A stretch of DNA of 64,000 nt. Origin: Bacillota bacterium. Lineage in GTDB: Bacteria; Bacillota; Dehalobacteriia; UBA4068. The notes under the pieces were generated by a model. That model did not search any database. It saw only the letters and a list, made by a program, of their open reading frames with translations, and was not told the origin of the DNA. How positions within the stretch are numbered: position 1 is the first letter of the stretch; every line of letters starts with the position of its first letter. A program made the translations under genes and the position numbers. The stretch is from assembly GCA_024679955.1 (NCBI GenBank), contig JAILCQ010000030.1, positions 50,030 through 114,029 of the forward strand, read 5' to 3'. Of the stretch, positions 1-64,000 are shown piece after piece.

Positions 1-315
1 TATGCTATCCAGTTTTCGGTCGATATCTTCTTCTTTCTTTTGCAAACGTTTTTCCTGACGGACGATTTCGTTGAATTTTTCCTTATTATCCCGGTCCGCT
101 TCTGCGCGCTGCCGGTGGATTTCTTCTTTGGCTTCCAACAAAGCTTCTTTTTTTCTGGTTTCGCTTTCTTTTTTGGCTTCGATCAAAATTTTTGCCGCCG
201 CTTCTTCGGCGGATTTGATTTTGGCTTCCGCAATATTTTTGCGCATATAGTATCCGGCCACCAAGCCGATGGCTAAACACACCAAAGCCAATAATGTAAC
301 AATGACTGGATGCAT
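1..315 (-). CDS. rny: Ribonuclease Y, N-terminal part (cut by window edge)
   Basis: First 105 codons of a minus-strand gene running off the left edge; the ORF track lists only a shadow frame here. The ATG at 315 follows GGAGGTGAATT. The translation begins MHPVIVTLLALVCLAIGLVAGYY, a single membrane anchor, then a long charged coiled coil rich in E, K, R and A (AEAKIKSAEEAAAKILIEAKK). This is the N-terminus of RNase Y, the membrane-bound endoribonuclease that starts mRNA decay in Bacillota. The KH and HD catalytic domains lie outside the window. Position downstream of recA/recX fits. Confidence 0.9.
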   Translation of the reverse strand, partial: MHPVIVTLLALVCLAIGLVAGYYMRKNIAEAKIKSAEEAAAKILIEAKKESETRKKEALLEAKEEIHRQRAEADRDNKEKFNEIVRQEKRLQKKEEDIDRKLDSI

Positions 316-360
316 AATTCACCTCCGTTCTCTGTTTTTTGGTTATTTTTGCTGAATGTT

Positions 361-389
361 AAAAAAATAACCGGGTTAAAAACCCGGTT
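361..389 (-). terminator. Intrinsic terminator upstream of rny
   Basis: On the minus strand AACCGGGTTTTTAACCCGGTT forms a GC-rich stem followed by ATTTTTTT. It lies about 45 nt before the rny start and well downstream of a strong promoter (542-570), so it either ends a small RNA or attenuates rny. Confidence 0.85.
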
Positions 390-536
390 CGTGAATATAG
401 ATGAATGACCCACGACACTTTTCGCCTTGGATATGCATAATATATATAGGATTTTAACTAAACGGATTATATATATCTCACTTCATCTATATATCATATC
501 AGAAATTCTGCTGAGAATCCCGAACAGTCTTTAACA
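361..536 (-). ncRNA. Candidate structured small RNA or attenuating leader of rny
   Basis: About 175 nt from the inferred start of promoter 542-570 to the terminator at 361-389. It is AT-rich, without a convincing ORF. A long-range helix is visible: TATAGATGAA (plus 485-494 complement) can pair with TTCATCTATA (plus 396-405 complement), enclosing AT-rich inner segments, followed by the terminator stem. No known RNA family was recognised. It may be an independent small RNA or a leader controlling RNase Y. Confidence 0.4.
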
Positions 537-541
537 TATAT

Positions 542-570
542 ATATTATTATTTTTCCAGACGAATGTCAA
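542..570 (-). promoter_or_regulatory. Sigma-A-type promoter for the rny leader
   Basis: Minus strand TTGACA (565-570), 17-bp spacer, TAATAT (542-547). The -35 is a perfect consensus. It lies just after the stop of the CofE-like gene and drives the leader/ncRNA and rny. Confidence 0.75.
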
Positions 571-601
571 GAACTAATTATGCCGGCGCAAGGTTTGGCG
601 A

Positions 602-1321
602 TCACGCCTTCAGCGGACGGATGATACCCATAGGCGTCTGCTGCCCTTCCTGGCCCAAAGGATTGTCTTTCAAAATCCGCACCATCAAATCTTTGTCGAT
701 GGATTTATCGGAAACGCCCAAAATGACGCCGCCCAAATCGTTCACGTCGGTAATGATCACCGGCACGCCCACCGCGTCGGACACATATTTGGCGGTTTTG
801 TCTGGTTCCAAAGGCCCCAAGGTAACGCAATGGTTCAACGGTTCCACCACATAATCGGCAGGACCGTCGATGGAAGCCACCCGATAACCGGCGATTTTAT
901 AAAACCAGCCCCGGCGGCCAAACAGCTTGCCGATGGCGGAAACGAAAGCGGCGAACAAAATGCGCAGCCGTCCGCATTCCCGAACCGCCATTTCCATGGT
1001 TTCCGGAATGCTGATGCCCACGCCATGGGGGTTTTTATAAACGAATTTCACCAAAAACCGCGCCAAACGGCTGGGTTTGATGGTTTCCACCGGTATGGAC
1101 CGGCCTTGGGTGGCGGCGACGCTTTTTTCGCCGAAAAAGATGATATCCCCTTTTTCCAATAATGGCCCGGCGTATTTTTGGGCCACTTCCGCCAGGTCGT
1201 CCCCTTGCCACAGCACATGGGTGCGCAGGCAAATGCGCCGGTAGGTCACGCCGTCCACTGTAATATCCGCGTTCTTTCCTTCGTTGATTACCGCATATTC
1301 GTTAGCAAATTCCGTCGTCAC
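602..1321 (-). CDS. F420-0:gamma-glutamyl ligase-like (CofE-fold) protein
   Basis: A 239-residue protein that reads like the CofE/FbiB ligase fold: KGDIIFFGEKSVAATQGR near the N-terminus, DGPADYVVEPLNHCVTLGPL in the middle and a C-terminal GVPVIITDVNDLGGVILGV segment. CofE adds glutamate to coenzyme F420-0. Nothing else in this window suggests F420 synthesis, so the substrate here is unknown. It has its own promoter immediately upstream and stands between recX and rny. The start codon follows GAGGGTAAGAAACG. Family assignment is fairly sure, function is not. Confidence 0.7.
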   Translation of the reverse strand: MTTEFANEYAVINEGKNADITVDGVTYRRICLRTHVLWQGDDLAEVAQKYAGPLLEKGDIIFFGEKSVAATQGRSIPVETIKPSRLARFLVKFVYKNPHGVGISIPETMEMAVRECGRLRILFAAFVSAIGKLFGRRGWFYKIAGYRVASIDGPADYVVEPLNHCVTLGPLEPDKTAKYVSDAVGVPVIITDVNDLGGVILGVSDKSIDKDLMVRILKDNPLGQEGQQTPMGIIRPLKA

Positions 1322-1357
1322 GTTTCTTACCCTCTTTTTTTATTGGCGTACGCGTTT

Positions 1358-1386
1358 ATTATACGCCGCCACAGCATCAAGGTCAA
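1358..1386 (-). promoter_or_regulatory. Promoter of the CofE-like gene
   Basis: Minus strand TTGACC (1381-1386), 17-bp spacer, TATAAT (1358-1363), in the short gap between the recX stop and the CofE-like start. Confidence 0.75.
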
Positions 1387-1388
1387 TG

Positions 1389-1889
1389 CTAAATGTCATT
1401 TTGCAGCAGATGAAATATTTCGCTCACGGAGAACCCGCGCCGGGACAGGCGTCTGGCGATCCGTTGTATCTCTTTCGCGTATTGTTCCCGGGACAGATCC
1501 GCCGGCAATTTGTCCCGTTCCTTGGCCACAGCCCGGGCCAGGACTTCCCTTTCGGTTTGCCGGTCATAGTATTGCTCCATCGCGCTGGCGATATGCTCTT
1601 CTTTCACGCCTTTTTGCCGCAATTTTTGCCGGACGTACAAGCGTCCCCCATATTGATACTGCTGATAATGGCGGATCACCGCCGCCGCCAAGCGTTTTTC
1701 ATCCAAATAGCCCAATTCCTTGAGCCGTTCTATGGTTTCCGCGGCGTCGCTTTCACCGGCGCCTTTGGCCAGCAGCTTGGACAGCAGCTCGGCCTCGCTG
1801 TAATCCCGCATGCCCAGCAGATGCAAGGCGGCGGCATATACTTTGTCCGCCGGCAATACGCCGGCGCGGGCAGGTTTATTCCAATTCAT
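1389..1889 (-). CDS. recX: Regulatory protein RecX
   Basis: RecX binds RecA filaments and modulates recombinase activity. The protein shows the repeated three-helix RecX pattern: [24 protein letters not shown], then [23 protein letters not shown] and [15 protein letters not shown]. The track gives a longer start at 1925 ([15 protein letters not shown]); the internal ATG at 1889 ([10 protein letters not shown]) is preferred because the extra residues only read through the recA C-terminus. It overlaps the recA stop, so the two are translationally coupled and share the SOS promoter. Confidence 0.88.
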
Positions 1890-2985
1890 CACCGGCCGCA
1901 CCGTCCTCGGTCGTGGCGCCTGCATAACCGATCTCGATCAAGGATTCGTTGCCCTCCATGGACATTTGGCGGATCTTGCTCTCGATCTCGTCGCGGATAT
2001 CCGGGTTTTGATCCAGGAAATCTTTGGCGTTTTCCCGGCCCTGACCGATCCTTTCCCCATTGTAGCTGTACCAGGCGCCGGCTTTGTTCACCAGTTTCAT
2101 CTCTACGCCGATATCGAGGATGCTGCCGGAGGTGGAAATGCCCTTGCCGTACATGATATCGAATTCCGCCTGTTTAAACGGGGGGGCCACCTTGTTTTTG
2201 ACCACTTTCACCCGGGTGCGGTTGCCCACAAAGTCATTGCCCACTTTGATGCTTTCCACCCGGCGCACGTCCATACGCACGGAGGCATAGAATTTAAGGG
2301 CCCGGCCGCCGGAAGTGGTTTCCGGATTGCCGAACATAATGCCGACTTTTTCCCGGATCTGATTGATGAAAATCAGGCAGGTATTGGATTTCCCCACCGC
2401 GCCGGTGAGCTTGCGCAGGGCCTGGGACATCAAGCGGGCCTGCAGTCCCACATGAGAATCGCCCATATCCCCTTCCAGCTCCTGCCGGGGCACCAAAGCC
2501 GCCACGCTGTCCACCACGATCACATCCAAAGCGCCGCTGCGCACCAAAGCCTCGGCAATCTCCAAAGCCTGTTCGCCGGTATCCGGTTGGGAAATCAACA
2601 ATTCGTCGATATTAACGCCCAAATTGCGGGCATATATCGGGTCCAGAGCATGTTCCGCGTCGATAAACGCGGCCGCACCGCCTCTTTTTTGCGCTTCCGC
2701 CACGATATGCAAAGACACGGTGGTTTTACCGCTGGATTCCGGCCCGAATATTTCCACTACCCGGCCCCGGGGCACGCCGCCCACGCCCAAAGCCAGATCC
2801 AAAGCCAAAGAGCCGGTAGGAATCACGCCGATATTGGTAATCGCCCGTTCTCCCAGACGCATCACCGAACCTTTGCCAAACTGCTTCTCGATCTGGGCCA
2901 AAGCCATGGATAAAGCTTCTTCCCTGTCCTGTCTCGTAGCGGGCATATTCTGCTGCCTATCCAGCTTGTTTGACTTGTCCGACAT
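1876..2985 (-). CDS. recA: Recombinase RecA
   Basis: Full-length RecA (369 aa). It has the Walker A loop GPESSGKTT, the [17 protein letters not shown] segment, [19 protein letters not shown] (Walker B and loop 1 region), [17 protein letters not shown] (loop 2) and an acidic C-terminus GDELE. It polymerises on single-stranded DNA, drives strand exchange and stimulates LexA cleavage. AAAGGAGG lies just before the ATG, with a LexA-type operator between promoter and gene. It is followed by overlapping recX. Confidence 0.97.
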
Positions 2986-3000
2986 GTTTTTGCCTCCTTT

Positions 3001-3014
3001 AGAACATTTGTTCG
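3001..3014. promoter_or_regulatory. LexA (SOS) box upstream of recA
   Basis: CGAACAAATGTTCT on the minus strand closely matches the Gram-positive SOS operator (CGAAC-N4-GTTCG). It lies between the recA -10 box and the ribosome-binding site, as expected for LexA repression. Confidence 0.8.
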
Positions 3015-3021
3015 CAAAACC

Positions 3022-3050
3022 ATTATATCGCGTTTCATCCGGCGTTACAA
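3022..3050 (-). promoter_or_regulatory. recA promoter
   Basis: Minus strand TTGTAA (3045-3050), 17-bp spacer, TATAAT (3022-3027), directly upstream of the LexA box. Confidence 0.8.
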
Positions 3051-3103
3051 GATATTAAACCAAGAAAATTGTTTTTTTTTCGGCGGTCTTCCGGCCTTCG
3101 CCG

Positions 3104-4831
3104 TCAACCCCGCAAAGCCTGCAGCCCTTCGTCCACCATATCCTGCACCGTGGCGGTTACCTCGTCCAAAGCCACTTCCTTCACTTCGCCGGTGGCCCGC
3201 ACTTTGATCTCCGCCATGCCGGTTTCCCGGCACTTTTTGCCGATCACCACCCGCAGCGGAAAGCCCAGCAAATCGCCGTCGTTGAACTTGACGCCGGGTC
3301 TTTCCTTGCGGTCGTCGATCACCGTTTCCACGCCCCGGTCCTGCAAATCCTGATACAGGGCCTCGGCCCGTTCCACCAGGAATTCGTCCTTATCGTTGAC
3401 GGGAACCACTTCCACCTGCCACGGAGCCACGCTCATCGGCCAGATGATGCCGTGTTCGTCATGGTTCTGTTCGATGATCGCCGCCATGGTGCGGCCCACG
3501 CCGATGCCGTAGCAGCCCATGACGATATCCTGTTCCTTGCCGTTTTCATCCAGATAACGGGCCCCCAGCTTTTCGCTGTATTTGGTATGCAATTTGAAAA
3601 TCTGGCCCACTTCTATGCCCCGGGCCGTATCCAAAGGCGCGCCGCAAACAGGGCAAGCCGCGCCTTTTTCCACCAAAGCGATATCGGCCACGGTATCGAT
3701 ACGGTAATCGTTCCGTTGCGGATTGACGTTTATCAAATGATGATCTTTTTCTCCCGCGCCGCAGGCATGGTTCACCATCAGCGGCACTTCCCGGTCGGCG
3801 ATCACCGGGATATCCCGGCTCAGGCCCACGGGGCCGCAGTAGCCCGGCTCCATGCCATGGAGGCGCACGGTTTCATCGTCGGCCAGGAACAGCTCCACGC
3901 AGCCCAAAGCATTGGTCAGCTTCACCTCGTTTACCTGCCGGTCGCCGCGGATCAGCACCGCTACCAGCTTGCCGTCGGCCATATAGCACATGGTTTTTAC
4001 CAAACGGTCCGCCGGCACGTCCAATAAAGCCGCCACCGCTTCCACGGATTTGCAATCCGGCGTATGCACTTTTTCCATTTCCGCCATGGCCTCGCCTACG
4101 CCGGTGGGGCAGGGATCCACCGCGGCGATCTCGTCGGTGGCCGCGTAATCGCATTGATGGCAGAACAAGATCTGGCTTTCGCCCACTTCCGACAGGGCCA
4201 TAAACTCATGGCTGCCGGAACCGCCGATGGCGCCGCTGTCCGCCACCACCGGGCGGCAATGCAAGCCGCAGCGATTGAACACTTTGGTGTAGGCGTCATG
4301 CATTTTTTGATAACTGATCTCCAAACCGGCTTCGTCCCGGTCAAAGGAATACAAGTCTTTCATCACAAATTCCCGGCCGCGCATCAAGCCGAAACGGGGC
4401 CGTCTTTCATCCCGGAATTTGGTTTGGATCTGATAGGGCATCATGGGCAACTGTTTATAAGAGCGCACATCGCTGCGGATATGGGCGGTGATCAGCTCTT
4501 CATGGGTGGGAGCCAAAAGGAAATCCCGGTCATGCCGGTCTTTCACCCGCCACAGCTCCTTGCCGTATACCTGCCAGCGGCCGGATTCCTGCCATAGCTC
4601 CGCCGGCTGCACCGTGGGCATAAACATTTCCTGTCCGCCCTTGGCGTCCATTTCCTCGCGAATAATCTGCATGATCTTTTTCATCACACGCCATCCCACC
4701 GGCATAAAGGAATATATCCCCATCGCCACCTTGCGGATCAATCCCGCCCGCAGCATCAATTGATGGCTGGCGATCTCCGCTTCCGCAGGCACTTCCCGCA
4801 AAGTTGCCGAATACAGTTGGCTCATTCTCAT
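3104..4831 (-). CDS. proS: Prolyl-tRNA synthetase (bacterial type)
   Basis: Charges tRNA-Pro. The N-terminus MRMSQLYSATLREVPAEAEI, class II motif 2 region FRDERRPRFGLMRGREF, the long YbaK-like editing insertion (about residues 225-390, including DRLVKTMCYMADGK) and motif 3 GCYGIGVGRTMAAIIEQ define the bacterial form. The start is moved to 4831 (575 aa) because GGAGG sits 8 nt before that ATG; the track start at 4852 adds seven residues lacking a good RBS. It is the last gene of the uppS-cdsA-dxr-rseP-ispG-proS run. Confidence 0.96.
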   Translation of the reverse strand: MRMSQLYSATLREVPAEAEIASHQLMLRAGLIRKVAMGIYSFMPVGWRVMKKIMQIIREEMDAKGGQEMFMPTVQPAELWQESGRWQVYGKELWRVKDRHDRDFLLAPTHEELITAHIRSDVRSYKQLPMMPYQIQTKFRDERRPRFGLMRGREFVMKDLYSFDRDEAGLEISYQKMHDAYTKVFNRCGLHCRPVVADSGAIGGSGSHEFMALSEVGESQILFCHQCDYAATDEIAAVDPCPTGVGEAMAEMEKVHTPDCKSVEAVAALLDVPADRLVKTMCYMADGKLVAVLIRGDRQVNEVKLTNALGCVELFLADDETVRLHGMEPGYCGPVGLSRDIPVIADREVPLMVNHACGAGEKDHHLINVNPQRNDYRIDTVADIALVEKGAACPVCGAPLDTARGIEVGQIFKLHTKYSEKLGARYLDENGKEQDIVMGCYGIGVGRTMAAIIEQNHDEHGIIWPMSVAPWQVEVVPVNDKDEFLVERAEALYQDLQDRGVETVIDDRKERPGVKFNDGDLLGFPLRVVIGKKCRETGMAEIKVRATGEVKEVALDEVTATVQDMVDEGLQALRG

Positions 4832-4885
4832 AACATGTTCCTCCGTCCGCAATATAAAAATAGAATTTATATAAAAAACAAAAAT

Positions 4886-5968
4886 TCATTCCTGCAACAG
4901 CTTGTCCACAGCCGCCAGCAAAGCCGGGGCCAATTGTTCCGTGGGATATTTGCCCACCGTTTGTCCCTTGACAAACAGCAGGCCGCAATCCTTGCCGCCG
5001 GCGATCCCCACGTCGGCGTCGGCCGCTTCGCCGGGCCCGTTGACGGCGCAGCCCATAACGGCGATGGTCAACGGCCTGGACGGACGCACCTCCGCCAAAG
5101 CCCGGCGCACCGCCAGGGCCACCCCTTCCACGTCCATCTCCGTGCGGCCGCAGGTGGGACAGGATATAAAGGAAAACCCTTGCCGGCGAATGTCCAACAG
5201 AGACAAAATCTTTTTTGCCGCCTGGACCTCCTGCAGCGGATCGCCGGTCAGGGACACGCGAATGGTATCGCCGATGCCCTGGCTCAGCAATGCGCCGACG
5301 CCCATGGCGGATTTCAGTACGCCGTCCTCGCCCAAACCGGCCTCGGTGACGCCCAGATGCAGCGGATACTCGCATTTAACGGCGATTTCCCGGTAGGCCG
5401 ACAGCATCACCGGCAAAGAGGTGGCTTTCAAAGATATTTTGATATCAAAAAACTGATTGTCTTCCAGCATTTCCACATGGCGCAGGGCGCTTTCGCACAA
5501 AGCCTGCCCCGTGCAGCCGCCGTATTTTTTTCGCAGGTCCTTTTCCAGGGAGCCGCCGTTCACCCCCACGCGAATGGGTATGCCGGCTTCCCGGGCGGCC
5601 CGGGCCACCTGGCTTACCCGTTCTTTGCCGCCGATATTGCCGGGATTGATACGCAAACCGGCGATACCGGCCCGGATGGCGGCCAAAGCCAATAGATAGT
5701 CAAAATGGATATCCGCCACCAGGGGCAAAGGAGAACGGGCCACGATTTGCGGCAAAGCCTCCGCGTCCTGCCGGCCGGCAACGGCCAAACGGCCGATCTC
5801 CGCCCCGGCTTCGGCCAAAGCGTGCAACTGATCCAGCGTGGCCTCCACATCCGCCGTGCGGGTATTGTTCATCGACTGTATGGAAATGGGATTGCCGCCG
5901 CCTACGGCCACCGGGCCCAAATGTACGACGCGGCTTTTCCTTCTGGGATAGGGTTCCCCAACCTTCAT
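4886..5968 (-). CDS. ispG: 4-hydroxy-3-methylbut-2-enyl-diphosphate synthase IspG
   Basis: Penultimate step of the MEP isoprenoid pathway: reductive ring opening of MEcPP by a [4Fe-4S] enzyme. Seen: the TIM-barrel start NPISIQSMNNTRTADVEAT, LRINPGNIGGKE, and C-terminal cluster cysteines in ISCPTCGRTEMDV and IAVMGCAVNGPGEAADADVG. Usual length (360 aa). It needs a low-potential electron donor; a 2[4Fe-4S] ferredoxin is encoded about 5 kb upstream. One strand with rseP (8-nt gap) and proS. Confidence 0.96.
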   Translation of the reverse strand: MKVGEPYPRRKSRVVHLGPVAVGGGNPISIQSMNNTRTADVEATLDQLHALAEAGAEIGRLAVAGRQDAEALPQIVARSPLPLVADIHFDYLLALAAIRAGIAGLRINPGNIGGKERVSQVARAAREAGIPIRVGVNGGSLEKDLRKKYGGCTGQALCESALRHVEMLEDNQFFDIKISLKATSLPVMLSAYREIAVKCEYPLHLGVTEAGLGEDGVLKSAMGVGALLSQGIGDTIRVSLTGDPLQEVQAAKKILSLLDIRRQGFSFISCPTCGRTEMDVEGVALAVRRALAEVRPSRPLTIAVMGCAVNGPGEAADADVGIAGGKDCGLLFVKGQTVGKYPTEQLAPALLAAVDKLLQE

Positions 5969-5975
5969 ATTTGCC

Positions 5976-6986
5976 TCACTCCAACAAACGAATGATATCC
6001 CGATAGGTGATCAAGGCCATCAGCCCCAGCAGCACCGCCAAACCGATAAAATTGATCAAGCCGATCTTATCGCGGTCAAAGGGCTTGCGCCGTATGCCCT
6101 CTATGGCGAAGATCAGCAACTGACATCCGTCCAAAGCGGGAAAGGGCAGCAAATTGATGATCCCTAAATTGATGCATAAATAACCGGTAAGCAGCAAGAC
6201 GTTTTGCAGCCCGCTGCTGGCCGCCTGATCCACCACGCTGACGATGCCCACCGGGCCGGCCACATCGAAAGCGATTTGCCCGGTGAACATTTGCACCAAG
6301 GCCAGGATCAGCAGCCGGGTGAATTCCACCGATTGCCGCACGCCCAAAGCTATGGCGGCGAACAGGTTTTGCCTTTCTTCCCGGGGCATAATGCCCAGTT
6401 TCCAACCGCCCGCCTCCTGATCGAAGTAGGGGGTAACCTGCAAAGTCAGCGTCTGGCCGTCTCTTTCCACCTGCACCGGCACCGTATCGTTTTTGTCCGC
6501 CCGGGCCATGGCGCCGCCGATATCGGCCCATTCTGTCACGGTTTCGCCGCCGATCGCCACGATATAATCCCCCGGCTCCAATCCGGCCTGGGCCGCGCCG
6601 CTGTTTTCGGCCACCTGCCCCACCTGATTGCCGGAGGAATAGGTGCCGATCATCATAAAGATGATGATAAACAGGAGGATGGCCATGACAAAATTCATCA
6701 AGGGGCCGGCGAAAACGATCAGCATTTTCTGCCACACCGGTTTGCGGTTGAAGGCCCGGGGGTCGTCGCTATCCTCTTCCTCCCCCACCATTTTACACCA
6801 ACCGCCCACAGGCAGCAACCGTATCGTATATTGGGTTTCTTTGCCCTGCCAGGCCGCTAATTTGGGGCCCATACCCACGCTGAAGTCGGTAACGTAAACA
6901 TTGCAGGCTTTGGCGACGATAAAATGGCCGAATTCATGGCTGACGACCAACAGGCAAAAGATCAAAATAACAAAGATTGCCGTCAA
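5976..6986 (-). CDS. rseP: Site-2 intramembrane metalloprotease RseP/RasP
   Basis: Membrane zinc protease of the M50 family that cleaves anti-sigma factors and signal-peptide remnants within the bilayer. The zinc motif HEFGH is in the first membrane segment (VVSHEFGHFIVAK), followed by a PDZ domain (residues about 120-190, VGQVAENSGAAQAGLEPGDYI). The C-terminal LLPFPALDGCQLL carries the second metal-binding motif before the final transmembrane helix. At 336 aa it has the single-PDZ Bacillota size. It sits in the conserved order between dxr and ispG. Confidence 0.94.
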   Translation of the reverse strand: MTAIFVILIFCLLVVSHEFGHFIVAKACNVYVTDFSVGMGPKLAAWQGKETQYTIRLLPVGGWCKMVGEEEDSDDPRAFNRKPVWQKMLIVFAGPLMNFVMAILLFIIIFMMIGTYSSGNQVGQVAENSGAAQAGLEPGDYIVAIGGETVTEWADIGGAMARADKNDTVPVQVERDGQTLTLQVTPYFDQEAGGWKLGIMPREERQNLFAAIALGVRQSVEFTRLLILALVQMFTGQIAFDVAGPVGIVSVVDQAASSGLQNVLLLTGYLCINLGIINLLPFPALDGCQLLIFAIEGIRRKPFDRDKIGLINFIGLAVLLGLMALITYRDIIRLLE

Positions 6987-7004
6987 AATGGTTTTTTACC
7001 CCCT

Positions 7005-8147
7005 TTATACTTGGCGCTGCGCCCAATCGTGCCAATGGCGGATCTCTTCTAAAGTACCGGCGCTTCCGCCCGGATAGCGCTGTAAAACACCGGCCAGGCC
7101 CCGGCTGATTTCCGGGAAAGCGATTTGGCCCTGCAAAAACCGGCGCACCAACGCTTCGTTGGCGCCGTTGAAAACCACCGGTGCGCCGCCGCCGGCCTGC
7201 CCCGCCTCTATGGCCAGCCCCAGAGCGGGAAAACGGTCATGATCCACCGGGGAGAAATGCAATTCGCCCAAACGGCTGATATCCAAAGGCGCGGTCAAAC
7301 CCGCCGGCCTTTGGGGATACAACAAAGCGTATTGTATAGGCAAGCGCATATCCGCCGCTGCCATTTGCGCCTTGACGCTGCCGTCGGCAAAGACCACCAG
7401 GGAATGGACGATGCTTTGCGGATGGATCACCGGCTGGATACGGGCATAATCCACCTGAAACAAATAATGGGCCTCGATGATTTCCAGGCCTTTGTTCACC
7501 AGGGTGGCGCTGTCTACGGTGATTTTCGCGCCCATATGCCACTTGGGATGGCGCAAAGCCATTTCCGGCGTGACCTGGGCCAATTGGCTTTCGCTGTAAT
7601 GCAGGAACGGCCCGCCGCTGGCGGTGATCACCAATTGGGAAACCGCGGCGGGATCCTCGCCCTTCAGGCATTGCCACAGGGCGGAATGCTCGCTGTCCAC
7701 CGGCAAAATGGCCACGCCCCGGCGCTTTGCCGCCGCCAACACCAGGGGGCCTGCGGTGACCAAAGCCTCTTTATTGGCCAGGGCAATGGTTTTCCCCGCC
7801 TCGATGGCCGCCAAAGTCGGAGCCAAACCGGCGATCCCGGAAATGGCCGCCACCACGGTATCGCTTTCGGCAAAAGCGGCGGCTTCCTCTACGCCGGCCG
7901 CCCCCGCCGCAACGGTCACCGGCAGATCCGCTACCGCCGCCTTCAGCGGGGCGTAAGCGTTTTCATCATAGATGGCAGCCAGTTTCGGCCGCCACAGGCG
8001 GCATTGTTCCGCCAACAATTGCCAATTGCCGCCGGCCGTCAAGGCCGCCGGTCGTATCTCCTGTTTGAACTTGGCGCAAACTTCCAGGGTTTGCCGGCCT
8101 ATGGAGCCGGTGGAACCCAAAACCGTTATCGTTTTCACGCAAGCCAT
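7005..8147 (-). CDS. dxr: 1-deoxy-D-xylulose 5-phosphate reductoisomerase
   Basis: Second enzyme of the MEP pathway, NADPH-dependent conversion of DXP to MEP. Seen: Rossmann start TVLGSTGSIGRQTLEV, ANKEALVTAG, the metal-binding DSEHSALWQCL, the flexible-loop region ITASGGPFLHY and substrate segment KITVDSATLVNKGLEIIEAHYLF. Length 380 aa is normal. Together with ispG here and ispA/uppS nearby it gives the cell its polyprenyl carrier supply. Confidence 0.96.
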   Translation of the reverse strand: MACVKTITVLGSTGSIGRQTLEVCAKFKQEIRPAALTAGGNWQLLAEQCRLWRPKLAAIYDENAYAPLKAAVADLPVTVAAGAAGVEEAAAFAESDTVVAAISGIAGLAPTLAAIEAGKTIALANKEALVTAGPLVLAAAKRRGVAILPVDSEHSALWQCLKGEDPAAVSQLVITASGGPFLHYSESQLAQVTPEMALRHPKWHMGAKITVDSATLVNKGLEIIEAHYLFQVDYARIQPVIHPQSIVHSLVVFADGSVKAQMAAADMRLPIQYALLYPQRPAGLTAPLDISRLGELHFSPVDHDRFPALGLAIEAGQAGGGAPVVFNGANEALVRRFLQGQIAFPEISRGLAGVLQRYPGGSAGTLEEIRHWHDWAQRQV

Positions 8148-8233
8148 TCCTCCGCTGCTATTGCCGTTTATGATTTTGCTTTTTCTATATATAGTTGCAT
8201 CCTATAGTTGCATCGTTTGACCGGCGGAAGGGA

Positions 8234-8881
8234 TCAGGAAAGGCCAACCGAAAACCGCAGCAATACATACAGCGTCATCGAGGCCAAAAGGATGCTGTCA
8301 AAACGATCCAGCACGCCGCCATGGCCGGGGAAAATGCAGCCGCTGTCCTTTACCTTGCTCATCCGTTTGTATTTGCTTTCCAGCAAATCGCCGGCCTGGG
8401 CAAAAACAGATACCAATGCCGCCAGCAGTATCGACTCGCTAATATCTATGCCCAAAACCATCGCCCCATACACACCGGCCACGGCCACAGCCAAAAGCAG
8501 GCCGGCCACGGCGCCTTCCCAGGTTTTTTGCGGGCTGATAGAGGGGGCCATACGCCTTTTGCCGAAGCGGCGGCCGATCTCATAAGCGCCGGTATCGGTA
8601 AACCAAACGGTACACAGCAAAAACAGCGAATAGCGCCAATCCGGATAATCCAGGCGCAACAAGGCAAAAGCGATAAAACCGGCACATATATAAACGGCGG
8701 CTGCCAGCCCCAACAACCAGCGGGCGCGGCATTGACAGCGGGGCAAGACCTGCAACATTTCCATAACGGCCAAAGCGGCCAAAAGCATCACCGGCGCGGC
8801 CAGCGCCCAGCCGCCCCAATATACGGCCAAAAGCAGCAGGGGCGCGCCGATCAGCACGGTCAAAACTCTCTTTTTCTGCAT
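8234..8881 (-). CDS. cdsA: Phosphatidate cytidylyltransferase
   Basis: Makes CDP-diacylglycerol from phosphatidate and CTP in the membrane. The C-terminal signature SKYKRMSKVKDSGCIFPGHG followed by GVLDRFDS matches the CDS family, and DTGAYEIGRRFGKRRMAP plus SPQKTWEG precede it. Multiple hydrophobic helices. The start is set at 8881 (MQKKRVLTV, 215 aa), where AAGGAG lies six nt upstream; the track start at 8947 has no such site. The protein is shorter than many CdsA (about 260 aa), with few N-terminal helices. Confidence 0.92.
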   Translation of the reverse strand: MQKKRVLTVLIGAPLLLLAVYWGGWALAAPVMLLAALAVMEMLQVLPRCQCRARWLLGLAAAVYICAGFIAFALLRLDYPDWRYSLFLLCTVWFTDTGAYEIGRRFGKRRMAPSISPQKTWEGAVAGLLLAVAVAGVYGAMVLGIDISESILLAALVSVFAQAGDLLESKYKRMSKVKDSGCIFPGHGGVLDRFDSILLASMTLYVLLRFSVGLS

Positions 8882-8975
8882 AAATATCTCCTTGTATCGG
8901 CCAAAAACGGGCGGCCGGAAATAGGATCGCACAAAGGGGGAAGACAAACAGAGAACCGGCGCTTTCGCCCCGGCA

Positions 8976-9722
8976 TTATATTTTACCGAAACGGCGCTGC
9001 CGTTTTTGGTAAGCCAAAACAGCCGTCAGCAAATCTCTTTTGCCGAAATCCGGCCATAAAATATCGCTGAAATAAAACTCGCTGTAAGCGGCCTGCCACA
9101 ACAAAAAATTGCTCAACCGCAATTCGCCGGCGGGACGGATCAGCAGATCCGGCTGGGGCTGGCCGGCGGTGAACAAAAAACCGTCCACCGCGGCCTCGTC
9201 GATATCCTGGGGCGACAGATCCCCCCGGGCTACCGCTTCGGCCATCTGCCGCATGGCGAAGGCGATCTCCCGCCTGCCGCCGTAATTCACGGCGATATTG
9301 AGGATCATCCTGTCGTTATGGGCGGTAGCGCTTAAAGCAGCCGCCAATTCCCGCTGCACCGCAGGGGGCAAAGGCGCCGTTTCACCCAGAATATGCAGGC
9401 GGACCTGATTATCGTTCATGGTTTTGATTTCCCGCCGCAAATATTCGGCAAACAGCTTCATTAAAAAATCCACTTCATCCTGGGGACGCTGCCAGTTTTC
9501 CGTAGAAAAAGCGTATACCGTCAAAACCTTCACGCCGATCTCCCGGCAAATCTCCGTGGCCCGGCGCAAGGATTCGGCCCCGGCTTTGTGGCCCATGGTA
9601 CGGGGCAAATTGCGACGGGTGGCCCATCTGCCGTTGCCGTCCATAATGATCGCGATATGCTGCGGCAAACGTTCCGCATCCAGTTGCTGCAAAAGATCGC
9701 CGTACTCTTCGTTTCGGGACAT
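8976..9722 (-). CDS. uppS: Undecaprenyl diphosphate synthase (cis-prenyltransferase)
   Basis: Extends farnesyl diphosphate with cis isoprene units to the C55 carrier used for cell-wall synthesis. Motifs: HIAIIMDGNGRWATRR (catalytic Asp, phosphate binding), GHKAGAESLRRATEICREIG, TVYAFSTENWQRP, and the C-terminal DLLIRPAGELRLSNFLLWQ and YSEFYFSDILWPDF. The start is placed at 9722 (MSRNEEYG) after AGGAGG; the track start at 9740 lacks an RBS. First gene of the lipid/isoprenoid operon, with its own promoter. Confidence 0.95.
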   Translation of the reverse strand: MSRNEEYGDLLQQLDAERLPQHIAIIMDGNGRWATRRNLPRTMGHKAGAESLRRATEICREIGVKVLTVYAFSTENWQRPQDEVDFLMKLFAEYLRREIKTMNDNQVRLHILGETAPLPPAVQRELAAALSATAHNDRMILNIAVNYGGRREIAFAMRQMAEAVARGDLSPQDIDEAAVDGFLFTAGQPQPDLLIRPAGELRLSNFLLWQAAYSEFYFSDILWPDFGKRDLLTAVLAYQKRQRRFGKI

Positions 9723-9824
9723 ATGTCCTCCTGTTGCCATTCGTTTGCTTGTAATCCCGGCAAAGCGGCCGGACAGCCTTCTATCCCATGTCTAAGCCTG
9801 ATCCGGCTATTTGCCTATTTTAGT

Positions 9825-9853
9825 ATTATCGCATATATTTGCCGCGCCGTCAA
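9825..9853 (-). promoter_or_regulatory. Promoter of the uppS-cdsA-dxr-rseP-ispG-proS unit
   Basis: Minus strand TTGACG (9848-9853), 17-bp spacer, GATAAT (9825-9830), downstream of the ferredoxin terminator. This separates the uppS operon from the pyrH-frr-ferredoxin unit. Confidence 0.75.
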
Positions 9854-9963
9854 TTTTTGCGGTAAATTATGCCGGAAAGCGCGGCTTGGAAACGGCGGGC
9901 TACAGCCTGCGGTCATGGGATACCCCTATTGCCGTTTGCCGGCGGCAAAGGATCGGGCCCACA

Positions 9964-10000
9964 GAAAAACCGGCCGCTTTGCGCAGGCAAAGCGGCCGGT
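9964..10000 (-). terminator. Terminator after the ferredoxin gene
   Basis: Perfect 12-bp stem CCGGCCGCTTTG/CAAAGCGGCCGG with a 6-nt loop, followed on the minus strand by TTTTTC. Confidence 0.9.
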
Positions 10001-10023
10001 CGATGTCTTTATGTTCCTGTTAA

Positions 10024-10188
10024 CTATTGTTCGACGATAGCGCCGGCCGGGCAAGCCTCAACACAAGCGCCGCATTCCAAACATTCGTCGCCGATCACAT
10101 AAATATCGCCTTCGCTGATCGCATCGGCGGGGCATTGTTCCGCGCAGGTGCCGCAAGCGAGACATTCTTCAGTGATTACATATGCCAT
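10024..10188 (-). CDS. Small 2[4Fe-4S] bacterial-type ferredoxin
   Basis: A 54-aa protein missing from the ORF track. It begins MAYVITEECLACGTCAEQCP and carries a second cluster motif CLECGACVEACP, so there are two CxxCxxCxxxCP motifs. Start ATG follows AAGGAGGTG. Clostridial-type ferredoxins carry low-potential electrons between oxidoreductases. It lies between frr and uppS, ends in a strong terminator, and could serve ispG in the neighbouring operon (inference). Confidence 0.93.
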   Translation of the reverse strand: MAYVITEECLACGTCAEQCPADAISEGDIYVIGDECLECGACVEACPAGAIVEQ

Positions 10189-10240
10189 TCGAGTACACCT
10201 CCTTATATTAATAACTGCAACTTTAAATACAAGTTTTGTA

Positions 10241-10798
10241 CTAAACCTGCATTATTTCTTTCTCTTTATTGGCAAAAATCTCGTCCAGGCGTTTGATGAA
10301 CTTATCGGTGAGCTTTTGGGCGTCGTCCAGGCCTTTTTTCACTTCGTCCTCAGACACTTCCTTGCCCTTTTCCAGCTTTTTGATGGAATCATTGACGTCG
10401 CGGCGAATATTGCGCACCGCCACCTTGGATTCCTCGGTTTTTTTGCTGCACTGTTTGACCAGATCCCGACGGGTTTCCTCCGTCAGTTGAGGAACGGTCA
10501 AGCGGATCAGCGTGCCGTCGCTGTTGGGGGTCATGCCCAGATCCGATTTCAAAATGGCCTTTTCGATGGCGGCCACGGTGCTCTTATCCCAAGGCTGGAT
10601 CACGATCAACCGCGGTTCGGGACAAGAAATATTGGCCATCTGATTCACCGGCGTGTCGGTTCCGTAGTAGTCCACCGTCAGCTTATCCAATAAAGCCGGG
10701 GTGGCCCGTCCGGCCCGCAAAGATGCAAAATCGCTGACCAGGATGCTCTCCACTTTGCTCATTCTATGCTCGGCGTCGCTAAGAATATCTTTAATCAT
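10241..10798 (-). CDS. frr: Ribosome recycling factor
   Basis: Splits the post-termination ribosome with EF-G. The translation from 10798 starts [18 protein letters not shown] and contains the hallmark [41 protein letters not shown] and the C-terminal three-helix bundle ending [14 protein letters not shown]. The 10798 start (185 aa) is chosen over the track start because GGAGGTG precedes it; it overlaps the pyrH stop by 8 nt, the usual coupled arrangement. Confidence 0.96.
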
Positions 10799-11516
10799 GG
10801 CTTTCACCTCCAAGATAAGTTCCGATATGTTCACCCGCTACCGCGCGGACAATATTGCCGGGTTCGTTGATATCGAATACCAACAGCGGGATATGATTGT
10901 CCCTGCACAGGGAAGCCGCCGTCGAATCCATCACGTTCAATTCCTTACTGAGCACATCCAGATAGGACAAAGAGTCAAAGCGGTGTGCGTTGGGATTGGT
11001 TTTGGGATCGCTGTCGTACACCCCGTCCACCTTTTTGGCCATCAGGATCACTTCGGCGCCGATTTCCGCCGCCCGCAAAGCGGCTGTGGTATCGGTGGAA
11101 AAATAGGGGTTGCCGGTTCCGGCGGCAAAAATCACCACCCGGCCTTTTTCCAAATGCCGTATGGCCCGCAAACGGATATAGGGTTCGGCGATTTGCCGCA
11201 TTTCGATGGCGGACATCACCCGGGAATCCACGCCGTTTTGTTCCAGCGCGTCCCGCAAGGCCAAGGCGTTGATGGTGGTGGCCAGCATCCCCATATAATC
11301 GGAGGTGGCCCGATCCATTCCCCTGGCGCTGCCGGCTATGCCCCGCCAAATATTGCCGCCGCCGACCACGATCGCTACCTGCACGCCGCAGGCCGCCACG
11401 CTGCCCACCTGATGGGCGATGGCTTCCAACGTTTTGCTTTCCAGGCCGAAGCTGTTCTCTCCCGCCAAGCTTTCGCCGCTGATCTTCAGGATGATTCGAT
11501 GATATTTTGGCTGCAT
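10791..11516 (-). CDS. pyrH: UMP kinase (amino-acid kinase family)
   Basis: Phosphorylates UMP to UDP. Motifs [37 protein letters not shown] and [19 protein letters not shown] define the bacterial PyrH hexamer. The track extends 79 residues upstream to 11753, but MQPKYHRI at 11516 has GGAG seven nt ahead and gives the normal 241-aa length; the extension is only an open leader frame. Overlaps frr. Driven by promoter 11724-11753. Confidence 0.95.
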
Positions 11517-11723
11517 AGGCAATCTCCGTTTCCCATTTGCGTTTTCTCTGTCAAAACGCCGTCTCCGGGGGTTGACCGCCGGATATGCGTCCATGCCCAA
11601 GCCCCCCTGCCGGCCGGGCCGCATGGGTCCGATTTTTCCGCCGGCTTTGCTTAAATCCGGCATACGCTGGCGGTTTATCAGCGGGAAAACCGCAAAACCT
11701 GCGGCTGTTCCAACATCCAATAC
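11517..11723 (-). promoter_or_regulatory. Long untranslated leader of pyrH, no gene seen
   Basis: About 200 nt between the pyrH promoter and the pyrH ATG. The pyrH frame stays open through it by chance, but no RBS or recognisable protein is visible. Whether it has a regulatory role cannot be told from sequence. Confidence 0.45.
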
Positions 11724-11753
11724 AGTATAGCATATCACCGCCGGTTTTTTCAA
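11724..11753 (-). promoter_or_regulatory. Promoter of pyrH-frr-ferredoxin
   Basis: Minus strand TTGAAA (11748-11753), 18-bp spacer, TATACT (11724-11729). Located downstream of the tsf terminator. Confidence 0.7.
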
Positions 11754-11856
11754 CTGCTATATTTATTTTTAACCAAATATTTCGAAAAAGCCGGCAGAAA
11801 ACCCCGCCGTCCGCCGCCCTTACGCTGCGCCGGAAATCCTTTTCCCATCGGCCGGA

Positions 11857-11889
11857 TAAAAAAGAGCCCGGGGGAAATCCCGGACTCTC
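11857..11889 (-). terminator. Terminator after rpsB-tsf
   Basis: Minus strand GAGTCCGGG / CCCGGGCTC stem followed by TTTTTTA, just downstream of the tsf stop. Confidence 0.88.
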
Positions 11890-11935
11890 GCTGATCTGTC
11901 GTTATTTAGGCCTTTGCCGGCCGAAACGCCGCAAC

Positions 11936-12586
11936 TTATTTACCGGCGTTGATTTTGGCCACTTCGGCCGCCAAATCGTCCTGGCGTTTTTCAATGCCTT
12001 CGCCTACCGCAAAGCGGGCGAAACGGCGGATGGAAATGTTCTCGCCCATTTTGGCGATTTTTTCCGTCAGGTATTGGCTGACGCTTTGGTCATTGTTTTT
12101 GATATAGACCTGTTCCATCAGGCAAACTTCTTTATAGAATTTTTCAATACGTCCGTTGACGATTTTATCCAATATTTTTTCCGGTTTGCCGTCGTTGATG
12201 GCCTGGGCCCGGGCAATGGATTTTTCTCTTTCCAATACGTCGGTGGGCACGTCTTCCCGTCTGACATATTCCGGATTGGCAGCGGCGATTTGCATAGCGA
12301 TGTCGCGGCAGAATTCTTTATACTCGTCGGTTTTGGCTACGAAATCGGTTTCGCAGTTGACTTCCACCAAAACGCCGATGCGTCCGCCGCCGTGGATATA
12401 GGATTCCACGATGCCTTCGGCGGCGATCCTGCCCGCCTTTTTGGCGGCGGCGGCCAAGCCTTTTTCCCGCAGCAAATCAATGGCTTTTTCCATATTGCCG
12501 TCGGCATCGGTTAAAGCCCGTTTGCAATCCATCATTCCGGCGCCGGTTCTTTCCCGCAAATCTCTGACCATTTCCGCACTAATCAT
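11936..12586 (-). CDS. tsf: Elongation factor Ts
   Basis: Nucleotide exchange factor for EF-Tu. N-terminal UBA-like domain [19 protein letters not shown], then the core [19 protein letters not shown]. At 216 aa it is the short form known from many Clostridia. Follows rpsB in the conserved two-gene operon and is closed by a terminator. Confidence 0.96.
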
Positions 12587-12617
12587 GATTATATCCTCCT
12601 ATCGTATCGTATGCCGT

Positions 12618-13388
12618 TTATGCCTCGGCGGCTTCGTCCATATCCGCTTTGGCGGCTTCTTCTTCGCTCATTTCGCCGTTGGCGGCTTCCGCTTCGGCGG
12701 CGTCCATACCCTGGCGGCCTTCGATGATTGCGTCGGCCATTTTCGACGCCAGCAGCTTGACCGCACGGATGGCGTCGTCATTGCCGGGGATCACATAATC
12801 GATCTCATCGGGGTCACAGTTGGTATCGACGATACCGACGATGGGGATATGCAGCAAACGCGCTTCCGCCACGGCAATCCTTTCTTTGCGGGGATCCACC
12901 ACAAACAAAGCGCCGGGCAATTGACGCATATCTTTGATGCCGCCCAGGAAACGATCCAATTTGACCTTTTGCGCTTTCAGCGTGGCCACTTCTTTTTTCG
13001 GCAAAGCTTCAAAAGTTCCGTCTGTTTCCATTTTTTCCAAAGAACGCAGATAGTCGATACGGCTTTGGATGGTTTTGAAATTGGTGAGCATGCCGCCCAG
13101 CCAACGTTCGTTTACATAGAACTGGCCGCAGCGTTCGGCTTCTTCCTTGATGGAATCCTGGGCCTGTTTTTTCGTTCCCACGAACAAAACGCTTTTGCCT
13201 TCGGCGGCGACGCTTTTGATGAAATTGTAAGCTTCGTCCACTTTGTGCACGGTCTTTTGCAAATCGATGATATAGATGCCGTTGCGTTCGGTAAAGATAT
13301 ATTTACCCATCTTCGGGTTCCAACGGCGGGTTTGATGCCCGAAATGCACGCCCGCTTCCAACAGTTGCTTCATAGAAATTACTGCCAT
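12618..13388 (-). CDS. rpsB: 30S ribosomal protein S2
   Basis: Starts [26 protein letters not shown] and has [39 protein letters not shown] and [14 protein letters not shown], all typical of S2. The C-terminal tail rich in Ala and Glu (about residues 228-256) extends past the usual core. AGGAGG precedes the start. Promoter and a long leader lie upstream. Confidence 0.97.
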
Positions 13389-13526
13389 TTTTTGTATACC
13401 TCCTGATTTTTTGGTTATACCCGCCAGCCTGTCCGCGGCAAGCCGCGCCGCCCACCTTTCGGCACCAATGACGGATCAAGCAGGCTGTGTGTATTCACGC
13501 GCCGGTATTACCGGCACAATAGACCA
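13389..13526 (-). promoter_or_regulatory. rpsB leader with a long-range stem, possible S2 autoregulatory element
   Basis: Roughly 135-nt leader between promoter and rpsB. CAGCCTG and CAGGCTG can pair across about 50 nt that hold a GC-rich inner hairpin (GGCGCGGCTTGCCGCGG). Ribosomal protein leaders often bind their own product; whether this matches a known S2 leader was not tested. Confidence 0.4.
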
Positions 13527-13532
13527 ATAAAC

Positions 13533-13561
13533 ATCATATCGCAAAGCAAAGGAGAATGCAA
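13533..13561 (-). promoter_or_regulatory. rpsB-tsf promoter
   Basis: Minus strand TTGCAT (13556-13561), 17-bp spacer, TATGAT (13533-13538). Confidence 0.72.
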
Positions 13562-13641
13562 GCACTTTCGCAGAAAAATTCGTCCGTTTTCATTTTTCCG
13601 GCGAATACGCCGGTGCGCATACGCCGTACCCTAAAAGCGTT

Positions 13642-15099
13642 TTACAGAATAAAGCGGCTCATATCCTCGTCGCAGGCGATACCCGACAGCTTGCCTTCCA
13701 CATAGGCCCGGTCGATCTCCACCTGTCCCGTTGCCGCCTCCGGCGCGTCGTACAGCAAATCCTCCAAAACCTTTTCCATCACCGTATGCAGGCGGCGGGC
13801 GCCGATATTTTCCGTATTGCAATTCACCTTATGGGCGATTTCCGCCAGGGCGTCCACGCCGTCTTCGGTGAAGCAAACCTCCACCCCGTCCACCTTCAGC
13901 AGCTCGGTATATTGCTGGATCAGCGAATGCCGGGGCTCCAGCAGGATACGCCGCAGATCCTGGCAGGTCAAGTTATCCAACTCCACCCGCAAGGGGAAGC
14001 GTCCCTGCAGCTCCGGGATCAGATCCGCCGGTTTGGTCAGATGGAAAGCGCCGGCGGCGATAAACAGCACATAATCGCTTTTCACCGGGCCGTATTTGGT
14101 CATCACCGTACAGCCTTCCACGATGGGCAAAATATCCCTTTGCACGCCGCCCCGGGAAACATCCGGGCCCTGGCCCCCTTCTCCGCCGGCGATCTTATCG
14201 ATCTCGTCCAGGAAAACGATGCCCCCCTGTTCCGCTCTTTCGATGGCTTCCTGGGTGACTTCATCGTTGTCGATCAGTTTTTCCGCTTCTTCCTGGGTGA
14301 TGATGCGCCGGGCCTCGGCAATGCTGACTTTGCGCTTTTTGGTTTTTTTCGGCATGATGCTGCCTAAAATCCCCTGCATGTCGATGCCCATTTCTTCCAT
14401 GCCCATGGCCATCTTCGGCGGTTCCTCTTCCACTTCGATCTCCACCGTTTCTTTATCCAGCGCCCCTTTGGCAAGCTGATCCCGCAGCCATACCCGCCGC
14501 CGGCGGATCTCGTCCCGTTTGGCCTTGGCGGCCTCGTCATTGGCGGCGTCCTCCGGCGAAGCGGCGCCCCTGTCCCCGAAAACCGAGGCGAAAGCCGCGC
14601 CGCCCCGGCGGTTGGGCAAAGGCTGCAGCATATCCAAAATGCGCAGCTCCGCCGCCTGTCTGGCGGCGTTTTCCACCTGAGCCACTTTTTGCGCCTTCAC
14701 CATGCGTATGGACGTTTCCACCAGATCGCGGATGATCGATTCCACGTCCCGGCCCACATAGCCCACTTCCGTAAATTTGGTGGCCTCCACCTTGATAAAA
14801 GGGGCGTTCACCAATTTTGCCAGCCGCCGGGCGATTTCGGTTTTGCCCACGCCGGTGGGGCCGATCATGATAATGTTTTTGGGCAGGATGTCTTCCTGCA
14901 AATGCAGGTCCAGGCAACGGCGGCGATAGCGGTTGCGCACCACCACCGCCACGCAGCGCTTGGCTTCCTGTTGGCCCACGATATATTTATCCAATTCGGC
15001 GACGATTTGCCGGGGCGTCAGTTCTCCCTGCTCCGGGATTTGTTTGTTACCGTTTTCATCCATAGGTTTCATTGTGAAATTGATATTCGTATCTTCCAT
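13642..15099 (-). CDS. hslU: ATP-dependent protease ATPase subunit HslU
   Basis: AAA+ unfoldase that feeds the HslV peptidase. [21 protein letters not shown] at the N-terminus, Walker [20 protein letters not shown], pore/sensor segment [18 protein letters not shown], an I domain (about residues 130-270), Walker [18 protein letters not shown] and the C-terminal DEDMSRFIL that inserts into HslV. Length 485 aa is typical. It is separated from hslV by an inserted lipoprotein gene, which is unusual. Confidence 0.96.
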
Positions 15100-15138
15100 C
15101 GGCTCCTCCTTTCGGCTCGCCGGCCGCAGCCTGCTCCG

Positions 15139-15876
15139 TTATAACGACGATAAATCTGCCAAAGCCGCTCCTTGGCCCTGCTGATAGCAATAAATATACG
15201 TCCAGGCGTCCGCGCCTTCCGTTTCCACCTGTGCGTAATAATAGATCTCCGGCGAAGAACCGTCCCGAAACAGACAGGCGGCCGGTACTGCGGAGACGGC
15301 TTGCTGGCCCGGGGATAAAGCTTCCGCCGTAGCCGCCAGCAGGCTGTCGGGGCTGAGCTGCAGCATTTCCATGGCCTCCTCCACCGTGACCTGGGCGTCC
15401 CGGCCCAAATCATACACATAAGAATATACACAGCCGTCCGTACCGTAGCTGGGATAGATATTGTACCAGGTCAGGGCCTGGGCGTAACCGGTGACCGGAC
15501 GCAGCGCGGTTTTCATCTCCAGCCAGCTTTCCCCGTCCTGCTGCGCCGTAAAATCGTTGTACACGGTTTGCAGCTCCTGCTCTATTCGTCCGTTGATATC
15601 CGCGATGGCCAGGCTTTTCCCTTCGATATCGAAGCGGGGGATCTGCGCCACCGTATCCCCCTGGCTTTCATCCACCGCCAGGCTGACGATATATTCCGGC
15701 AACAAATCGGTGGCCGAAGCCGGCGGCGGCGTGATATCAGAGCCGGATACGAAACCGTCTTCCGCCGGAGGGGCGGAGCAGGCGCACAGGCCAAAGCCCA
15801 ACAAAGCGGCCAGCAGCAAAACGCCGGCGGCGCTATGCTTTTTCTCTTTTATATTTTTTTTCATCGCTGGCATCAT
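15139..15876 (-). CDS. Putative secreted lipoprotein of unknown function between hslV and hslU
   Basis: A 245-aa protein with a positively charged start ([10 protein letters not shown]), a hydrophobic stretch and a lipobox-like LCAC, so it is probably a lipid-anchored extracytoplasmic protein. The rest ([48 protein letters not shown]) resembles DUF3298/DUF4163-like or similar envelope proteins only loosely; no function is claimed. Its ATG overlaps the hslV stop (ATGA), so it is co-translated with hslV and splits the usual hslVU pair. Confidence 0.75.
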
Positions 15877-16421
15877 GATTCGCTCAACTCCAAAACGGTG
15901 ATGTGATGGTTGGTATATACGCAGATATCCGCCGCGATATGCAGGGATTTTTCCGCCACTTCCCGGGCGCTCAGGTTGCTATCGCCTTGCACGAAAGCCC
16001 TGGCCGCCGCCAAAGCGTAATTGCCGCCGGAACCGATGGCGGCGATATCGTCGTCCGGTTCCACCACCTCGCCGTTGCCGGAAATGATCAGCAGTTTTTC
16101 CCGGGAAGCCACGATCAGCAAAGCCTCCAGATGGCGCAAATACTTATCGGTACGCCATTCCTTGGCCAAAGCCACCGCCGCCTTTTCCAGATTGCCCTGG
16201 CATTCTTCCAGCCGTCCTTCAAATTTTTCAAACAAAGTGAAGGCGTCGGCCACGCTGCCGGCAAAACCGGCCAGGATCTTCCCATGATGCAGGGTCCTCA
16301 CTTTTTTAGCGCCGTGTTTCATCACCGTGGATTGTCCCATGGTCACCTGGCCGTCCCCGGCGATAGCGGTGCGGCCGTCTTTGCGAATGCCGATTATGGT
16401 GGTGCCGTGCAATTCCGTCAT
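15873..16421 (-). CDS. hslV: HslV peptidase subunit of the HslVU protease
   Basis: N-terminal threonine peptidase. The translation begins [29 protein letters not shown]; the catalytic Thr is the first of the TT pair, implying removal of a six-residue propeptide (MTELHG), slightly longer than usual. [25 protein letters not shown] and [15 protein letters not shown] are standard HslV segments. Follows xerC as in the classic xerC-hslV-hslU order. Confidence 0.95.
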
Positions 16422-16476
16422 CCTCTTACCTCCTTGCCTATACTTCTATTCTTCCACGATTCTATGCTTTCCCGGA

Positions 16477-17382
16477 TCAGGCCCGGGGATGGGTTTTGTC
16501 GTAAACCTGCTTCAGTTGCGCGCTGGTGACATGGGTATAGATCTGGGTGGTGCTTATGCTTTGATGGCCCAGCAATTCCTGGATCACCCGCAAATCCGCG
16601 CCGTTTTCCAGCAGATGGGTAGCGAAAGTATGCCGCAGGGCATGGGGGGATATTTTTTTGGCGATGGCCGCCTGCTGTACATATTTATCGACGATTTTCC
16701 GCACCCAGCGGTCGCTGAGCCGCCCGCCCCGCAGATTCAAAAACAGGGGGTCTGCCGGCGCGGCGGAAAAGCCCTTTTTCTCCCTGGCCCGGCAATACCG
16801 GTCCACCGCATAAGCGGCCTCCCCCCCCAGAGGGGCCAATCTTTCCTTTTGGCCTTTGCCCATCACCCGGATGAAACCGATACCGGGGTCGATATCGCCG
16901 CAATTCAAAGAGACCAATTCGCTGACCCGCAAGCCGGAAGCATACAGCATCTCCAAAATCGCTTTGTCCCGCAAACCGGCCAGCGTATCGTCGGGGGCGC
17001 TGAGCAAGGCCTCCACCTCTTCATAATACAAAAACCGGGGCAAACGCTTATCCTGCTTGGGATAGGCGGAACGGCGGGTGGGATTGGCCGCGGCCAAGGA
17101 CTGGCGGCACAAATAGCGGAAAAAGCTGCTGATCGCCGCCAGATCCCGGCTGACGCCGGCCCGGTGCAGCCCCCGCTCCTTCAGATCCAGCAAATAACCC
17201 CGCAGGGTCACATGATCCACCAAAGCGGCGTCGGCCTGGGCAGCATCCTCTTTCCCCTGCTCCGCCGCCACATATTCCGCAAAACGGCGCAGGCTGTAGC
17301 CATAGGCTTTGACGGTCAGCGGCGAAGCGTTCCTTTCGCATTCCAGATAGGTTAAAAATTCTTCAATAAGCGTATGCATCAT
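16477..17382 (-). CDS. xerC: Tyrosine recombinase XerC/XerD type
   Basis: Site-specific recombinase that resolves chromosome dimers at dif. N-terminal SAM-like domain (LIEEFLTYLECERNASPLTVKAY) and catalytic domain with LYASGLRVSELVSL (Arg), HALRHTFATHLL (HxxR), LLGHQSISTTQIYTHV (His and nucleophile Tyr). 301 aa. Position before hslV supports the xerC name; a different Xer paralogue elsewhere cannot be excluded. Confidence 0.92.
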   Translation of the reverse strand: MMHTLIEEFLTYLECERNASPLTVKAYGYSLRRFAEYVAAEQGKEDAAQADAALVDHVTLRGYLLDLKERGLHRAGVSRDLAAISSFFRYLCRQSLAAANPTRRSAYPKQDKRLPRFLYYEEVEALLSAPDDTLAGLRDKAILEMLYASGLRVSELVSLNCGDIDPGIGFIRVMGKGQKERLAPLGGEAAYAVDRYCRAREKKGFSAAPADPLFLNLRGGRLSDRWVRKIVDKYVQQAAIAKKISPHALRHTFATHLLENGADLRVIQELLGHQSISTTQIYTHVTSAQLKQVYDKTHPRA

Positions 17383-17413
17383 AAGTTTTCCCCATCCCTG
17401 TTCCCCGCAAACA

Positions 17414-19159
17414 TCAATCTATCGCATACATGCTGTACATATGGGCGTACAATCCGCCCAAAGCCATCAGCTGTTGATGGGTGCCCTGCTCCACCACGCC
17501 CTGATCGGCAAGGACCAGGATCATCGTGGCGTTGCGGATGGTGGTCAGCCGATGGGCGATGGTAAAGGTGGTACGGCCTTTGGCCAGCTCCGTCAGGGAA
17601 TCCTGGACGATCCTCTCGCTTTCATTATCCAAAGCGCTGGTGGCCTCGTCGAAAATCAAAATTGGCGGGTTCTTGAGAAAGACCCGGGCTATGCTCAGCC
17701 GCTGTTTTTGCCCGCCGGACAAGCGCACGCCCCGCTCGCCGATATAGGTATCGTAGCCTTGGGGCAGCGCTTCGATAAATTCGTGGGCATGGGCTTTTTT
17801 GGCGGCGGCTATGATCTCCTGCCGGCCGGCCCCCGGTTTGCCGTAGGCGATGTTTTCCGCCACGGTACCGGTAAACAAATATACATCCTGCTGCACCATG
17901 CCGATATTGGCGCGCAGGGACTGCTGGGTGACGCTGCGGATATCCTGGCCGTCGATGAGGATACGGCCGCTGCTGGTCTCATAAAAGCGGGGGATCAAAT
18001 TGCACAAAGTGGTTTTGCCGCTGCCGGAGGGGCCCACCAAAGCCACTTTTTCCCCCGGCGCCACCCGCAAATGGATATCCCGCAGCACGCTGGTGCGCTC
18101 GTCGTCGGGATAAAAAAAGGACACATGGTCGAAAACCACTTCTCCCCGGACATTTTCCAGGATCTTGGCGTCCGGCGCGTCCTGGATCTCCACCGGGGCG
18201 TCCATCACCTCAAAAAAACGCTCGATGCCGGTTATGCCTTTTTGAAATTGCTCGGTGAATTCCACGATGCGCCGCACCGTGGTCAGCAGCATATTCACAT
18301 ACAGCAAATAGGCGGTGAAAGCGCCGGGGCTGATGCGCCCCTGGGTCATATAGATCGCGCCCAGGCAAACCACCAGGATATACATCATGCCGTCGAAAGC
18401 CCGCACGCTGGCATTAAGGCCGCCCATAGCCGTATAAATGCTTTTTTTCAACTGCAAAAAACGCAGATTGCCCCGGCGGAACTTTTCTTCTTCCTGGGCT
18501 TCGTTGGCAAAGGATTTGACCACCCGCACGCCCAGCAAGCTATCTTCCACCTGGGCGTTCAATTCGCCGATCTGCACCCGGGTCTTGCGCCAGCCTTGCT
18601 GCATCCTGTGATTGAAATGGCTGGCGAACAAATACATAAAGGGCAGGGCCAGGAAAATCAGGGCCGTCAAAGACAGATTCCTATGGGCCAAAATGGCGAA
18701 AGCGGCGACGCATTTGATGCCGGCGATAAAGAATTCCTCGGGACAATGATGGGCGAATTCGGTGATTTCAAACAAGTCGCCGGAAATGCGGGACATGATC
18801 TGCCCGACTTTGGTATGGCTGTAATAGGAAAATGACAGCTTTTGCAAATGGGCGAACAGATCCCGCCGCATATCCGTTTCGATTTTTGCGCCCACGCCAT
18901 GGCCGATGGAAGTCATATAATAGGCGGCCACCGCGTCTATGACCCGCAGCAGCAAATAAACGCCGCTCAGACGCAGGATCAGCGGCAAAGTCAAGGCCGC
19001 CAAATCGGCGATCCCGGTATCCGTGATATAGGATACGATCAACGGCAGCACGATCTCGCATAGCGTGGTCAAGGCTGCGCAAAACAAATCCAGCAATACC
19101 AAACCCCGGTAGGGCCGGAAATACGGCGCGAAACGTTTCAGCAATACGGAAGTTTTCAT
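17414..19159 (-). CDS. ABC transporter, fused membrane and ATPase domains (MsbA-like exporter)
   Basis: A 581-aa half-transporter: six-helix membrane domain (residues about 1-320, MKTSVLLKRFAPYFRPYRG...) then an ATPase domain with Walker A VGPSGSGKTTLCNLIPRFYE, signature LSGGQKQRLSIARVFL, Walker B PILIFDEATSALD and H-loop TIAHRLTTI. It would work as a homodimer exporting lipids, drugs or peptides; the substrate is unknown. The track start at 19609 is a shadow extension through trmFO; the real ATG at 19159 overlaps the trmFO stop (ATGA). Its place between trmFO and xerC is not the standard order. Confidence 0.9.
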   Translation of the reverse strand: MKTSVLLKRFAPYFRPYRGLVLLDLFCAALTTLCEIVLPLIVSYITDTGIADLAALTLPLILRLSGVYLLLRVIDAVAAYYMTSIGHGVGAKIETDMRRDLFAHLQKLSFSYYSHTKVGQIMSRISGDLFEITEFAHHCPEEFFIAGIKCVAAFAILAHRNLSLTALIFLALPFMYLFASHFNHRMQQGWRKTRVQIGELNAQVEDSLLGVRVVKSFANEAQEEEKFRRGNLRFLQLKKSIYTAMGGLNASVRAFDGMMYILVVCLGAIYMTQGRISPGAFTAYLLYVNMLLTTVRRIVEFTEQFQKGITGIERFFEVMDAPVEIQDAPDAKILENVRGEVVFDHVSFFYPDDERTSVLRDIHLRVAPGEKVALVGPSGSGKTTLCNLIPRFYETSSGRILIDGQDIRSVTQQSLRANIGMVQQDVYLFTGTVAENIAYGKPGAGRQEIIAAAKKAHAHEFIEALPQGYDTYIGERGVRLSGGQKQRLSIARVFLKNPPILIFDEATSALDNESERIVQDSLTELAKGRTTFTIAHRLTTIRNATMILVLADQGVVEQGTHQQLMALGGLYAHMYSMYAID

Positions 19160-20454
19160 AATTGTTCCCGAATATAGGTTTGCAGATCCTGCAGCGCCCG
19201 GTTGGCCAGAGCGGCGTTCTTCTCCTGTTTGCGCCGGAACCTTTGTTCCAGGGGCGGCAACAGGCCAAAATTTACGTTCATCGGCTGAAAAGCGCCGGTG
19301 GCGCTGGCGGTATAATGCAATAAAGCGCCCAAAGCCGTGGTCAAAGGCAGGGCGGCCGGTTCCCGGCCCCGGGCCATGGCAGCCATGGTCAAACCGGCGG
19401 CCAAACCGGAAGCGGCGGACTCCACATAGCCTTCCACGCCGCTGATTTGCCCGGCAAAAAGCAGATTCTCCCGTCCCCGCAGCCTTTGCCAGGCGTCCAA
19501 CAGCCGGGGGGAATCGATATAGGTATTCCGGTGCATGGAGCCGTAGCGCAAAAACTCCGCATTGGCCAGGCCGGGGATCAGGCGGAAGACCCGCCGCTGC
19601 TCCGGCCATTTCAGCCGGGTTTGAAAGCCAACCAGATTGAACATATCCGCGGACAGATTTTCCCGCCGCAATTGCACCACCGCATAGGCCTGGCTGCCGT
19701 CGGCCAGCGGCAGGCCCACCGGCTTCAACGGGCCGAAACGCATGGTATCCTCCCCCAAACGGGCCATGCTCTCAATAGGCATACAGCCGGAAAACAGTTT
19801 TTCCCGCTCAAAGCCGGACAAAGGATGCAATTCCGCCGCCAATAATTGACTGTAGAATTCCCGATACTGTTCCCGGGTCATGGGGCAATTCAAATAATCC
19901 GCCCCGCCGCCTTTGTCATAGCGGGAGGCAAAAAAGGCAATATCATAATCGATGCTGTCGCCGCTGACAATCGGCGCGATGGCGTCATGAAAATACAGCC
20001 GGTCGCCGCAAAGCTCCTGCAGCTGCCGGCTGAGGGCGTCCGAAGCCAAAGGCCCGGCGGCTATGATGGCTTTGCCGTCGGGGATTTGCCGGTATTCCCG
20101 GCGGATGATGCGCAAAGCCGGCAAGCGGCTGAGCTTTTTTTCAATATAAGCGGAAAAGCGGCGCCGGTCCACCGCCAAAGCGCCGCCGGCGGGCACCGCC
20201 GTCGCGTCCGCCGCCTCCATCACCAAAGAATGCAGACGGCGCATTTCCTCTTTCAGCAGGCCTACCGCATTGGATAAACCGGCGGCCCGCAGGGAATTGC
20301 TGCAAACCAGCTCGGCCAAATCGCCGCCCCGATGGGCAGGCGTCATCACCCGTGGCCGCATTTCCCACAGTTGACAGGGGATATTTCTTTTCGCCAACTG
20401 CCAGGCCGCTTCCACGCCGGCCAGGCCGCCGCCGATGATCGTGATCTGTTCCAT
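19156..20454 (-). CDS. trmFO: tRNA U54 methyltransferase TrmFO (folate/FAD dependent)
   Basis: Makes ribothymidine at position 54 of tRNA using methylenetetrahydrofolate and FAD. FAD-binding start ITIIGGGLAGVEAAWQLAKR, then DLAELVCSNSLRAAGLSNAVGLLK, the C-terminal QISGVEGYVESAASGLAAG and NFGLLPPLE. 432 aa, normal. Downstream of topA as in most Bacillota. Confidence 0.96.
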   Translation of the reverse strand: MEQITIIGGGLAGVEAAWQLAKRNIPCQLWEMRPRVMTPAHRGGDLAELVCSNSLRAAGLSNAVGLLKEEMRRLHSLVMEAADATAVPAGGALAVDRRRFSAYIEKKLSRLPALRIIRREYRQIPDGKAIIAAGPLASDALSRQLQELCGDRLYFHDAIAPIVSGDSIDYDIAFFASRYDKGGGADYLNCPMTREQYREFYSQLLAAELHPLSGFEREKLFSGCMPIESMARLGEDTMRFGPLKPVGLPLADGSQAYAVVQLRRENLSADMFNLVGFQTRLKWPEQRRVFRLIPGLANAEFLRYGSMHRNTYIDSPRLLDAWQRLRGRENLLFAGQISGVEGYVESAASGLAAGLTMAAMARGREPAALPLTTALGALLHYTASATGAFQPMNVNFGLLPPLEQRFRRKQEKNAALANRALQDLQTYIREQL

Positions 20455-20469
20455 GACGCAACCTTTGCC

Positions 20470-22617
20470 TTATTTCTTTTTTGACGGCTTGGCCGGAGCC
20501 GCGGATTTGCTCTTTGTGGATTTGCTGCTTGCGGATCTCGTCTTTCTCTTTTGGCCGGCCCGGCTGGGACAATCCATATTGGGACAGAGTATCATTTCTT
20601 TACCGGTTTTGGTGGTTTTCGCCGTCAATTGCGTGCCGCAATGCGGACATTTTTCTTCTATGGGCATATCCCAGGCCACATAACGGCATTCCGGATAATT
20701 GGCGCAGCCGTAGAAAATGCGGCCGGAGCGGCTTTTCCGTTCCACGATATCGCCGCCGCAGGCCAAACATTTCACATTGGTGGGCACGATGATGGCTTTG
20801 GTATTGCGGCATTCCGGAAAACCGGAGCAGGCCAGAAAACGGCCGTAGCGCCCCATGCGGTAAACCATGGGTTTGCCGCATTTTTCGCAGACCTGATCCG
20901 ACACTTCCGGTTCGATGACCACTTTTTCCATTTCCTGTTCCGCATGGGCCAAGGTAACGGCGAAGGGGTCGTAGAAATCCCGTAAGATCTGCACCCAGTT
21001 GGCTTCGCCTTCTTCGATCCTGTCCAGATTGCTTTCCATGGTGGCGGTGAATTCCACATCGATGATATCGCCGAAATATTCCTTGATCAAATCCACCACC
21101 AGGAAGCCCAATTCCGTAGGATACAACTGTTTTTCTTCCCGCACCACATAATAGCGGCTTAAAATGGTATCGATGATCGGCGCATAGGTGGAGGGACGGC
21201 CGATGCCCAATTCTTCCATGGTTTTGATCAGAGAAGCTTCGGAAAAACGGGGCGGCGGCTGGGTAAAATGCTGGCTGGCGTCCAGACGTTCCAGTGGCAG
21301 AACATCCCCTTCGTTTACCGGAACCACTTTGCTCAAATCTTCCTGCTCCTGCTCTTCTTTGCCGTCGTTATACACCTGGGTATAGCCGGGGAATTTGGCA
21401 ATGCTGCCGCTGGCCTTAAACAGGCAGCCGCCGGCCGTCACCTCGATGGTGGTGACCTCGTATATGGCGTCCGCCATTTGGCTGGCCACGAAACGCTCCC
21501 AAATCAATTTATACAGTTTATACTGAGTGGCGCTCAAAAAGGGCTTGAGGGCCTGGGGCGTACGCTGCACGGAGGTGGGACGGATCGCCTCATGAGCGTC
21601 CTGCACCGTACCTTTTTTGCTGTTGTACGCCCGGGGCTTGGCCGGAAGGAATTTTTCGCCGTACCGTTCCCGCACATAGTCCCGGGCATGCTGCCGCGCT
21701 TCGTCGGAAACCCTGGTGGAGTCGGTACGCATATAGGTGATCAAACCGGTGACCACGCCGTCCACCTGTATGCCCTCATACAATTGCTGCGCCGTTTGCA
21801 TGGTCTTTTTCGCCCGCATGGACAAACGGCGGGAAGCCTCCTGCTGCATCATGCTGGTGGTAAACGGCGGCAAGGGATGACGGGTCCGGTCCTTTTTGCT
21901 GACGCTGGACACCCGATAGGTCTCGCCGGCCAAACGCCGTTTCAGCTCTTCCACCGCTTCTTCATCGGGCAGCTTGGCTTTTTTATTATCGATTTTGGCC
22001 AGTTTTACCACCAGATTGCCTTTGTCGCTTTGCAAAACGGCATAAAGGATCCAGTATTCCTGGGGCACAAAATCGTGAATCTCTTTTTCCCGGTCGCAAA
22101 TCAGGCGAACGGCCACGGATTGCACCCGGCCGGCGCTTAAGCCTTTCTTTACCTTTTTCCACAGCAGCGGGCTGATCTGATAGCCCACCAATCTATCTAA
22201 AATACGCCGGGCCTGTTGGGCCTCGACCTTGTTCATATCGATGGGTTGCGGATGCTCCACCGCGTTCTGAATGGCAGTTTTGGTGATTTCATTAAAGCGG
22301 ATGCGGCACTGTTCGTTATTGATGCGCAAATATTGCTGCAAATGCCAGGCGATGGCCTCCCCTTCCCGATCCGGGTCGGAAGCCAGCAGGATCTGATCCG
22401 CTTTTTTGGCCTCGTCCTTCAGCACTTTGATCACTTCGCCCTTGCCGCGAATGGTGATATAATGGGGCGCGAAGTCATGCTCTATATCCACGCCCATGGT
22501 GCTTTTGGGCAAATCCCGCACATGGCCGACGCAGGGACGAACCACATAACTTTTCCCCAACATGTTTTCTATGGTTTTTGCTTTGGTCGGCGATTCCACA
22601 ATAATCAAGGTTTTCAT
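20470..22617 (-). CDS. topA: DNA topoisomerase I
   Basis: Relaxes negative supercoils (type IA). TOPRIM domain MKTLIIVESPTKAKTIENML, ASDPDREGEAIAWHL, catalytic Tyr in GIGRPSTYAPIIDTIL, and three C-terminal four-cysteine zinc ribbons (CEKCGKPMVY, CLACGGDIVER, CPHCGTQL), ending in a basic Lys/Ser tail. The start at 22617 (MKTLIIVESP, 715 aa) is preferred to the track start at 22641; GGGAG lies about ten nt upstream. Downstream of dprA. Confidence 0.96.
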   Translation of the reverse strand: MKTLIIVESPTKAKTIENMLGKSYVVRPCVGHVRDLPKSTMGVDIEHDFAPHYITIRGKGEVIKVLKDEAKKADQILLASDPDREGEAIAWHLQQYLRINNEQCRIRFNEITKTAIQNAVEHPQPIDMNKVEAQQARRILDRLVGYQISPLLWKKVKKGLSAGRVQSVAVRLICDREKEIHDFVPQEYWILYAVLQSDKGNLVVKLAKIDNKKAKLPDEEAVEELKRRLAGETYRVSSVSKKDRTRHPLPPFTTSMMQQEASRRLSMRAKKTMQTAQQLYEGIQVDGVVTGLITYMRTDSTRVSDEARQHARDYVRERYGEKFLPAKPRAYNSKKGTVQDAHEAIRPTSVQRTPQALKPFLSATQYKLYKLIWERFVASQMADAIYEVTTIEVTAGGCLFKASGSIAKFPGYTQVYNDGKEEQEQEDLSKVVPVNEGDVLPLERLDASQHFTQPPPRFSEASLIKTMEELGIGRPSTYAPIIDTILSRYYVVREEKQLYPTELGFLVVDLIKEYFGDIIDVEFTATMESNLDRIEEGEANWVQILRDFYDPFAVTLAHAEQEMEKVVIEPEVSDQVCEKCGKPMVYRMGRYGRFLACSGFPECRNTKAIIVPTNVKCLACGGDIVERKSRSGRIFYGCANYPECRYVAWDMPIEEKCPHCGTQLTAKTTKTGKEMILCPNMDCPSRAGQKRKTRSASSKSTKSKSAAPAKPSKKK

Positions 22618-22649
22618 ACAACCGGTACTCCCATCTAACATCCTGTAAG

Positions 22650-23753
22650 TTATATTTTTTTCACGACAGCCTGATAATAATTACCGGGCAATTGGCGAAC
22701 CAGACCGCGGATCTCCATAATGGTCAGCCAAGAGGCCAGGGCCGCGGCGTCCATACCGGAAATCTGGCTCAAGCGATCGAAATGCAGCGGCAGCAGCATG
22801 GCCGTGAACAATTCTTTTTCCTGAACAGACAGGGTCTTTTCTTCTTCCCCGGCGGCTTCTGCCGCTTGCGGCTTCGGTTTTTCCGCCTCCTGGTATTCCC
22901 GCCACACATCTTCTGCGCTCAGCACGATTTTCGCCCCGTCCCGCAGCAGCCGGTTGGTGCCACGGCTGGAGGCGGAGGTAATGGGCCCGGGCACGGCAAA
23001 AACATCTTTGCCTTGCTCCAACGCATAGTCTACCGTGCGCAGGGTGCCGCTCTTCAAACCCGCCTCGATCACCACCACGCCCAAAGCCAAGGCGCTGATG
23101 ATGCGGTTGCGGCGGGGAAAATTATAGGACAAAGCCGCCGTTCCCAAGGGAAACTCGCTGATCACCGCGCCCTGTTCATAAATCTGCCGGTAGAGGGCGG
23201 CGTTTTCCCGCGGATATATCACATCCAAGCCGGAACCCAGCACGGCCACGGTGCGGCCGCCGGCTTTCAGGGCCGCCTGGTGGCAAAAGCTGTCGATGCC
23301 TCTGGCCATGCCGCTGACAATGGTATAGCCCTGATAGGCCAAATCCCTGGCCAGTATTTCCGCTACCTGCCTGCCGTATCCGCTGGCATGCCGGGAGCCG
23401 ATCAAAGCCAGGGCCGGTTCGCCGGGTTTGGGCAACCGGCCTTTATAGAACAACACGCAGGGCGGGTCTTCGATCAGCCGCAACTCCGGCGGATACTCAG
23501 CGTCCAGATAGGTCACCACAGAGACCCCGCTTTGCAGATATTCGTAGTATAGCTCCTGGGGAGAAATCGTTTGCCGGCTGCGCTGGATATCGGCAAAGGC
23601 GTCCGCGCTGATGGAAATCAATTGGGGCCAGCGCCGGTATTCCGTCCAGACGGCGGCGGCGTCGCCCTGATACAGATCCAGCAAATGGGCGAGCTTCCCC
23701 GGCGAAAGCCTGGGCAAACGGTTCAGCGCCAAAAGATAAGCCAAAGGATTCAT
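22650..23753 (-). CDS. dprA: DNA processing protein DprA/Smf
   Basis: Loads RecA on incoming single-stranded DNA in transformation. N-terminal helical domain (LLALNRLPRLSPGKLAHLLDLY), central Rossmann-like DprA domain with LIGSRHASGYGRQVAEILARDL, YTIVSGMARGIDSFCHQAAL and FPRRNRIISALALGVVVIEA, and a C-terminal winged helix (residues about 305-365, FDRLSQISGMDAAALASWL). Directly upstream of topA, the usual pair. Confidence 0.95.
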   Translation of the reverse strand: MNPLAYLLALNRLPRLSPGKLAHLLDLYQGDAAAVWTEYRRWPQLISISADAFADIQRSRQTISPQELYYEYLQSGVSVVTYLDAEYPPELRLIEDPPCVLFYKGRLPKPGEPALALIGSRHASGYGRQVAEILARDLAYQGYTIVSGMARGIDSFCHQAALKAGGRTVAVLGSGLDVIYPRENAALYRQIYEQGAVISEFPLGTAALSYNFPRRNRIISALALGVVVIEAGLKSGTLRTVDYALEQGKDVFAVPGPITSASSRGTNRLLRDGAKIVLSAEDVWREYQEAEKPKPQAAEAAGEEEKTLSVQEKELFTAMLLPLHFDRLSQISGMDAAALASWLTIMEIRGLVRQLPGNYYQAVVKKI

Positions 23754-23762
23754 AACCGCACC

Positions 23763-24923
23763 TTATTTTTTCCCGCTGAAACCGCTTTGGCTCAAAATAT
23801 TGGAATCAAAACAAAAGTTCAGCTTGCTTTGCTGGCGTTTGCGGTCGATAGCCAGTTCGATCAAGGTATCCAGCAGTTCCCCATAGGGGACGCCCGCCGG
23901 TTCAAACAAATAAAAGGACAAAGAGCCGGGTATGGTATTCAACTCATTGACATATACCCGTCCGGTTTCCCCGTTCAGCAAAAAGTCCACCCGGCACACG
24001 CCCCGGCAGTCCAAAGCGGTAAAAGCCCTGGCCGCCAGGGAACGGATCTCCTCCGCAGTCTGGTCGGGCAAGTCCGCCGGTATGCGCCGTTTTGCCCCGC
24101 TCATGCCTTTGGCGGAGGAACTGAGATATTTATCGGCAAAGGAAAGGATCTCTTCTTTGGAATAGGGTTCTTCGCACAGGGACAGCTTGATATCCCCGGG
24201 TTTGCCCAAAACCGCGCAGTTGATCTCTCGCAAGGGTTCCACCGCGTTTTCCACCAGGATGCGGCAGGCGTATTCTCCGGCGGTTTCGATGCGGGAAATC
24301 AGGGTCTCCCGGTCCCTGGCCAAGCCGATGCCCACGGAAGAGCCCAGATTGGCCGGTTTGACGATCAGAGGATAGCGCAGCTTTTCTTCCAGGATGTCGA
24401 CGATCTTCTGTTGATCTTCCTGCCATTGCTGGAAATAAAAACCGTAAAAATCCACCACGGGGATATCCGCTTCTTTCAAAACGGCTTTCATGGCGATTTT
24501 ATCCATGCCGCAGGCGGAGCCCAGAACCCCCGGCCCGGCATAGGGTATGCCGGATAGCTCCAGCAGCCCCTGCAGGCAGCCGTCTTCCACGAAGGTGCCG
24601 TGTACCACCGGCAGCATCACATCGATCCGCTGCTGCCAGATTTTTCGCCTGGCCGGGAAACGCTCAAAGAGGATCTGCTCGCCGAAGGCCGGCGAATAAC
24701 ATACTTCCCTGGCCTGCTTCAACAATGCGGGCATATCGCGGAAGTTTTCCAGTTTCATCAGGTTATCCCCGCTGTACCAACGGCCTTCTTTGGAAATATA
24801 TATGGGTACCACCTGATACTTATCCGTGTCCAAAGACAGCATGGCCTGCAGCGCGGAAATGATCGAAACCTCGTGTTCCACCGTTCTGCCGCCAAAAATC
24901 ACGCCGACTGTAATCTTTTCCAT
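23763..24923 (-). CDS. ddl: D-alanine--D-alanine ligase family protein
   Basis: ATP-grasp enzyme joining two D-Ala (or D-Ala with another D-residue) for peptidoglycan. N-terminus KITVGVIFGGRTVEHEVSIISA, LPVVHGTFVEDGCLQGLLE, YPLIVKPANLGSSVGIGLAR and active-site end YVNELNTIPGSLSFYLFEPA. A long segment around SSSAKGMSGAKRRIPADLPDQ occupies the omega-loop region where substrate preference for D-Ala, D-Lac or D-Ser is set; specificity cannot be called by eye. Follows the MurF-like gene by 27 nt. Confidence 0.9.
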   Translation of the reverse strand: MEKITVGVIFGGRTVEHEVSIISALQAMLSLDTDKYQVVPIYISKEGRWYSGDNLMKLENFRDMPALLKQAREVCYSPAFGEQILFERFPARRKIWQQRIDVMLPVVHGTFVEDGCLQGLLELSGIPYAGPGVLGSACGMDKIAMKAVLKEADIPVVDFYGFYFQQWQEDQQKIVDILEEKLRYPLIVKPANLGSSVGIGLARDRETLISRIETAGEYACRILVENAVEPLREINCAVLGKPGDIKLSLCEEPYSKEEILSFADKYLSSSAKGMSGAKRRIPADLPDQTAEEIRSLAARAFTALDCRGVCRVDFLLNGETGRVYVNELNTIPGSLSFYLFEPAGVPYGELLDTLIELAIDRKRQQSKLNFCFDSNILSQSGFSGKK

Positions 24924-24950
24924 AGTGCCTCCCCTATTGCCTCTTCTGTA

Positions 24951-26552
24951 CTAATACACATCCGGTAAATCATTTTCATATAAAACAACGTCGCCTTCTT
25001 GGACGATTTGCGCCAATTTGCCATGGGCGTCCGTCAAATCGGCGGCGATATAATAGCGTTCCTGAGGGAAACCCGCCGCTTGCAGGGCCGGTTCCATGAT
25101 TTCTCCCCGTTTGTTTCCTACCAAAATAATATAATCGGCAACTTTCGTCATTTCCGCAGCGAATTGCCGGTTCAATTCTTCTTCCATTTCGCCCAATTCC
25201 ACCATACCCGGGGTGATAATGATCTTTTGTCCGCCGGCCATCGCGGCCAATACGGACAAGGCGGCCTTGGCCCCGGCCGGATTGGCGTTGTAGGCGTCGT
25301 CCAAAACCAAATATTTGCCTCTGTGTTTCAATTCCAGACGGTGGGCCACCGGCGTCAAATGCTTGACGCCCCGGGCGGCCATGGACAGAGGGACGGACAG
25401 CTGCGACGCGGCCGCGGCGGCGGCCAGGATATTGGACACATTATGCTCGCCCAGCAAGCGGCTGCGCACCGTTACCTTTTCCTCGCGGCTGCACAGGGTG
25501 AAGATACAACCATCCTGATCGTAACGGATATCCTCCGCCCAAAAATCGCAATCGCTGTTATGCAGGCTGTAGCTTACCGTGGCGCAGGGGGCCTGGGCAG
25601 CGTTGGCCAAAATCAGCGGATCGTCAAAATTCAGCACCGCCACGCCGCCGGCGGGCAGGCCGCGGATCAATTCAAATTTCGTATCCACGATCGCCTGCTG
25701 GCTGCCAAAGGTTTCCATATGCTGGGGGCCGATGGCGGTAAGTATGCCGATCTGGGGCGCAGTCAATTCCACCAGCTCTTGGATATCGCCTTTTTGCCGG
25801 GCCCCCATTTCGGCAATGAAAACCTGATGGGTGGGACGCAATTGCTCCCGCACCGTTCTGGTTATGCCCATGGGCGTATTGTAGCTGGCCGGCGTGGCCA
25901 GCGTATAGTATTTTTCGGAGGCGATGGCTTCCAAAATCTTTTTGACGCTGGTTTTGCCATAGCTGCCGGTGACGCCCACCCGCCGCAATTGGGGCATGGA
26001 GGCCAGTTTTTCCTGGGCTTCCCGATAGAAACCCCGGTTGATTTTGTTTTCCACCGGCGCCAGCAGGCCGTTGGCGCAAAAGGCCAGGACAAAAGAAAAA
26101 CGCAGGAACAAGCCGGCGGCCAGCGCCGCCAGCATGGCCATAAAACGGCCCGTCCAAGTCCCGCTGCCGGCATGCCAGGCCAGGCAGCCGATGAGCGCGG
26201 CAGGCAGCAAGGCCAGGGCGAAAGCGCCCCATCTGAGCCGCTTCACCCGGTCGGTGTTCACCAGGGGTTTGATCGTCTTTTCTTTATGGGTCAGGCCCCA
26301 GGCCAGGGAAATCACGGAGATCAGGACAAACAGGATCAAAGCCGCCGGCCGGGATATCCAGGCTGCCGCCGCCGGCAACAGAAAAGCCCAGGACGCCAAA
26401 GAGGCTTCCCGGCGGAAATTCCGTTTGTACCAACGGCGATAGCGGTCGTTGCGATAGGAATTTTGCTGCAGCATATGCAAATCATGGGGCAAACGCAGCA
26501 AAAACCATTGCGCAAACCAAAGCGCGGCGACAAAGATGGCTATATATATCAT
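24951..26552 (-). CDS. Membrane-anchored Mur ligase, probably the D-Ala-D-Ala adding enzyme
   Basis: 533 aa. The first about 170 residues are four or five hydrophobic helices (MIYIAIFVAALWFAQWFLL, ALILFVLISVISLAWG, LRFSFVLAFCANGLLA) in place of the soluble uridine-binding domain of ordinary MurF. Then come the Mur ligase ATPase core VGVTGSYGKTSVKKILEAIA, ASYNTPMGITRTVRE, FIAEMGARQKGDI and the C-terminal domain VLDDAYNANPAGAKAAL. Its position just upstream of ddl argues for MurF-type chemistry; the missing UDP-binding domain and anchor suggest a different mode of substrate recognition. Confidence 0.8.
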   Translation of the reverse strand: MIYIAIFVAALWFAQWFLLRLPHDLHMLQQNSYRNDRYRRWYKRNFRREASLASWAFLLPAAAAWISRPAALILFVLISVISLAWGLTHKEKTIKPLVNTDRVKRLRWGAFALALLPAALIGCLAWHAGSGTWTGRFMAMLAALAAGLFLRFSFVLAFCANGLLAPVENKINRGFYREAQEKLASMPQLRRVGVTGSYGKTSVKKILEAIASEKYYTLATPASYNTPMGITRTVREQLRPTHQVFIAEMGARQKGDIQELVELTAPQIGILTAIGPQHMETFGSQQAIVDTKFELIRGLPAGGVAVLNFDDPLILANAAQAPCATVSYSLHNSDCDFWAEDIRYDQDGCIFTLCSREEKVTVRSRLLGEHNVSNILAAAAAASQLSVPLSMAARGVKHLTPVAHRLELKHRGKYLVLDDAYNANPAGAKAALSVLAAMAGGQKIIITPGMVELGEMEEELNRQFAAEMTKVADYIILVGNKRGEIMEPALQAAGFPQERYYIAADLTDAHGKLAQIVQEGDVVLYENDLPDVY

Positions 26553-26562
26553 ACTCGCTCCT

Positions 26563-27327
26563 CTAATCCTGATGCGTCAGAAAATAATCGATGATTCTGT
26601 AAAAGCGCTGCGGTTCGTTTAAAAAAGGATAATGCCCGGCCTGTTCAAAAACCACCAAACCGGCGTCGGCGATCTCCGCTTCCATGATCTTGGCGTCCGA
26701 CAAAGGCGTGGCCGTGTCCAAAGCCCCCCATAGCAACAAAGCGGGGACGGCGATCTGCTTGAGACAGGGACGCAGGTCCTGATTGACCACCTTGACGAAA
26801 ATCTGACGCATCACGCCCTGGGCCGCCCGATAATCCGAGGACGGGTTGGCGTTGAGCCACAAAGACAGCAGCCGCTGACGGTAGCGTCGTATGCCGGGCA
26901 GCCGGCAAATGGCTTTGGCCGCTTTATACGAATACACCCGCGCATAATAGGACAAGCCGCGGCGGGGTTTGATGCCGGCGCTGTCGCAAAGAACGATCTT
27001 TTGGCAATGGCCTGCCGCCGCCAAAACGATGGTCACCCGGCCCCCGAAGGAATGGCCGAAAACCACCGGCTGTTGCCAGCCCAAATGGTCGATAAACGCT
27101 TTCACGAAGGCGGCGTATTCGTTTACGCCCCAAACCTCCGGAGGCTCCTGGCTTTGGCCGAATCCGGGAAAATCCAGACTGCAGACCGTGCAGCTTTCCG
27201 CCAGATGCAGGCGCAAATCCTCCAGCGTATCGCTATCTACGCCCCAACCGTGCAGCAACAGAACCTGAGGCCGCCCTTGCCCGGACAGCCGGTAACGCAC
27301 CGATAAACCGGCGATTTTTTCGATCAT
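26563..27327 (-). CDS. Alpha/beta hydrolase
   Basis: Serine hydrolase fold: oxyanion region VLLLHGWGVDS, nucleophile elbow VVFGHSFGGRVT, acid LLWGALDTATPL and catalytic His EQAGHYPFLNEP. Substrate unknown. The ATG at 27327 (MIEKIAGLSV, 254 aa) is chosen; the track uses a TTG nine codons earlier. It heads the hydrolase-MurF-ddl-dprA-topA run, so a role in envelope metabolism is possible but unproven. Confidence 0.82.
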   Translation of the reverse strand: MIEKIAGLSVRYRLSGQGRPQVLLLHGWGVDSDTLEDLRLHLAESCTVCSLDFPGFGQSQEPPEVWGVNEYAAFVKAFIDHLGWQQPVVFGHSFGGRVTIVLAAAGHCQKIVLCDSAGIKPRRGLSYYARVYSYKAAKAICRLPGIRRYRQRLLSLWLNANPSSDYRAAQGVMRQIFVKVVNQDLRPCLKQIAVPALLLWGALDTATPLSDAKIMEAEIADAGLVVFEQAGHYPFLNEPQRFYRIIDYFLTHQD

Positions 27328-27408
27328 AGGCTCCCTGTCCTTTTCCAATTGCAAACCTATCGCGTATCGTCGTTTCTATTTCTATATAAGTATAAGCAAT
27401 TAATATTT

Positions 27409-27437
27409 TTTATACCATATAAATAAGGAAAGTGCAA
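27409..27437 (-). promoter_or_regulatory. Promoter of the hydrolase-MurF-like-ddl-dprA-topA run
   Basis: Minus strand TTGCAC (27432-27437), 17-bp spacer, TATAAA (27409-27414). Confidence 0.7.
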
Positions 27438-27468
27438 ACACTTTTTTCCGCTTTCCCGCGGGGCGGGC

Positions 27469-27517
27469 AAAACAAAAGAGGCCGTGCCCGGCGTCAGCGC
27501 CGATTGTTCAGCCTCTT
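27469..27517 (-). terminator. Terminator after the SH3b gene
   Basis: Minus strand AGAGGC ... GCCTCT with an inner GC-rich hairpin (CGGCGCTGACGCCG), followed by TTTTGTTTT. It insulates the SH3b gene from the downstream hydrolase promoter. Confidence 0.75.
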
Positions 27518-27588
27518 TGTATATTGCTAACGGTATAAACGATACGTCTTCCGACGGTTTTTCCCGGCGGAATCCATCGCTTCCGCCA

Positions 27589-28104
27589 TCAATACGGATC
27601 GCCGCAAACCCAACTGGCGGCCCATCCTTCTTTGCCGTTGCTCAGTCTCACATGATACCAAACGCCGTCGCTGGCCGTGGTTTCCCCTAAATAGGTCAAC
27701 ACCGTGCCGGCGTCAGCCGTATCGACGACGGAGGCGGATGTGGAAGCGGAAGAACGGATATTGATGGTACTGGAGGTAACTTTCACGGAAGTATTGCTAC
27801 CGGTATTGTCTCCGTTATCGCCGGTATTGGCGTCGGTGTTGGTATCGCCGCCAGACGGGGTATTGTCCACAGGCGCGGCCCCGGAGCCGCCGTTGATCAC
27901 ATAGGATTGCAAATCTTCCAATTGGGTTTGCAATTCCAGGGTTTTTTGTCCCACCAAATCGTCAACGTAACTCTGGGAAACCAAAGGATCGTTGGAACTG
28001 CCCGGCATCACCGTCACCGCGTTTACCACCTGGCCGATCACAAAACCTACGCCGCCAAACACCAAAGCCGTAACAATCAATACCGCAACGGCGCCTTTAT
28101 TCAT
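27589..28104 (-). CDS. Membrane-anchored bacterial SH3-domain protein
   Basis: 171 aa. N-terminal transmembrane anchor (AVAVLIVTALVFGGVGFVIG), a short coiled region (LVGQKTLELQTQLEDLQSYV), a Thr/Asn/Gly/Asp-rich linker (about residues 75-110) and a C-terminal SH3b domain (STINIRSSASTSASVVDTAD ... GVWYHVRLSNGKEGWAASWV). Such domains bind cell-wall peptides. The start at 28104 has AAAGGAG eight nt ahead; the track uses a GTG three codons earlier. Confidence 0.85.
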   Translation of the reverse strand: MNKGAVAVLIVTALVFGGVGFVIGQVVNAVTVMPGSSNDPLVSQSYVDDLVGQKTLELQTQLEDLQSYVINGGSGAAPVDNTPSGGDTNTDANTGDNGDNTGSNTSVKVTSSTINIRSSASTSASVVDTADAGTVLTYLGETTASDGVWYHVRLSNGKEGWAASWVCGDPY

Positions 28105-28170
28105 CGCAAACACTCCTTTAATTCAACTTTAGACTTACTTTATATAAAATTTTAAAAATTTATGTCGGAT

Positions 28171-29223
28171 TCAACGGGTTTTCTGCGGGATCTGCTTTTC
28201 CGGCAAAACCAGCTTCTTACCGCGTAAAACGCCCAATTTCTCTCCCCCGGCAAAAATGCCAATGGTGACCAGGATCAAAATCACCACCGCCTGGGAACTG
28301 GTGAGCACCGCCATCAGCACCGCGCTCAGCCCCATCACCAGACTGATGGCATAAATCGCCAATACGGTTTGCCGGTGGCTGAGGCCCAAGGACAACAGGC
28401 TGTGATGCAAATGGCCTTTGTCCGCCTGGAATATGGGTTTATGCAGAAACATGCGGCGCAAAATGGAAAACAGCGTATCGAAAATGGGGATGCCCATAAT
28501 AATGAAGGGGATGAACAGGGACACCACCGTGGCGCCTTTGGACAAGCCCATGATGGCGATGGCTCCCAGGACAAAGCCCAGGAACAAAGAACCGCAATCC
28601 CCCATAAACGTTTTCGCCGGATGGAAATTGTAACGCAGGAAACCTGCAGCCGCGCAAACCAGGATCACCGCCGCGATAGCGGCCGGGGCATTGCCTTGGG
28701 CCAGGCAAACTGCGGCCATGCACAGGGCGGCGATGGCGGAAACGCCGGCGGACAAACCGTCCAAACCGTCGATCAGGTTGACCGCGTTGGATACGCCGGT
28801 CAGCCACAGCACGGTGACCGGAATGCCCCAAAAGCCCAGATCGATCAGGCCGCCGTTTAGAGGATTGGTGATAAACTGTACGCCGGAGCTGCCCAGGCAA
28901 AACACCAAGGAAGCGACGATTTGCCCCAACAGCTTCACCTTGGGCGAAATGCCCCGGATATCGTCCACCAAGCCGGTCAGCATCACCAGCGTGCTGGAAA
29001 CCAACAAGGCCGCCACCGGCCTGGTATAGCAGCCGGAAAGCAATACGCCCACCACAAAGCCGGCATAAATGGCCACGCCGCCCATGCGAGGCGTAGGCGT
29101 TTGATGGACTTTGCGGGCATTGGGCTGATCCACGATATGGTACTTGTGCGCCAAACGAATGGCCAGCGGGGTGACCAGCAAAGCCGTTATCAAGGCCGCA
29201 ACCATACTGAAAGCTATCTGCAT
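28171..29223 (-). CDS. Undecaprenyl-phosphate glycosyl-1-phosphate transferase (TagO/WecA type)
   Basis: Polytopic membrane enzyme that puts a sugar-1-phosphate (usually GlcNAc) on undecaprenyl phosphate, starting wall teichoic acid, O-antigen or other glycan synthesis. Motifs LVDDIRGISPKVKLLGQ, NLIDGLDGLSAGVS, FMGDCGSLFLGFVLG and the cytoplasmic HLHHSLLSLGLSHRQ are diagnostic of the WecA/TagO branch rather than MraY. 350 aa, about ten transmembrane segments. Confidence 0.92.
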   Translation of the reverse strand: MQIAFSMVAALITALLVTPLAIRLAHKYHIVDQPNARKVHQTPTPRMGGVAIYAGFVVGVLLSGCYTRPVAALLVSSTLVMLTGLVDDIRGISPKVKLLGQIVASLVFCLGSSGVQFITNPLNGGLIDLGFWGIPVTVLWLTGVSNAVNLIDGLDGLSAGVSAIAALCMAAVCLAQGNAPAAIAAVILVCAAAGFLRYNFHPAKTFMGDCGSLFLGFVLGAIAIMGLSKGATVVSLFIPFIIMGIPIFDTLFSILRRMFLHKPIFQADKGHLHHSLLSLGLSHRQTVLAIYAISLVMGLSAVLMAVLTSSQAVVILILVTIGIFAGGEKLGVLRGKKLVLPEKQIPQKTR

Positions 29224-29269
29224 ACGCCGATTACTCCCTTTGCTAAAAGCCTATGGAAAACGCCGTTTT

Positions 29270-30025
29270 TTATAAACCGGACGCTCCCATATCATATACG
29301 ATTACCCCATCGGGCAAGGCGATTTCTTCGTCGCTGATATCGTTGATACGCAAATCCTCATAAGCTACGGTATAGCGGTCGCCCAAAGAATCGGTAAAGG
29401 CCACCTGCAGCGGCATACCGTACAAAGTGCTCACCCACAATTGATCGCCCGTGCCCGTTTGCAGCACCTTGCATACCTGTCCGTTGATCTCTTCCGTATC
29501 CGTCACGGTACAGGACAGATAATCCTCCGCTTTCGGCTGATCGGGCAAATCCGGATCCGATGGAGAAAATTCCATCATAACGGCGCTGTTTCCTTCCGAC
29601 GGGGTATAAGAAATCACCGTGTTCTCGTTAAAGTCGTAATACATTTCCGAACCGGTCATACCGGCCATGGTGGAGACGCATTTCATTTGATTGTCTTTGA
29701 ACCAAACCTGTATCTCCACATTGCCATCCACATAAGGGATGGTTTGCCGGAAGTAGTAGGACTCCACTTTGGACTGGGCCGCCGTTAGATCTTCCAAGGT
29801 GGCGGCGGCGCCGTAATCGACAAAACCGCCGGTTTCCGCTTCCTCTTCCGCCGTTTGCTCTTCTTCTTCCTCCTGGACCTGGCCGCCGTCCCCGCCGATA
29901 CCGGGTTCGATGATGACCGGCTGCACTTCTCCGACGCCGTCGTCCTCCTTGGCGCAGCCGGCGCAAAACAGCAGCAACGCCCCTATGAGGAGAAATAAAA
30001 ACGGTCTGAATCTACTATGCATCAT
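29270..30025 (-). CDS. Lipoprotein with acidic linker (outer-surface, unknown function)
   Basis: 251 aa. Signal peptide with lipobox-like FCAGC, then an acidic linker (QVQEEEEEQTAEEEAE, residues about 50-66) and a soluble domain (YYFRQTIPYVDGNVEIQVWF, ENTVISYTPSEGNSAVMMEF) resembling LolA-like lipoproteins in strand pattern. No catalytic motif seen. Monocistronic: a promoter lies just upstream. Confidence 0.75.
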   Translation of the reverse strand: MMHSRFRPFLFLLIGALLLFCAGCAKEDDGVGEVQPVIIEPGIGGDGGQVQEEEEEQTAEEEAETGGFVDYGAAATLEDLTAAQSKVESYYFRQTIPYVDGNVEIQVWFKDNQMKCVSTMAGMTGSEMYYDFNENTVISYTPSEGNSAVMMEFSPSDPDLPDQPKAEDYLSCTVTDTEEINGQVCKVLQTGTGDQLWVSTLYGMPLQVAFTDSLGDRYTVAYEDLRINDISDEEIALPDGVIVYDMGASGL

Positions 30026-30096
30026 GGCATTGCCTCTCTTTCTCTTGCTTTCAGCCTGGGAAATTCGTGCGCCATTGAAACCACATAGTTAGTGTT

Positions 30097-30125
30097 ATTA
30101 TAACACATTTCCTGCCATTAGACAA
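30097..30125 (-). promoter_or_regulatory. Promoter of the acidic-linker lipoprotein
   Basis: Minus strand TTGTCT (30120-30125), 17-bp spacer, TATAAT (30097-30102). Confidence 0.7.
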
Positions 30126-30161
30126 TATTCAGACGTTTTTTTCTTAAAATATGTTCCCGGC

Positions 30162-31037
30162 TTATTTCCGGCGCTGGCAGAAGAACGCGGGCATTTCCCG
30201 GAGCACGGCCGCCTCTTCCGGCCAGTCCAGCAACAAGCGCCGGGCCTCTCCCGCCAACTCCCGGGCATAGGCCATAGCGCCCTCGCAGCCCAAAAGCGTG
30301 GCGTAGGTGGTCTTGGCGTTTTTGGCGTCGCTGCCGGTGGGTTTGCCCAGCAAAGCGGCGTCGCCTTGGATATCCAAAACGTCGTCGGTGATTTGGAAGA
30401 TATAGCCCAACAAATCGCTGTAGCGTTTCAGGGTCTCGATCTGATCCTCCCTGGCCTCCGCCAGATAGGCGCCGCTGACGATGGAAGCGGAAAACAAAGC
30501 GCCGGTTTTTTGCCGGTCGATATAGCGCAGCAGATCCCGGCCGATCTCCTGCCCCGCCGCCGCCACATCCGCAGCTTGTCCCGCCACCATACCGTCGACC
30601 CCGGCCTGTCGGGCCGTCCAGGCAATGGCCTGCAACAGGGGCCGGGCCGGAGCAGGCGTCTCGGCCATAACGGCGAAAGCATGGGTCAGCAAAGCGTCCC
30701 CGGCCAATATGGCGTTGGCCTCGCCATAAACCTTATGGCAGGTGGGCCGGCCCCGCCGCCAATCGTCGTTATCCATGGCGGGCAAATCGTCATGGATCAG
30801 CGAATAGGTGTGTATCATTTCCAAAGCCGCGGCAAAAGGCAAATAGGCCGCGCCCACTTTGCCGCAGGCCTCCATCGTGGCCAGGAACAAAGCGGGACGC
30901 AATCTTTTGCCCCCGGCCAATACGCTGTGGCGCATCGCCGCGAACAGCGTCTCTTCCCGGGGGCTGGGGGCCGTCAAGATATCCTGCAACTGTTTTTCCA
31001 CCATTGCGGCGGTTTTTTGCAAATATTCGTTAATCAT
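30162..31037 (-). CDS. ispA: Farnesyl/geranyl diphosphate synthase (trans-prenyltransferase)
   Basis: Condenses IPP with DMAPP/GPP. First aspartate-rich motif in YSLIHDDLPAMDNDDWRRGR, second in FQITDDVLDIQGD, plus GGKRLRPALFLA. 291 aa, IspA-like. It overlaps xseB slightly; the xseA-xseB-ispA order is standard. Supplies FPP for UppS encoded in this window. Confidence 0.94.
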   Translation of the reverse strand: MINEYLQKTAAMVEKQLQDILTAPSPREETLFAAMRHSVLAGGKRLRPALFLATMEACGKVGAAYLPFAAALEMIHTYSLIHDDLPAMDNDDWRRGRPTCHKVYGEANAILAGDALLTHAFAVMAETPAPARPLLQAIAWTARQAGVDGMVAGQAADVAAAGQEIGRDLLRYIDRQKTGALFSASIVSGAYLAEAREDQIETLKRYSDLLGYIFQITDDVLDIQGDAALLGKPTGSDAKNAKTTYATLLGCEGAMAYARELAGEARRLLLDWPEEAAVLREMPAFFCQRRK

Positions 31038-31221
31038 CGCGCAAAGCTTCCTCCGCCAAATCCAATCGGGCGCGGCATTGCTGGATCAAAGCCACGCCTT
31101 GCCGGTACTGCTCCAGCATTTCTTCCAAAGGCAAAGCGCCTTCCTCCATCTTGGCCACGATCTCCGACAATTCGTTCAGCAATTGTTCATAGGTCTTTTC
31201 TTTCTTCGCCGCCTTGGCCAT
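31030..31221 (-). CDS. xseB: Exodeoxyribonuclease VII small subunit
   Basis: 63 aa, two-helix XseB pattern: KTYEQLLNELSEIVAKMEEGALPLEEMLEQYRQGVALIQQCRARL. Partner of XseA in ssDNA degradation. Overlaps both xseA (about 35 nt) and ispA (8 nt). Confidence 0.93.
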   Translation of the reverse strand: MAKAAKKEKTYEQLLNELSEIVAKMEEGALPLEEMLEQYRQGVALIQQCRARLDLAEEALRDD

Positions 31222-32431
31222 GTTCTTCCTCCTTTTGCTCCACCAGGCATTGCAGCCGGCCTTTGGCCAGCAGCAGATGCAAACGTTGTCCCGGCTGCAC
31301 CTGAGCCGCGTCCCGGATCAAGGCCCGGTTTTCATCCTGGGCCAGGGCATAGCCTCTGGCCAAGGTGGCCAAAGGGCTGAGGCGTTCCAGGGCCCCGGCC
31401 TGGGCCGCCGCCTGCTGCCGGCATCGGGTCATATAATCCCGGGCCGAACGCCGCAAAGCCGCCTCCCGCATATCCACATCTTTGACGGCCTCAGACAAAT
31501 AGCGGGCGGGCTTGTCCCAGACGGCGGCAGCGGACAAAACCGTCAGCTGCTGCTTCCGCCGGTTGATACCATCGGCGAACAAGCGCCGCAGCCGCTGTTC
31601 CCCGGCGGCCAGCTCCCGGCGCAAAGTCTCGGCGGAAAAGACCGCCAGCTCCGCGCCTTGGCTGGGGGTAGCCGCCCGTACATCCGCCGCCGCATCCGCC
31701 AGGGTGAAATCCACCTCATGGCCTACCGCGGAAATCAGCGGCGTCTGCGCCTGGGCGATGGCCCGTACCACCGCTTCGCTGTCAAAGGCGGACAGATCCT
31801 CCGCCGAACCGCCGCCCCGGCCGCAAAGCAAGATCTCATGCCCGGCTGCGTCCGCCCGGTGGATGGCGGCGGCGATCTCCTCCGGCGCCTTGCCCCCCTG
31901 CACGGATGTGGGATACAGGGTCAGGCGTACCCCTTTGAAGCGTGCGTAGGCCACCTTGCGGATATCCGCCCAGGCCGCGCCTTCAGACGAAGTGATCACG
32001 CCGATATCCGCGGCGTAAGCGGGCAGCGGCTTTTTCCTTTCGGGGTCGAACAAGCCTTCCGCCGCCAAACGCTCTTTCAGCGCGTCCTTGGCCACATCCA
32101 AAGCGCCCCGGCCCGCCGGGAACAGGCGTTTCACATACAGTTGGCAGGAACCGTTTTTTTCATACAGGGAAACCTGTCCCCAAGCCGTGACCGACATTCC
32201 ATCCTGCGGCATAAAATCCAGCTCCGCCCTGTAGGAACGAAACATCACCGCTTTGATCCCCGCCTCCTCTTCCTGGAGAGTAAAATAGATATGGCCGGAG
32301 CTGTGGGCTTTGAAACCGGCGATCTCCCCCTGCACCAATATATCCTGAAGCAGCGTATCTTCCGCCAGGTATTCCCGCAGATAATTATTCAGTTGCGCCA
32401 CGCCGATCACCGGCAGTTTTACATCTTCCAT
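31187..32431 (-). CDS. xseA: Exodeoxyribonuclease VII large subunit
   Basis: Catalytic subunit of ExoVII. N-terminal OB domain (GVAQLNNYLREYLAED ... SGHIYFTLQEE), catalytic domain with IGVITSSEGAAWADI, LLCGRGGGSAEDLSAFDSE, SAVGHEVDFTLADAAADVRA (PS)SQGAELAV, then a long coiled coil and ERLSPLATLARGYAL. 414 aa, normal. Confidence 0.95.
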   Translation of the reverse strand: MEDVKLPVIGVAQLNNYLREYLAEDTLLQDILVQGEIAGFKAHSSGHIYFTLQEEEAGIKAVMFRSYRAELDFMPQDGMSVTAWGQVSLYEKNGSCQLYVKRLFPAGRGALDVAKDALKERLAAEGLFDPERKKPLPAYAADIGVITSSEGAAWADIRKVAYARFKGVRLTLYPTSVQGGKAPEEIAAAIHRADAAGHEILLCGRGGGSAEDLSAFDSEAVVRAIAQAQTPLISAVGHEVDFTLADAAADVRAATPSQGAELAVFSAETLRRELAAGEQRLRRLFADGINRRKQQLTVLSAAAVWDKPARYLSEAVKDVDMREAALRRSARDYMTRCRQQAAAQAGALERLSPLATLARGYALAQDENRALIRDAAQVQPGQRLHLLLAKGRLQCLVEQKEEEHGQGGEERKDL

Positions 32432-32487
32432 ATTCTTTCAATTATCCCATTTTTATCTCATTATCTCCGCCGGCGGGCTTCGTCCCG

Positions 32488-33405
32488 CTAATCCAGCCGG
32501 CGCTGTCCCAAATACGCCACGCCTACGCTGTTGTCCCCGCTGTAGGCGGGGCCGGCGAAAAGCGCCTGGGGCAGCGAGGACAGATACGCCTTCACCAGCG
32601 AATTGCCGGCCACGCCCCCGGCCACCAAGGCCATATCGCAATGGTATTCCGCCAAAGCCCAAGCCAGGGCTTTCTTTAGAGAAGCGCCGATATTGACAAA
32701 AATCCCCTTGGCCAAAGCCCCGGGGGATACGCCGCTTTGCAATGCTCTTTGCGCGGCGCTTTCCGGCCCGGAAAAGGACATATCCCCGCCCCGGACCGCC
32801 GCCTTCAGGGGAAAAGCATCCTCACAGGCGTTTACCGCCAGGCTTTCCAAAGCCGGCCCCGCCGGAAACGGCAGGCCCATAGCCACGCCCAGACGGTCCA
32901 CAAATTGGCCGGGGGCCAAATCGGCGCTGCCCACGGCCTGAATGGCAAAACCCGCGTCTTGCGGTTCCACATAGAGGATCTCCCCGGTGCCGCCGGACAA
33001 ATGGGCGGCGATAAAAGGCCGACGGGGCCACATCCCCAAAGACCAGCAAGCCGCGGCCAAATGCCCCTCCTGATGGGAAACCGGCCATAACGGGCAACGG
33101 GCGGCGGCGGCAATGGTGGCGGCGGCGGCTTCTCCCGCCCGGAACACCGGCATATAGGAGCCTTCCACCGGGCGCGGCTTCACCGACACCGCCACGCCCC
33201 GGATATCCGCCCCGCCCAGGGCGGTCTTCAATTCTTCCATCAGCGGCGGCAGATTCTTGATATGCTGAAACACGGCCTCGCTTTGGCGCAGGCCGCGGCT
33301 GCGGTTTTCCACTGTCAAAAGCCGCCTCAAATCGACGATGAGGCGGCTTTGTTGCATCAAAGCTACAGAAGTCGTGTAGCAACTGGTATCCATTCCAACG
33401 ATCAT
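32488..33405 (-). CDS. TsaD/Kae1-like (peptidase M22 family) paralogue
   Basis: 305 aa, ASKHA fold. Start IVGMDTSCYTTSVALM; the metal-binding pair HQEGH, phosphate loop LSGGTGEILYVE, LVAGGVAGNSLVKAYL and the terminal YSGDNSVGVAYLG correspond to TsaD active-site segments. TsaD installs threonylcarbamoyl on A37 of tRNA, but this protein is about 30 residues shorter and sits between nusB and xseA, not with tsaB/tsaE, so it is probably a divergent second homologue. Whether it can replace TsaD is open. Confidence 0.75.
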   Translation of the reverse strand: MIVGMDTSCYTTSVALMQQSRLIVDLRRLLTVENRSRGLRQSEAVFQHIKNLPPLMEELKTALGGADIRGVAVSVKPRPVEGSYMPVFRAGEAAAATIAAAARCPLWPVSHQEGHLAAACWSLGMWPRRPFIAAHLSGGTGEILYVEPQDAGFAIQAVGSADLAPGQFVDRLGVAMGLPFPAGPALESLAVNACEDAFPLKAAVRGGDMSFSGPESAAQRALQSGVSPGALAKGIFVNIGASLKKALAWALAEYHCDMALVAGGVAGNSLVKAYLSSLPQALFAGPAYSGDNSVGVAYLGQRRLD

Positions 33406-33911
33406 TTTTCCGGCTCACTTTCTGCGGCGGAAAATTCATGGGCATAGACATTGTCCAAAATGCCGTTGATAAAGCCGGCGCTGTCGGCGGCGGAAAACTT
33501 TTTCGCCAACTCGATGGCCTCGTTGATCACTACCGTTACCGGCGTATCGATGGGATGCAGCATTTCCCCCACTGCCAAACGCAAAATGCAGCGATCCACG
33601 CCGGCAAAGCGGGAAACCTGCCAACCGCGGGCGTATTTCGACAGCATGGCGTCCACCTGTTCCCGGTCTTTGGCGGCGTTTTCCACCAAAGCTCGGGCAA
33701 AAGCCTGATTTTCCGGGCTGAGCCCCAAATCCTCGAACCAGCCCGCCGCCTGCTCAAAGCTGCCGCCGCCGATATCCATATGAAAGGCGGCGATCAGCGC
33801 GGCCTCCCGGGCCCGCCGTCTGGGAGCGGAAGACAGGTCTTTGAAATCTTCCAGATTCATCTCCCGGAATTTTGCTTCCGGCGTTCCTTCTATTTTTTCC
33901 TCTTGCGCCAT
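33402..33911 (-). CDS. nusB: Transcription antitermination factor NusB
   Basis: Helical RNA-binding protein for rRNA antitermination. RRRAREAALIAAFHMDIGG at the start of the fold, VDRCILRLAVGEML, PVTVVINEAIELAKKFSAADSAGFINGILDNV at the end are hallmark NusB. 169 aa with an extra acidic N-terminal and C-terminal tail. Its stop overlaps the TsaD-like start. Confidence 0.94.
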   Translation of the reverse strand: MAQEEKIEGTPEAKFREMNLEDFKDLSSAPRRRAREAALIAAFHMDIGGGSFEQAAGWFEDLGLSPENQAFARALVENAAKDREQVDAMLSKYARGWQVSRFAGVDRCILRLAVGEMLHPIDTPVTVVINEAIELAKKFSAADSAGFINGILDNVYAHEFSAAESEPEK

Positions 33912-33955
33912 GGGCCCTCCCGAATTTCAGCGGCGATCGTTATGGCCGTTGATCG

Positions 33956-34171
33956 TTATTTTTTGAAAATCTGGTTTAAAGATTCGCTGATGTTCCATTT
34001 CTCGTCCAGCTTTTTGCCCAGGAAGATGCCGGCGGCGATACACAAACAAATAAACAGGGCTCTCCAAAAGCCATAGGTAATCACGCACAGGGCAAAAACC
34101 AAACCGATGCACCCGCAAACGATCGTCCATTTATGATCCCGCAAAAAGGTCAGAATCGTTTTGTCGTCCAT
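33956..34171 (-). CDS. DUF2273 small membrane protein of the Asp23 cluster
   Basis: 71 aa: short charged N-terminus, two hydrophobic helices (WTIVCGCIGLVFALCVITYG, ALFICLCIAAGIFLG) and a basic amphipathic tail. DUF2273 proteins almost always neighbour amaP and asp23, as here; probably part of a membrane complex anchoring Asp23. The track also lists an overlapping shadow at 33927. Confidence 0.85.
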   Translation of the reverse strand: MDDKTILTFLRDHKWTIVCGCIGLVFALCVITYGFWRALFICLCIAAGIFLGKKLDEKWNISESLNQIFKK

Positions 34172-34188
34172 CCGCCAACCTCCTACTC

Positions 34189-34719
34189 CTATTTATCCAC
34201 GATACTGTCCACAACCACTTTCATATCCGCCGGCACAATGCCCAGCATCGCCAGCATTTGTTCCTCTACCGTCGCTTTGGCGGCGGAGGCGGTGGCCGGT
34301 ACGACGACGCCCTGGGGCACGGACAAGAACATCTGCACGCCCAAACCCTCGTCAATGACTTTCAACCGGCTGGACACGTCGCAAACGCCGGGCACATCGG
34401 CGGCGGCGCGTTTGATCACATTTTCCACGGCGGCCAAACTCACGTTGATCACCGTGCCCTCGGAGCTTTCCACTTGCACCATTTGCGGCTTGGACTTCCG
34501 GTAAAAAACGCCGAACCAGGCGAGTATGCCCAGGATCAAAGCCAACAGCGCGATGCCCAAAAGCAGCCATCTATAATTGGCGGATAAAAAGATCTGCGTG
34601 GCGCCGGTGAAAAAGGATTCGGCGATGCGCCCGTTGGTCACGAATACCGCGATGGCCGCCGAAAGGCAAAGCAAAACCGTTCCCATAAGCGCCAACAGGA
34701 TGCGACGAAAGACATTCAT
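34189..34719 (-). CDS. amaP: AmaP-like membrane anchor for Asp23
   Basis: 176 aa. Two N-terminal membrane helices (ILLALMGTVLLCLSAAIAVF, WLLLGIALLALILGILAWFG) followed by a cytoplasmic Asp23-like domain (EGTVINVSLAAVENVIKRAA ... GVQMFLSVPQGVVVPA). In Staphylococcus AmaP anchors Asp23 at the membrane. Located between DUF2273 and asp23. Confidence 0.87.
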   Translation of the reverse strand: MNVFRRILLALMGTVLLCLSAAIAVFVTNGRIAESFFTGATQIFLSANYRWLLLGIALLALILGILAWFGVFYRKSKPQMVQVESSEGTVINVSLAAVENVIKRAAADVPGVCDVSSRLKVIDEGLGVQMFLSVPQGVVVPATASAAKATVEEQMLAMLGIVPADMKVVVDSIVDK

Positions 34720-34760
34720 GATCGAACAAACCTCCTTGCTTCAGCAAGCCAATCCGGCGT

Positions 34761-35162
34761 TTATTCCACCGTCGCTTCTTCTTTTACGGGGAAAGCGACG
34801 CCCTGGATATGGATATTGATGGTGCGGCAGGTAAGACCGGTCATGCTTTCCACCGCGCTTTTTACTTTTTCCTGCACGTCGCCGGCCACTTTGGTAATGG
34901 CGTAACCGTATTCCACCACGCAAAAGATGTCGATATCCGTTTCCGTGTCGCCTACTTCTACTTTTATCCCTTTGGTCAAGTTTTTCCGTCCCAGCATTTG
35001 GGCTATGCCGCCGGTGATGCCGCCGCTCATGCCCGCCACGCCGGGCACGTCGCTGGCCGCCAGGCCGGCAATGGTAGCCACCACGTCGTTGGCGATTTTG
35101 ATCGCGCCGCTGGCGCCGCCTTCCAAGGTTTTTTCCACTACTTTTTCATCGATTTCCGTCAT
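34761..35162 (-). CDS. Asp23/Gls24 family envelope stress protein
   Basis: 133 aa. GAIKIANDVVATIAGLAASDVPGV, GIKVEVGDTETDIDIFCVVEYG and SMTGLTCRTINIHIQGVAF are the conserved Asp23 segments. Role: cell-envelope homeostasis. First gene of the asp23-amaP-DUF2273-nusB unit with a strong promoter at 35239-35267. Confidence 0.92.
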   Translation of the reverse strand: MTEIDEKVVEKTLEGGASGAIKIANDVVATIAGLAASDVPGVAGMSGGITGGIAQMLGRKNLTKGIKVEVGDTETDIDIFCVVEYGYAITKVAGDVQEKVKSAVESMTGLTCRTINIHIQGVAFPVKEEATVE

Positions 35163-35238
35163 TTGAATAACCCCCTTTTTTGATCATGGGACAGGTGATC
35201 CCAATGCAACGGATGCAAAAACATTGTTATATACAGTT

Positions 35239-35267
35239 ATTATAACAAACTTTTCACCGGTTTACAA
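35239..35267 (-). promoter_or_regulatory. Promoter of the asp23-nusB unit
   Basis: Minus strand TTGTAA (35262-35267), 17-bp spacer, TATAAT (35239-35244). The -35 lies inside the spoIIIAH 3' end. The same stretch (TTGTTAT ... ATAACAA then TGTTTTT) could also fold as a weak terminator for the spoIIIA operon. Confidence 0.7.
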
Positions 35268-35886
35268 TAATTACATTTTCATAACCGATATCGCATACGC
35301 TGTCGACGATTTCGGCGATCTGCATAGCTTCTGACGCATCTATTTCGCCGCCCACGATCACAGTTGCCTGTTTTTCACCGATAATCACCACGTTTTCGCC
35401 AAAATTTTTCGCTTTCATCAGTGTTTCCGCTTTGATTTCCTGACCATAGGTTTCGATCAGCGCCACTTTGCTTTGTTCCGCCGCCGCTTTGGCTTCCGCC
35501 CCGGCCTGTTCATCCGCTGCGATTCTTGTCAGCTCCGCCAATTCCCCGGCTTTCGTTTGCTCCCGCTGCAAACGGTAGGCGGCAAACAAAGAGGCGTCCC
35601 CTTCCCTTTCGGGATCCGTTTCCTCGTTTGCCGGCGCTTGTTCCGTTCCCGCCGCCGGGCTTTGGTTTTCTTCCGCCGCCGGGCCGTCCGCCGCTTGAAC
35701 CTGAGCAAAGGCGGCGGAAATATCCGCCGCCGGCATTTCGCCGCCGATACCGCCGTCCAGGCCGCTGCCGGCCTGCTCCCATAGATACAGACCCAGGCAT
35801 AAACCGACGAACAATACCAGGACGGCTTGGGGCAAGCGCCGGTTCCCTTTGCGGACGGCGCTTTTTTTCCAAGGGATTTTTTTCAT
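35254..35886 (-). CDS. spoIIIAH: Stage III sporulation protein AH
   Basis: 210 aa. One N-terminal transmembrane helix (QAVLVLFVGLCLGLYLWEQ), an Ala/Glu/Pro-rich linker, then the ring-forming domain related to type III secretion YscJ (AGAEAKAAAEQSKVALIETYG ... VVIIGEKQATVIVGGEIDASEAMQIAEIVDSVC). In the mother cell it pairs with forespore SpoIIQ to form the feeding-tube channel. Last gene of the operon. Confidence 0.93.
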   Translation of the reverse strand: MKKIPWKKSAVRKGNRRLPQAVLVLFVGLCLGLYLWEQAGSGLDGGIGGEMPAADISAAFAQVQAADGPAAEENQSPAAGTEQAPANEETDPEREGDASLFAAYRLQREQTKAGELAELTRIAADEQAGAEAKAAAEQSKVALIETYGQEIKAETLMKAKNFGENVVIIGEKQATVIVGGEIDASEAMQIAEIVDSVCDIGYENVIIVNR

Positions 35887-35934
35887 TTTTGCGCTCCTTT
35901 CTATTTTCCGTTTTATCCGTTGACCAAGCCGCGC

Positions 35935-36531
35935 CTATTCCCCGCCGCCCTTGCCTTCCACAATGGCGATGCGGTTGGCAGGCAAGGCCAATAAACTGCT
36001 GACCGCCTGATACAACCTTTCTTTCACCAACGGGTCTCCCGCGCCTTCCGATACCACGATCACCCCCTGTACCGGCGGATCGTTTTCCTGCAGCAGCACC
36101 GGGCCGTCCTCGCCCTGGGAGAGAGAGGTTTTCAGGCTGCTTTCCGCTTCGCCCTGCCGTTCTTCCCGGTCATAGGCGTACACCTTTTGCGGCCCCCCGG
36201 CATAGGTAAGGATGGCCTCCACTTTGCCGGCCCCCTTCACCTGCTGCAGCAGAGCCGTCAGTTCGGCGGTAAAATCCGCTGCTCCCGCCGGGGCGGCGCC
36301 GGTTTCTTCCGCCGGCGGCCCGGCTTTCGCGGATGGGGCTTGGGAACGTTCTCCGCCGGCAAACAGCATCAGCGCCGCCCCCAAAAGGAAAACCGCCAGC
36401 AATTTGCCGAGGGTTTTCTTTTCTTTGCCGCTTAAAGCCTGCCATTTTTCTTTCAGCCAATCGCTTTTGTCCTGCGCTTCCCGGGGGCTTTGCCCCGCGC
36501 AGGGCTTATCTCTATCTTCCTCTTCCTTCAC
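35935..36531 (-). CDS. spoIIIAG: Stage III sporulation protein AG
   Basis: 198 aa from a GTG at 36531 (VKEEEDRDKPC); GGAGG lies nine nt upstream inside spoIIIAF, so this start beats the track ATG at 36576, which lacks an RBS. One membrane helix (LGKLLAVFLLGAALMLFAGG), a Pro/Ala linker and the ring-building domain (TAELTALLQQVKGAGKVEAIL ... QGVIVVSEGAGDPLVKERLYQAV). It forms the large ring of the SpoIIIA-SpoIIQ channel. Confidence 0.92.
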   Translation of the reverse strand: MKEEEDRDKPCAGQSPREAQDKSDWLKEKWQALSGKEKKTLGKLLAVFLLGAALMLFAGGERSQAPSAKAGPPAEETGAAPAGAADFTAELTALLQQVKGAGKVEAILTYAGGPQKVYAYDREERQGEAESSLKTSLSQGEDGPVLLQENDPPVQGVIVVSEGAGDPLVKERLYQAVSSLLALPANRIAIVEGKGGGE

Positions 36532-37048
36532 CGGCAGACACCTCCGATATCGTAATATTTTCTTCCGCCACGGCAAAAAAGCCGGACAATGAGGCAGACA
36601 GTTTTTGCCGGTCCAGGACGGCCCCTTCCCGGAGGAGGACGTTTACCTGCAGGCCGGTAAGGACGCCGCTTTGCGCGTCGATCTCCGGCCGGGCCCGGGC
36701 CTGCTCCACCCCTTCGTTCAGGCAAACCAACGCCTGAATCTGCCGGGACAATTGGTCCAGATATTGATCGTAAGCCTGCCCCTGCAGATATACCGCCAGC
36801 GCCTCCCCCTGCTGCCGGTAGCTGTGGGGATCCTCCCTTGCCTCCGATTGGGGCCAGGGGATATCCGGATGCTGTTTCCAGGTTTCCCACAGGGCGCTCA
36901 ACGGCTGCAGGATCACGGCGATCAGCAGCAAACCCAGGGCAAAACGGCTGAATTTGGCCAATTCCCCCGACGGCAACAACAAATCCAGGCAGGCGCTGAG
37001 CAGGAGCAAAGCGGCCACGCCCCGGACGATTTCCGCCACAGTCTCCAT
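36512..37048 (-). CDS. spoIIIAF: Stage III sporulation protein AF
   Basis: 178 aa. Two N-terminal membrane segments (VRGVAALLLLSACLDLLLPSG, FALGLLLIAVILQPLSALWE) and a cytoplasmic domain (VYLQGQAYDQYLDQLSRQIQAL ... VNVLLREGAVLDRQKLSASL), the layout of SpoIIIAF. Overlaps spoIIIAG. Confidence 0.9.
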   Translation of the reverse strand: METVAEIVRGVAALLLLSACLDLLLPSGELAKFSRFALGLLLIAVILQPLSALWETWKQHPDIPWPQSEAREDPHSYRQQGEALAVYLQGQAYDQYLDQLSRQIQALVCLNEGVEQARARPEIDAQSGVLTGLQVNVLLREGAVLDRQKLSASLSGFFAVAEENITISEVSAGEGRGR

Positions 37049-37060
37049 GCTCCCCTCCTT

Positions 37061-38341
37061 TCAGCGCATCATCAGGCTGACATTGCCCAAAGCCACCAGC
37101 AACACGATCAAAAAAAAAGCAAACAAACCGCTGACGGCCAAAACGGCGAAGACCAAGGTCAAATATTTTCCCACACAGGTGAGGGAATCGGCCAGGATCG
37201 CGTCGCCCAAAGGCTGGGCCACCGCACCCGCCAGTTTGAACAGCCAGGATTGCAGCAGGATGCGCAAGGCCGGCAAAGCGCAAAGGACGACCAAAACCCC
37301 GGCGGCCACCACGCCCAGCCAGTTTTTCAGCATTCCCAAACCGGCCAAAACGCTGTCCAGGGTATCCGCCAAAGTACCGCCAACCACGGGAATAAAAATG
37401 CCGGCGGCGGTTTTGGCCGCTTTCACCGACAAACCGCCTACGGAAGCCGCCGCAAAACCGGATACGCCCAAAACGCCGCAAAACAGCGCCGTGCTCAGGC
37501 TGAACAAAGACATGGCCGTATCCTTCAGCAGCCCCGCCAGCTTATCCACGGATAGGCTGGGGCTGAAGCGGCTCAACAGGCTCAATATGGCGGAAAAGAA
37601 GATCAGCGGGTATACCACTTTTTGGATCAATAGCAGGTTCATGCTCAAGGCCGCCGTCAAAAGCGGATCCACCGCCGCAGCCGCCGCGCCGCCGCCCAAA
37701 GCCGCCAGCAAGGGCAGCAGCACCGGCAGCATCACGCAAACGAAATCGCCGATCCGATCCACCGTAGCGCCGGCCTGGGCCAAAGTCCGGCTGAACAGCG
37801 CCGTCACCGGAGCCAGCACCAATAAATAGGCTACAAAGGAGCCGATTTTGCCGACGCTGCCGCCCAAACTGTTTTTCAGCGCGGCCATCAGTGCGCATAG
37901 CAGGGACAAGGCGACGATTTGCCAGATGAAACGGGCCTGGGAGAACAACTCTCCCCAAAGCAATTGTCCCAAAGCGTCAAACATGCGGGAAAAGCCGCCG
38001 GAAAAATCTCCGTCTTTCAAATCCTGCCACAGCTCACTGAAGCGAAAACCGGTTTCTTCCGTGGAGAATTGATCGTCCAAATGTTCCAAAAACGAAGTCA
38101 GATCCCCGCTGTCCACCATATCCCAAATCTGCCGCTCTGCCCTGTCTCCGTCCAAAGCCTGCGGGCGCGTTCCCTCCGCCGGGCCGTCCGCGCTTTGCGC
38201 CAGGGCGGGCGGCCAAGCGCAGGCGAGACAAAGCAGCCACAGCAAAGCGGCCAGGACGCAGGCCGGCAGCAGTCCGCGCCAAGGCCTCCGGCTCCGATTT
38301 TTGCCGCCAACGGCCTCTGTTCCGGCGGCTTTTCCCGGCAT
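37061..38341 (-). CDS. spoIIIAE: Stage III sporulation protein AE
   Basis: 426 aa polytopic protein. Hydrophobic signal segment (LLPACVLAALLWLLCLACAW), an extracytoplasmic stretch, and about eight membrane helices (FGRLLWGEL region onward, SVGKIGSFVAYLLVLAPVTALF, AGIFIPVVGGTLADTLDSVL). The track start at 38770 is a shadow through spoIIIAD; the ATG at 38341 follows AAAGGGGGATGG. Probable membrane core of the channel apparatus. Confidence 0.92.
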   Translation of the reverse strand: MPGKAAGTEAVGGKNRSRRPWRGLLPACVLAALLWLLCLACAWPPALAQSADGPAEGTRPQALDGDRAERQIWDMVDSGDLTSFLEHLDDQFSTEETGFRFSELWQDLKDGDFSGGFSRMFDALGQLLWGELFSQARFIWQIVALSLLCALMAALKNSLGGSVGKIGSFVAYLLVLAPVTALFSRTLAQAGATVDRIGDFVCVMLPVLLPLLAALGGGAAAAAVDPLLTAALSMNLLLIQKVVYPLIFFSAILSLLSRFSPSLSVDKLAGLLKDTAMSLFSLSTALFCGVLGVSGFAAASVGGLSVKAAKTAAGIFIPVVGGTLADTLDSVLAGLGMLKNWLGVVAAGVLVVLCALPALRILLQSWLFKLAGAVAQPLGDAILADSLTCVGKYLTLVFAVLAVSGLFAFFLIVLLVALGNVSLMMR

Positions 38342-38355
38342 AGCCCATCCCCCTT

Positions 38356-38754
38356 TCAGGACAATACCTCCATCACCGATTGCACCACCCCGGCAATGAT
38401 CGGCAAAGCCAACAGCAATATGGCCGCTTTCGCCGCCAACTCGATTTTCATGGCCAGGGCGTTTTGCCCGGCGTCCCGGCACAATTGACCGGCGAATTCC
38501 CCCACATAGGCCACGCCGATGATTTTCAGCATCAGCGACAGATAATAGCTGTCCACGCCGGACAAAAGGGCGATATCGCCGAATTCCTGCAGCAAAACGC
38601 CGAAATAGGGCAAAAGCTTCAGGAACAGTACGCCGCCCGCCGCCAAAGCGGCCAAAACGCTCAAAGCCGCCAGTTTGCTGTCTTTGAGAAAAACCGTGAT
38701 CAGCGAAGAGATCACCGCCACCGCCGCCAAAGCCAGCAAAACGCTTCCTTCCAT
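38356..38754 (-). CDS. spoIIIAD: Stage III sporulation protein AD
   Basis: 132 aa, four hydrophobic helices (LLALAAVAVISSLITVFL, LAALSVLAALAAGGVLFLKL, IGVAYVGEFAGQLCRDAGQN, LLALPIIAGVVQSVMEVL). The YVGEFAGQLCRDAGQNALA segment is characteristic of SpoIIIAD. Confidence 0.93.
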   Translation of the reverse strand: MEGSVLLALAAVAVISSLITVFLKDSKLAALSVLAALAAGGVLFLKLLPYFGVLLQEFGDIALLSGVDSYYLSLMLKIIGVAYVGEFAGQLCRDAGQNALAMKIELAAKAAILLLALPIIAGVVQSVMEVLS

Positions 38755-38766
38755 GGCTTTCCCCCG

Positions 38767-38967
38767 TCAATAAAGATTGAACACCGACTCCACGCCGGCA
38801 AACAGTTGCTGTATCACCGGCAATACCCGAAGCAAGCCCAGGGCCAGCCCCACCACCAGGGTCAAATAGGCGTACTCATCCCGGCCGGCTTGTTTCAGAA
38901 AGGTATGCAATATGGTCACGGCGATGGCCAAAGCCAATAAAAAAAAGATGATCGATATGTCTTCCAT
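38767..38967 (-). CDS. spoIIIAC: Stage III sporulation protein AC
   Basis: 66 aa, two membrane helices: DISIIFFLLALAIAVTILHTFLKQAGRDEYAYLTLVVGLALG. The track gives a 14-residue longer frame to 39009; MEDISIIF at 38967 follows GAGGTGG and matches the family length. Confidence 0.93.
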   Translation of the reverse strand: MEDISIIFFLLALAIAVTILHTFLKQAGRDEYAYLTLVVGLALGLLRVLPVIQQLFAGVESVFNLY

Positions 38968-39012
38968 AAAAGCGCCACCTCTTTCCCGTCTTTTTTCGTT
39001 CGCGGCCACGGC

Positions 39013-39522
39013 TCACAGCAGCAGCAAAGCCGTTACCAACCCGCAGCCCCAACTGAGGCAGCGCCACACCCGGCAAAAGCTTCCGGCGTAGGCCGCGGCT
39101 TCCTGCTCCTGCCCGGCCAGGGCCAAACGGGTCAATTCCAGCATTTGCAACTGTTCCTGCCGGCCGGTCAATCCCAATTGGGGGCCCAAAGCCAAAAGGA
39201 TCTGCCTGTCCTTCTCCTGCAGGCCGCCGGGCCAATCCGCAAGACAGTCCCGCCAGATATCTCCGGCGGTGCGGCCTTGCCCCAGGGCCAAAGCCTGGGC
39301 GGCGGCGCGAAACAAGGGAGCGGCGGCGCCGGCCGCGGCCGCCGCGCCGGCCATGGCCCGGGACAATGGCAGATCCGCATAAGCGATTTGGTTGGACCAA
39401 CTGAGTAGTCCCTGCTGCAAACCGAAGAGCAGGCGGCAGCGGTATTGCAAACGGCCGGCGGCCACATGGCCCACGCCTGCCGACGCGGCCACGATCAGCG
39501 CGCCGCCCAGCAGCTTAAGCAC
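39013..39522 (-). CDS. spoIIIAB: Stage III sporulation protein AB
   Basis: 169 aa. N-terminal hydrophobic segment, FGLQQGLLSWSNQIAYADLPLS, and LGLTGRQEQLQMLELTRLALAG near the C-terminal membrane segment follow SpoIIIAB. Overlaps the spoIIIAA stop by 8 nt. Confidence 0.91.
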   Translation of the reverse strand: MLKLLGGALIVAASAGVGHVAAGRLQYRCRLLFGLQQGLLSWSNQIAYADLPLSRAMAGAAAAAGAAAPLFRAAAQALALGQGRTAGDIWRDCLADWPGGLQEKDRQILLALGPQLGLTGRQEQLQMLELTRLALAGQEQEAAAYAGSFCRVWRCLSWGCGLVTALLLL

Positions 39523-40486
39523 ATTCGTTCCGGGAACGCTCCACCGGCCTCATTTCCCCGTCCAGCACCGTTTCCACCGTGCCCGGCCCCAAGCGCCGGG
39601 AAAGAAAGACAAACCGGCCGAAGGCTTTGTCCGCCAGCAATTGTCGCAAGGCGGGGCGGCGGGCCAAATCCTCTCCCGGCGCGCCGTGAGCGGTAGCGAT
39701 CACCTTGACGCCGGCATGGGCCGCTTCTGCGATGGCGGCCACATCCTCCGGCCTGCCGATCTCATCGCACAGCACCGCTTGCGGCCCCATGGAACGCAGC
39801 AGCATCATCAGGCCTTCCGCCTTGGGACAGCCGTCCAGCACATAGCTGCGGGGCCCTACCGGCAATGGGGGAACGCCCAAACGCAAAGCGGCCAGCTCCG
39901 AACGCTCGTCGACGACGCCGCAGCACAGGGCCTCTCCCATGGCGCCGGAACTGAGCAAACAGGCCATGTCCCGCAGCATGGTGGTTTTCCCCGCCCGGGG
40001 CGGCGCCACCAGCAGCGTGTGGCACAGCCGGCCTTGGGCGTCCGCCAGCAAAGGCAGCAACGGCCTGGCCAAACCGGGGATATGCCTGGCCAAACGGATA
40101 TTGACGGCGGACAGATCCTTCAAGGTCCGCACCTGCCCCTTTTCCAATACCGCCCGGCCGGTGATACCGGCCCGATGTCCGCCGGGCAAGGTGACGTAAC
40201 CCCGGCGCAATTCCTCGGCCAGAGCATAATAAGAAGAATCGGTGATCAGCAATACGCTTTTGCCGAAATCCCCGGCGCTGAAACGGCAGCCCGCCTCCGG
40301 CTCCCGGCTGAGCCCGCCCCGGCCGTTCAGCCATCCTTCCCGGGTGTGAAAACGCAGCAAAACCGGGTGCTCCGGCCGCAGGCGTATCTCTTCCAGCTCC
40401 GCTAAAAGCGCCGGCGGCAAATCGTTCAGGTATTGCCGCCAAGCCTCGGGCAAATAGGGCGTCACTTGTTTATATGTCTCATCCAT
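39515..40486 (-). CDS. spoIIIAA: Stage III sporulation protein AA (secretion-type ATPase)
   Basis: 323 aa. N-terminal domain with EEIRLRPEHPVLLRF, then an AAA-type ATPase: Walker A VAPPRAGKTTMLRDMACLLS, YVLDGCPKAEGLMMLLRSMG, Walker B AVLCDEIGRPEDVAAI. It is thought to energise the SpoIIIA channel. First gene of the eight-gene operon; downstream genes follow with overlaps or very short gaps. Confidence 0.95.
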   Translation of the reverse strand: MDETYKQVTPYLPEAWRQYLNDLPPALLAELEEIRLRPEHPVLLRFHTREGWLNGRGGLSREPEAGCRFSAGDFGKSVLLITDSSYYALAEELRRGYVTLPGGHRAGITGRAVLEKGQVRTLKDLSAVNIRLARHIPGLARPLLPLLADAQGRLCHTLLVAPPRAGKTTMLRDMACLLSSGAMGEALCCGVVDERSELAALRLGVPPLPVGPRSYVLDGCPKAEGLMMLLRSMGPQAVLCDEIGRPEDVAAIAEAAHAGVKVIATAHGAPGEDLARRPALRQLLADKAFGRFVFLSRRLGPGTVETVLDGEMRPVERSRNECA

Positions 40487-40530
40487 ACGATCCCCTCTTC
40501 CCTCGTTCCACTTGTCCAGCTATGTATCAC

Positions 40531-40538
40531 AGTATATG
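40531..40538 (-). promoter_or_regulatory. Possible sigma-E -10 element of the spoIIIA operon
   Basis: Minus strand CATATACT about 45 nt before spoIIIAA resembles the sigma-E -10 (CATACAAT-like). No clear -35 was found, so this is weak. Confidence 0.25.
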
Positions 40539-40647
40539 GAAACCGCCTGCGCCGTAGAACCAAAGGGCAAAGATAAACCGGCAAAAGCAAAATAAATACA
40601 AAAAAGGAAAGCATCTGTCCATTGGTCTGCCCAAAAGCCGGGGCATA

Positions 40648-40686
40648 CAAAAAAGCCCGCGTCTTTTAAAAAGACACAGGCTTTCT
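40648..40686 (-). terminator. Terminator after the DUF3343 gene
   Basis: Minus strand AAAGCCTGTGTCTTTTTAAAAGACGCGGGCTTTTTTGT: imperfect stem with U-tract, between DUF3343 and the spoIIIA operon. Confidence 0.85.
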
Positions 40687-40742
40687 GCATACCCCAAAAT
40701 ATTGCCGTCTTTATTCGTTTTTCCTTCCGTCCGCAGGGCAAA

Positions 40743-40991
40743 CTACAAGGTTTGGGGAATATAATCGCCGTTTTCCAACGCATACAGATGATAACCCGGC
40801 TCCGCCTCCTGCAGCAGCCCGTCCAATTGGGCCCGGTCCTGGGTTTTGAGTTTGATGGCGAAACCGCAGCCGCTGGTGATTTGCCGGGGCGTGGGCATCA
40901 ATTGCGACTGAAACATCCCCTTCAGCCGTTTTTCCATGGCGATGGCCTGATGCGTGGAGTCAAAGGTGATCACAAAACAACCGCTAGCCAT
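40743..40991 (-). CDS. DUF3343 protein (putative Se/S transfer partner)
   Basis: 82 aa: FVITFDSTHQAIAMEKRLKG ... LMPTPRQITSGCGFAIKL is the DUF3343 pattern, with a conserved Cys in the SGCG motif. DUF3343 proteins typically accompany YedF in selenium-trait genomes and may pass a reduced chalcogen. It lies 15 nt after yedF and is closed by a terminator. Confidence 0.88.
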   Translation of the reverse strand: MASGCFVITFDSTHQAIAMEKRLKGMFQSQLMPTPRQITSGCGFAIKLKTQDRAQLDGLLQEAEPGYHLYALENGDYIPQTL

Positions 40992-41006
40992 AGTCGCTCC
41001 TTATCC

Positions 41007-41591
41007 TTAAATAAAGATGCAATTGGCGGCGTTGTTCATTTTCTCCACAAACATAAACATATTGCCCACTTTGCCGATGGCCAAACGTTCGCTCAGATCA
41101 TAGAAATTCAGGCAAGCGCCGCAAGCAAAGATCTCCACACCCTGTGCTTCCAACGTGGCCAAAGTATCCAGTACCGGGCTGTCCTGGCAAGCCAGGAATA
41201 CGCCGCCGTTGACGAAAATCAGGGATTGGGGTTTGGGATTGGCTTCCGTCAAAGCATACAGATAGCTCTTCATCAGGTTTTCGCCCAATTCGTCGCTGCC
41301 TTTGCCGAAGGTCTTGGCGCTTACCACCACCACCGGCCGTTTGCTGTCTTCCCCGCCGTCACTGCCGGCATGTTTCTGCAGATGCACCACATAGACGCCG
41401 TCTTCCGTCTCGGAAGAAAAGCCCAGGCCTTTGTCTTCGGCATAAGAGCGCAAATTGTTGAAAGCCACCGCATTGTCTACCCGGACGGTCAAAATGCCTT
41501 CCGTAAAAGTGTCCAGTATCTTTTTGGATTCAATGATCGGTTTGGGACATTGCCAACCTATGGCGTTCAATTCTTTTTGTTCCATTTTCAT
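41007..41591 (-). CDS. yedF: Selenium-metabolism-associated sulfurtransferase-like YedF
   Basis: 194 aa in two domains: an N-terminal TusA/SirA-like fold with the active-site Cys in AIGWQCPKPIIESKKIL, and a C-terminal DsrE-like domain (PQSLIFVNGGVFLACQDSP ... VEIFACGACLNFY). This fusion is a marker of organisms that use selenium in tRNA, selenoproteins or molybdenum hydroxylases. Co-directional with the radical SAM gene upstream and DUF3343 downstream. Confidence 0.9.
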   Translation of the reverse strand: MKMEQKELNAIGWQCPKPIIESKKILDTFTEGILTVRVDNAVAFNNLRSYAEDKGLGFSSETEDGVYVVHLQKHAGSDGGEDSKRPVVVVSAKTFGKGSDELGENLMKSYLYALTEANPKPQSLIFVNGGVFLACQDSPVLDTLATLEAQGVEIFACGACLNFYDLSERLAIGKVGNMFMFVEKMNNAANCIFI

Positions 41592-41697
41592 ACCCTACCT
41601 TATCTGTAGTTTCGTTTATCTGGTTTATTCCATGGTAGTATACATTCTTTTTCCGTACACATGCATGGATACATCGGCTTCGTATTTATTATACTCA

Positions 41698-43020
41698 TTA
41701 AAATATAGAATCACAATCCTTTTTTCGTGAATATAATGTTTTTCCCTGGCTGGCTGTCAGGTTCAAGGCGCAAAAGGGGATCAGCGACCGGTCCGGCCGG
41801 GCCACATAAACCCGGCAGCGGCGCAAACGCTGCAAATCCAGGCTCAGGCCGTCCTGAAAGGCCATGGCGGAAAGGGAAAAGCCGTTTTGCACCCGTTGAT
41901 CCAGCCAGGTGGGGAAAGAGCAGCACCAGGCGCCGTCCCGGTGGCCGCTTTGCCAATTGACGGCCAGGTGGCGGCGGGAGCGGTCCATACCGCCGCAGCA
42001 GCCGCCGCTGCCTACGGAAACCACCTTTTGCCCGTCGTAAATAAAGCTGCCCTGAAAAGCGCATAACGGATGGGCGGTGGCCAAGGGGCTAAAATGTTCC
42101 CGGCGCAGCAAGCCCCGGCTTTGCGCCGTCAATTGCCGCATACATTCGTCCAGCGTGGGGCCGGCGGCCAGGCCGGGATGGCGGCCGCTGTAGCATACCG
42201 GCTGCAAATGCAGCCCGCGGATATGGGGCAGGTTTTCCAGCATCAAAAAAAAGCAGGGGCCGATCTGCTCCATGTTGACCCCGGATACCGCCGTAAAGGC
42301 CAACACCACCGGCAGCTTGGCCCGGCGGCAGGCGGCCAAGGCCGCCATTTTGATATCCAGCAGCTTTTCGCCCCGCAACGTTTGATACACTTGGTCGTCC
42401 AGGCCATCGAATTGCAGAAAAACCGCGGACAAGCCCGCCGCCGCCAAAGTTTCAGCATACCGAGCCTCCCCAGCCAGGCGTTTGCCGTTGGTATTCAACT
42501 GCACATAGGGAAAGCCTTTGTCCCGGGCCAGGGCGATGATTTGCGGCAAATCCCGGCGCAAAGTGGGCTCGCCGCCGGAAAGCTGCAGATTGTAGGGCTG
42601 CCTGCCCTGGCTGCGCTGCAGCAAAAAATCCAACATGGATGTGATTTGCGATAGATCCGGCGGCGGATCCGCCCCTTCCCCGGAGGCCGCGTAGCAATAG
42701 GGGCAATGCTGGTCGCAATCGCCGGTCAGTTCCAGCAATACGCAGCAGGCGTCCTGCAAATGGGCCTGGCAAATGCCGCAATCAAAGGGGCAGCCCCAAA
42801 GGGCAGGCCGCTCCCAGGGGCCGGCCTGCGCTTCCCCGCCCTGCCGCAGCCAGGCCAGATACCCGTCCTCGTCCTGCCAGATCAGACGGCTGAAAGCGCC
42901 GTGTTCCGGGCATATCTTTTCCAAATATACCCGATGCTCCCGGGCGACGATCTGCGCCGGCAAGCGGGTCAAACATACCGGACACAAACTGGCCGTGCGT
43001 TCCAGTATTTTTTCCCCCAT
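41698..43020 (-). CDS. Radical SAM protein with extra Cys pairs (TrsS-like)
   Basis: 440 aa. N-terminal zinc-ribbon-like SLCPVCLTRLPAQIV ... KICPEHGAF, a CPFDCGICQ motif, then the radical SAM cluster CDQHCPYCYA and LSGGEPTLRRDLPQII. C-terminal cysteines in SGGCCGGMD, WCCSF and PFCALNL. The architecture fits the radical SAM family named TrsS (often a selenoprotein) or the related tetraether-lipid-type enzymes; no in-frame TGA is present, so this is a Cys version if it is TrsS. Substrate unknown. Confidence 0.75.
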   Translation of the reverse strand: MGEKILERTASLCPVCLTRLPAQIVAREHRVYLEKICPEHGAFSRLIWQDEDGYLAWLRQGGEAQAGPWERPALWGCPFDCGICQAHLQDACCVLLELTGDCDQHCPYCYAASGEGADPPPDLSQITSMLDFLLQRSQGRQPYNLQLSGGEPTLRRDLPQIIALARDKGFPYVQLNTNGKRLAGEARYAETLAAAGLSAVFLQFDGLDDQVYQTLRGEKLLDIKMAALAACRRAKLPVVLAFTAVSGVNMEQIGPCFFLMLENLPHIRGLHLQPVCYSGRHPGLAAGPTLDECMRQLTAQSRGLLRREHFSPLATAHPLCAFQGSFIYDGQKVVSVGSGGCCGGMDRSRRHLAVNWQSGHRDGAWCCSFPTWLDQRVQNGFSLSAMAFQDGLSLDLQRLRRCRVYVARPDRSLIPFCALNLTASQGKTLYSRKKDCDSIF

Positions 43021-43242
43021 TTATTTTTCCTCCAAAATCATTTCCACCTCCGCCACTTTGCCCAAAGCGGTCTCTTCATCCAGATAGGGCTGGCCGCAGC
43101 GGGGGCAGCGCAACAAAAGCGTGGAAAAGGTGCTGTCCATATAGGAAACATGGGTTTTTGCCGAGCGCAAAGGCATTTGGCAAGAACAGCAAAGCAAACC
43201 GTCGCTGTTTTCTATCAAATCTTCCGTTTTTATTTCATTCAT
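43021..43242 (-). CDS. Small CxxC redox/zinc-ribbon protein
   Basis: 73 aa from the ATG at 43242 (MNEIKTEDL), which follows GGGAG by eight nt; the track ORF to 43860 is a shadow extension. Two Cys pairs, CCSCQMPL and LLRCPRCGQPYLDEE, suggest a zinc ribbon or redox carrier of the small family that accompanies TrsS-type radical SAM genes. Ends one nt before the radical SAM start. Confidence 0.75.
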   Translation of the reverse strand: MNEIKTEDLIENSDGLLCCSCQMPLRSAKTHVSYMDSTFSTLLLRCPRCGQPYLDEETALGKVAEVEMILEEK

Positions 43243-43362
43243 GGCATTTTCTCCCATTTTCTCCGGCGGGCCCGGCTTGCTTTGGCAACAGCGCCAAAAG
43301 CATAGACAAACCGGAAGCCGCGATCTGGCCAAGCTCCATTCCGGCTTGGCAACGGCGCATTT

Positions 43363-43391
43363 ATTATAGCATATTTTTCCCCGGCGGCAAA
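43363..43391 (-). promoter_or_regulatory. Promoter of the redox-radical SAM-yedF cluster
   Basis: Minus strand TTTGCC (43386-43391), 17-bp spacer, TATAAT (43363-43368). The -35 is weak. Confidence 0.5.
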
Positions 43392-43402
43392 CGGCCCCAC
43401 GG

Positions 43403-43431
43403 TTGAAAAAAAGGCCTGGGCATGCTATATT
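43403..43431 (+). promoter_or_regulatory. Promoter of the secreted nuclease gene
   Basis: TTGAAA (43403-43408), 17-bp spacer, TATATT (43426-43431), divergent from the minus-strand promoter just upstream. Confidence 0.68.
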
Positions 43432-43473
43432 TTTAGCATGACCGGCAGATTTTTTCCATAAAAGGAGGCCGTC

Positions 43474-44178
43474 ATGCATAATAAAACCTATGTTCGCGGC
43501 AAAAAGACTTTGGCCGTTTTGTCCGCTTTGCTTTTGGCGATCTATTGCTTTCTGGTTATTTGCCTGTTTTTCAGCCAAACGCCGGATACCGTAAAGGCTA
43601 TCCCTGCCTACAGCGGCGCGCCCTATGTGGAAATCAACGGCAATCGCCCCGGCTTCACCCGGGCGGATCTGACCACAAAGGCTTATGAAAGCTACAGCGA
43701 CCTGGACATACTGGGCCGCTGCGGCATGGCCAGGGCCAATCTGGGCCGGGAAACCATGCCCCGGGGCGAAAGAAGCCCCATCGGCCAAATCAAGCCTTCC
43801 GGCTGGCATACCGTCAAATATGACGGTATAGACGGCAAATATCTGTACAACCGCTGTCATCTGATCGCCTACTGTCTAAGCGGGGAAAATGCCAATGAAA
43901 AGAACCTGATCACCGGCACCCGTTATTTGAACACCCAGGGCATGCTGGCTTTTGAAAACATGGTTGCCGACTATATCACGGAAACCGGCAATCATGTGCT
44001 GTACCGGGTGACGCCGGTATTTCACGGCGTGAATTTGCTGGCCACCGGGGTGCAGATCGAAGCTCTGTCCGTAGAAGACCGGGGCGAAGGCATTTGCTTC
44101 AACGTGTTCCTGTATAATGTGCAGCCCGGCATCGTCATCGATTACCGTGACGGCGAAAGTCGGCCGGCGGAAAACTGA
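43474..44178 (+). CDS. Membrane-anchored DNA/RNA non-specific endonuclease
   Basis: 234 aa. N-terminal membrane anchor (LAVLSALLLAIYCFLVICLF) then the DNA-entry-nuclease fold: RSPIGQIKPSGWHTVKYDG, active-site YNRCHLIAYCLSGENANEKN (His in the NRCH version of DRGH) and LITGTRYLNTQGMLAFEN. Homologues degrade extracellular DNA or process DNA for uptake; dprA elsewhere in the window makes a link to transformation possible but unproven. AAAGGAGG precedes the ATG. Confidence 0.88.
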   Translation: MHNKTYVRGKKTLAVLSALLLAIYCFLVICLFFSQTPDTVKAIPAYSGAPYVEINGNRPGFTRADLTTKAYESYSDLDILGRCGMARANLGRETMPRGERSPIGQIKPSGWHTVKYDGIDGKYLYNRCHLIAYCLSGENANEKNLITGTRYLNTQGMLAFENMVADYITETGNHVLYRVTPVFHGVNLLATGVQIEALSVEDRGEGICFNVFLYNVQPGIVIDYRDGESRPAEN

Positions 44179-44250
44179 ACCGCCGGAAAAAACCGGCAAA
44201 GAAACCCGGATAAGCAGACCGGATACGGAGCCGATCGAAAGGAGATACCC

Positions 44251-44988
44251 ATGCTTACAGAAGAGTTGATTGCTTATGCGGCGGAACAGGCAGGAGATTT
44301 GCAGCTGACCGATATGGTTTTGGGCGTCGGTTATACGGCGGTACGTTTTTCCCCGGAACATTGCGGCGTTTGCTATACCTTCCGGGAAGAATTGGGCTTT
44401 TCCTGCGGCGTATTGGATCGGGCGGGAAGCTATGCCGGCGTCCAGGCCACGGATATATTGCAATGGGCCGCCTCCAAACTGCCGGCCCGGGCCAGCGTGG
44501 GCCTGGCGGCCATCAACGCTTTGCTGAACCGGGGCTACCCCGAAGGGGAAAACATCGGCGACGCGGTTTCCTGCAGCAGCGAAGATACGGTGGGGATGAT
44601 CGGCTTTTTCTGTCCTTTGGCCGCAAAATTCAGAAACCTGGCCAAAGACTTCTATATTTTTGAAAAGCGCCCGGCTCCCGGCCCCCATATCCACGCCGCC
44701 GAAGAAATGGACGCCCTGCTGCCCCGTTGCGATATCGTGGTGCTCAGCGCCACCACCCTGGCCAATCACACCGCCGAACGCATTTTGTCCCTGTGCGGCA
44801 AGGCCAGGGAAATCATCATGGTCGGCGCTTCCACGCCCATGGCCGGGCCGGTACTGCGGCGTTATGGCGTGACCATGCTGGCCGGCACGGAGATTTGCGA
44901 CGGCGACCTGGCCATGCGCATCGTGGCCCAGGGCGGCGGCGGTATGGATCTGGGACGGGCCGGCCGCAAAACGCTGCTGCGCATCTGA
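44251..44988 (+). CDS. DUF4213/DUF364 protein (putative metal-chelation Rossmann protein)
   Basis: 245 aa. N-terminal DUF4213-like domain (VLGVGYTAVRFSPEHCGVCYTF) and C-terminal Rossmann-like DUF364 (MIGFFCPLAAKFRNLAKDFYIFE ... CDIVVLSATTLANHTAERIL ... VGASTPMAGPVLRRYGVTML). These proteins are often near metal transport or cofactor genes; function not established. RBS AAAGGAG. Confidence 0.8.
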   Translation: MLTEELIAYAAEQAGDLQLTDMVLGVGYTAVRFSPEHCGVCYTFREELGFSCGVLDRAGSYAGVQATDILQWAASKLPARASVGLAAINALLNRGYPEGENIGDAVSCSSEDTVGMIGFFCPLAAKFRNLAKDFYIFEKRPAPGPHIHAAEEMDALLPRCDIVVLSATTLANHTAERILSLCGKAREIIMVGASTPMAGPVLRRYGVTMLAGTEICDGDLAMRIVAQGGGGMDLGRAGRKTLLRI

Positions 44989-45112
44989 GAGGGATGCGGG
45001 GGCTCCATGGCCGGGTGCAGCCTGCCGGGATAACCGGCTGCCCGGCCTGAAAAAAGAAATTTTCGCGGATAATAAAAATTTTCCGTTTTTCTCGTTTGCT
45101 TGACGGCCGCTA

Positions 45113-45123
45113 TATGATATAAT
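45113..45123 (+). promoter_or_regulatory. Extended -10 promoter of the lrp-aminotransferase unit
   Basis: TGATATAAT (TG at 45115-45116, TATAAT 45118-45123) is an extended -10 element; the -35 (TTTGCT) is poor. About 115 nt of leader follow. Confidence 0.5.
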
Positions 45124-45246
45124 TATAGAATCGGTTATACTATCGGTTTTGCCTGGGCAAGCCATAAACGCCGTTTTTTACAGAAAATCGCCCCGCCGCC
45201 GCCGAATCACCGGCGCAAACGGCAGGGCAAAGAAGGGAGATATCCT

Positions 45247-45723
45247 ATGAAAAATCTGCTTCAACTCATTGAAAACGATAGCAAATTGACGGCTGAGCAA
45301 CTGGCGGTTATGCTGGATACCGATGTGGCGGAAGTAAAAGAATCGATTAAAGCCTTTGAGGATCAAGGCATTATTTTGGCATACAAAACCATCATCGACT
45401 GGGACAAAACCGACCGGGAATATGTCACCGCTTTGATCGAACTGAAAGTCGCCCCGCAACGGGACAAAGGCTTTGAACGGATCGCCGAAAAAATCTACAA
45501 CTATCCGGAAGTGCAAAGCGTGTATCTGATGTCCGGCAGCTATGATCTGGCCGTGATCCTGGAAGGGCATACCATGAAGGAAGTGGCCTATTTTGTCGCC
45601 AAAAAGCTGGCGCCCTTGGAATCCATCGTTTCCACAGCCACCCATTTCGTTTTGCGCAAATACAAAGACGAAGGCGTTATCTTTGACAATATTGAAATCG
45701 ACGAGAGAGGAAACTGTATATAA
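45247..45723 (+). CDS. Lrp/AsnC family regulator
   Basis: 158 aa. N-terminal winged helix (LLQLIENDSKLTAEQLAVML ... SIKAFEDQGIILAYKTIIDW) and C-terminal RAM domain (ALIELKVAPQRDKGFERIAE ... VQSVYLMSGSYDLAVILEG) that senses amino acids. The stop directly abuts the aminotransferase ATG, so it probably controls its own operon. Confidence 0.9.
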   Translation: MKNLLQLIENDSKLTAEQLAVMLDTDVAEVKESIKAFEDQGIILAYKTIIDWDKTDREYVTALIELKVAPQRDKGFERIAEKIYNYPEVQSVYLMSGSYDLAVILEGHTMKEVAYFVAKKLAPLESIVSTATHFVLRKYKDEGVIFDNIEIDERGNCI

Positions 45724-46905
45724 ATGCTGAATTATAACGACATTCTGTCGAATAAAGTACAGAATATCAAGCCGTCCGGCATCCGAAAATTTTTCGATAT
45801 CCTGGACGACATGAAAGACGTCATTTCTCTGACCGTAGGACAGCCGGATTTCGTCACCCCCTGGCATATCCGCGAAGCCGGCATCGAAAGCCTGGAAAAA
45901 GGGAAAACCTATTACACCTCCAACAGCGGCTCCATGGAACTGCGGGAAGAGATCTCCCGCTATTTATACCGGCGCTTCAACCTGAATTACAGCGCCAAAG
46001 ACGAAATCATCGTCACCGTGGGCGGCAGCGAGGCCATCGATATCGCCATCCGCGCCCTGCTCAATCCGGGAGACGAGGTCATCATACCGGCCCCCTGCTT
46101 CGTTTGCTACGAACCCATGGTAGATTTGGCCGGCGGCAAGGCGGTGGTCGTCGCCACCCAGGAAAAGGATTGCTTTAAGCTGACCGCCGACGCTTTGCGG
46201 CAGGCCATCACCCCCAAGACCAAGCTGCTGATCCTGCCCTACCCCAACAACCCCACCGGCGCGATCATGACAACGGAAGATCTGGAAGCTCTGGCGGAAG
46301 TATTGCGGCCTACCAATATCATGGTTTTGGCCGACGAGATCTATGCGGAGCTGACCTATGGCCGCAAGCACGTTTCCATCGCCACCCTGGACGGTATGCG
46401 GGAACGCACCATCATCGCCAGCGGTTTTTCCAAGGCCTATGCCATGACCGGCTGGCGTATGGGCTACACCCTGGCCCCGCGGGAAATCTCCCAGCAAATG
46501 CTGAAGATCCATCAGTTCGCCATCATGTGCGCCCCCACCACCAGCCAACACGCGGCCATCGAGGCCATGCGGGAAGGGGACGAGGATATCGCCAATATGC
46601 GGGACGAATACAATCGCCGCCGCCGCTATATCGTCAACAGCCTCAAAGGCATCCATTTGGATTGCTTCGAGCCGGAAGGCGCGTTTTACGTGTTTCCCAA
46701 TATCGGTGGCTACGGCATGAGCAGCGAAACGTTTTGCGAACGCCTGCTCTTTGAAGAAGGCGTGGCCATCGTGCCGGGAACGGCTTTCGGCGCCTGCGGC
46801 GAAGGCTTCGCCCGTATCTCCTACGCCTACTCCGTAAGCCATATCGCTTTGGCTTTGGACAAAATCGAAAAATTCCTCACCCGGATACAAGCGGAAAAAA
46901 AATAA
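45724..46905 (+). CDS. PLP-dependent aminotransferase, class I/II
   Basis: 393 aa fold-type I transaminase: ISLTVGQPDFVTPWHIREAG, LPYPNNPTGAIMT, and the Schiff-base Lys in IASGFSKAYAMTGWRMGY. Similar to PatA/AlaT-like enzymes that move amino groups between 2-oxoglutarate and aromatic or aliphatic amino acids; specificity unknown. Translationally coupled to the upstream Lrp regulator. Confidence 0.92.
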   Translation: MLNYNDILSNKVQNIKPSGIRKFFDILDDMKDVISLTVGQPDFVTPWHIREAGIESLEKGKTYYTSNSGSMELREEISRYLYRRFNLNYSAKDEIIVTVGGSEAIDIAIRALLNPGDEVIIPAPCFVCYEPMVDLAGGKAVVVATQEKDCFKLTADALRQAITPKTKLLILPYPNNPTGAIMTTEDLEALAEVLRPTNIMVLADEIYAELTYGRKHVSIATLDGMRERTIIASGFSKAYAMTGWRMGYTLAPREISQQMLKIHQFAIMCAPTTSQHAAIEAMREGDEDIANMRDEYNRRRRYIVNSLKGIHLDCFEPEGAFYVFPNIGGYGMSSETFCERLLFEEGVAIVPGTAFGACGEGFARISYAYSVSHIALALDKIEKFLTRIQAEKK

Positions 46906-46932
46906 AACGCCGGTGAAAACGGCGCAACCCAG

Positions 46933-46958
46933 GGGACGGCCTAGGCCGTCCCTTTTTT
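46933..46958. terminator. Terminator after the aminotransferase (convergent with mutY)
   Basis: Perfect palindrome GGGACGGCCTAGGCCGTCCC followed by TTTTTT on the plus strand. Confidence 0.9.
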
Positions 46959-46982
46959 CCGGCCGGAAGCGCCGGCCCGGTT

Positions 46983-48035
46983 TCATATATCATCCAAAAA
47001 CATGCGAAAGGCCGTGGGCAAAGCGTAGCTTTGCCGCATTTCCGCCAAAGCGGCCCAGGCAAACCCTTCCGCCATATGGGCGCACTGTATATGATAGCAG
47101 ACCATTTGCCAACGGATATGGGTAAACACATGTTCTTTGTGGATCTCCCGCTGCATAAGCGAAGGCTCTACGCCCCAGGACGCCGCCTGGGCCAAAGCCG
47201 CCGCCGGCGACAAAGTCCCCGCCACATTGGGCAACTGCCATAGGCCGGACAGCAAGCCTTCTCCCTCCCGTCTTTGCAGCGCCACTTTGTCCTGGCAGCG
47301 CAATAAAAACACGGTGCGTTGTTCCAGCCGTTTTTCCCGTTTGGGCAGGCGCGCCGGCAACTCCGCCACGGAGCCCCGGGCATAGGCCAGGCACAGGCCC
47401 TGCACGGGGCAAAGGGCGCATTTGGCAGATTTGGGCGTGCAAACCGTGGCCCCCAATTCCATCAGCGCCTGGGTAAAATCGCCGCAGGCCCCCGCCGGAT
47501 ATACCGCTTCCAATTCCTGCTTCACCTGCTTTTTTACCTGGGGCATATCCACCGGCCTATGGTCGTCCGTCATCCGGGCCCGCCAGCGCAATACATTGCC
47601 GTCCACCGCCGCCACCGGCAATTCAAAGCAAATCGAGGCAATGGCCCCGGCGGTATAGGGACCCACGCCGGGCAAGGCCAAAATGCCTGCGTAGGTTTGT
47701 GGAAAAACGCCGCCGTTTTCCCGGACGATTTGCCTGGCCGCCTTCTGCAGATTGCGGGCGCGGCTGTAATAGCCCAGGCCTTCCCATAGTTTCAACACCT
47801 GTTCTTCCTCTGCTTGGGCCAAAGCGAAAACCGTAGGCAGCGCCGCTAAAAAACGCCGGAAATAGGGACGTACCGCCTCCGCCCGGGTTTGCTGCAGCAT
47901 GATTTCCGATACCCAGACAGGATAGGGCTCCCGATTCTGCCGCCAGGGCAGATCCCGGGCGCATTGGCGATACCAATCCACCAATATGGACGCTGCTTTT
48001 TGATCTTTCGCATAAGATTCCATAGCCGACCTCAT
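46983..48035 (-). CDS. mutY: A/G-specific adenine glycosylase MutY
   Basis: 350 aa. Removes adenine mispaired with 8-oxoG. Helix-hairpin-helix LPGVGPYTAGAIASI with catalytic Asp region AAVDGNVLRWRARM, [4Fe-4S] ligands in CTPKSAKCALCPVQGLC, and a C-terminal NUDIX-like recognition domain (VFLLRCQDKVALQRREGEGL ... GLWQLPNVAG). Own promoter upstream. Confidence 0.95.
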   Translation of the reverse strand: MRSAMESYAKDQKAASILVDWYRQCARDLPWRQNREPYPVWVSEIMLQQTRAEAVRPYFRRFLAALPTVFALAQAEEEQVLKLWEGLGYYSRARNLQKAARQIVRENGGVFPQTYAGILALPGVGPYTAGAIASICFELPVAAVDGNVLRWRARMTDDHRPVDMPQVKKQVKQELEAVYPAGACGDFTQALMELGATVCTPKSAKCALCPVQGLCLAYARGSVAELPARLPKREKRLEQRTVFLLRCQDKVALQRREGEGLLSGLWQLPNVAGTLSPAAALAQAASWGVEPSLMQREIHKEHVFTHIRWQMVCYHIQCAHMAEGFAWAALAEMRQSYALPTAFRMFLDDI

Positions 48036-48083
48036 ATTTATCGACGGTTTGCCGATCTGCCTCTTGATTCGCTGTATGGCCTC

Positions 48084-48112
48084 ATTATATAAGACCTTTT
48101 GGAGAAAAACAA
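48084..48112 (-). promoter_or_regulatory. mutY promoter
   Basis: Minus strand TTGTTT (48107-48112), 17-bp spacer, TATAAT (48084-48089). Confidence 0.68.
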
Positions 48113-48148
48113 GCCGCCGCCAGATAGCGCTTGCCGCTCCGGGAACGT

Positions 48149-48177
48149 TTGCCTTCGTTTGCCAGTCATAGTATAAT
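48149..48177 (+). promoter_or_regulatory. Promoter of the secreted membrane protein at 48200
   Basis: TTGCCT (48149-48154), 17-bp spacer, TATAAT (48172-48177), divergent from mutY. Confidence 0.65.
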
Positions 48178-48199
48178 AATAAAGTCTGGAGGTATGCCT

Positions 48200-49126
48200 A
48201 TGTACGGTACAACGCCTATCCGGCAAACGGCGGTTTTCGCCTGTGCCTTGGCGCTGGTGTGGATACTGTTATCCGCCGTATGTCCCTGCGCCTATGCCAA
48301 TATGGCGGCGCCGGCTCCGGCGGATGTCGCCTCCTCCGTCACCTTTGCCCAAAACGACAGCATTGCCGTACGGTCGGAGGTTTTGGATATTGCCGTCCAC
48401 GGCGGCAAAGCGGATATCACCGCTACCTATACCATGGAAAACATGACCGGCAAGCCGGTTTCCACGCCCGCGATGTTCCTGGCCCCCCATATGGAAGACG
48501 GCAGCGTGAGCCTGACGGTAAACGGCCAGGCAGCGGATTTTGCCGTGGAAAGCTATGCTTTGCCTTACGGCGCTGCTGTGGCTGCCAGGGATTGGCGATA
48601 CGTGGTGCTGACGGAAACTGGCGCGGCCGCCGAAGCCGGCGGGGGAACCGTGGACAGCGTCAGCTTTACCATGGATTTTCTGCCTGGGGAACGCTATGTG
48701 GTGACGGTATCCTACGCCTATCGACTGGGCGGCTACCCCGATTATGATTTCAATGTAAAAATGGGGCGCATCGAGTATTATCTGACCCCGGCGGCCCTGT
48801 GGAAGGATTTTGAAAACCTAACCGTCAATCTGTATCTGGACGAGGATATGCCGGTGCTGGCCGACAGCAATTTGCCCTTTGAAAAAGTCGCGCCACGGGT
48901 ATATCGATACGTTTCATCGACGCTGCCTGCGGAAAACCTGACCATCGTCATCGATGAAAACCGCTGGCAAACGATAGCCGGTTTTTTCCGCAGCCCCTAT
49001 CTGCCGGTGATGCTGCTGTACGCCGCGCCGTTTCTGCTGATCCTGGCGGCGGCGGTACTGACCCTGGTTCTCTTGCACCGGCGCAGAAAGCACAAATGCG
49101 GCGAGCTGCCTCCCAAAAGGCAATAA
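48200..49126 (+). CDS. Signal-peptide protein with C-terminal membrane anchor, unknown function
   Basis: 308 aa from the ATG at 48200 (MYGTTPIRQ), seven nt after GGAGG; the track start at 48131 is upstream of the promoter. Signal peptide (TAVFACALALVWILLSAVCPCAYA), an extracellular beta-rich domain (VRSEVLDIAVHGGKADITATYTM ... ERYVVTVSYAYRLGGYPDYD) and a C-terminal transmembrane helix with a basic tail (LLILAAAVLTLVLLHRRRKHK). No catalytic motif seen. It precedes an ABC exporter and may act with it. Confidence 0.75.
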   Translation: MYGTTPIRQTAVFACALALVWILLSAVCPCAYANMAAPAPADVASSVTFAQNDSIAVRSEVLDIAVHGGKADITATYTMENMTGKPVSTPAMFLAPHMEDGSVSLTVNGQAADFAVESYALPYGAAVAARDWRYVVLTETGAAAEAGGGTVDSVSFTMDFLPGERYVVTVSYAYRLGGYPDYDFNVKMGRIEYYLTPAALWKDFENLTVNLYLDEDMPVLADSNLPFEKVAPRVYRYVSSTLPAENLTIVIDENRWQTIAGFFRSPYLPVMLLYAAPFLLILAAAVLTLVLLHRRRKHKCGELPPKRQ

Positions 49127-49220
49127 AAAACGACGCTGAGCAACGGTCAGCCGTTCCGGAAGCGATTATGCCGCTTGCCGGACAAAAAAAATAAGAATCT
49201 TTTGAACGAGGAACAAAACC

Positions 49221-49928
49221 ATGTTGAAAATCGAGCATTTGACCAAGACCTTCGGTACCAAAAAAGCGGTGGACGATTTATCCCTGCATATTCAACCGGG
49301 AGAAATTTACGGCTTTATCGGCCACAACGGCGCGGGAAAAACCACCACCCTCAAAAGCGTGGTGGGCATACTGCAGTTTGACGAAGGGAACATCACCATC
49401 AACGGCACGTCCATCCGGGAAGATCCGCTGACATGCAAAAAGCAATTTGCCTATATACCGGATTCCCCGGATCTGTACGATTTTATGAGCGGTATCAAGT
49501 ACCTGAACTTTGTGGCGGATATTTTTGCCATCCCCGCCCAAGAACGGCAGGAAAAGATCCGTACCTACGCCGGTTTGCTTGAGCTCACCGGCGATCTGGC
49601 CCAGCCGGTCTCCGCCTATTCCCACGGCATGAAGCAAAAGCTGGCCGTCATCGCCGCCTGGCTCCATTCCCCCAAGCTGATCGTGATGGACGAGCCTTTT
49701 GTCGGCCTGGACCCCAAGGCCTCGCATCTGCTCAAGCAAATGATGCGGGAACATTGCGACGGGGGCGGGGCCATCTTCTTCTCCACCCATGTGCTGGAAG
49801 TGGCGGAAAAGCTCTGCGACAAGGTGGCCATCATCAAGCAGGGCAAGCTGATCAAAGCCGGCACCATGGAGGAAGTGAAAGGCGACGACAGCCTGGAAGA
49901 AGTCTTCTTGGAACTGGAGGCGGAATAA
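49221..49928 (+). CDS. ABC transporter ATP-binding subunit
   Basis: 235 aa. Walker A IGHNGAGKTTTLKSVVG, signature YSHGMKQKLAVIAAWL, Walker B LIVMDEPFVGLDPKAS, H-loop FSTHVLEVAEKLCD. ABC-2 type exporter ATPase; the signature serine is in a YSHGM form usual for this group. The stop is directly followed by the permease ATG (TAAATG). Confidence 0.93.
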   Translation: MLKIEHLTKTFGTKKAVDDLSLHIQPGEIYGFIGHNGAGKTTTLKSVVGILQFDEGNITINGTSIREDPLTCKKQFAYIPDSPDLYDFMSGIKYLNFVADIFAIPAQERQEKIRTYAGLLELTGDLAQPVSAYSHGMKQKLAVIAAWLHSPKLIVMDEPFVGLDPKASHLLKQMMREHCDGGGAIFFSTHVLEVAEKLCDKVAIIKQGKLIKAGTMEEVKGDDSLEEVFLELEAE

Positions 49929-51527
49929 ATGCTGAAGGTACTGATCAAAAAACAGCTTACGGAAGTGTTCAAAAGCTACTTCTATGACGCCAAAAACAAT
50001 AGAATGCGCTCCAAATGGGCGGTGGCCGGCTGGTTCGTTTTCTTTATCGCCATCATGGCCGGTCTTCTCGGCGGCATGTTCACCGCCCTGGCCCTGAGTA
50101 TGTGTCCTGGTCTGACCGCCGTAGGTATGGGCTGGCTGTACTTCCTGCTGATGGGCGGGATCGCCATCATCCTGGGGGCTTTCGGCAGCGTATTCAACTC
50201 CTATTCCGGCCTTTATCTGGCCAAAGACGGCGACCTGCTTCTGTCTATGCCCATCCCGGTAAAGACGGTCATCGCCGCCCGGCTGACCAACGTCTATTTG
50301 ATGGGCGCCATGTACGCCGCCACCGTGATGCTGCCGGCGTTGATCGTCTATTGGATCACGGCAGGGCCCACGGTGGCCAGGGTGATCTGCGGCATTTTGT
50401 TGTTCCTGATCGTCACCGTCATCGTTTTGCTGCTTTCCGCCATACTGGGCTGGGTGGTGGCCAAAATCAGCCTCAAGCTGAAGAATAAAAGTTTCATCAC
50501 CGTTCTGGCTTCCCTGCTGTTTATCGTCGCCTACTATGTGGTTTACTTCCGGGCCAGCGATATGGTGCAAGATATCATCCAGAATGCTGGCGCTTACGGG
50601 ACGCAAATCAAGGGCGCATCTTACGCCCTCTATCTGTTCGGCCGCACCGGCGAGGGCGATTGGATGGCCGCCGCCATTTACCTGGCCGTCACGGCGCTTT
50701 GCTTTGCCGGGGTCTGGATCGTGCTGTCCCGCAGTTTCCTGAATATCGCCACGGCCAGCGGGAAAACGGGGAAAGTACGCTACACCGAAAAGGCGGTCAA
50801 AGAAAAGACCCCCTTTGGCGCTTTGCTAAGCAAGGAATTCGCCAGATTCACCTCTAACCCGAGCTACATGCTCAATTGCGGCCTGGGCGTTTTGCTCATC
50901 CCCGCCTGCGCTGTGCTGTTTCTGATCAAAGGGCGGGAGATCGCGGAGACGCTCAACCAGGTTTTCAGCGGCATGCCGGACTGCGCAGCCGTTTTGCTCT
51001 GCGCCTCGCTGTGCCTGCTTTCCTCGATGAACAATATGGCCACGCCTTCCGTATCCCTGGAGGGCAAGAGCATCTGGATACCCCAATCCCTGCCGGTGCA
51101 GGCGAAAACGGTACTGCGGGCCAAAACCTCCGTACAAATGCTGCTTACCGCCATCCCTATGTTGCTGGCTGTGATTTGCACGGCAGCGGTTGTTCCGGCC
51201 TCCCTGCCGGTCAAGCTTTTGCTCTGCATCATGCCCCTGCTGTATTCGGTTTTTTCCGCCGTATCCGGCACGGTGGCCGGGGTGCGCATGCCGATCCTCA
51301 ACTGGACCAACGAGCTTGCGCCCATCAAGCAAAGCGGCGCGATCATGATCACCCTGTTCGGCGGTTGGCTGCTCAGCATCGCTTTGGCCGGTCTGTACCT
51401 GCTGGTGGGTTATAAAATCGGCGCGACGCTCTATCTGCTGCTGTGGTCTGCGCTGTTCGCCGTCCTCTCGCTGATCTTGCTGAAATGGCTGGATACCAAA
51501 GGCGCGGCGGCGTTCTCCGCACTGTAA
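49929..51527 (+). CDS. ABC exporter permease subunit
   Basis: 532 aa with about ten to twelve hydrophobic helices (WAVAGWFVFFIAIMAGLLGG, LYFLLMGGIAIILGAFGSVF, VICGILLFLIVTVIVLLLSAIL). Resembles the large ABC-2-like permeases paired with a single ATPase in Bacillota; substrate unknown. GGAGG overlaps the upstream gene end. Confidence 0.85.
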   Translation: MLKVLIKKQLTEVFKSYFYDAKNNRMRSKWAVAGWFVFFIAIMAGLLGGMFTALALSMCPGLTAVGMGWLYFLLMGGIAIILGAFGSVFNSYSGLYLAKDGDLLLSMPIPVKTVIAARLTNVYLMGAMYAATVMLPALIVYWITAGPTVARVICGILLFLIVTVIVLLLSAILGWVVAKISLKLKNKSFITVLASLLFIVAYYVVYFRASDMVQDIIQNAGAYGTQIKGASYALYLFGRTGEGDWMAAAIYLAVTALCFAGVWIVLSRSFLNIATASGKTGKVRYTEKAVKEKTPFGALLSKEFARFTSNPSYMLNCGLGVLLIPACAVLFLIKGREIAETLNQVFSGMPDCAAVLLCASLCLLSSMNNMATPSVSLEGKSIWIPQSLPVQAKTVLRAKTSVQMLLTAIPMLLAVICTAAVVPASLPVKLLLCIMPLLYSVFSAVSGTVAGVRMPILNWTNELAPIKQSGAIMITLFGGWLLSIALAGLYLLVGYKIGATLYLLLWSALFAVLSLILLKWLDTKGAAAFSAL

Positions 51528-51583
51528 AGGATCCGTCTTTTCCCTGCCCCGGCTACGGCCTGACGGCCATAGAAAAGATGAAT

Positions 51584-51621
51584 AAACTCCCCGGCGGAAC
51601 CGTTCTGCCGGGGATTCGTTT
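51584..51621 (+). terminator. Hairpin terminator after the ABC operon
   Basis: TCCCCGGC ... GCCGGGGA stem flanked by AAAC and GTTT, ending ATTCGTTT. The U-tract is poor. Confidence 0.5.
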
Positions 51622-51669
51622 ATGGGAACCGGCTTTTTGATATATTTTTGCCGGAAGCAAAAAAAATCT

Positions 51670-51698
51670 TTGTATATCCGAGGTTTTCAGTGTAGAAT
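51670..51698 (+). promoter_or_regulatory. Promoter of the Ca2+-ATPase gene
   Basis: TTGTAT (51670-51675), 17-bp spacer, TAGAAT (51693-51698). About 125 nt of leader follow before the GTG start. Confidence 0.6.
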
Positions 51699-51722
51699 AA
51701 ATTGTATCGAAAAAATCGGTTG

Positions 51723-51780
51723 AAGCCCCGGTCGGACTATTCTTGCCACGGCGGTTTTGCGTCATAGCCAACCGGGGTTT
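51723..51780 (+). promoter_or_regulatory. Inverted repeat in the Ca2+-ATPase leader
   Basis: AAGCCCCGGT pairs with ACCGGGGTTT (one G-U) around 38 nt that include a smaller stem. It sits between promoter and start codon and could be a regulatory leader; it did not match a metal riboswitch consensus I know. Confidence 0.35.
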
Positions 51781-51828
51781 ACTATCATGCGAACAGCAAG
51801 AATAACAACGAACAGCGAGGATAATACA

Positions 51829-54540
51829 GTGGCCTACTATCTGGAAAACCGGGAACAGGTGCTGCGCGAGCTTCATACCTCCGTTGAGGGGTTAAGCGCG
51901 CAGGAGGCTGCGGTCAGACTGCAGCAAAACGGGAAAAATCTACTGCAGGAAGAGGAAAAACGCTCCGTCTGGCGGAAATTTCTGGACTCCGTCACGGACC
52001 CGATGATACTGATGCTGCTGGGCGCGGCGCTGGTACAGGTGATCGTCACCATACTGGAAACCCAGGGCAATTTTACCCTGGGCTCTTTCACCGACGTCTT
52101 TGTGATCCTGGCGGTGGTGATCATCAACGCCGTCATGAGCCTGGTGCAGGAAAACAAGGCGGAGGCGGCCATGGCCGCCCTGATGCAGATGACGGCTGAA
52201 ACCTCCAAGGTGGTACGGGACGGCGCGGTGATCACCGTGAAAAGCGAAGATCTGGTGGTAGGCGATATCGTCCGTTTTGAAGCCGGCGATACCGTTCCCG
52301 CCGATTGCCGCGTGCTGGAATCCTACAGCCTAAAGGCAGAGGAAGCCGCTCTGACCGGCGAACCCCTGGCGGCGGAGAAGCTGGTCGACGTGCTGATGTG
52401 TGCCGAAGGGAAGGACGATATACCCCTGGGCGACCGGGCCAATATGCTCTACAGCGGCTCCACCGTGGTTTACGGCCGCGGCGCCGGCGTGGTCACCGCC
52501 ACCGGCATGGATACGGAAATGGGCAAGATCGCCGGCGCGCTGCGCCTGGCCGAAAAGGAGCAGACGCCGCTGCAAAAACGCATGGCCGAATTGTCCGCCT
52601 TTTTGACAAAGCTGGTCATCGGCATTTGCGTCATCGTATTCGCCGTGGGCTGCATCCAGTCCGTGGTATTGACGGATACGCCGTTTTCCTGGAATCTTTT
52701 GGGCGCCAGCGCCGTAAACAGCCTGGTAGCCGCCATTGCTCTGGCCGTGGCAGCCATACCCGAGGGGCTGCCGGCCGTGGTGACCATCGTGCTTTCCATC
52801 GGCGTGACCGATATGGCCCGGCATCAGGCCCTGATCCGCAAGCTGACCGCCGTGGAGACCCTGGGCTGCACCCAAATCATCTGCACGGATAAAACCGGCA
52901 CCCTGACCCAGAACAAAATGACGGTGGTGCAGGAATGGACGGACGATACGACTCTGATGGCCACCGCCATGGCCCTGTGCTCCGACGCCGAGCTCCACCC
53001 GGGAGAGACCTGTTCCACCGGCGAACCCACGGAGACCGCCCTGGTGGACTATGCACTGAAGACCGGCCTGCCCAAATACGAGCTCTCCGCCGCTCAACCC
53101 CGTGTGGCGGAAGCGCCCTTTGATTCCGACCGGAAAATGATGTCCACCGTACACAAGGCAAGCGCAGGCTTCATCCAATACACCAAAGGCGCTTGCGATA
53201 TGGTGCTGGAACACTGCAGCGGCTATCTGAAGGACGGGCAGATCCTCCCCTTGACCCCGGACGTTAGGGAAGAGATCCGGCAAATCAACAAGTCCTACGC
53301 GGATCAGGCTTTGCGGGTGTTGGCGGCGGCCTATCGAACCTATGATATGCTGCCGGAAGACCTGGGCCCGGACAGCCTGGAGCAATCGCTGACCCTGATC
53401 GGCCTTTACGGCATGATCGATCCCTGCCGGCCGGAGGTATATGATGCCATCGAAAAATGCCGCCTGGCCGGGATACGCCCGATCATGATCACCGGCGATC
53501 ATAAAGACACCGCCGTGGCCATCGGCAAGGATCTGGGCATCATCCGCAGCGCCGAAGAAGCGGCTTTAGGCGCAGATCTGGACCAATATACCGATGAAGA
53601 GCTGACGGAAGTGGTGGGCCGGTATTCCGTTTATGCCCGGGTGCAGCCGGAACATAAAACCCGTATCGTCAACGCCTGGCAGACCAGGGGCATGGTCACC
53701 GCCATGACCGGCGACGGCGTAAACGACGCGCCTTCCATCAAAAAAGCGGATATCGGCATCGGTATGGGCATCACCGGCACGCCGGTTACCAAAAGCGCCG
53801 CCGATATGGTGCTGGCGGATGACAATTTCGCCACCATTGTCCGGGCCATTGAGGCCGGCCGCAAGATTTATGACAATATCTGCAAGGTACTGCAATTCCA
53901 GCTTTCCACCAATCTGGCGGAGGTGCTGATCATTTTCTTCGCCTCTATCCTTAATTTTACCATTCTTACCCCGGTGCATCTGCTGTGGATCAATATGGTG
54001 ACCGATACCCTGCCCGGTCTGGCTCTGGGTATGGAAACGGCGGAGGGCGAGCTGATGAAGCGGAAGCCCCGGGCCAAGGAAGAAAGCATCTTCGCCAACG
54101 GCGCCGGCGTAAGCATGCTGTGGCAGGGCGTTTATTTGGCCGCCATCGAGATCGCCGCCTATTATATCGGCTATTATCTGGAAAAAGGCTCCTTCTCCGG
54201 CCTGGTAAACGGGATATGGTGTGAAAACGCCGTGGTCATGGTCTTCCTCACGGTCAGCTTTGCGGAAATGCTGTGCGCGCTGAATATGCGCTCCCGCAGC
54301 GGATCGATTTTCCGCCGGGAAATGCTGGCAAACATCAACTGGTGGATGGTTGGCGCTATGGTAATAACCACCGCTCTGACGCTGGCTGCCGCCTTTCTGC
54401 CGGGTTTCAAAGAACTGTTCGGCATCCACGGGACTCTCACGGCCAAAGAATTGCTGATCTCCCTGGGCCTGGCCCTTTCCACGCTGCCGGTTTTCGAAGC
54501 GGGCAAAGCCATACAGCGGGCAGGCAGAAAGCAGGAATAA
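51829..54540 (+). CDS. Calcium-translocating P-type ATPase
   Basis: 903 aa from GTG at 51829 (VAYYLENREQVLRELHT); GCGAGGATAATACA precedes it. The track start at 51757 adds 24 unlikely residues; ATG at 51787 is an alternative. P2-type features: AAIPEGLPAVVTIVLSIGV (M4), phosphorylation site CTDKTGTLTQNKMTV, KGACDMVLEHC, PIMITGDHKDTAVAIG, AMTGDGVNDAPSIKKADIG and M6 LLWINMVTDTLPGLALGME, whose Asn and Asp fit Ca2+ coordination. Exports Ca2+ from the cytoplasm. Confidence 0.93.
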   Translation: MAYYLENREQVLRELHTSVEGLSAQEAAVRLQQNGKNLLQEEEKRSVWRKFLDSVTDPMILMLLGAALVQVIVTILETQGNFTLGSFTDVFVILAVVIINAVMSLVQENKAEAAMAALMQMTAETSKVVRDGAVITVKSEDLVVGDIVRFEAGDTVPADCRVLESYSLKAEEAALTGEPLAAEKLVDVLMCAEGKDDIPLGDRANMLYSGSTVVYGRGAGVVTATGMDTEMGKIAGALRLAEKEQTPLQKRMAELSAFLTKLVIGICVIVFAVGCIQSVVLTDTPFSWNLLGASAVNSLVAAIALAVAAIPEGLPAVVTIVLSIGVTDMARHQALIRKLTAVETLGCTQIICTDKTGTLTQNKMTVVQEWTDDTTLMATAMALCSDAELHPGETCSTGEPTETALVDYALKTGLPKYELSAAQPRVAEAPFDSDRKMMSTVHKASAGFIQYTKGACDMVLEHCSGYLKDGQILPLTPDVREEIRQINKSYADQALRVLAAAYRTYDMLPEDLGPDSLEQSLTLIGLYGMIDPCRPEVYDAIEKCRLAGIRPIMITGDHKDTAVAIGKDLGIIRSAEEAALGADLDQYTDEELTEVVGRYSVYARVQPEHKTRIVNAWQTRGMVTAMTGDGVNDAPSIKKADIGIGMGITGTPVTKSAADMVLADDNFATIVRAIEAGRKIYDNICKVLQFQLSTNLAEVLIIFFASILNFTILTPVHLLWINMVTDTLPGLALGMETAEGELMKRKPRAKEESIFANGAGVSMLWQGVYLAAIEIAAYYIGYYLEKGSFSGLVNGIWCENAVVMVFLTVSFAEMLCALNMRSRSGSIFRREMLANINWWMVGAMVITTALTLAAAFLPGFKELFGIHGTLTAKELLISLGLALSTLPVFEAGKAIQRAGRKQE

Positions 54541-54598
54541 TGATTTTCCCGCCTGATGAAAGTGTAAGCAAGACAGAAAAAGAGCGTAGAATAGCGTG

Positions 54599-54670
54599 CC
54601 AAACCGTAAGGAGAGCGCCCGAAAGCCGCAATAGATAACCGACTCAAGCCCATGGGGGCGTATGGTTTGG
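54599..54670 (+). promoter_or_regulatory. Inverted-repeat leader upstream of the lipoprotein gene
   Basis: CCAAACC pairs with GGTTTGG and CGCCC with GGGCG across a 70-nt stretch between the ATPase stop and the lipoprotein. A structured leader or read-through attenuator is possible; no known class recognised and no clear U-tract. Confidence 0.3.
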
Positions 54671-54739
54671 GGCGTAGGTTTTGAACGGCAAAATAACGGT
54701 TTTTTTGATGGTTTTTTAAAGAAAGGATACAGACAGAAA

Positions 54740-55654
54740 ATGAAAAATAAGAAATGCAACATCAAGACGCTGTTGCTCATCGTCCTGGCCATTTTGGCGC
54801 TGCTGAGCGGATGCGCCCGGACCGCCACAGACGCCGGCGAAACGGACGGCGAGACTGACGCCGGGATCGATAACATTGCAAACCCCTGGACGGAAAGCGA
54901 TCAGCAGGGCGTTCTGGAAGCCACCGGTTTTTCCCTGACGGCGCCGGAAGGCGCTGCCAATATCCGATACAGCTATCTGGCCAAGAGCCAACTGGCGCAG
55001 ATGCGCTATTTGCGGAACGGCGCGGAATGGGTATACCGTATCCAGAGCACAGACAAGCTGACGGATATCTCCGGGATGGAGTTTGAATGGTTATCCCAGG
55101 AAGAAGGCGCCGTGGCCGGGAAGGAAGCGATGTATTATGCCTGGTCTGACAGGGAGCCCGACAGCCAGTACGTGGACGGCGCATCGGGCGTGCAGGTGGT
55201 AAACTGGTATGACGCCGTTTCCGGTGTGACCTATTCGCTTTCTGCTGCGGGCAACGATCTGAACGGCATGGATATGCAGGTGTTCGCCGAGGAAATCTAT
55301 GTTCCGCTTCAGGAAGACGCGGCGGGAGATGCGGATGCGGAACAGGGAGAAGAAATCGACGCCTATTTTCTGGGGGAACATATCCGAAACAATGATGGGA
55401 GCGTACTGAACATTGCCGAAAAGGAAGATGGCGCTTTTGCCGTGGACGTCAGCATATACAGATTGTGCAGTTTGGAAAACGGCGTCGGAACCTTTGCGGA
55501 TCACAAAATCACTTTCACGGTGGAGGATCCCAGCGGCAATCCGATGACCGGCGTGATTTATCGGGACAGCGGCAACAGCCTTTCGCTGCAAATCACGGAC
55601 AGCACCTGGGAGCTTCTGCCCAGCGGGGAAGTGATCGACGGATTTGAAAAATAG
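54740..55654 (+). CDS. Lipoprotein of unknown function
   Basis: 304 aa from ATG at 54740 (MKNKKCNIKTLL), after AAAGGA; the track start at 54662 is upstream of the RBS. Signal peptide with lipobox LLSGC, then two soluble parts: NPWTESDQQGVLEATGFSLT ... EWVYRIQSTDKLTDISG, and after an acidic linker (DADAEQGEEIDAYF) a second domain (NIAEKEDGAFAVDVSIYRLC). No function recognised. Closed by a strong terminator. Confidence 0.82.
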   Translation: MKNKKCNIKTLLLIVLAILALLSGCARTATDAGETDGETDAGIDNIANPWTESDQQGVLEATGFSLTAPEGAANIRYSYLAKSQLAQMRYLRNGAEWVYRIQSTDKLTDISGMEFEWLSQEEGAVAGKEAMYYAWSDREPDSQYVDGASGVQVVNWYDAVSGVTYSLSAAGNDLNGMDMQVFAEEIYVPLQEDAAGDADAEQGEEIDAYFLGEHIRNNDGSVLNIAEKEDGAFAVDVSIYRLCSLENGVGTFADHKITFTVEDPSGNPMTGVIYRDSGNSLSLQITDSTWELLPSGEVIDGFEK

Positions 55655-55721
55655 CCGGCTTCCCCTGGCCTCCTTGCGCCCGATGGTTCTGCGGCAAACC
55701 CGTTTTTGCCCAAAACGCAAA

Positions 55722-55764
55722 CAAACCCCCTCTTTTGCCTGAACGGGCAAAAGAGGGGGTTTGT
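55722..55764. terminator. Bidirectional terminator between the lipoprotein and corA
   Basis: AAACCCCCTCTTTTGCC / GGGCAAAAGAGGGGGTTT with a 5-nt loop; U-rich flanks on both strands. Serves the convergent genes. Confidence 0.92.
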
Positions 55765-55856
55765 TTATAGATACGGAAGAGCGATGCGGCTGTTTGCATG
55801 GGAAGCGGCGGCCGCAAAGCCCGGAGGATACAGGCTTTGCGGGCAAAACCTGCTCT

Positions 55857-56780
55857 TTACAGCCATTTTTTCCTCTTGAAAAGGATCAGGCAGAATACCA
55901 CGATGAGGATACTGACGATGATCACAACCGGATAGCCGAGCCGGGAATCCAACTCCGGCATATAGCGGAAATTCATCCCATACCATCCGGCAATGAGCGT
56001 CAGCGGCATAAAAACCGTTGTAATGACGGTCAGCAGTGTTATGGTGCGGTTTTGTTTGACTTCCATCTGAGCATTATGCAAATCCCGAACCTGCATCGTA
56101 TGATCCCGCAGGGAAATCGCCGAGTCGTGACGCCTGGCCATGCGATTCATGAACAAATGCATATAACGCAGATTCTCCTCGCTGAAAAACCCGTTTTCAT
56201 TTTCCTCCAGCTCCTGCGTCATGTCGATGATCTGTTCATAATGAACCAGCAATTCCCGGATATCACTGCGGATTTCGTTGACGCGGGCCAAATCTCCCAT
56301 TTCCTGACAGTCCAGGATCGCGTCCTCGATCCGATCCAATTCTTCCTCGTATCGTTCCATGAGAGGGAGATCCTTGTCCACGATCTGTTCCAAAAAATCA
56401 TAGAGAAAGCGCTCCAGGCAGGGTTCCCGCCAGCGCTTGGTATGCTGGATCACGCCGATCATCTGCTCCGCCTTGCCGCTGTCGTCGATGAATACGATCC
56501 CTTTTTCATCCAGCGCGAAAGCAAAGCGGTAAACGGTCTCCCGGATATGCTCCCGATCCGGAAGCTGAAACGTTCCGGTCAGGGAATCGAAGTTTACTTC
56601 CGCCTTGGTGTTATGAATATTTTCGGCGTCCGGCTCCATCTCTATCCCCATATCGAAGCGTTCGCGTTCCGTCTTCCACTCCGGCGTTGTCAGAACCGCA
56701 ACATACTGTCGTCCCGTCTGGCTGTGCAGCTCATCCGCCGTACATGATCTCATGGTTTCTTCCAGAATATAGTAGCCCAC
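55857..56780 (-). CDS. corA: CorA family divalent cation transporter
   Basis: 307 aa. Large N-terminal cytoplasmic domain, long coiled helix and two C-terminal membrane helices with the selectivity signature YGMNF (LIAGWYGMNFRYMPEL), ending in the basic LFKRKKWL. Mg2+ (or Co2+/Ni2+) uptake. The start is a GTG at 56780 (VGYYILEETM) with GGAG seven nt ahead; the track start at 56828 has none. Confidence 0.9.
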   Translation of the reverse strand: MGYYILEETMRSCTADELHSQTGRQYVAVLTTPEWKTERERFDMGIEMEPDAENIHNTKAEVNFDSLTGTFQLPDREHIRETVYRFAFALDEKGIVFIDDSGKAEQMIGVIQHTKRWREPCLERFLYDFLEQIVDKDLPLMERYEEELDRIEDAILDCQEMGDLARVNEIRSDIRELLVHYEQIIDMTQELEENENGFFSEENLRYMHLFMNRMARRHDSAISLRDHTMQVRDLHNAQMEVKQNRTITLLTVITTVFMPLTLIAGWYGMNFRYMPELDSRLGYPVVIIVSILIVVFCLILFKRKKWL

Positions 56781-56949
56781 ATCGCAGCTCCTTCCAAGCG
56801 CCCGGTCAAGTGAACGCCGGCTCAGCATTTACCCGTCTGAACACGGCGCAGTCTCTCCCCAACGGTCACAGACGGACATTTGATTACCCTTCCGGCAAAG
56901 ATACGGATTATTGCGCCTTTTATAGAATACTTTTGTCTATTTTACAACA

Positions 56950-59025
56950 TTAAGAAACGTTTTTCAAATTGAAAGATACACTCTTGTAATGGGTTTTCAG
57001 ATTCGCCAGCATGGAAATACGCTGCAACGCCTGGTATTTGCGGATATTCTTTGCCGGTATGCGGTTGCTGACAATCGCCATGTTTTTGGCGGTCAATACG
57101 TTTTGCCAATCCAGGATACCTTTTTCCACATATTCCGCCGCCTGTTCCATCCATTTCCGCATATCCTCGGAAAGATAGTCCAGATCCGTAGGGATGATCA
57201 CAGCCCCGTTGGCGTCCGCGCTCCGTTTCAGGGCTTCACCAATGGCCATAATGTCTTTGGTGTCCTGGTCAGTCAGTTCCTGGGTGCCGTCGATCCGCTG
57301 GATGGTCTTTTGCGCTTGTATCAGTGCGCTTTGCGGGCCGAACATATTTATATATTTCAAGATGTTCAGCGCCCGTGCCTGGTCGGAAGTGGCCGCCGCA
57401 AACTTGAAGGCCAGGTCGGCGGATTTACCCACGTCCCCCCGCTCCGCGTAGTAGTTGATCAGCCGCAACAGTACCGCGTTGCTGGTGGCGGAAAGGGCCT
57501 TGTCGTCGCTGGACAGATACCGCCAGGCCGCTTCATCGTAGCCGCCCATTTCCTGAATGCTCCTGTCCGCTGCCGCCATCTGTTCGCTGATGCTGACGCT
57601 GCCCCGCGCTTCCTTCCCGGCGGCCAAAATAGCCTCCTGTACCGCCTGCAATGCCGGGGACTTGGAAAGACTATTGGTGACGAACTGCCTTTCATTGTTG
57701 ATAGGCCCCTCCTGCGCGGATTGAACGCCTTCGTTGAAGCTCCCGGCCCGCGCCTGCTGCTGCGTATACGCCTCCACCGACGGGCTGTAGGCTCGCCGTT
57801 CCGTAAGAGGCGGCGGCGCCTCCGCCGGGGCCGTTTCCGCTGTTTCCTCCGGCTGCCGAAGGTCAATGTTACGTCTGTTCCATACCGGCTCTGTAGGTAC
57901 GTTCTCCGTGATAGACGGATTGGACGTTTGCATGGGCATATAATCGGATAATCTGGTCTGTTCCGTTTTTGGCTGCACCGGGGCGGCGCTTACCGGTTCT
58001 CCCGCCTTGACATCCGCTATAGCAGATGCTATATTATTCTCATAAGATGGCGAAGAAGCAAGAGACGTAGCAGACGTATTTCCGGGGCTTATTGCATCGG
58101 AAGCTTGCGTACCGTCATCTTTCTGTATGTACGCGCTTACAACCCAAAACTTCTCGTGTTTTGTTTCAGGAATAGCTTCTACTACATAATACGTTCCGTT
58201 GACTTTTTTAGAATATCTCAGCATGGGGGCCGGCTTATTGTCGGCCGTTCTAAATTCTGCGCTCAGATCATACTCTCCGCTTGCGTATCGTGCTATCTCG
58301 ACTTTGTCGTAGTTTTTAAGCACATACCCCACCCTTGCGATATCGTTAAAGTCTTTCATGCTCAGATCCGTTTGCCCGTTGGGCCCATGTTTGTTAATTA
58401 TATGATTTATGCCGTTGGAATTAATGGCGTTTTTATATCCAAAAAAATCTCCGCCCAGTAAACGCCCGGCATCGGATGCTTGACGCTCATCCACCTCGGA
58501 AATAGTATGCCTAGAAAACGGTTTTCGAGGATTCGCATAGTATTCTTCAACTAGTCCTTTTAGTTGAACATCTACCGCTGCTTTATAGTCTTCAATTATC
58601 CTCTGTTCCTCAGGGGTATGATGCGACGGCTTGTCATCTACAGAGGTGTCATTCTCAAATTCCCGCCGGTTCCGGGCCTCTATCCGGTTTGCGGCAATAT
58701 TTGGGGCCAATACCGTACCGCCGCCCATCATGGCGGAAATCTTCGCGCCCTCGCCCATGGCCTGACCGATGCGCTGCCGGGATTCCTGATCCCTGCCGGT
58801 GATCGCGTCCTGTAATACCCGGTCGCTGTCCAATAGCAGATTGCCCAGGCCGGTTTGGCCCTGCTGCGCCCGGCGCTCATTGGCTATGCTCACGCTTTCC
58901 TGCAAGCCTTCTTCCAGGGATTCACCGCCAACCTGTACGCCATAGGCCCGCAGCGTATTAAACAGTTTCCTTGCCGCATTCTTGGCAGCAGGCGTTGCGG
59001 CTTTCTTCCCTGCCGCCCCAAACAA
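56950..59025 (-). pseudogene. Truncated phage/ICE large polyvalent protein with a PBECR-like nuclease module
   Basis: 691-codon open frame without a credible start: it opens at a TTG two codons after a TAA, and the first in-frame ATG is far inside. Segments: an N-terminal remnant (RKLFNTLRAYGVQVGGESLEEGL), then a PBECR-like nuclease module at about residues 190-310 (GINHIINKHGPNGQTDLSMKD ... MLRYSKKVNGTYYVVEAIPE), a Pro/Thr-rich linker and a helical domain (ISEQMAAADRSIQEMGGYDE ... ALNILKYINMFGPQSALIQAQ). The C-terminus stops right after MLANLKTHYKS, where such proteins usually continue (LANPKTHIRN-type). Truncated at both ends: a decaying mobile-element gene. Confidence 0.7.
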
Positions 59026-59074
59026 ACGGATTTATCCGCATCGCATATGCCGGAAAACCTGCGGTCAAAGCTTC

Positions 59075-59114
59075 TCAGGCAAAAGAAAAGGCAGGTAATG
59101 CCTGCCGTTCTTTT
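59075..59114. repeat. Hairpin/direct-repeat element, left copy
   Basis: TCAGGCAAAAGAAAAGGCAGGTAAT followed by CCTGCC and TTCTTTT: a stem GGCAGG/CCTGCC with A/T arms, able to terminate both strands. The first 25 nt recur at 62753-62778 with one extra A. The two copies bracket the XRE-ygjV-Mrr-HhH segment. Confidence 0.6.
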
Positions 59115-59264
59115 GTGGCTAAAAACTGCCATTTTAACAGAGATAACCCCATCGTTGGTTTTCGCCATTTACGAAAAAACGCATTTGATAATCAACCCTG
59201 CAGAAAGTCTTCATGGCTGTCCGGTTACTGAGAAGGCAGGCTAAAAGCATCTTCCGAAAGCTTG

Positions 59265-59280
59265 AAATATATGATATACT
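59265..59280 (+). promoter_or_regulatory. Possible extended -10 promoter of the XRE gene
   Basis: TGATATACT (TATACT at 59275-59280) with a weak -35 (TTCCGA) 17 bp upstream. Confidence 0.4.
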
Positions 59281-59374
59281 CCAAGAGCAACCTAAAGTTG
59301 CGGAAAAGCAAATTCAGGTTGGTGGAAGGTTACACAGCAAAACGGTATACTCCTGTCAAAAGGAGGATAAAAAA

Positions 59375-59905
59375 ATGAGTTTTTCTAAAAACCTGCAAGC
59401 TATTCGGAAAAAGAATCAACTATCTCAGGAAGAGTTGGCGGAACTGCTTGGCGTAAGCAGACAGGCCGTTTCAAAGTGGGAACTCGGAGAAGGGTATCCG
59501 GAAGTTGAGAAGCTTCTCATTTTATCGAAAAAGCTGAATGTATCACTTGACAGTTTAATGACAGGAAGCATACCCGGGAACGATGTTCGGGAGACAAGCC
59601 GGCCCGGTATTATCCGGATCATTTCTCCAAATGAAGGCGTCATCATGGACATAGCAAAGGTGATGCGTTCACAGGAATTCAGAGGCAGGAAAAACAGCCC
59701 CAAATATGCGCTGTTTGCATCGGAGGGAAAAGAAATGTCTTTCTGGGGCGCTCAGAATACGCTTATTGGCTGGTATCGAAATCTGGATGATATAAACACA
59801 GAAATAGAAGAAATCCAAAAAGCATTGGACGCTGGGGTTGCTTCTTATGTGTTGCAGCACAGCGTCAAGTGCAAACAAAACCTGTTCCGAACGATAGAAG
59901 AATAA
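59375..59905 (+). CDS. XRE-family transcriptional regulator
   Basis: 176 aa from the ATG at 59375, after AAGGAGG; the track start at 59213 is upstream of the RBS. N-terminal helix-turn-helix (LQAIRKKNQLSQEELAELLG then VSRQAVSKWELGEGYPEVEK), followed by a domain of unknown type (IIRIISPNEGVIMDIAKVMR ... MSFWGAQNTLIGWYRNLDD). Likely regulator belonging to the accessory region; target unknown. Confidence 0.85.
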   Translation: MSFSKNLQAIRKKNQLSQEELAELLGVSRQAVSKWELGEGYPEVEKLLILSKKLNVSLDSLMTGSIPGNDVRETSRPGIIRIISPNEGVIMDIAKVMRSQEFRGRKNSPKYALFASEGKEMSFWGAQNTLIGWYRNLDDINTEIEEIQKALDAGVASYVLQHSVKCKQNLFRTIEE

Positions 59906-59950
59906 TCAAAACAGGTTCCCGTTTGGTCAATTGAATATCAAAAAGGAGAA

Positions 59951-59990
59951 AAAAATCCTGAGCCGGGACAAACCTGGATCAGGATTTTTC
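59951..59990 (+). terminator. Terminator after the XRE gene
   Basis: AAATCCTGAGCC / GGATCAGGATTT stem followed by TTC; preceded by an A-run. Confidence 0.8.
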
Positions 59991-60052
59991 TTAGCTAGAT
60001 AAGGAAAACAGCCAAGAATAGCGACATCCTAAACGATACAGGCTGTTTTGCC

Positions 60053-60092
60053 AAAAAAAGAAGGATTGCTATCTTGTTAAAATAGCAATCCT
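60053..60092 (-). terminator. Terminator for the ygjV remnant
   Basis: AGGATTGCTAT / ATAGCAATCCT perfect 11-bp stem; on the minus strand followed by TCTTTTTTT. It lies about 120 nt beyond the ygjV stop. Confidence 0.8.
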
Positions 60093-60133
60093 GTTATGGA
60101 TTTGATTCACTGTTTTGATAGAATTTGGCGAGA

Positions 60134-60162
60134 GGGGGTGCACCGCCTGTTCTGGGGGTGCA
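60134..60162. repeat. GGGGGTGCA repeat pair, left side of the cassette
   Basis: GGGGGTGCA at 60134-60142 and 60154-60162 (20-nt period), with a third degenerate copy after it. The same unit in the same orientation forms a four-copy array at 62838-62912. Confidence 0.6.
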
Positions 60163-60211
60163 TTTCGAACGGCAGGGGCGCGCTGACAAACTGGAAGATT
60201 TAGTGGGACCG

Positions 60212-60703
60212 TTACGAATTCTCATTTGCCAGATTCTTCCAGCCAAAGCGATAAATTGAGATCAGAATGGACACGATTGCGATACCTTCGCTCAACGCTC
60301 CACCCCATGAGCGTATGAGCAGATCATAGGTTAACGTGCAGGGAGAACCGATTAATTGAGACAGACGTTTTTTTTGCGCATTATGTGTACAATATCCGAT
60401 CGTTGTAACAGCCACAGATACAAATGGCAAAAGGCTGATCCAACCAGCCCATGTATAAACAGTCATGATCGCCAGCAACAGAAGAACGAAATATAAAGTG
60501 GTCCTGCCTTTTGCCCATTTCCAGACATTCGATTTAAGCAACAACACATTTCGAATAATATTGACAATCAGGCCGATTGCTCCGGTGTATGCGCCCATGA
60601 TAAAAAACTGTGAGCAGAAGACAATACAGCCGAGCATTTGACACAGAAACAAGGCACGATTTGATTTAATCTGATAAGAAATAATGAAGAGAGCTATTTT
60701 ACA
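60212..60703 (-). pseudogene. N-terminally truncated YgjV-family membrane protein
   Basis: The frame opens at 60703 after a stop and reads IALFIISYQIKSNRALFLCQ before the track start (a TTG at 60652), giving sequence that fits the first YgjV membrane helix but no start codon or RBS. Downstream MLGCIVFCSQFFIMGAYTGAIG, IVNIIRNVLLL and ISLLPFVSVAVTTIGYC continue the polytopic fold. About ten N-terminal residues appear missing; the break lies beside a hairpin at 60728. Probably inactivated by the junction of the neighbouring cassette. Confidence 0.55.
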
Positions 60704-60727
60704 TCAACAAAGGATGTTTTACAACAA

Positions 60728-60762
60728 ACAAAACGCCGCTGTAGGGTTGCTCCGCAGCGGCA
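60728..60762 (-). terminator. Hairpin at the left border of the Mrr cassette
   Basis: GCCGCTG/CAGCGGC stem; on the minus strand followed by GTTTTGTTTGTTG. A related hairpin (AAAACGCCGCTG... ) ends the cassette at 62653-62694. Confidence 0.6.
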
Positions 60763-60808
60763 GAAACAATAGTGGAGATAGACCACATGCTGCCTGTACA
60801 ATTAAGAA

Positions 60809-60837
60809 TTGAAAATAAGCTCCTAAAGCTGTATTAT
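60809..60837 (+). promoter_or_regulatory. Strong promoter of the Mrr-HhH cassette
   Basis: TTGAAA (60809-60814), 17-bp spacer, TATTAT (60832-60837), about 35 nt upstream of the first gene. Confidence 0.72.
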
Positions 60838-60871
60838 AAAGACACACTACTGTCTGGCAGGTGAACGCGCT

Positions 60872-61858
60872 ATGGTCGAAGAAGGAAAAATGTGGGGAAT
60901 CCACACGCAGGATGATTACCTTTTCCTGCACGGTAACGTTATTGCAGTCGGCTGGAAAGAGATGGGGGATCTGTCTACCATTGCGCCAGACCGAGAATCC
61001 TTCAGGGAAAAGTATGCCGTCGCATACCCTGATTCCAAAAAGGGTAGCATTTCCACAAGCTCAGGAATGCTCTATCGCTTCGTCCATGAGATGCAGCTTG
61101 GTGATTATGTGGTGTTTCCATCAAAGACTGACCGAATGGTGAACATTGGCGTAGTCGACGGCGACTATCAGTATGTGCCCGATGCTGTTGAATACAAGCA
61201 GCAGCGCCGAGTCAAGTGGATTAAGCACCTCCCGCGCACATCATTCTCTCAAGGAGCGCTGTATGAAATAGGGTCATTCATGTCCCTCTTCACCGTAAAG
61301 AACTATGCTGATGAGTTTCTTGCGGCTCTCGACAAAGGATTCAAGAAAGAGCTTCCAGTCGAGGATGAAAGCGTTGGCGCAACTGCAGAAGAGATAGTCG
61401 AAAGCACAAAGGATTTCATTCTCAAAGAAATCAGTCGTCAGCTCAAGGGCTATGATCTTGAAGAGTTTGTGGCGGATCTGCTGCGGGCGATGGGATATAG
61501 GACGACAGTGTCTCCTCATGGCGGTGATAACGGCATCGACATCACAGCATATAAGGATGAACTACCGCCTCGAATCCTCGTTCAGGTTAAAAGTCAGGAT
61601 GGGGATATAAAGGAAACGACCATCCAATCGCTTAAGGGAGCAATGCGCGAGGGAGATTATGGGCTGTTTGTGACGCTGTCTAACTATACGAAAAACGCGA
61701 AGAAGTACCTCGAAAACACACCGATCATCCGAGGAATCAACGGAACAGAATTGGTAGAGCTTGTTTTGAAGTATTACGGGCAGCTCAGTGAAAAGTATCA
61801 GAAAATGATACCGCTAAAAATGGTTTACATACCCGTGACAAGAGAGCAAGAAGAATAA
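60872..61858 (+). CDS. EVE/PUA-like domain fused to an Mrr-type restriction endonuclease
   Basis: 328 aa. N-terminal domain (about residues 1-150) with MWGIHTQDDYLFLHGNVIAV, SGMLYRFVHEMQLGDYVVFP and RRVKWIKHLPRTSFSQGALY looks like the EVE/PUA-type fold that reads modified bases. The C-terminal domain (about 175-310) is Mrr_cat: LKGYDLEEFVADLLRAMGYR, GGDNGIDITAY with the catalytic Asp, and LVQVKSQ (QxK). No methyltransferase is adjacent, pointing to type IV, modification-dependent restriction. Start 60872 follows AGGTG; ATG 60890 is an alternative. Followed nine nt later by the HhH protein. Confidence 0.85.
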   Translation: MVEEGKMWGIHTQDDYLFLHGNVIAVGWKEMGDLSTIAPDRESFREKYAVAYPDSKKGSISTSSGMLYRFVHEMQLGDYVVFPSKTDRMVNIGVVDGDYQYVPDAVEYKQQRRVKWIKHLPRTSFSQGALYEIGSFMSLFTVKNYADEFLAALDKGFKKELPVEDESVGATAEEIVESTKDFILKEISRQLKGYDLEEFVADLLRAMGYRTTVSPHGGDNGIDITAYKDELPPRILVQVKSQDGDIKETTIQSLKGAMREGDYGLFVTLSNYTKNAKKYLENTPIIRGINGTELVELVLKYYGQLSEKYQKMIPLKMVYIPVTREQEE

Positions 61859-61867
61859 GGAGCCGAT

Positions 61868-62539
61868 ATGCACCCTCTTTCACGCCAATTCGCAGATTAC
61901 TGCGAGGGTCACTTTGATCTCGAACATCAAGTGAATTATCATTATCAATCGCTGCCAATTTGCCTTATAGACTGTGTCTATTCACTGCGCGCAAAATATG
62001 AGTCAATAACGCTGCCTGTCGTACAGCGTTATGCTGATGCCTATATGGGTGGTGACAGATACGCATCAGGAGACACCATTTCTGCGCTTATTGAGCGGAT
62101 CGATAGTTGCGGTGGTTCTTGTGCTTTTGCCGAGAAGGTCATAAAAAACCATCAAAAATTGGGGCGTTCTCTGACTCCAAAAGAGGAAGCAATATATCAA
62201 CTGGCCCATTATTTGAAGCTGTTACAGATAGAAACGCTGGAGGATTTCCAGCAGTTTGAGTCACCAGAACTTTTAGAGGTTGTCATTCGTGCTGTGAAAG
62301 GTATCTCCGATGCCGGGGCCAACTACTTGTTCATGCTTGCTGGCGACCCGAACAGAGTGAAGCCGGATGTCCACATCCACCATAGCATTGTTGATGCCTG
62401 TGGAAGAGATGTATCAAATGAAGAGTGCCAGGCCCTATTTACAGAAGCAGTTGAATTACTAAAGCCCAAGCACGAGGGGCTGACCGTCGCTGCGCTTGAT
62501 AATACAATCTGGCGCTTTTACTCAAAAGCAAGCATATGA
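61868..62539 (+). CDS. Helix-hairpin-helix DNA glycosylase-like protein, partner of the Mrr gene
   Basis: 223 aa, mostly helical. Near residues 145-175, RAVKGISDAGANYLFMLAGD followed by RVKPDVHIHHSIVDACG resembles the HhH-GPD core (hairpin GIxxxxA, then a conserved Asp before HxxR in true glycosylases). No [4Fe-4S] cysteines as in Nth/MutY. AAGGAG precedes the ATG. Close spacing to the Mrr gene implies one operon. Could excise or bind modified bases; this is inference from a fold-level resemblance. Confidence 0.55.
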   Translation: MHPLSRQFADYCEGHFDLEHQVNYHYQSLPICLIDCVYSLRAKYESITLPVVQRYADAYMGGDRYASGDTISALIERIDSCGGSCAFAEKVIKNHQKLGRSLTPKEEAIYQLAHYLKLLQIETLEDFQQFESPELLEVVIRAVKGISDAGANYLFMLAGDPNRVKPDVHIHHSIVDACGRDVSNEECQALFTEAVELLKPKHEGLTVAALDNTIWRFYSKASI

Positions 62540-62546
62540 AGTCTAA

Positions 62547-62613
62547 TTGAACGATTTCCCCTCTGTGAGAACGATACCCCTCAAATTGAACGATACCCCT
62601 CTGTGAGAACGAT
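62547..62613. repeat. Tandem TTGAACGAT...CCCCTCTGTGAGAACGAT array (IS21-end-like)
   Basis: A 28-29 nt unit TTGAACGAT(T)xCCCCTCTGTGAGAACGAT occurs at 62547 and 62586 (39-nt period). Repeated short units of this type resemble the multiple transposase-binding sites at IS21-family ends. No transposase gene is present. Confidence 0.5.
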
Positions 62614-62652
62614 TTGTCTCGGAGGGGAAGAATAGAAAGTTTACATAACAGC

Positions 62653-62694
62653 AAAACGCCGCTGCGGAAAGAGCTCCGTGGCGGCGTTGCTTTT
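62653..62694 (+). terminator. Terminator closing the Mrr-HhH cassette
   Basis: AACGCCGCTGCGGA / TCCGTGGCGGCGTT stem followed by GCTTTT. Confidence 0.8.
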
Positions 62695-62752
62695 CAGTAT
62701 TTATAGTAAAAATGTTCTAAAATAGCTGGATTACGACGTTCTCAGAACATTT

Positions 62753-62802
62753 TCAGGCAAAAGAAAAAGGCAGGTAATTCTATCAAAATTACCTACCTTT
62801 TA
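62753..62802 (+). repeat. Hairpin/direct-repeat element, right copy
   Basis: TCAGGCAAAAGAAAAAGGCAGGTAAT (copy of 59075-59099 plus one A) followed by the second arm AATTACCTACCTTTT; forms a terminator-like stem on the plus strand. Confidence 0.6.
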
Positions 62803-62837
62803 TGGAAAGGAAATCATATATGGATAGAATTAGCGCA

Positions 62838-62912
62838 GGGGGTGCAATTTCATCGTAAGGGGGTGCATTTTGCCCTAGAGGGGGGGTGCAAATTGAATCT
62901 GAGGGGGATGCA
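62838..62912. repeat. Four-copy GGGGG(T/A)TGCA-type array
   Basis: GGGGGTGCA at 62838, 62859 and 62882, and GGGGGATGCA at 62903; spacing 21-23 nt, about two helical turns. Fits multimeric protein binding such as transposase ends or iterons. No gene within. Confidence 0.6.
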
Positions 62913-62992
62913 TTAAAAGAAACGTGTCACACCGACAAATTACAATTTTCCATTACGCTTGCTCTAGTTGGTAGCAGAAATTACACTTCTCG

Positions 62993-63028
62993 CATGAACG
63001 ATACTCCAGAATTGGTGTATCGTTCAAC
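62993..63028 (+). repeat. 36-bp linker repeat, isolated copy
   Basis: CATGAACGATACTCCAGAAT... to CGTTCAAC is identical to 63423-63458 at the end of the linker in the next fragment. Here it is followed by AAGCGGGCATAA, so it is a stub of an earlier linker copy. Confidence 0.75.
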
Positions 63029-63051
63029 TAAGCGGGCATAAACATCACAAA

Positions 63052-63510
63052 GGTGGACGTTATCCCTCTATTACGATAGCGGCACCAGCGACCTTGAATG
63101 GTGAAACAGGCACTATTGCCGTCGCCGTGCTGTTTGCCGATAAAGACCGAGTACATTCTTTGCGAGTGCTGACGCCGGACGGAAAAGAGTTTGTGCTACA
63201 AAAAAACGAAGCAGATCCCAGAATGAGCGGCGTCTCGGTAAATGCCGAGAAGACCATCTCCAATGAATCTGCTTCTAAATCTACAGTACCACAGTCCGAC
63301 GAATCTGTCAAGAGCAGGGCCTCGTCGTCCCTCATCGACCATATCACGGATATGGAATATCTGGCGGCGGCAGAGAGCGGAGACGAAGAAACGGCCGGAC
63401 GGCTGGTAGACGAAGCGGCTGACATGAACGATACTCCAGAATTGGTGTATCGTTCAACAGAAAATTTACTTTGGGACAATTCCGTCAGACCTTGCACAAA
63501 AAATATATGA
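63052..63510 (+). pseudogene. Polyvalent-protein linker fragment (LPD-like) preceding a toxin tip
   Basis: Open frame entering without a start codon: SITIAAPATLNGETGTIAVA then RVHSLRVLTPDGKEFVLQKN, as in large polyvalent proteins of Clostridia mobile elements, followed by the linker SVKSRASSSLIDHITDMEYL and AAAESGDEETAGRLVDEAAD, then ELVYRSTE and a stop after 17 out-of-frame-looking residues. The track start (63094) is a TTG inside the domain. Such linkers normally lead into a C-terminal toxin; here the toxin module continues in the +1 frame. Confidence 0.6.
63271..63375 (+). repeat. 105-bp linker repeat, copy 1
   Basis: 101 of 105 positions match 63896-64000, the four differences all in the first 35 nt. 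Encodes ASKSTVPQSDESVKSRASSS and LIDHITDMEYLAAAE. Confidence 0.9.
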
Positions 63511-64000
63511 AGAGACCGGAATAAACGTCGAAAACTATAATTGCACTTTAAGAGCGTCGGAGATTCGAAAAATACTATTAGGAAAACACGGGAATCAAGA
63601 AACCGAATCAAAGTATGGACAAAGAGCAGTTACGCCCGAAGATATACTGAATATTCCTCTCGTAATCCAAAGCCCTGATAGTATTCAACTGTCACCTAAA
63701 CTGTTCCAAGGAAAACCGGCAATTCTTTTTTCAAAGACTATTAACGGCAGGACAACTGTTGTTGCCTATGTATCAAAGCCGCACATGGATCTTACTGTTC
63801 AGACCATGTATTCAGGAGCAAAAAAAAGAAGCCTTGCCACTACGCCAAGTGAGGATAACCTCTTCTCGCAAACGTCCGAAACGTTTAGTGGTACAGCTTC
63901 TAAACCTACAATACCACAGCCCGGCGAATCTGTCAAGAGCAGGGCCTCGTCGTCCCTCATCGACCATATCACGGATATGGAATATCTGGCGGCGGCAGAG
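63470..64000 (+). pseudogene. PBECR-like phage nuclease module plus next linker (runs off window, frameshifted)
   Basis: In the +1 frame relative to the preceding linker: FGTIPSDLAQKIYEETGINV, then LRASEIRKILLGKHGNQETE and GQRAVTPEDILNIPLVIQSP, KPAILFSKTINGRTTVVAYV. These match the layout of phage-encoded barnase/EndoU/colicin/RelE-like (PBECR) nuclease domains, including the conserved KHG and the R/Q-x-A/V-T-x-ED segment. The frame then reads directly into linker copy 2 (GESVKSRASSSLIDHITDME) to the window edge. No start codon is visible, so it depends on the upstream frame or is a relic. Confidence 0.55.
63896..64000 (+). repeat. 105-bp linker repeat, copy 2 (at window edge)
   Basis: Second copy of the 63271-63375 linker, 625 bp downstream, in frame with the nuclease module before it. 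The sequence is cut by the window end, so a further toxin tip probably follows outside. Confidence 0.9.

Follow-up and report, generated by a model that had tools for sequence, protein, structure and literature searches.

A probable transcription attenuator upstream of the RNase Y gene, with the 5' end of the transcript as antiterminator

The closest described systems are of two kinds. In B. subtilis, RNase Y cuts its own 164-nt 5' UTR, mainly within the first 50 nt, and limits its own synthesis through decay of the finished mRNA, which is the only mechanism that we found described (PMC10303841). A text search of the same paper for a terminator or attenuator before B. subtilis rny found neither. 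RNase Y tends to cut at a G|A step, in RNA that is rich in A and U, has little structure itself and is followed by structure further downstream (PMC11780869). E. coli RNase E is likewise a decay-initiating endonuclease under the control of its own 5' UTR (PMC3997798); it binds a stem-loop of the UTR and the mRNA decays, without a terminator switch (PMC10303841). The second kind comprises the T-box, the transcriptional riboswitches and the L20-infC attenuator of Firmicutes, in which an intrinsic terminator precedes the ORF and an antiterminator competes with it; several such terminated Firmicutes leaders are cleared by RNase Y (PMC3542257).

We analysed the region upstream of rny in a 64,000-nt stretch of DNA from a Bacillota bacterium (the window, numbered from its first letter) and in relatives. 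Region 570-316 is probably a transcription attenuator for rny in which the transcript's own 5' end serves as antiterminator. It resembles the B. subtilis locus in having a long AU-rich 5' UTR before rny, but here a terminator and an antiterminator precede the gene and control would therefore act on transcription. It differs from the Firmicutes leaders named above in that the antiterminator is the extreme 5' end, far from the terminator, and in having neither an Rfam match nor a recognised conserved aptamer core. Terminator/antiterminator control and RNase autoregulation are both known kinds of regulation; the arrangement before rny is widely conserved in the phylum, and as far as we searched the literature an rny attenuator has not been described. 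Such a switch would add a second layer, acting on transcription itself, to the control of a main mRNA-cutting enzyme, would represent a leader RNA family that is new and that Rfam lacks, and would open feedback between RNA decay and transcription to direct testing.

Parts of the leader

The earlier note on this DNA had described a TTGACA-N17-TAATAT promoter driving about 175 nt of AT-rich RNA, with a long-range helix and a terminator 45 nt before the start of RNase Y, and the analysis bore out each of these parts (Table 1). The leader RNA of the window is 176 nt long with an A+U content of 65%, contains the long-range helix UAUAGAUGAA/UUCAUCUAUA, and folds with a z-score of -2.8 against dinucleotide shuffles, none of 200 shuffles being as good. 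The end of the T-run (361) lies 45 nt from the ATG (315). The downstream gene is indeed rny by its Pfam domains; it is cut by the edge of the window, and its complete ORF is present in locus L001.

Table 1. Features of the rny leader region in the window.
Feature	Position	Strand	Basis
Sigma-70-type promoter TTGACA-N17-TAATAT	570..542	-	Promoter scan; same near-consensus site at the matching place in relatives
Promoter boxes: TTGACA, 17-nt spacer, TAATAT	570-565, 547-542	-	10/12 consensus matches in scan
Transcription start (putative)	~535	-	Placed from the -10 box
5'-terminal antiterminator strand GUUAAAGACUGUUCGGGAU (RNA nt 1-19)	535..517	-	Pairing with 396-375; covariation
AUAGAU hexamer (RNA nt 46-51), 5' strand of helix P2; candidate RNase Y recognition/cleavage site	490..485	-	Positional enrichment in leaders
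Central domain, closed by helix P2	492..392	-	MFE fold; consensus of 11 relatives
Helix P2, AUAGAUGA with UCAUCUAU	490-483 with 404-397	-	MFE fold; consensus of 11 relatives
AU-rich helix within central domain	477-468/448-439	-	MFE fold; consensus of 11 relatives
3' antiterminator partner (terminator flank, 5' arm and loop)	396..375	-	Pairing energy; listed pairs
Intrinsic terminator, stem AACCGGGTTTTTAACCCGGTT (389-369), U-run to ~361	389..361	-	Terminator scan
rny (RNase Y), 5' part; gene runs on past window edge	315..1, ATG 315	-	Pfam RNase_Y_N, KH_1, HD

The promoter scan by itself found 4 sites against 2.6 expected, which is not beyond chance, and as a consensus scan is insufficient proof of a promoter the case rests on comparison with relatives. 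There the promoter does exceed chance, because the same order of parts precedes rny. A second promoter-like site, TTGACC-N17-TATAAT (11/12 matches; 1386-1358, minus strand), lies just before an F420-0:gamma-glutamyl-ligase-like gene (602-1321, minus strand), which sits between recX and the rny leader in the window and likewise in two relatives (L035 and L046). A leader peptide was considered and rejected: the AUG of AUAGAUG gives only AUG-AAG-UGA in the window, with neither a Shine-Dalgarno sequence nor a conserved frame.

Pairing of the 5' end with the terminator

When the leaders of relatives were folded, the extreme 5' end of the transcript was found to pair with the terminator. The idea that helix P1 is a mere closing helix of a stable RNA was dropped because the 5' end was seen pairing with the terminator loop. 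In the window, positions 535-526 pair with 375-384, 525-521 with 387-391 and 520-517 with 393-396. Since this pairing takes up the terminator flank, 5' arm and loop, antiterminator and terminator are mutually exclusive.

We compared the pairing energy of each 5' end with its terminator flank, 5' arm and loop against dinucleotide-shuffled 5' ends. For the window the energy of the 5' end against 396-375 was -17.1 kcal/mol (p = 0.007). The pairing was significant (p < 0.05) in 24 of the 33 leaders of the first set, with one more at 0.050 and a combined p of 1e-27; in these leaders a 5' end and its own terminator paired with a mean of -17.8 kcal/mol, against -11.2 kcal/mol when the partners were swapped between genomes. 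Further leaders from other families gave significance in 13/20, and an automated replication with fixed rules for choosing promoter and terminator in 22/24, i.e. about 59 of 77 leaders over all sets. Only 2 of 84 unrelated terminators given a pseudo-5' end were significant (mean z +0.22). Among the strongest cases are L043, where GUUAAGGACUGUUUUGCGUUC pairs with GAACGCAAAAC-CG-AGUCUUUGGC, and L181, where AGAUGAAUAUA pairs with the loop sequence UAUAUUCAUCU. No significant antiterminator was found in about 18 of the 77 leaders, including some very short ones and L154, L155 and L156, where a second promoter and repeated motifs blur the analysis. These three leaders, from a subgroup of family f2, carry the motif UUAGAAUA...UAUUCUGA twice upstream of rny, and one of the L154 copies is overlapped by a second promoter-like site. 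The evidence for a conserved anti-antiterminator hairpin was weak, with 3 of 38 below 0.05 and a combined p of 0.0017.

Covariation was assessed in 13 leaders, with the interior removed and replaced by an artificial anchor and the alignment made by sequence only. The antiterminator showed 77.5% standard pairs, with both sides changed in 11 of 20 pairs, and a covariation score of 0.342, against 0.218 +/- 0.023 when shuffled and at most 0.156 when slid; the limits of the antiterminator strand were chosen after the pairing had been seen, and the relatedness of the genomes inflates both the covariation and the counts of leaders. The terminator core was 100% paired, with 2 double-changed pairs. Column 45 takes part in both structures. 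A C there mostly has G as its partner in each, and a U there (L052 and L146) has A in each, the pattern that would be expected of a strand shared between two structures. Helix P2, in contrast, hardly varies between relatives, and its conservation therefore does not count as covariation.

The folds of the two transcript lengths also differ. In transcripts ending just before the 3' arm of the terminator, the antiterminator fold was obtained for 24 of the 33 leaders; with full-length RNAs the terminator was present in 22 and the antiterminator in 13, where one fold may count twice. The energy difference between the two states was small in several leaders. For the full-length RNA of the window, the terminator state (-44.7 kcal/mol) was favoured by 7 kcal/mol over the antiterminator state (-37.7 kcal/mol), whereas the pre-terminator transcript formed a 14-bp antiterminator (-39.6 kcal/mol). 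At equilibrium the terminator is thus favoured, so that the antiterminator has to work kinetically; the folds predict for it a head start during transcription.

Conservation of the leader and its linkage to rny

The earlier note had named a lack of structural conservation in related genomes among the results that would count against it, and such conservation was found. In relatives from the same family, order and class, rny is preceded nearly every time by parts in the same order: first a near-consensus promoter, then an RNA some 160-340 nt long, then an intrinsic terminator, frequently CCGAG...CUCGG, and then a gap, usually of 20-80 nt, before the gene. A terminator lies within 220 nt of rny in 15 of 18 genomes from other families of the phylum, and none was recognised in the other 3; both promoter and terminator were found in all 24 genomes of two further classes, many of which share a genus. 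The parts, the mutually exclusive structures, their covariation, their conservation and the link to rny all come from sequence analysis. As the same switch precedes rny in most of the relatives checked across the phylum, the amount of RNase Y in these bacteria is probably set by early abortion of its message.

A DNA search found the leader to be single-copy in its own genome. There were weak matches in several relatives, and those recognisable as the leader sit just upstream of rny; the independence from any one downstream gene that would mark a stand-alone small RNA was not seen among these matches. Upstream of the leader there may be recX, recA, an F420-ligase-like gene or none of the three, but the leader itself remains next to rny; the element belongs to rny. 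In most relatives it is recX that lies directly upstream. In 30 of 33 leaders, and in the window, the stretch from the terminator to rny contains no promoter-like site. The locus thus has the makeup of an intrinsic-terminator attenuator, with a promoter, a leader, a terminator and an ORF without a further promoter, and with an antiterminator that, by computation, excludes the terminator.

At the gathering score, Rfam gave no match in the window and none in the rny leaders of 20 relatives, and the leader in these sequences belongs to no Rfam riboswitch, T-box or leader family. Matches at an E-value threshold (PrrF, SorX and snoRNAs among them) were rejected as chance-level and far below gathering scores. 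Near rny in one relative (L177, 990-1282, minus strand; genome G057) there are group II intron pieces (RF01998 and RF02001). In Paenibacillus and Cohnella (L075-L144) rny likewise follows a near-consensus promoter and a long leader, of some 160-260 nt, which in most cases lacks a terminator. A UUUUUCCUUCCAAAAA-like segment is common to several of the leaders inspected, as is a CCAAGG...CCUUGG hairpin ahead of the Shine-Dalgarno sequence; this is possibly a different rny leader RNA.

Candidate signals and alternative readings

We infer the following sequence of events for the attenuator. Transcription would begin near 535. While the first ~19 nt are attached and free they would pair with the emerging terminator flank, 5' arm and loop, giving read-through into rny; if this strand were not available, the terminator hairpin would form and an abortive RNA of ~175 nt would be released. 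The most likely signal is spare RNase Y, which would cut the AU-rich leader near AUAGAU or just upstream; the cut would detach the antiterminator strand and favour termination, turning off the enzyme's own gene in a negative feedback. In the intact read-through mRNA the 5' end would be locked in the antiterminator duplex, and should resist 5'-end-dependent decay.

Of 69 leaders, 33 carry the hexamer AUAGAU within nt 26-95, where 4.5 were expected, with its start nearly always at nt 36-54 and with positional conservation that spans several families; it is not enriched in the following 70 nt of the same leaders. The first 60 nt contain more WWGA than expected (86 occurrences against 61.9 +/- 4.8). 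AUAGAU fits the published preference of RNase Y, and we tentatively propose, at somewhat less than even chances, that the signal of the attenuator is cleavage by RNase Y of its own leader. The full scheme, in which RNase Y cuts its leader while this is still being made, at the conserved AUAG|AU some 45 nt into the RNA, so that the antiterminator strand is removed, the integrity of the 5' end is sensed and the enzyme's own transcription aborts in much of the phylum, is put forward more tentatively still. Feedback on RNA turnover, as the attenuator reading would have it, is plausible by analogy with the autoregulation of B. subtilis RNase Y (PMC10303841). If 5'-end cleavage is the signal, the attenuator would sense nuclease activity rather than a metabolite, a tRNA or a protein. 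Against RNase Y as the signal, AUAGAU has no counterpart in about half of the leaders; in the window's family it is paired in P2, although RNase Y prefers single strands; and the membrane-bound enzyme would need to cut within seconds.

In place of RNase Y cleavage, a site for a protein or ligand would be a reasonable alternative, and the same attenuator might be thrown by another switch, i.e. an RNA-binding protein, a small molecule, a cold-shock protein or helicase, or the speed of RNA polymerase. This reading is a serious possibility that we likewise place short of even odds: AUAGAUGA and the strand it pairs with do not vary among 11 relatives, as would be expected of a binding site, and several families have conserved interior motifs of their own, but the leader has no Rfam riboswitch or leader match and its interior differs strongly from family to family, both in sequence and in length, which a metabolite aptamer would not do.

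An unregulated brake, with a fixed rate of leakage through the terminator and a 5' pairing that does no more than adjust the level or shield the 5' end of the mRNA, is unlikely. In its favour, little energy separates the two states in several leaders, and regulation here is our inference; however, two exclusive structures kept with compensatory changes are the usual mark of a regulated switch, and a weaker promoter would be a simpler route to the same effect.

The earlier note had offered either a small RNA or an attenuator, and it is the attenuator that the antiterminator, the covariation, the rny linkage and the lack of a promoter between terminator and gene favour. A stand-alone small RNA that happens to precede rny, with rny expressed by leaky read-through or from upstream, is improbable: it would account for a promoter and terminator of its own, and for L015, L038 and L043, where the terminator lies at least 150 nt from rny, but a plain small RNA would not need its 5' end to pair with its terminator, the leader is a single copy that stays with rny when the upstream gene changes, and the 30 leaders noted above have no promoter-like site after the terminator. 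Even if the attenuator reading is correct, termination will leave the leader as a short RNA.

A 6S RNA or another housekeeping RNA, suggested by the similar length and long hairpin, can practically be dismissed, as the only match to 6S RNA (RF00013) in the genome lies elsewhere, outside the window (G000:C43:11425-11608, E = 1.5e-18). Four genomes of the same class (G035, G037, G039 and G041, family f6) have two 6S RNA matches each above the gathering score, and most others have one.
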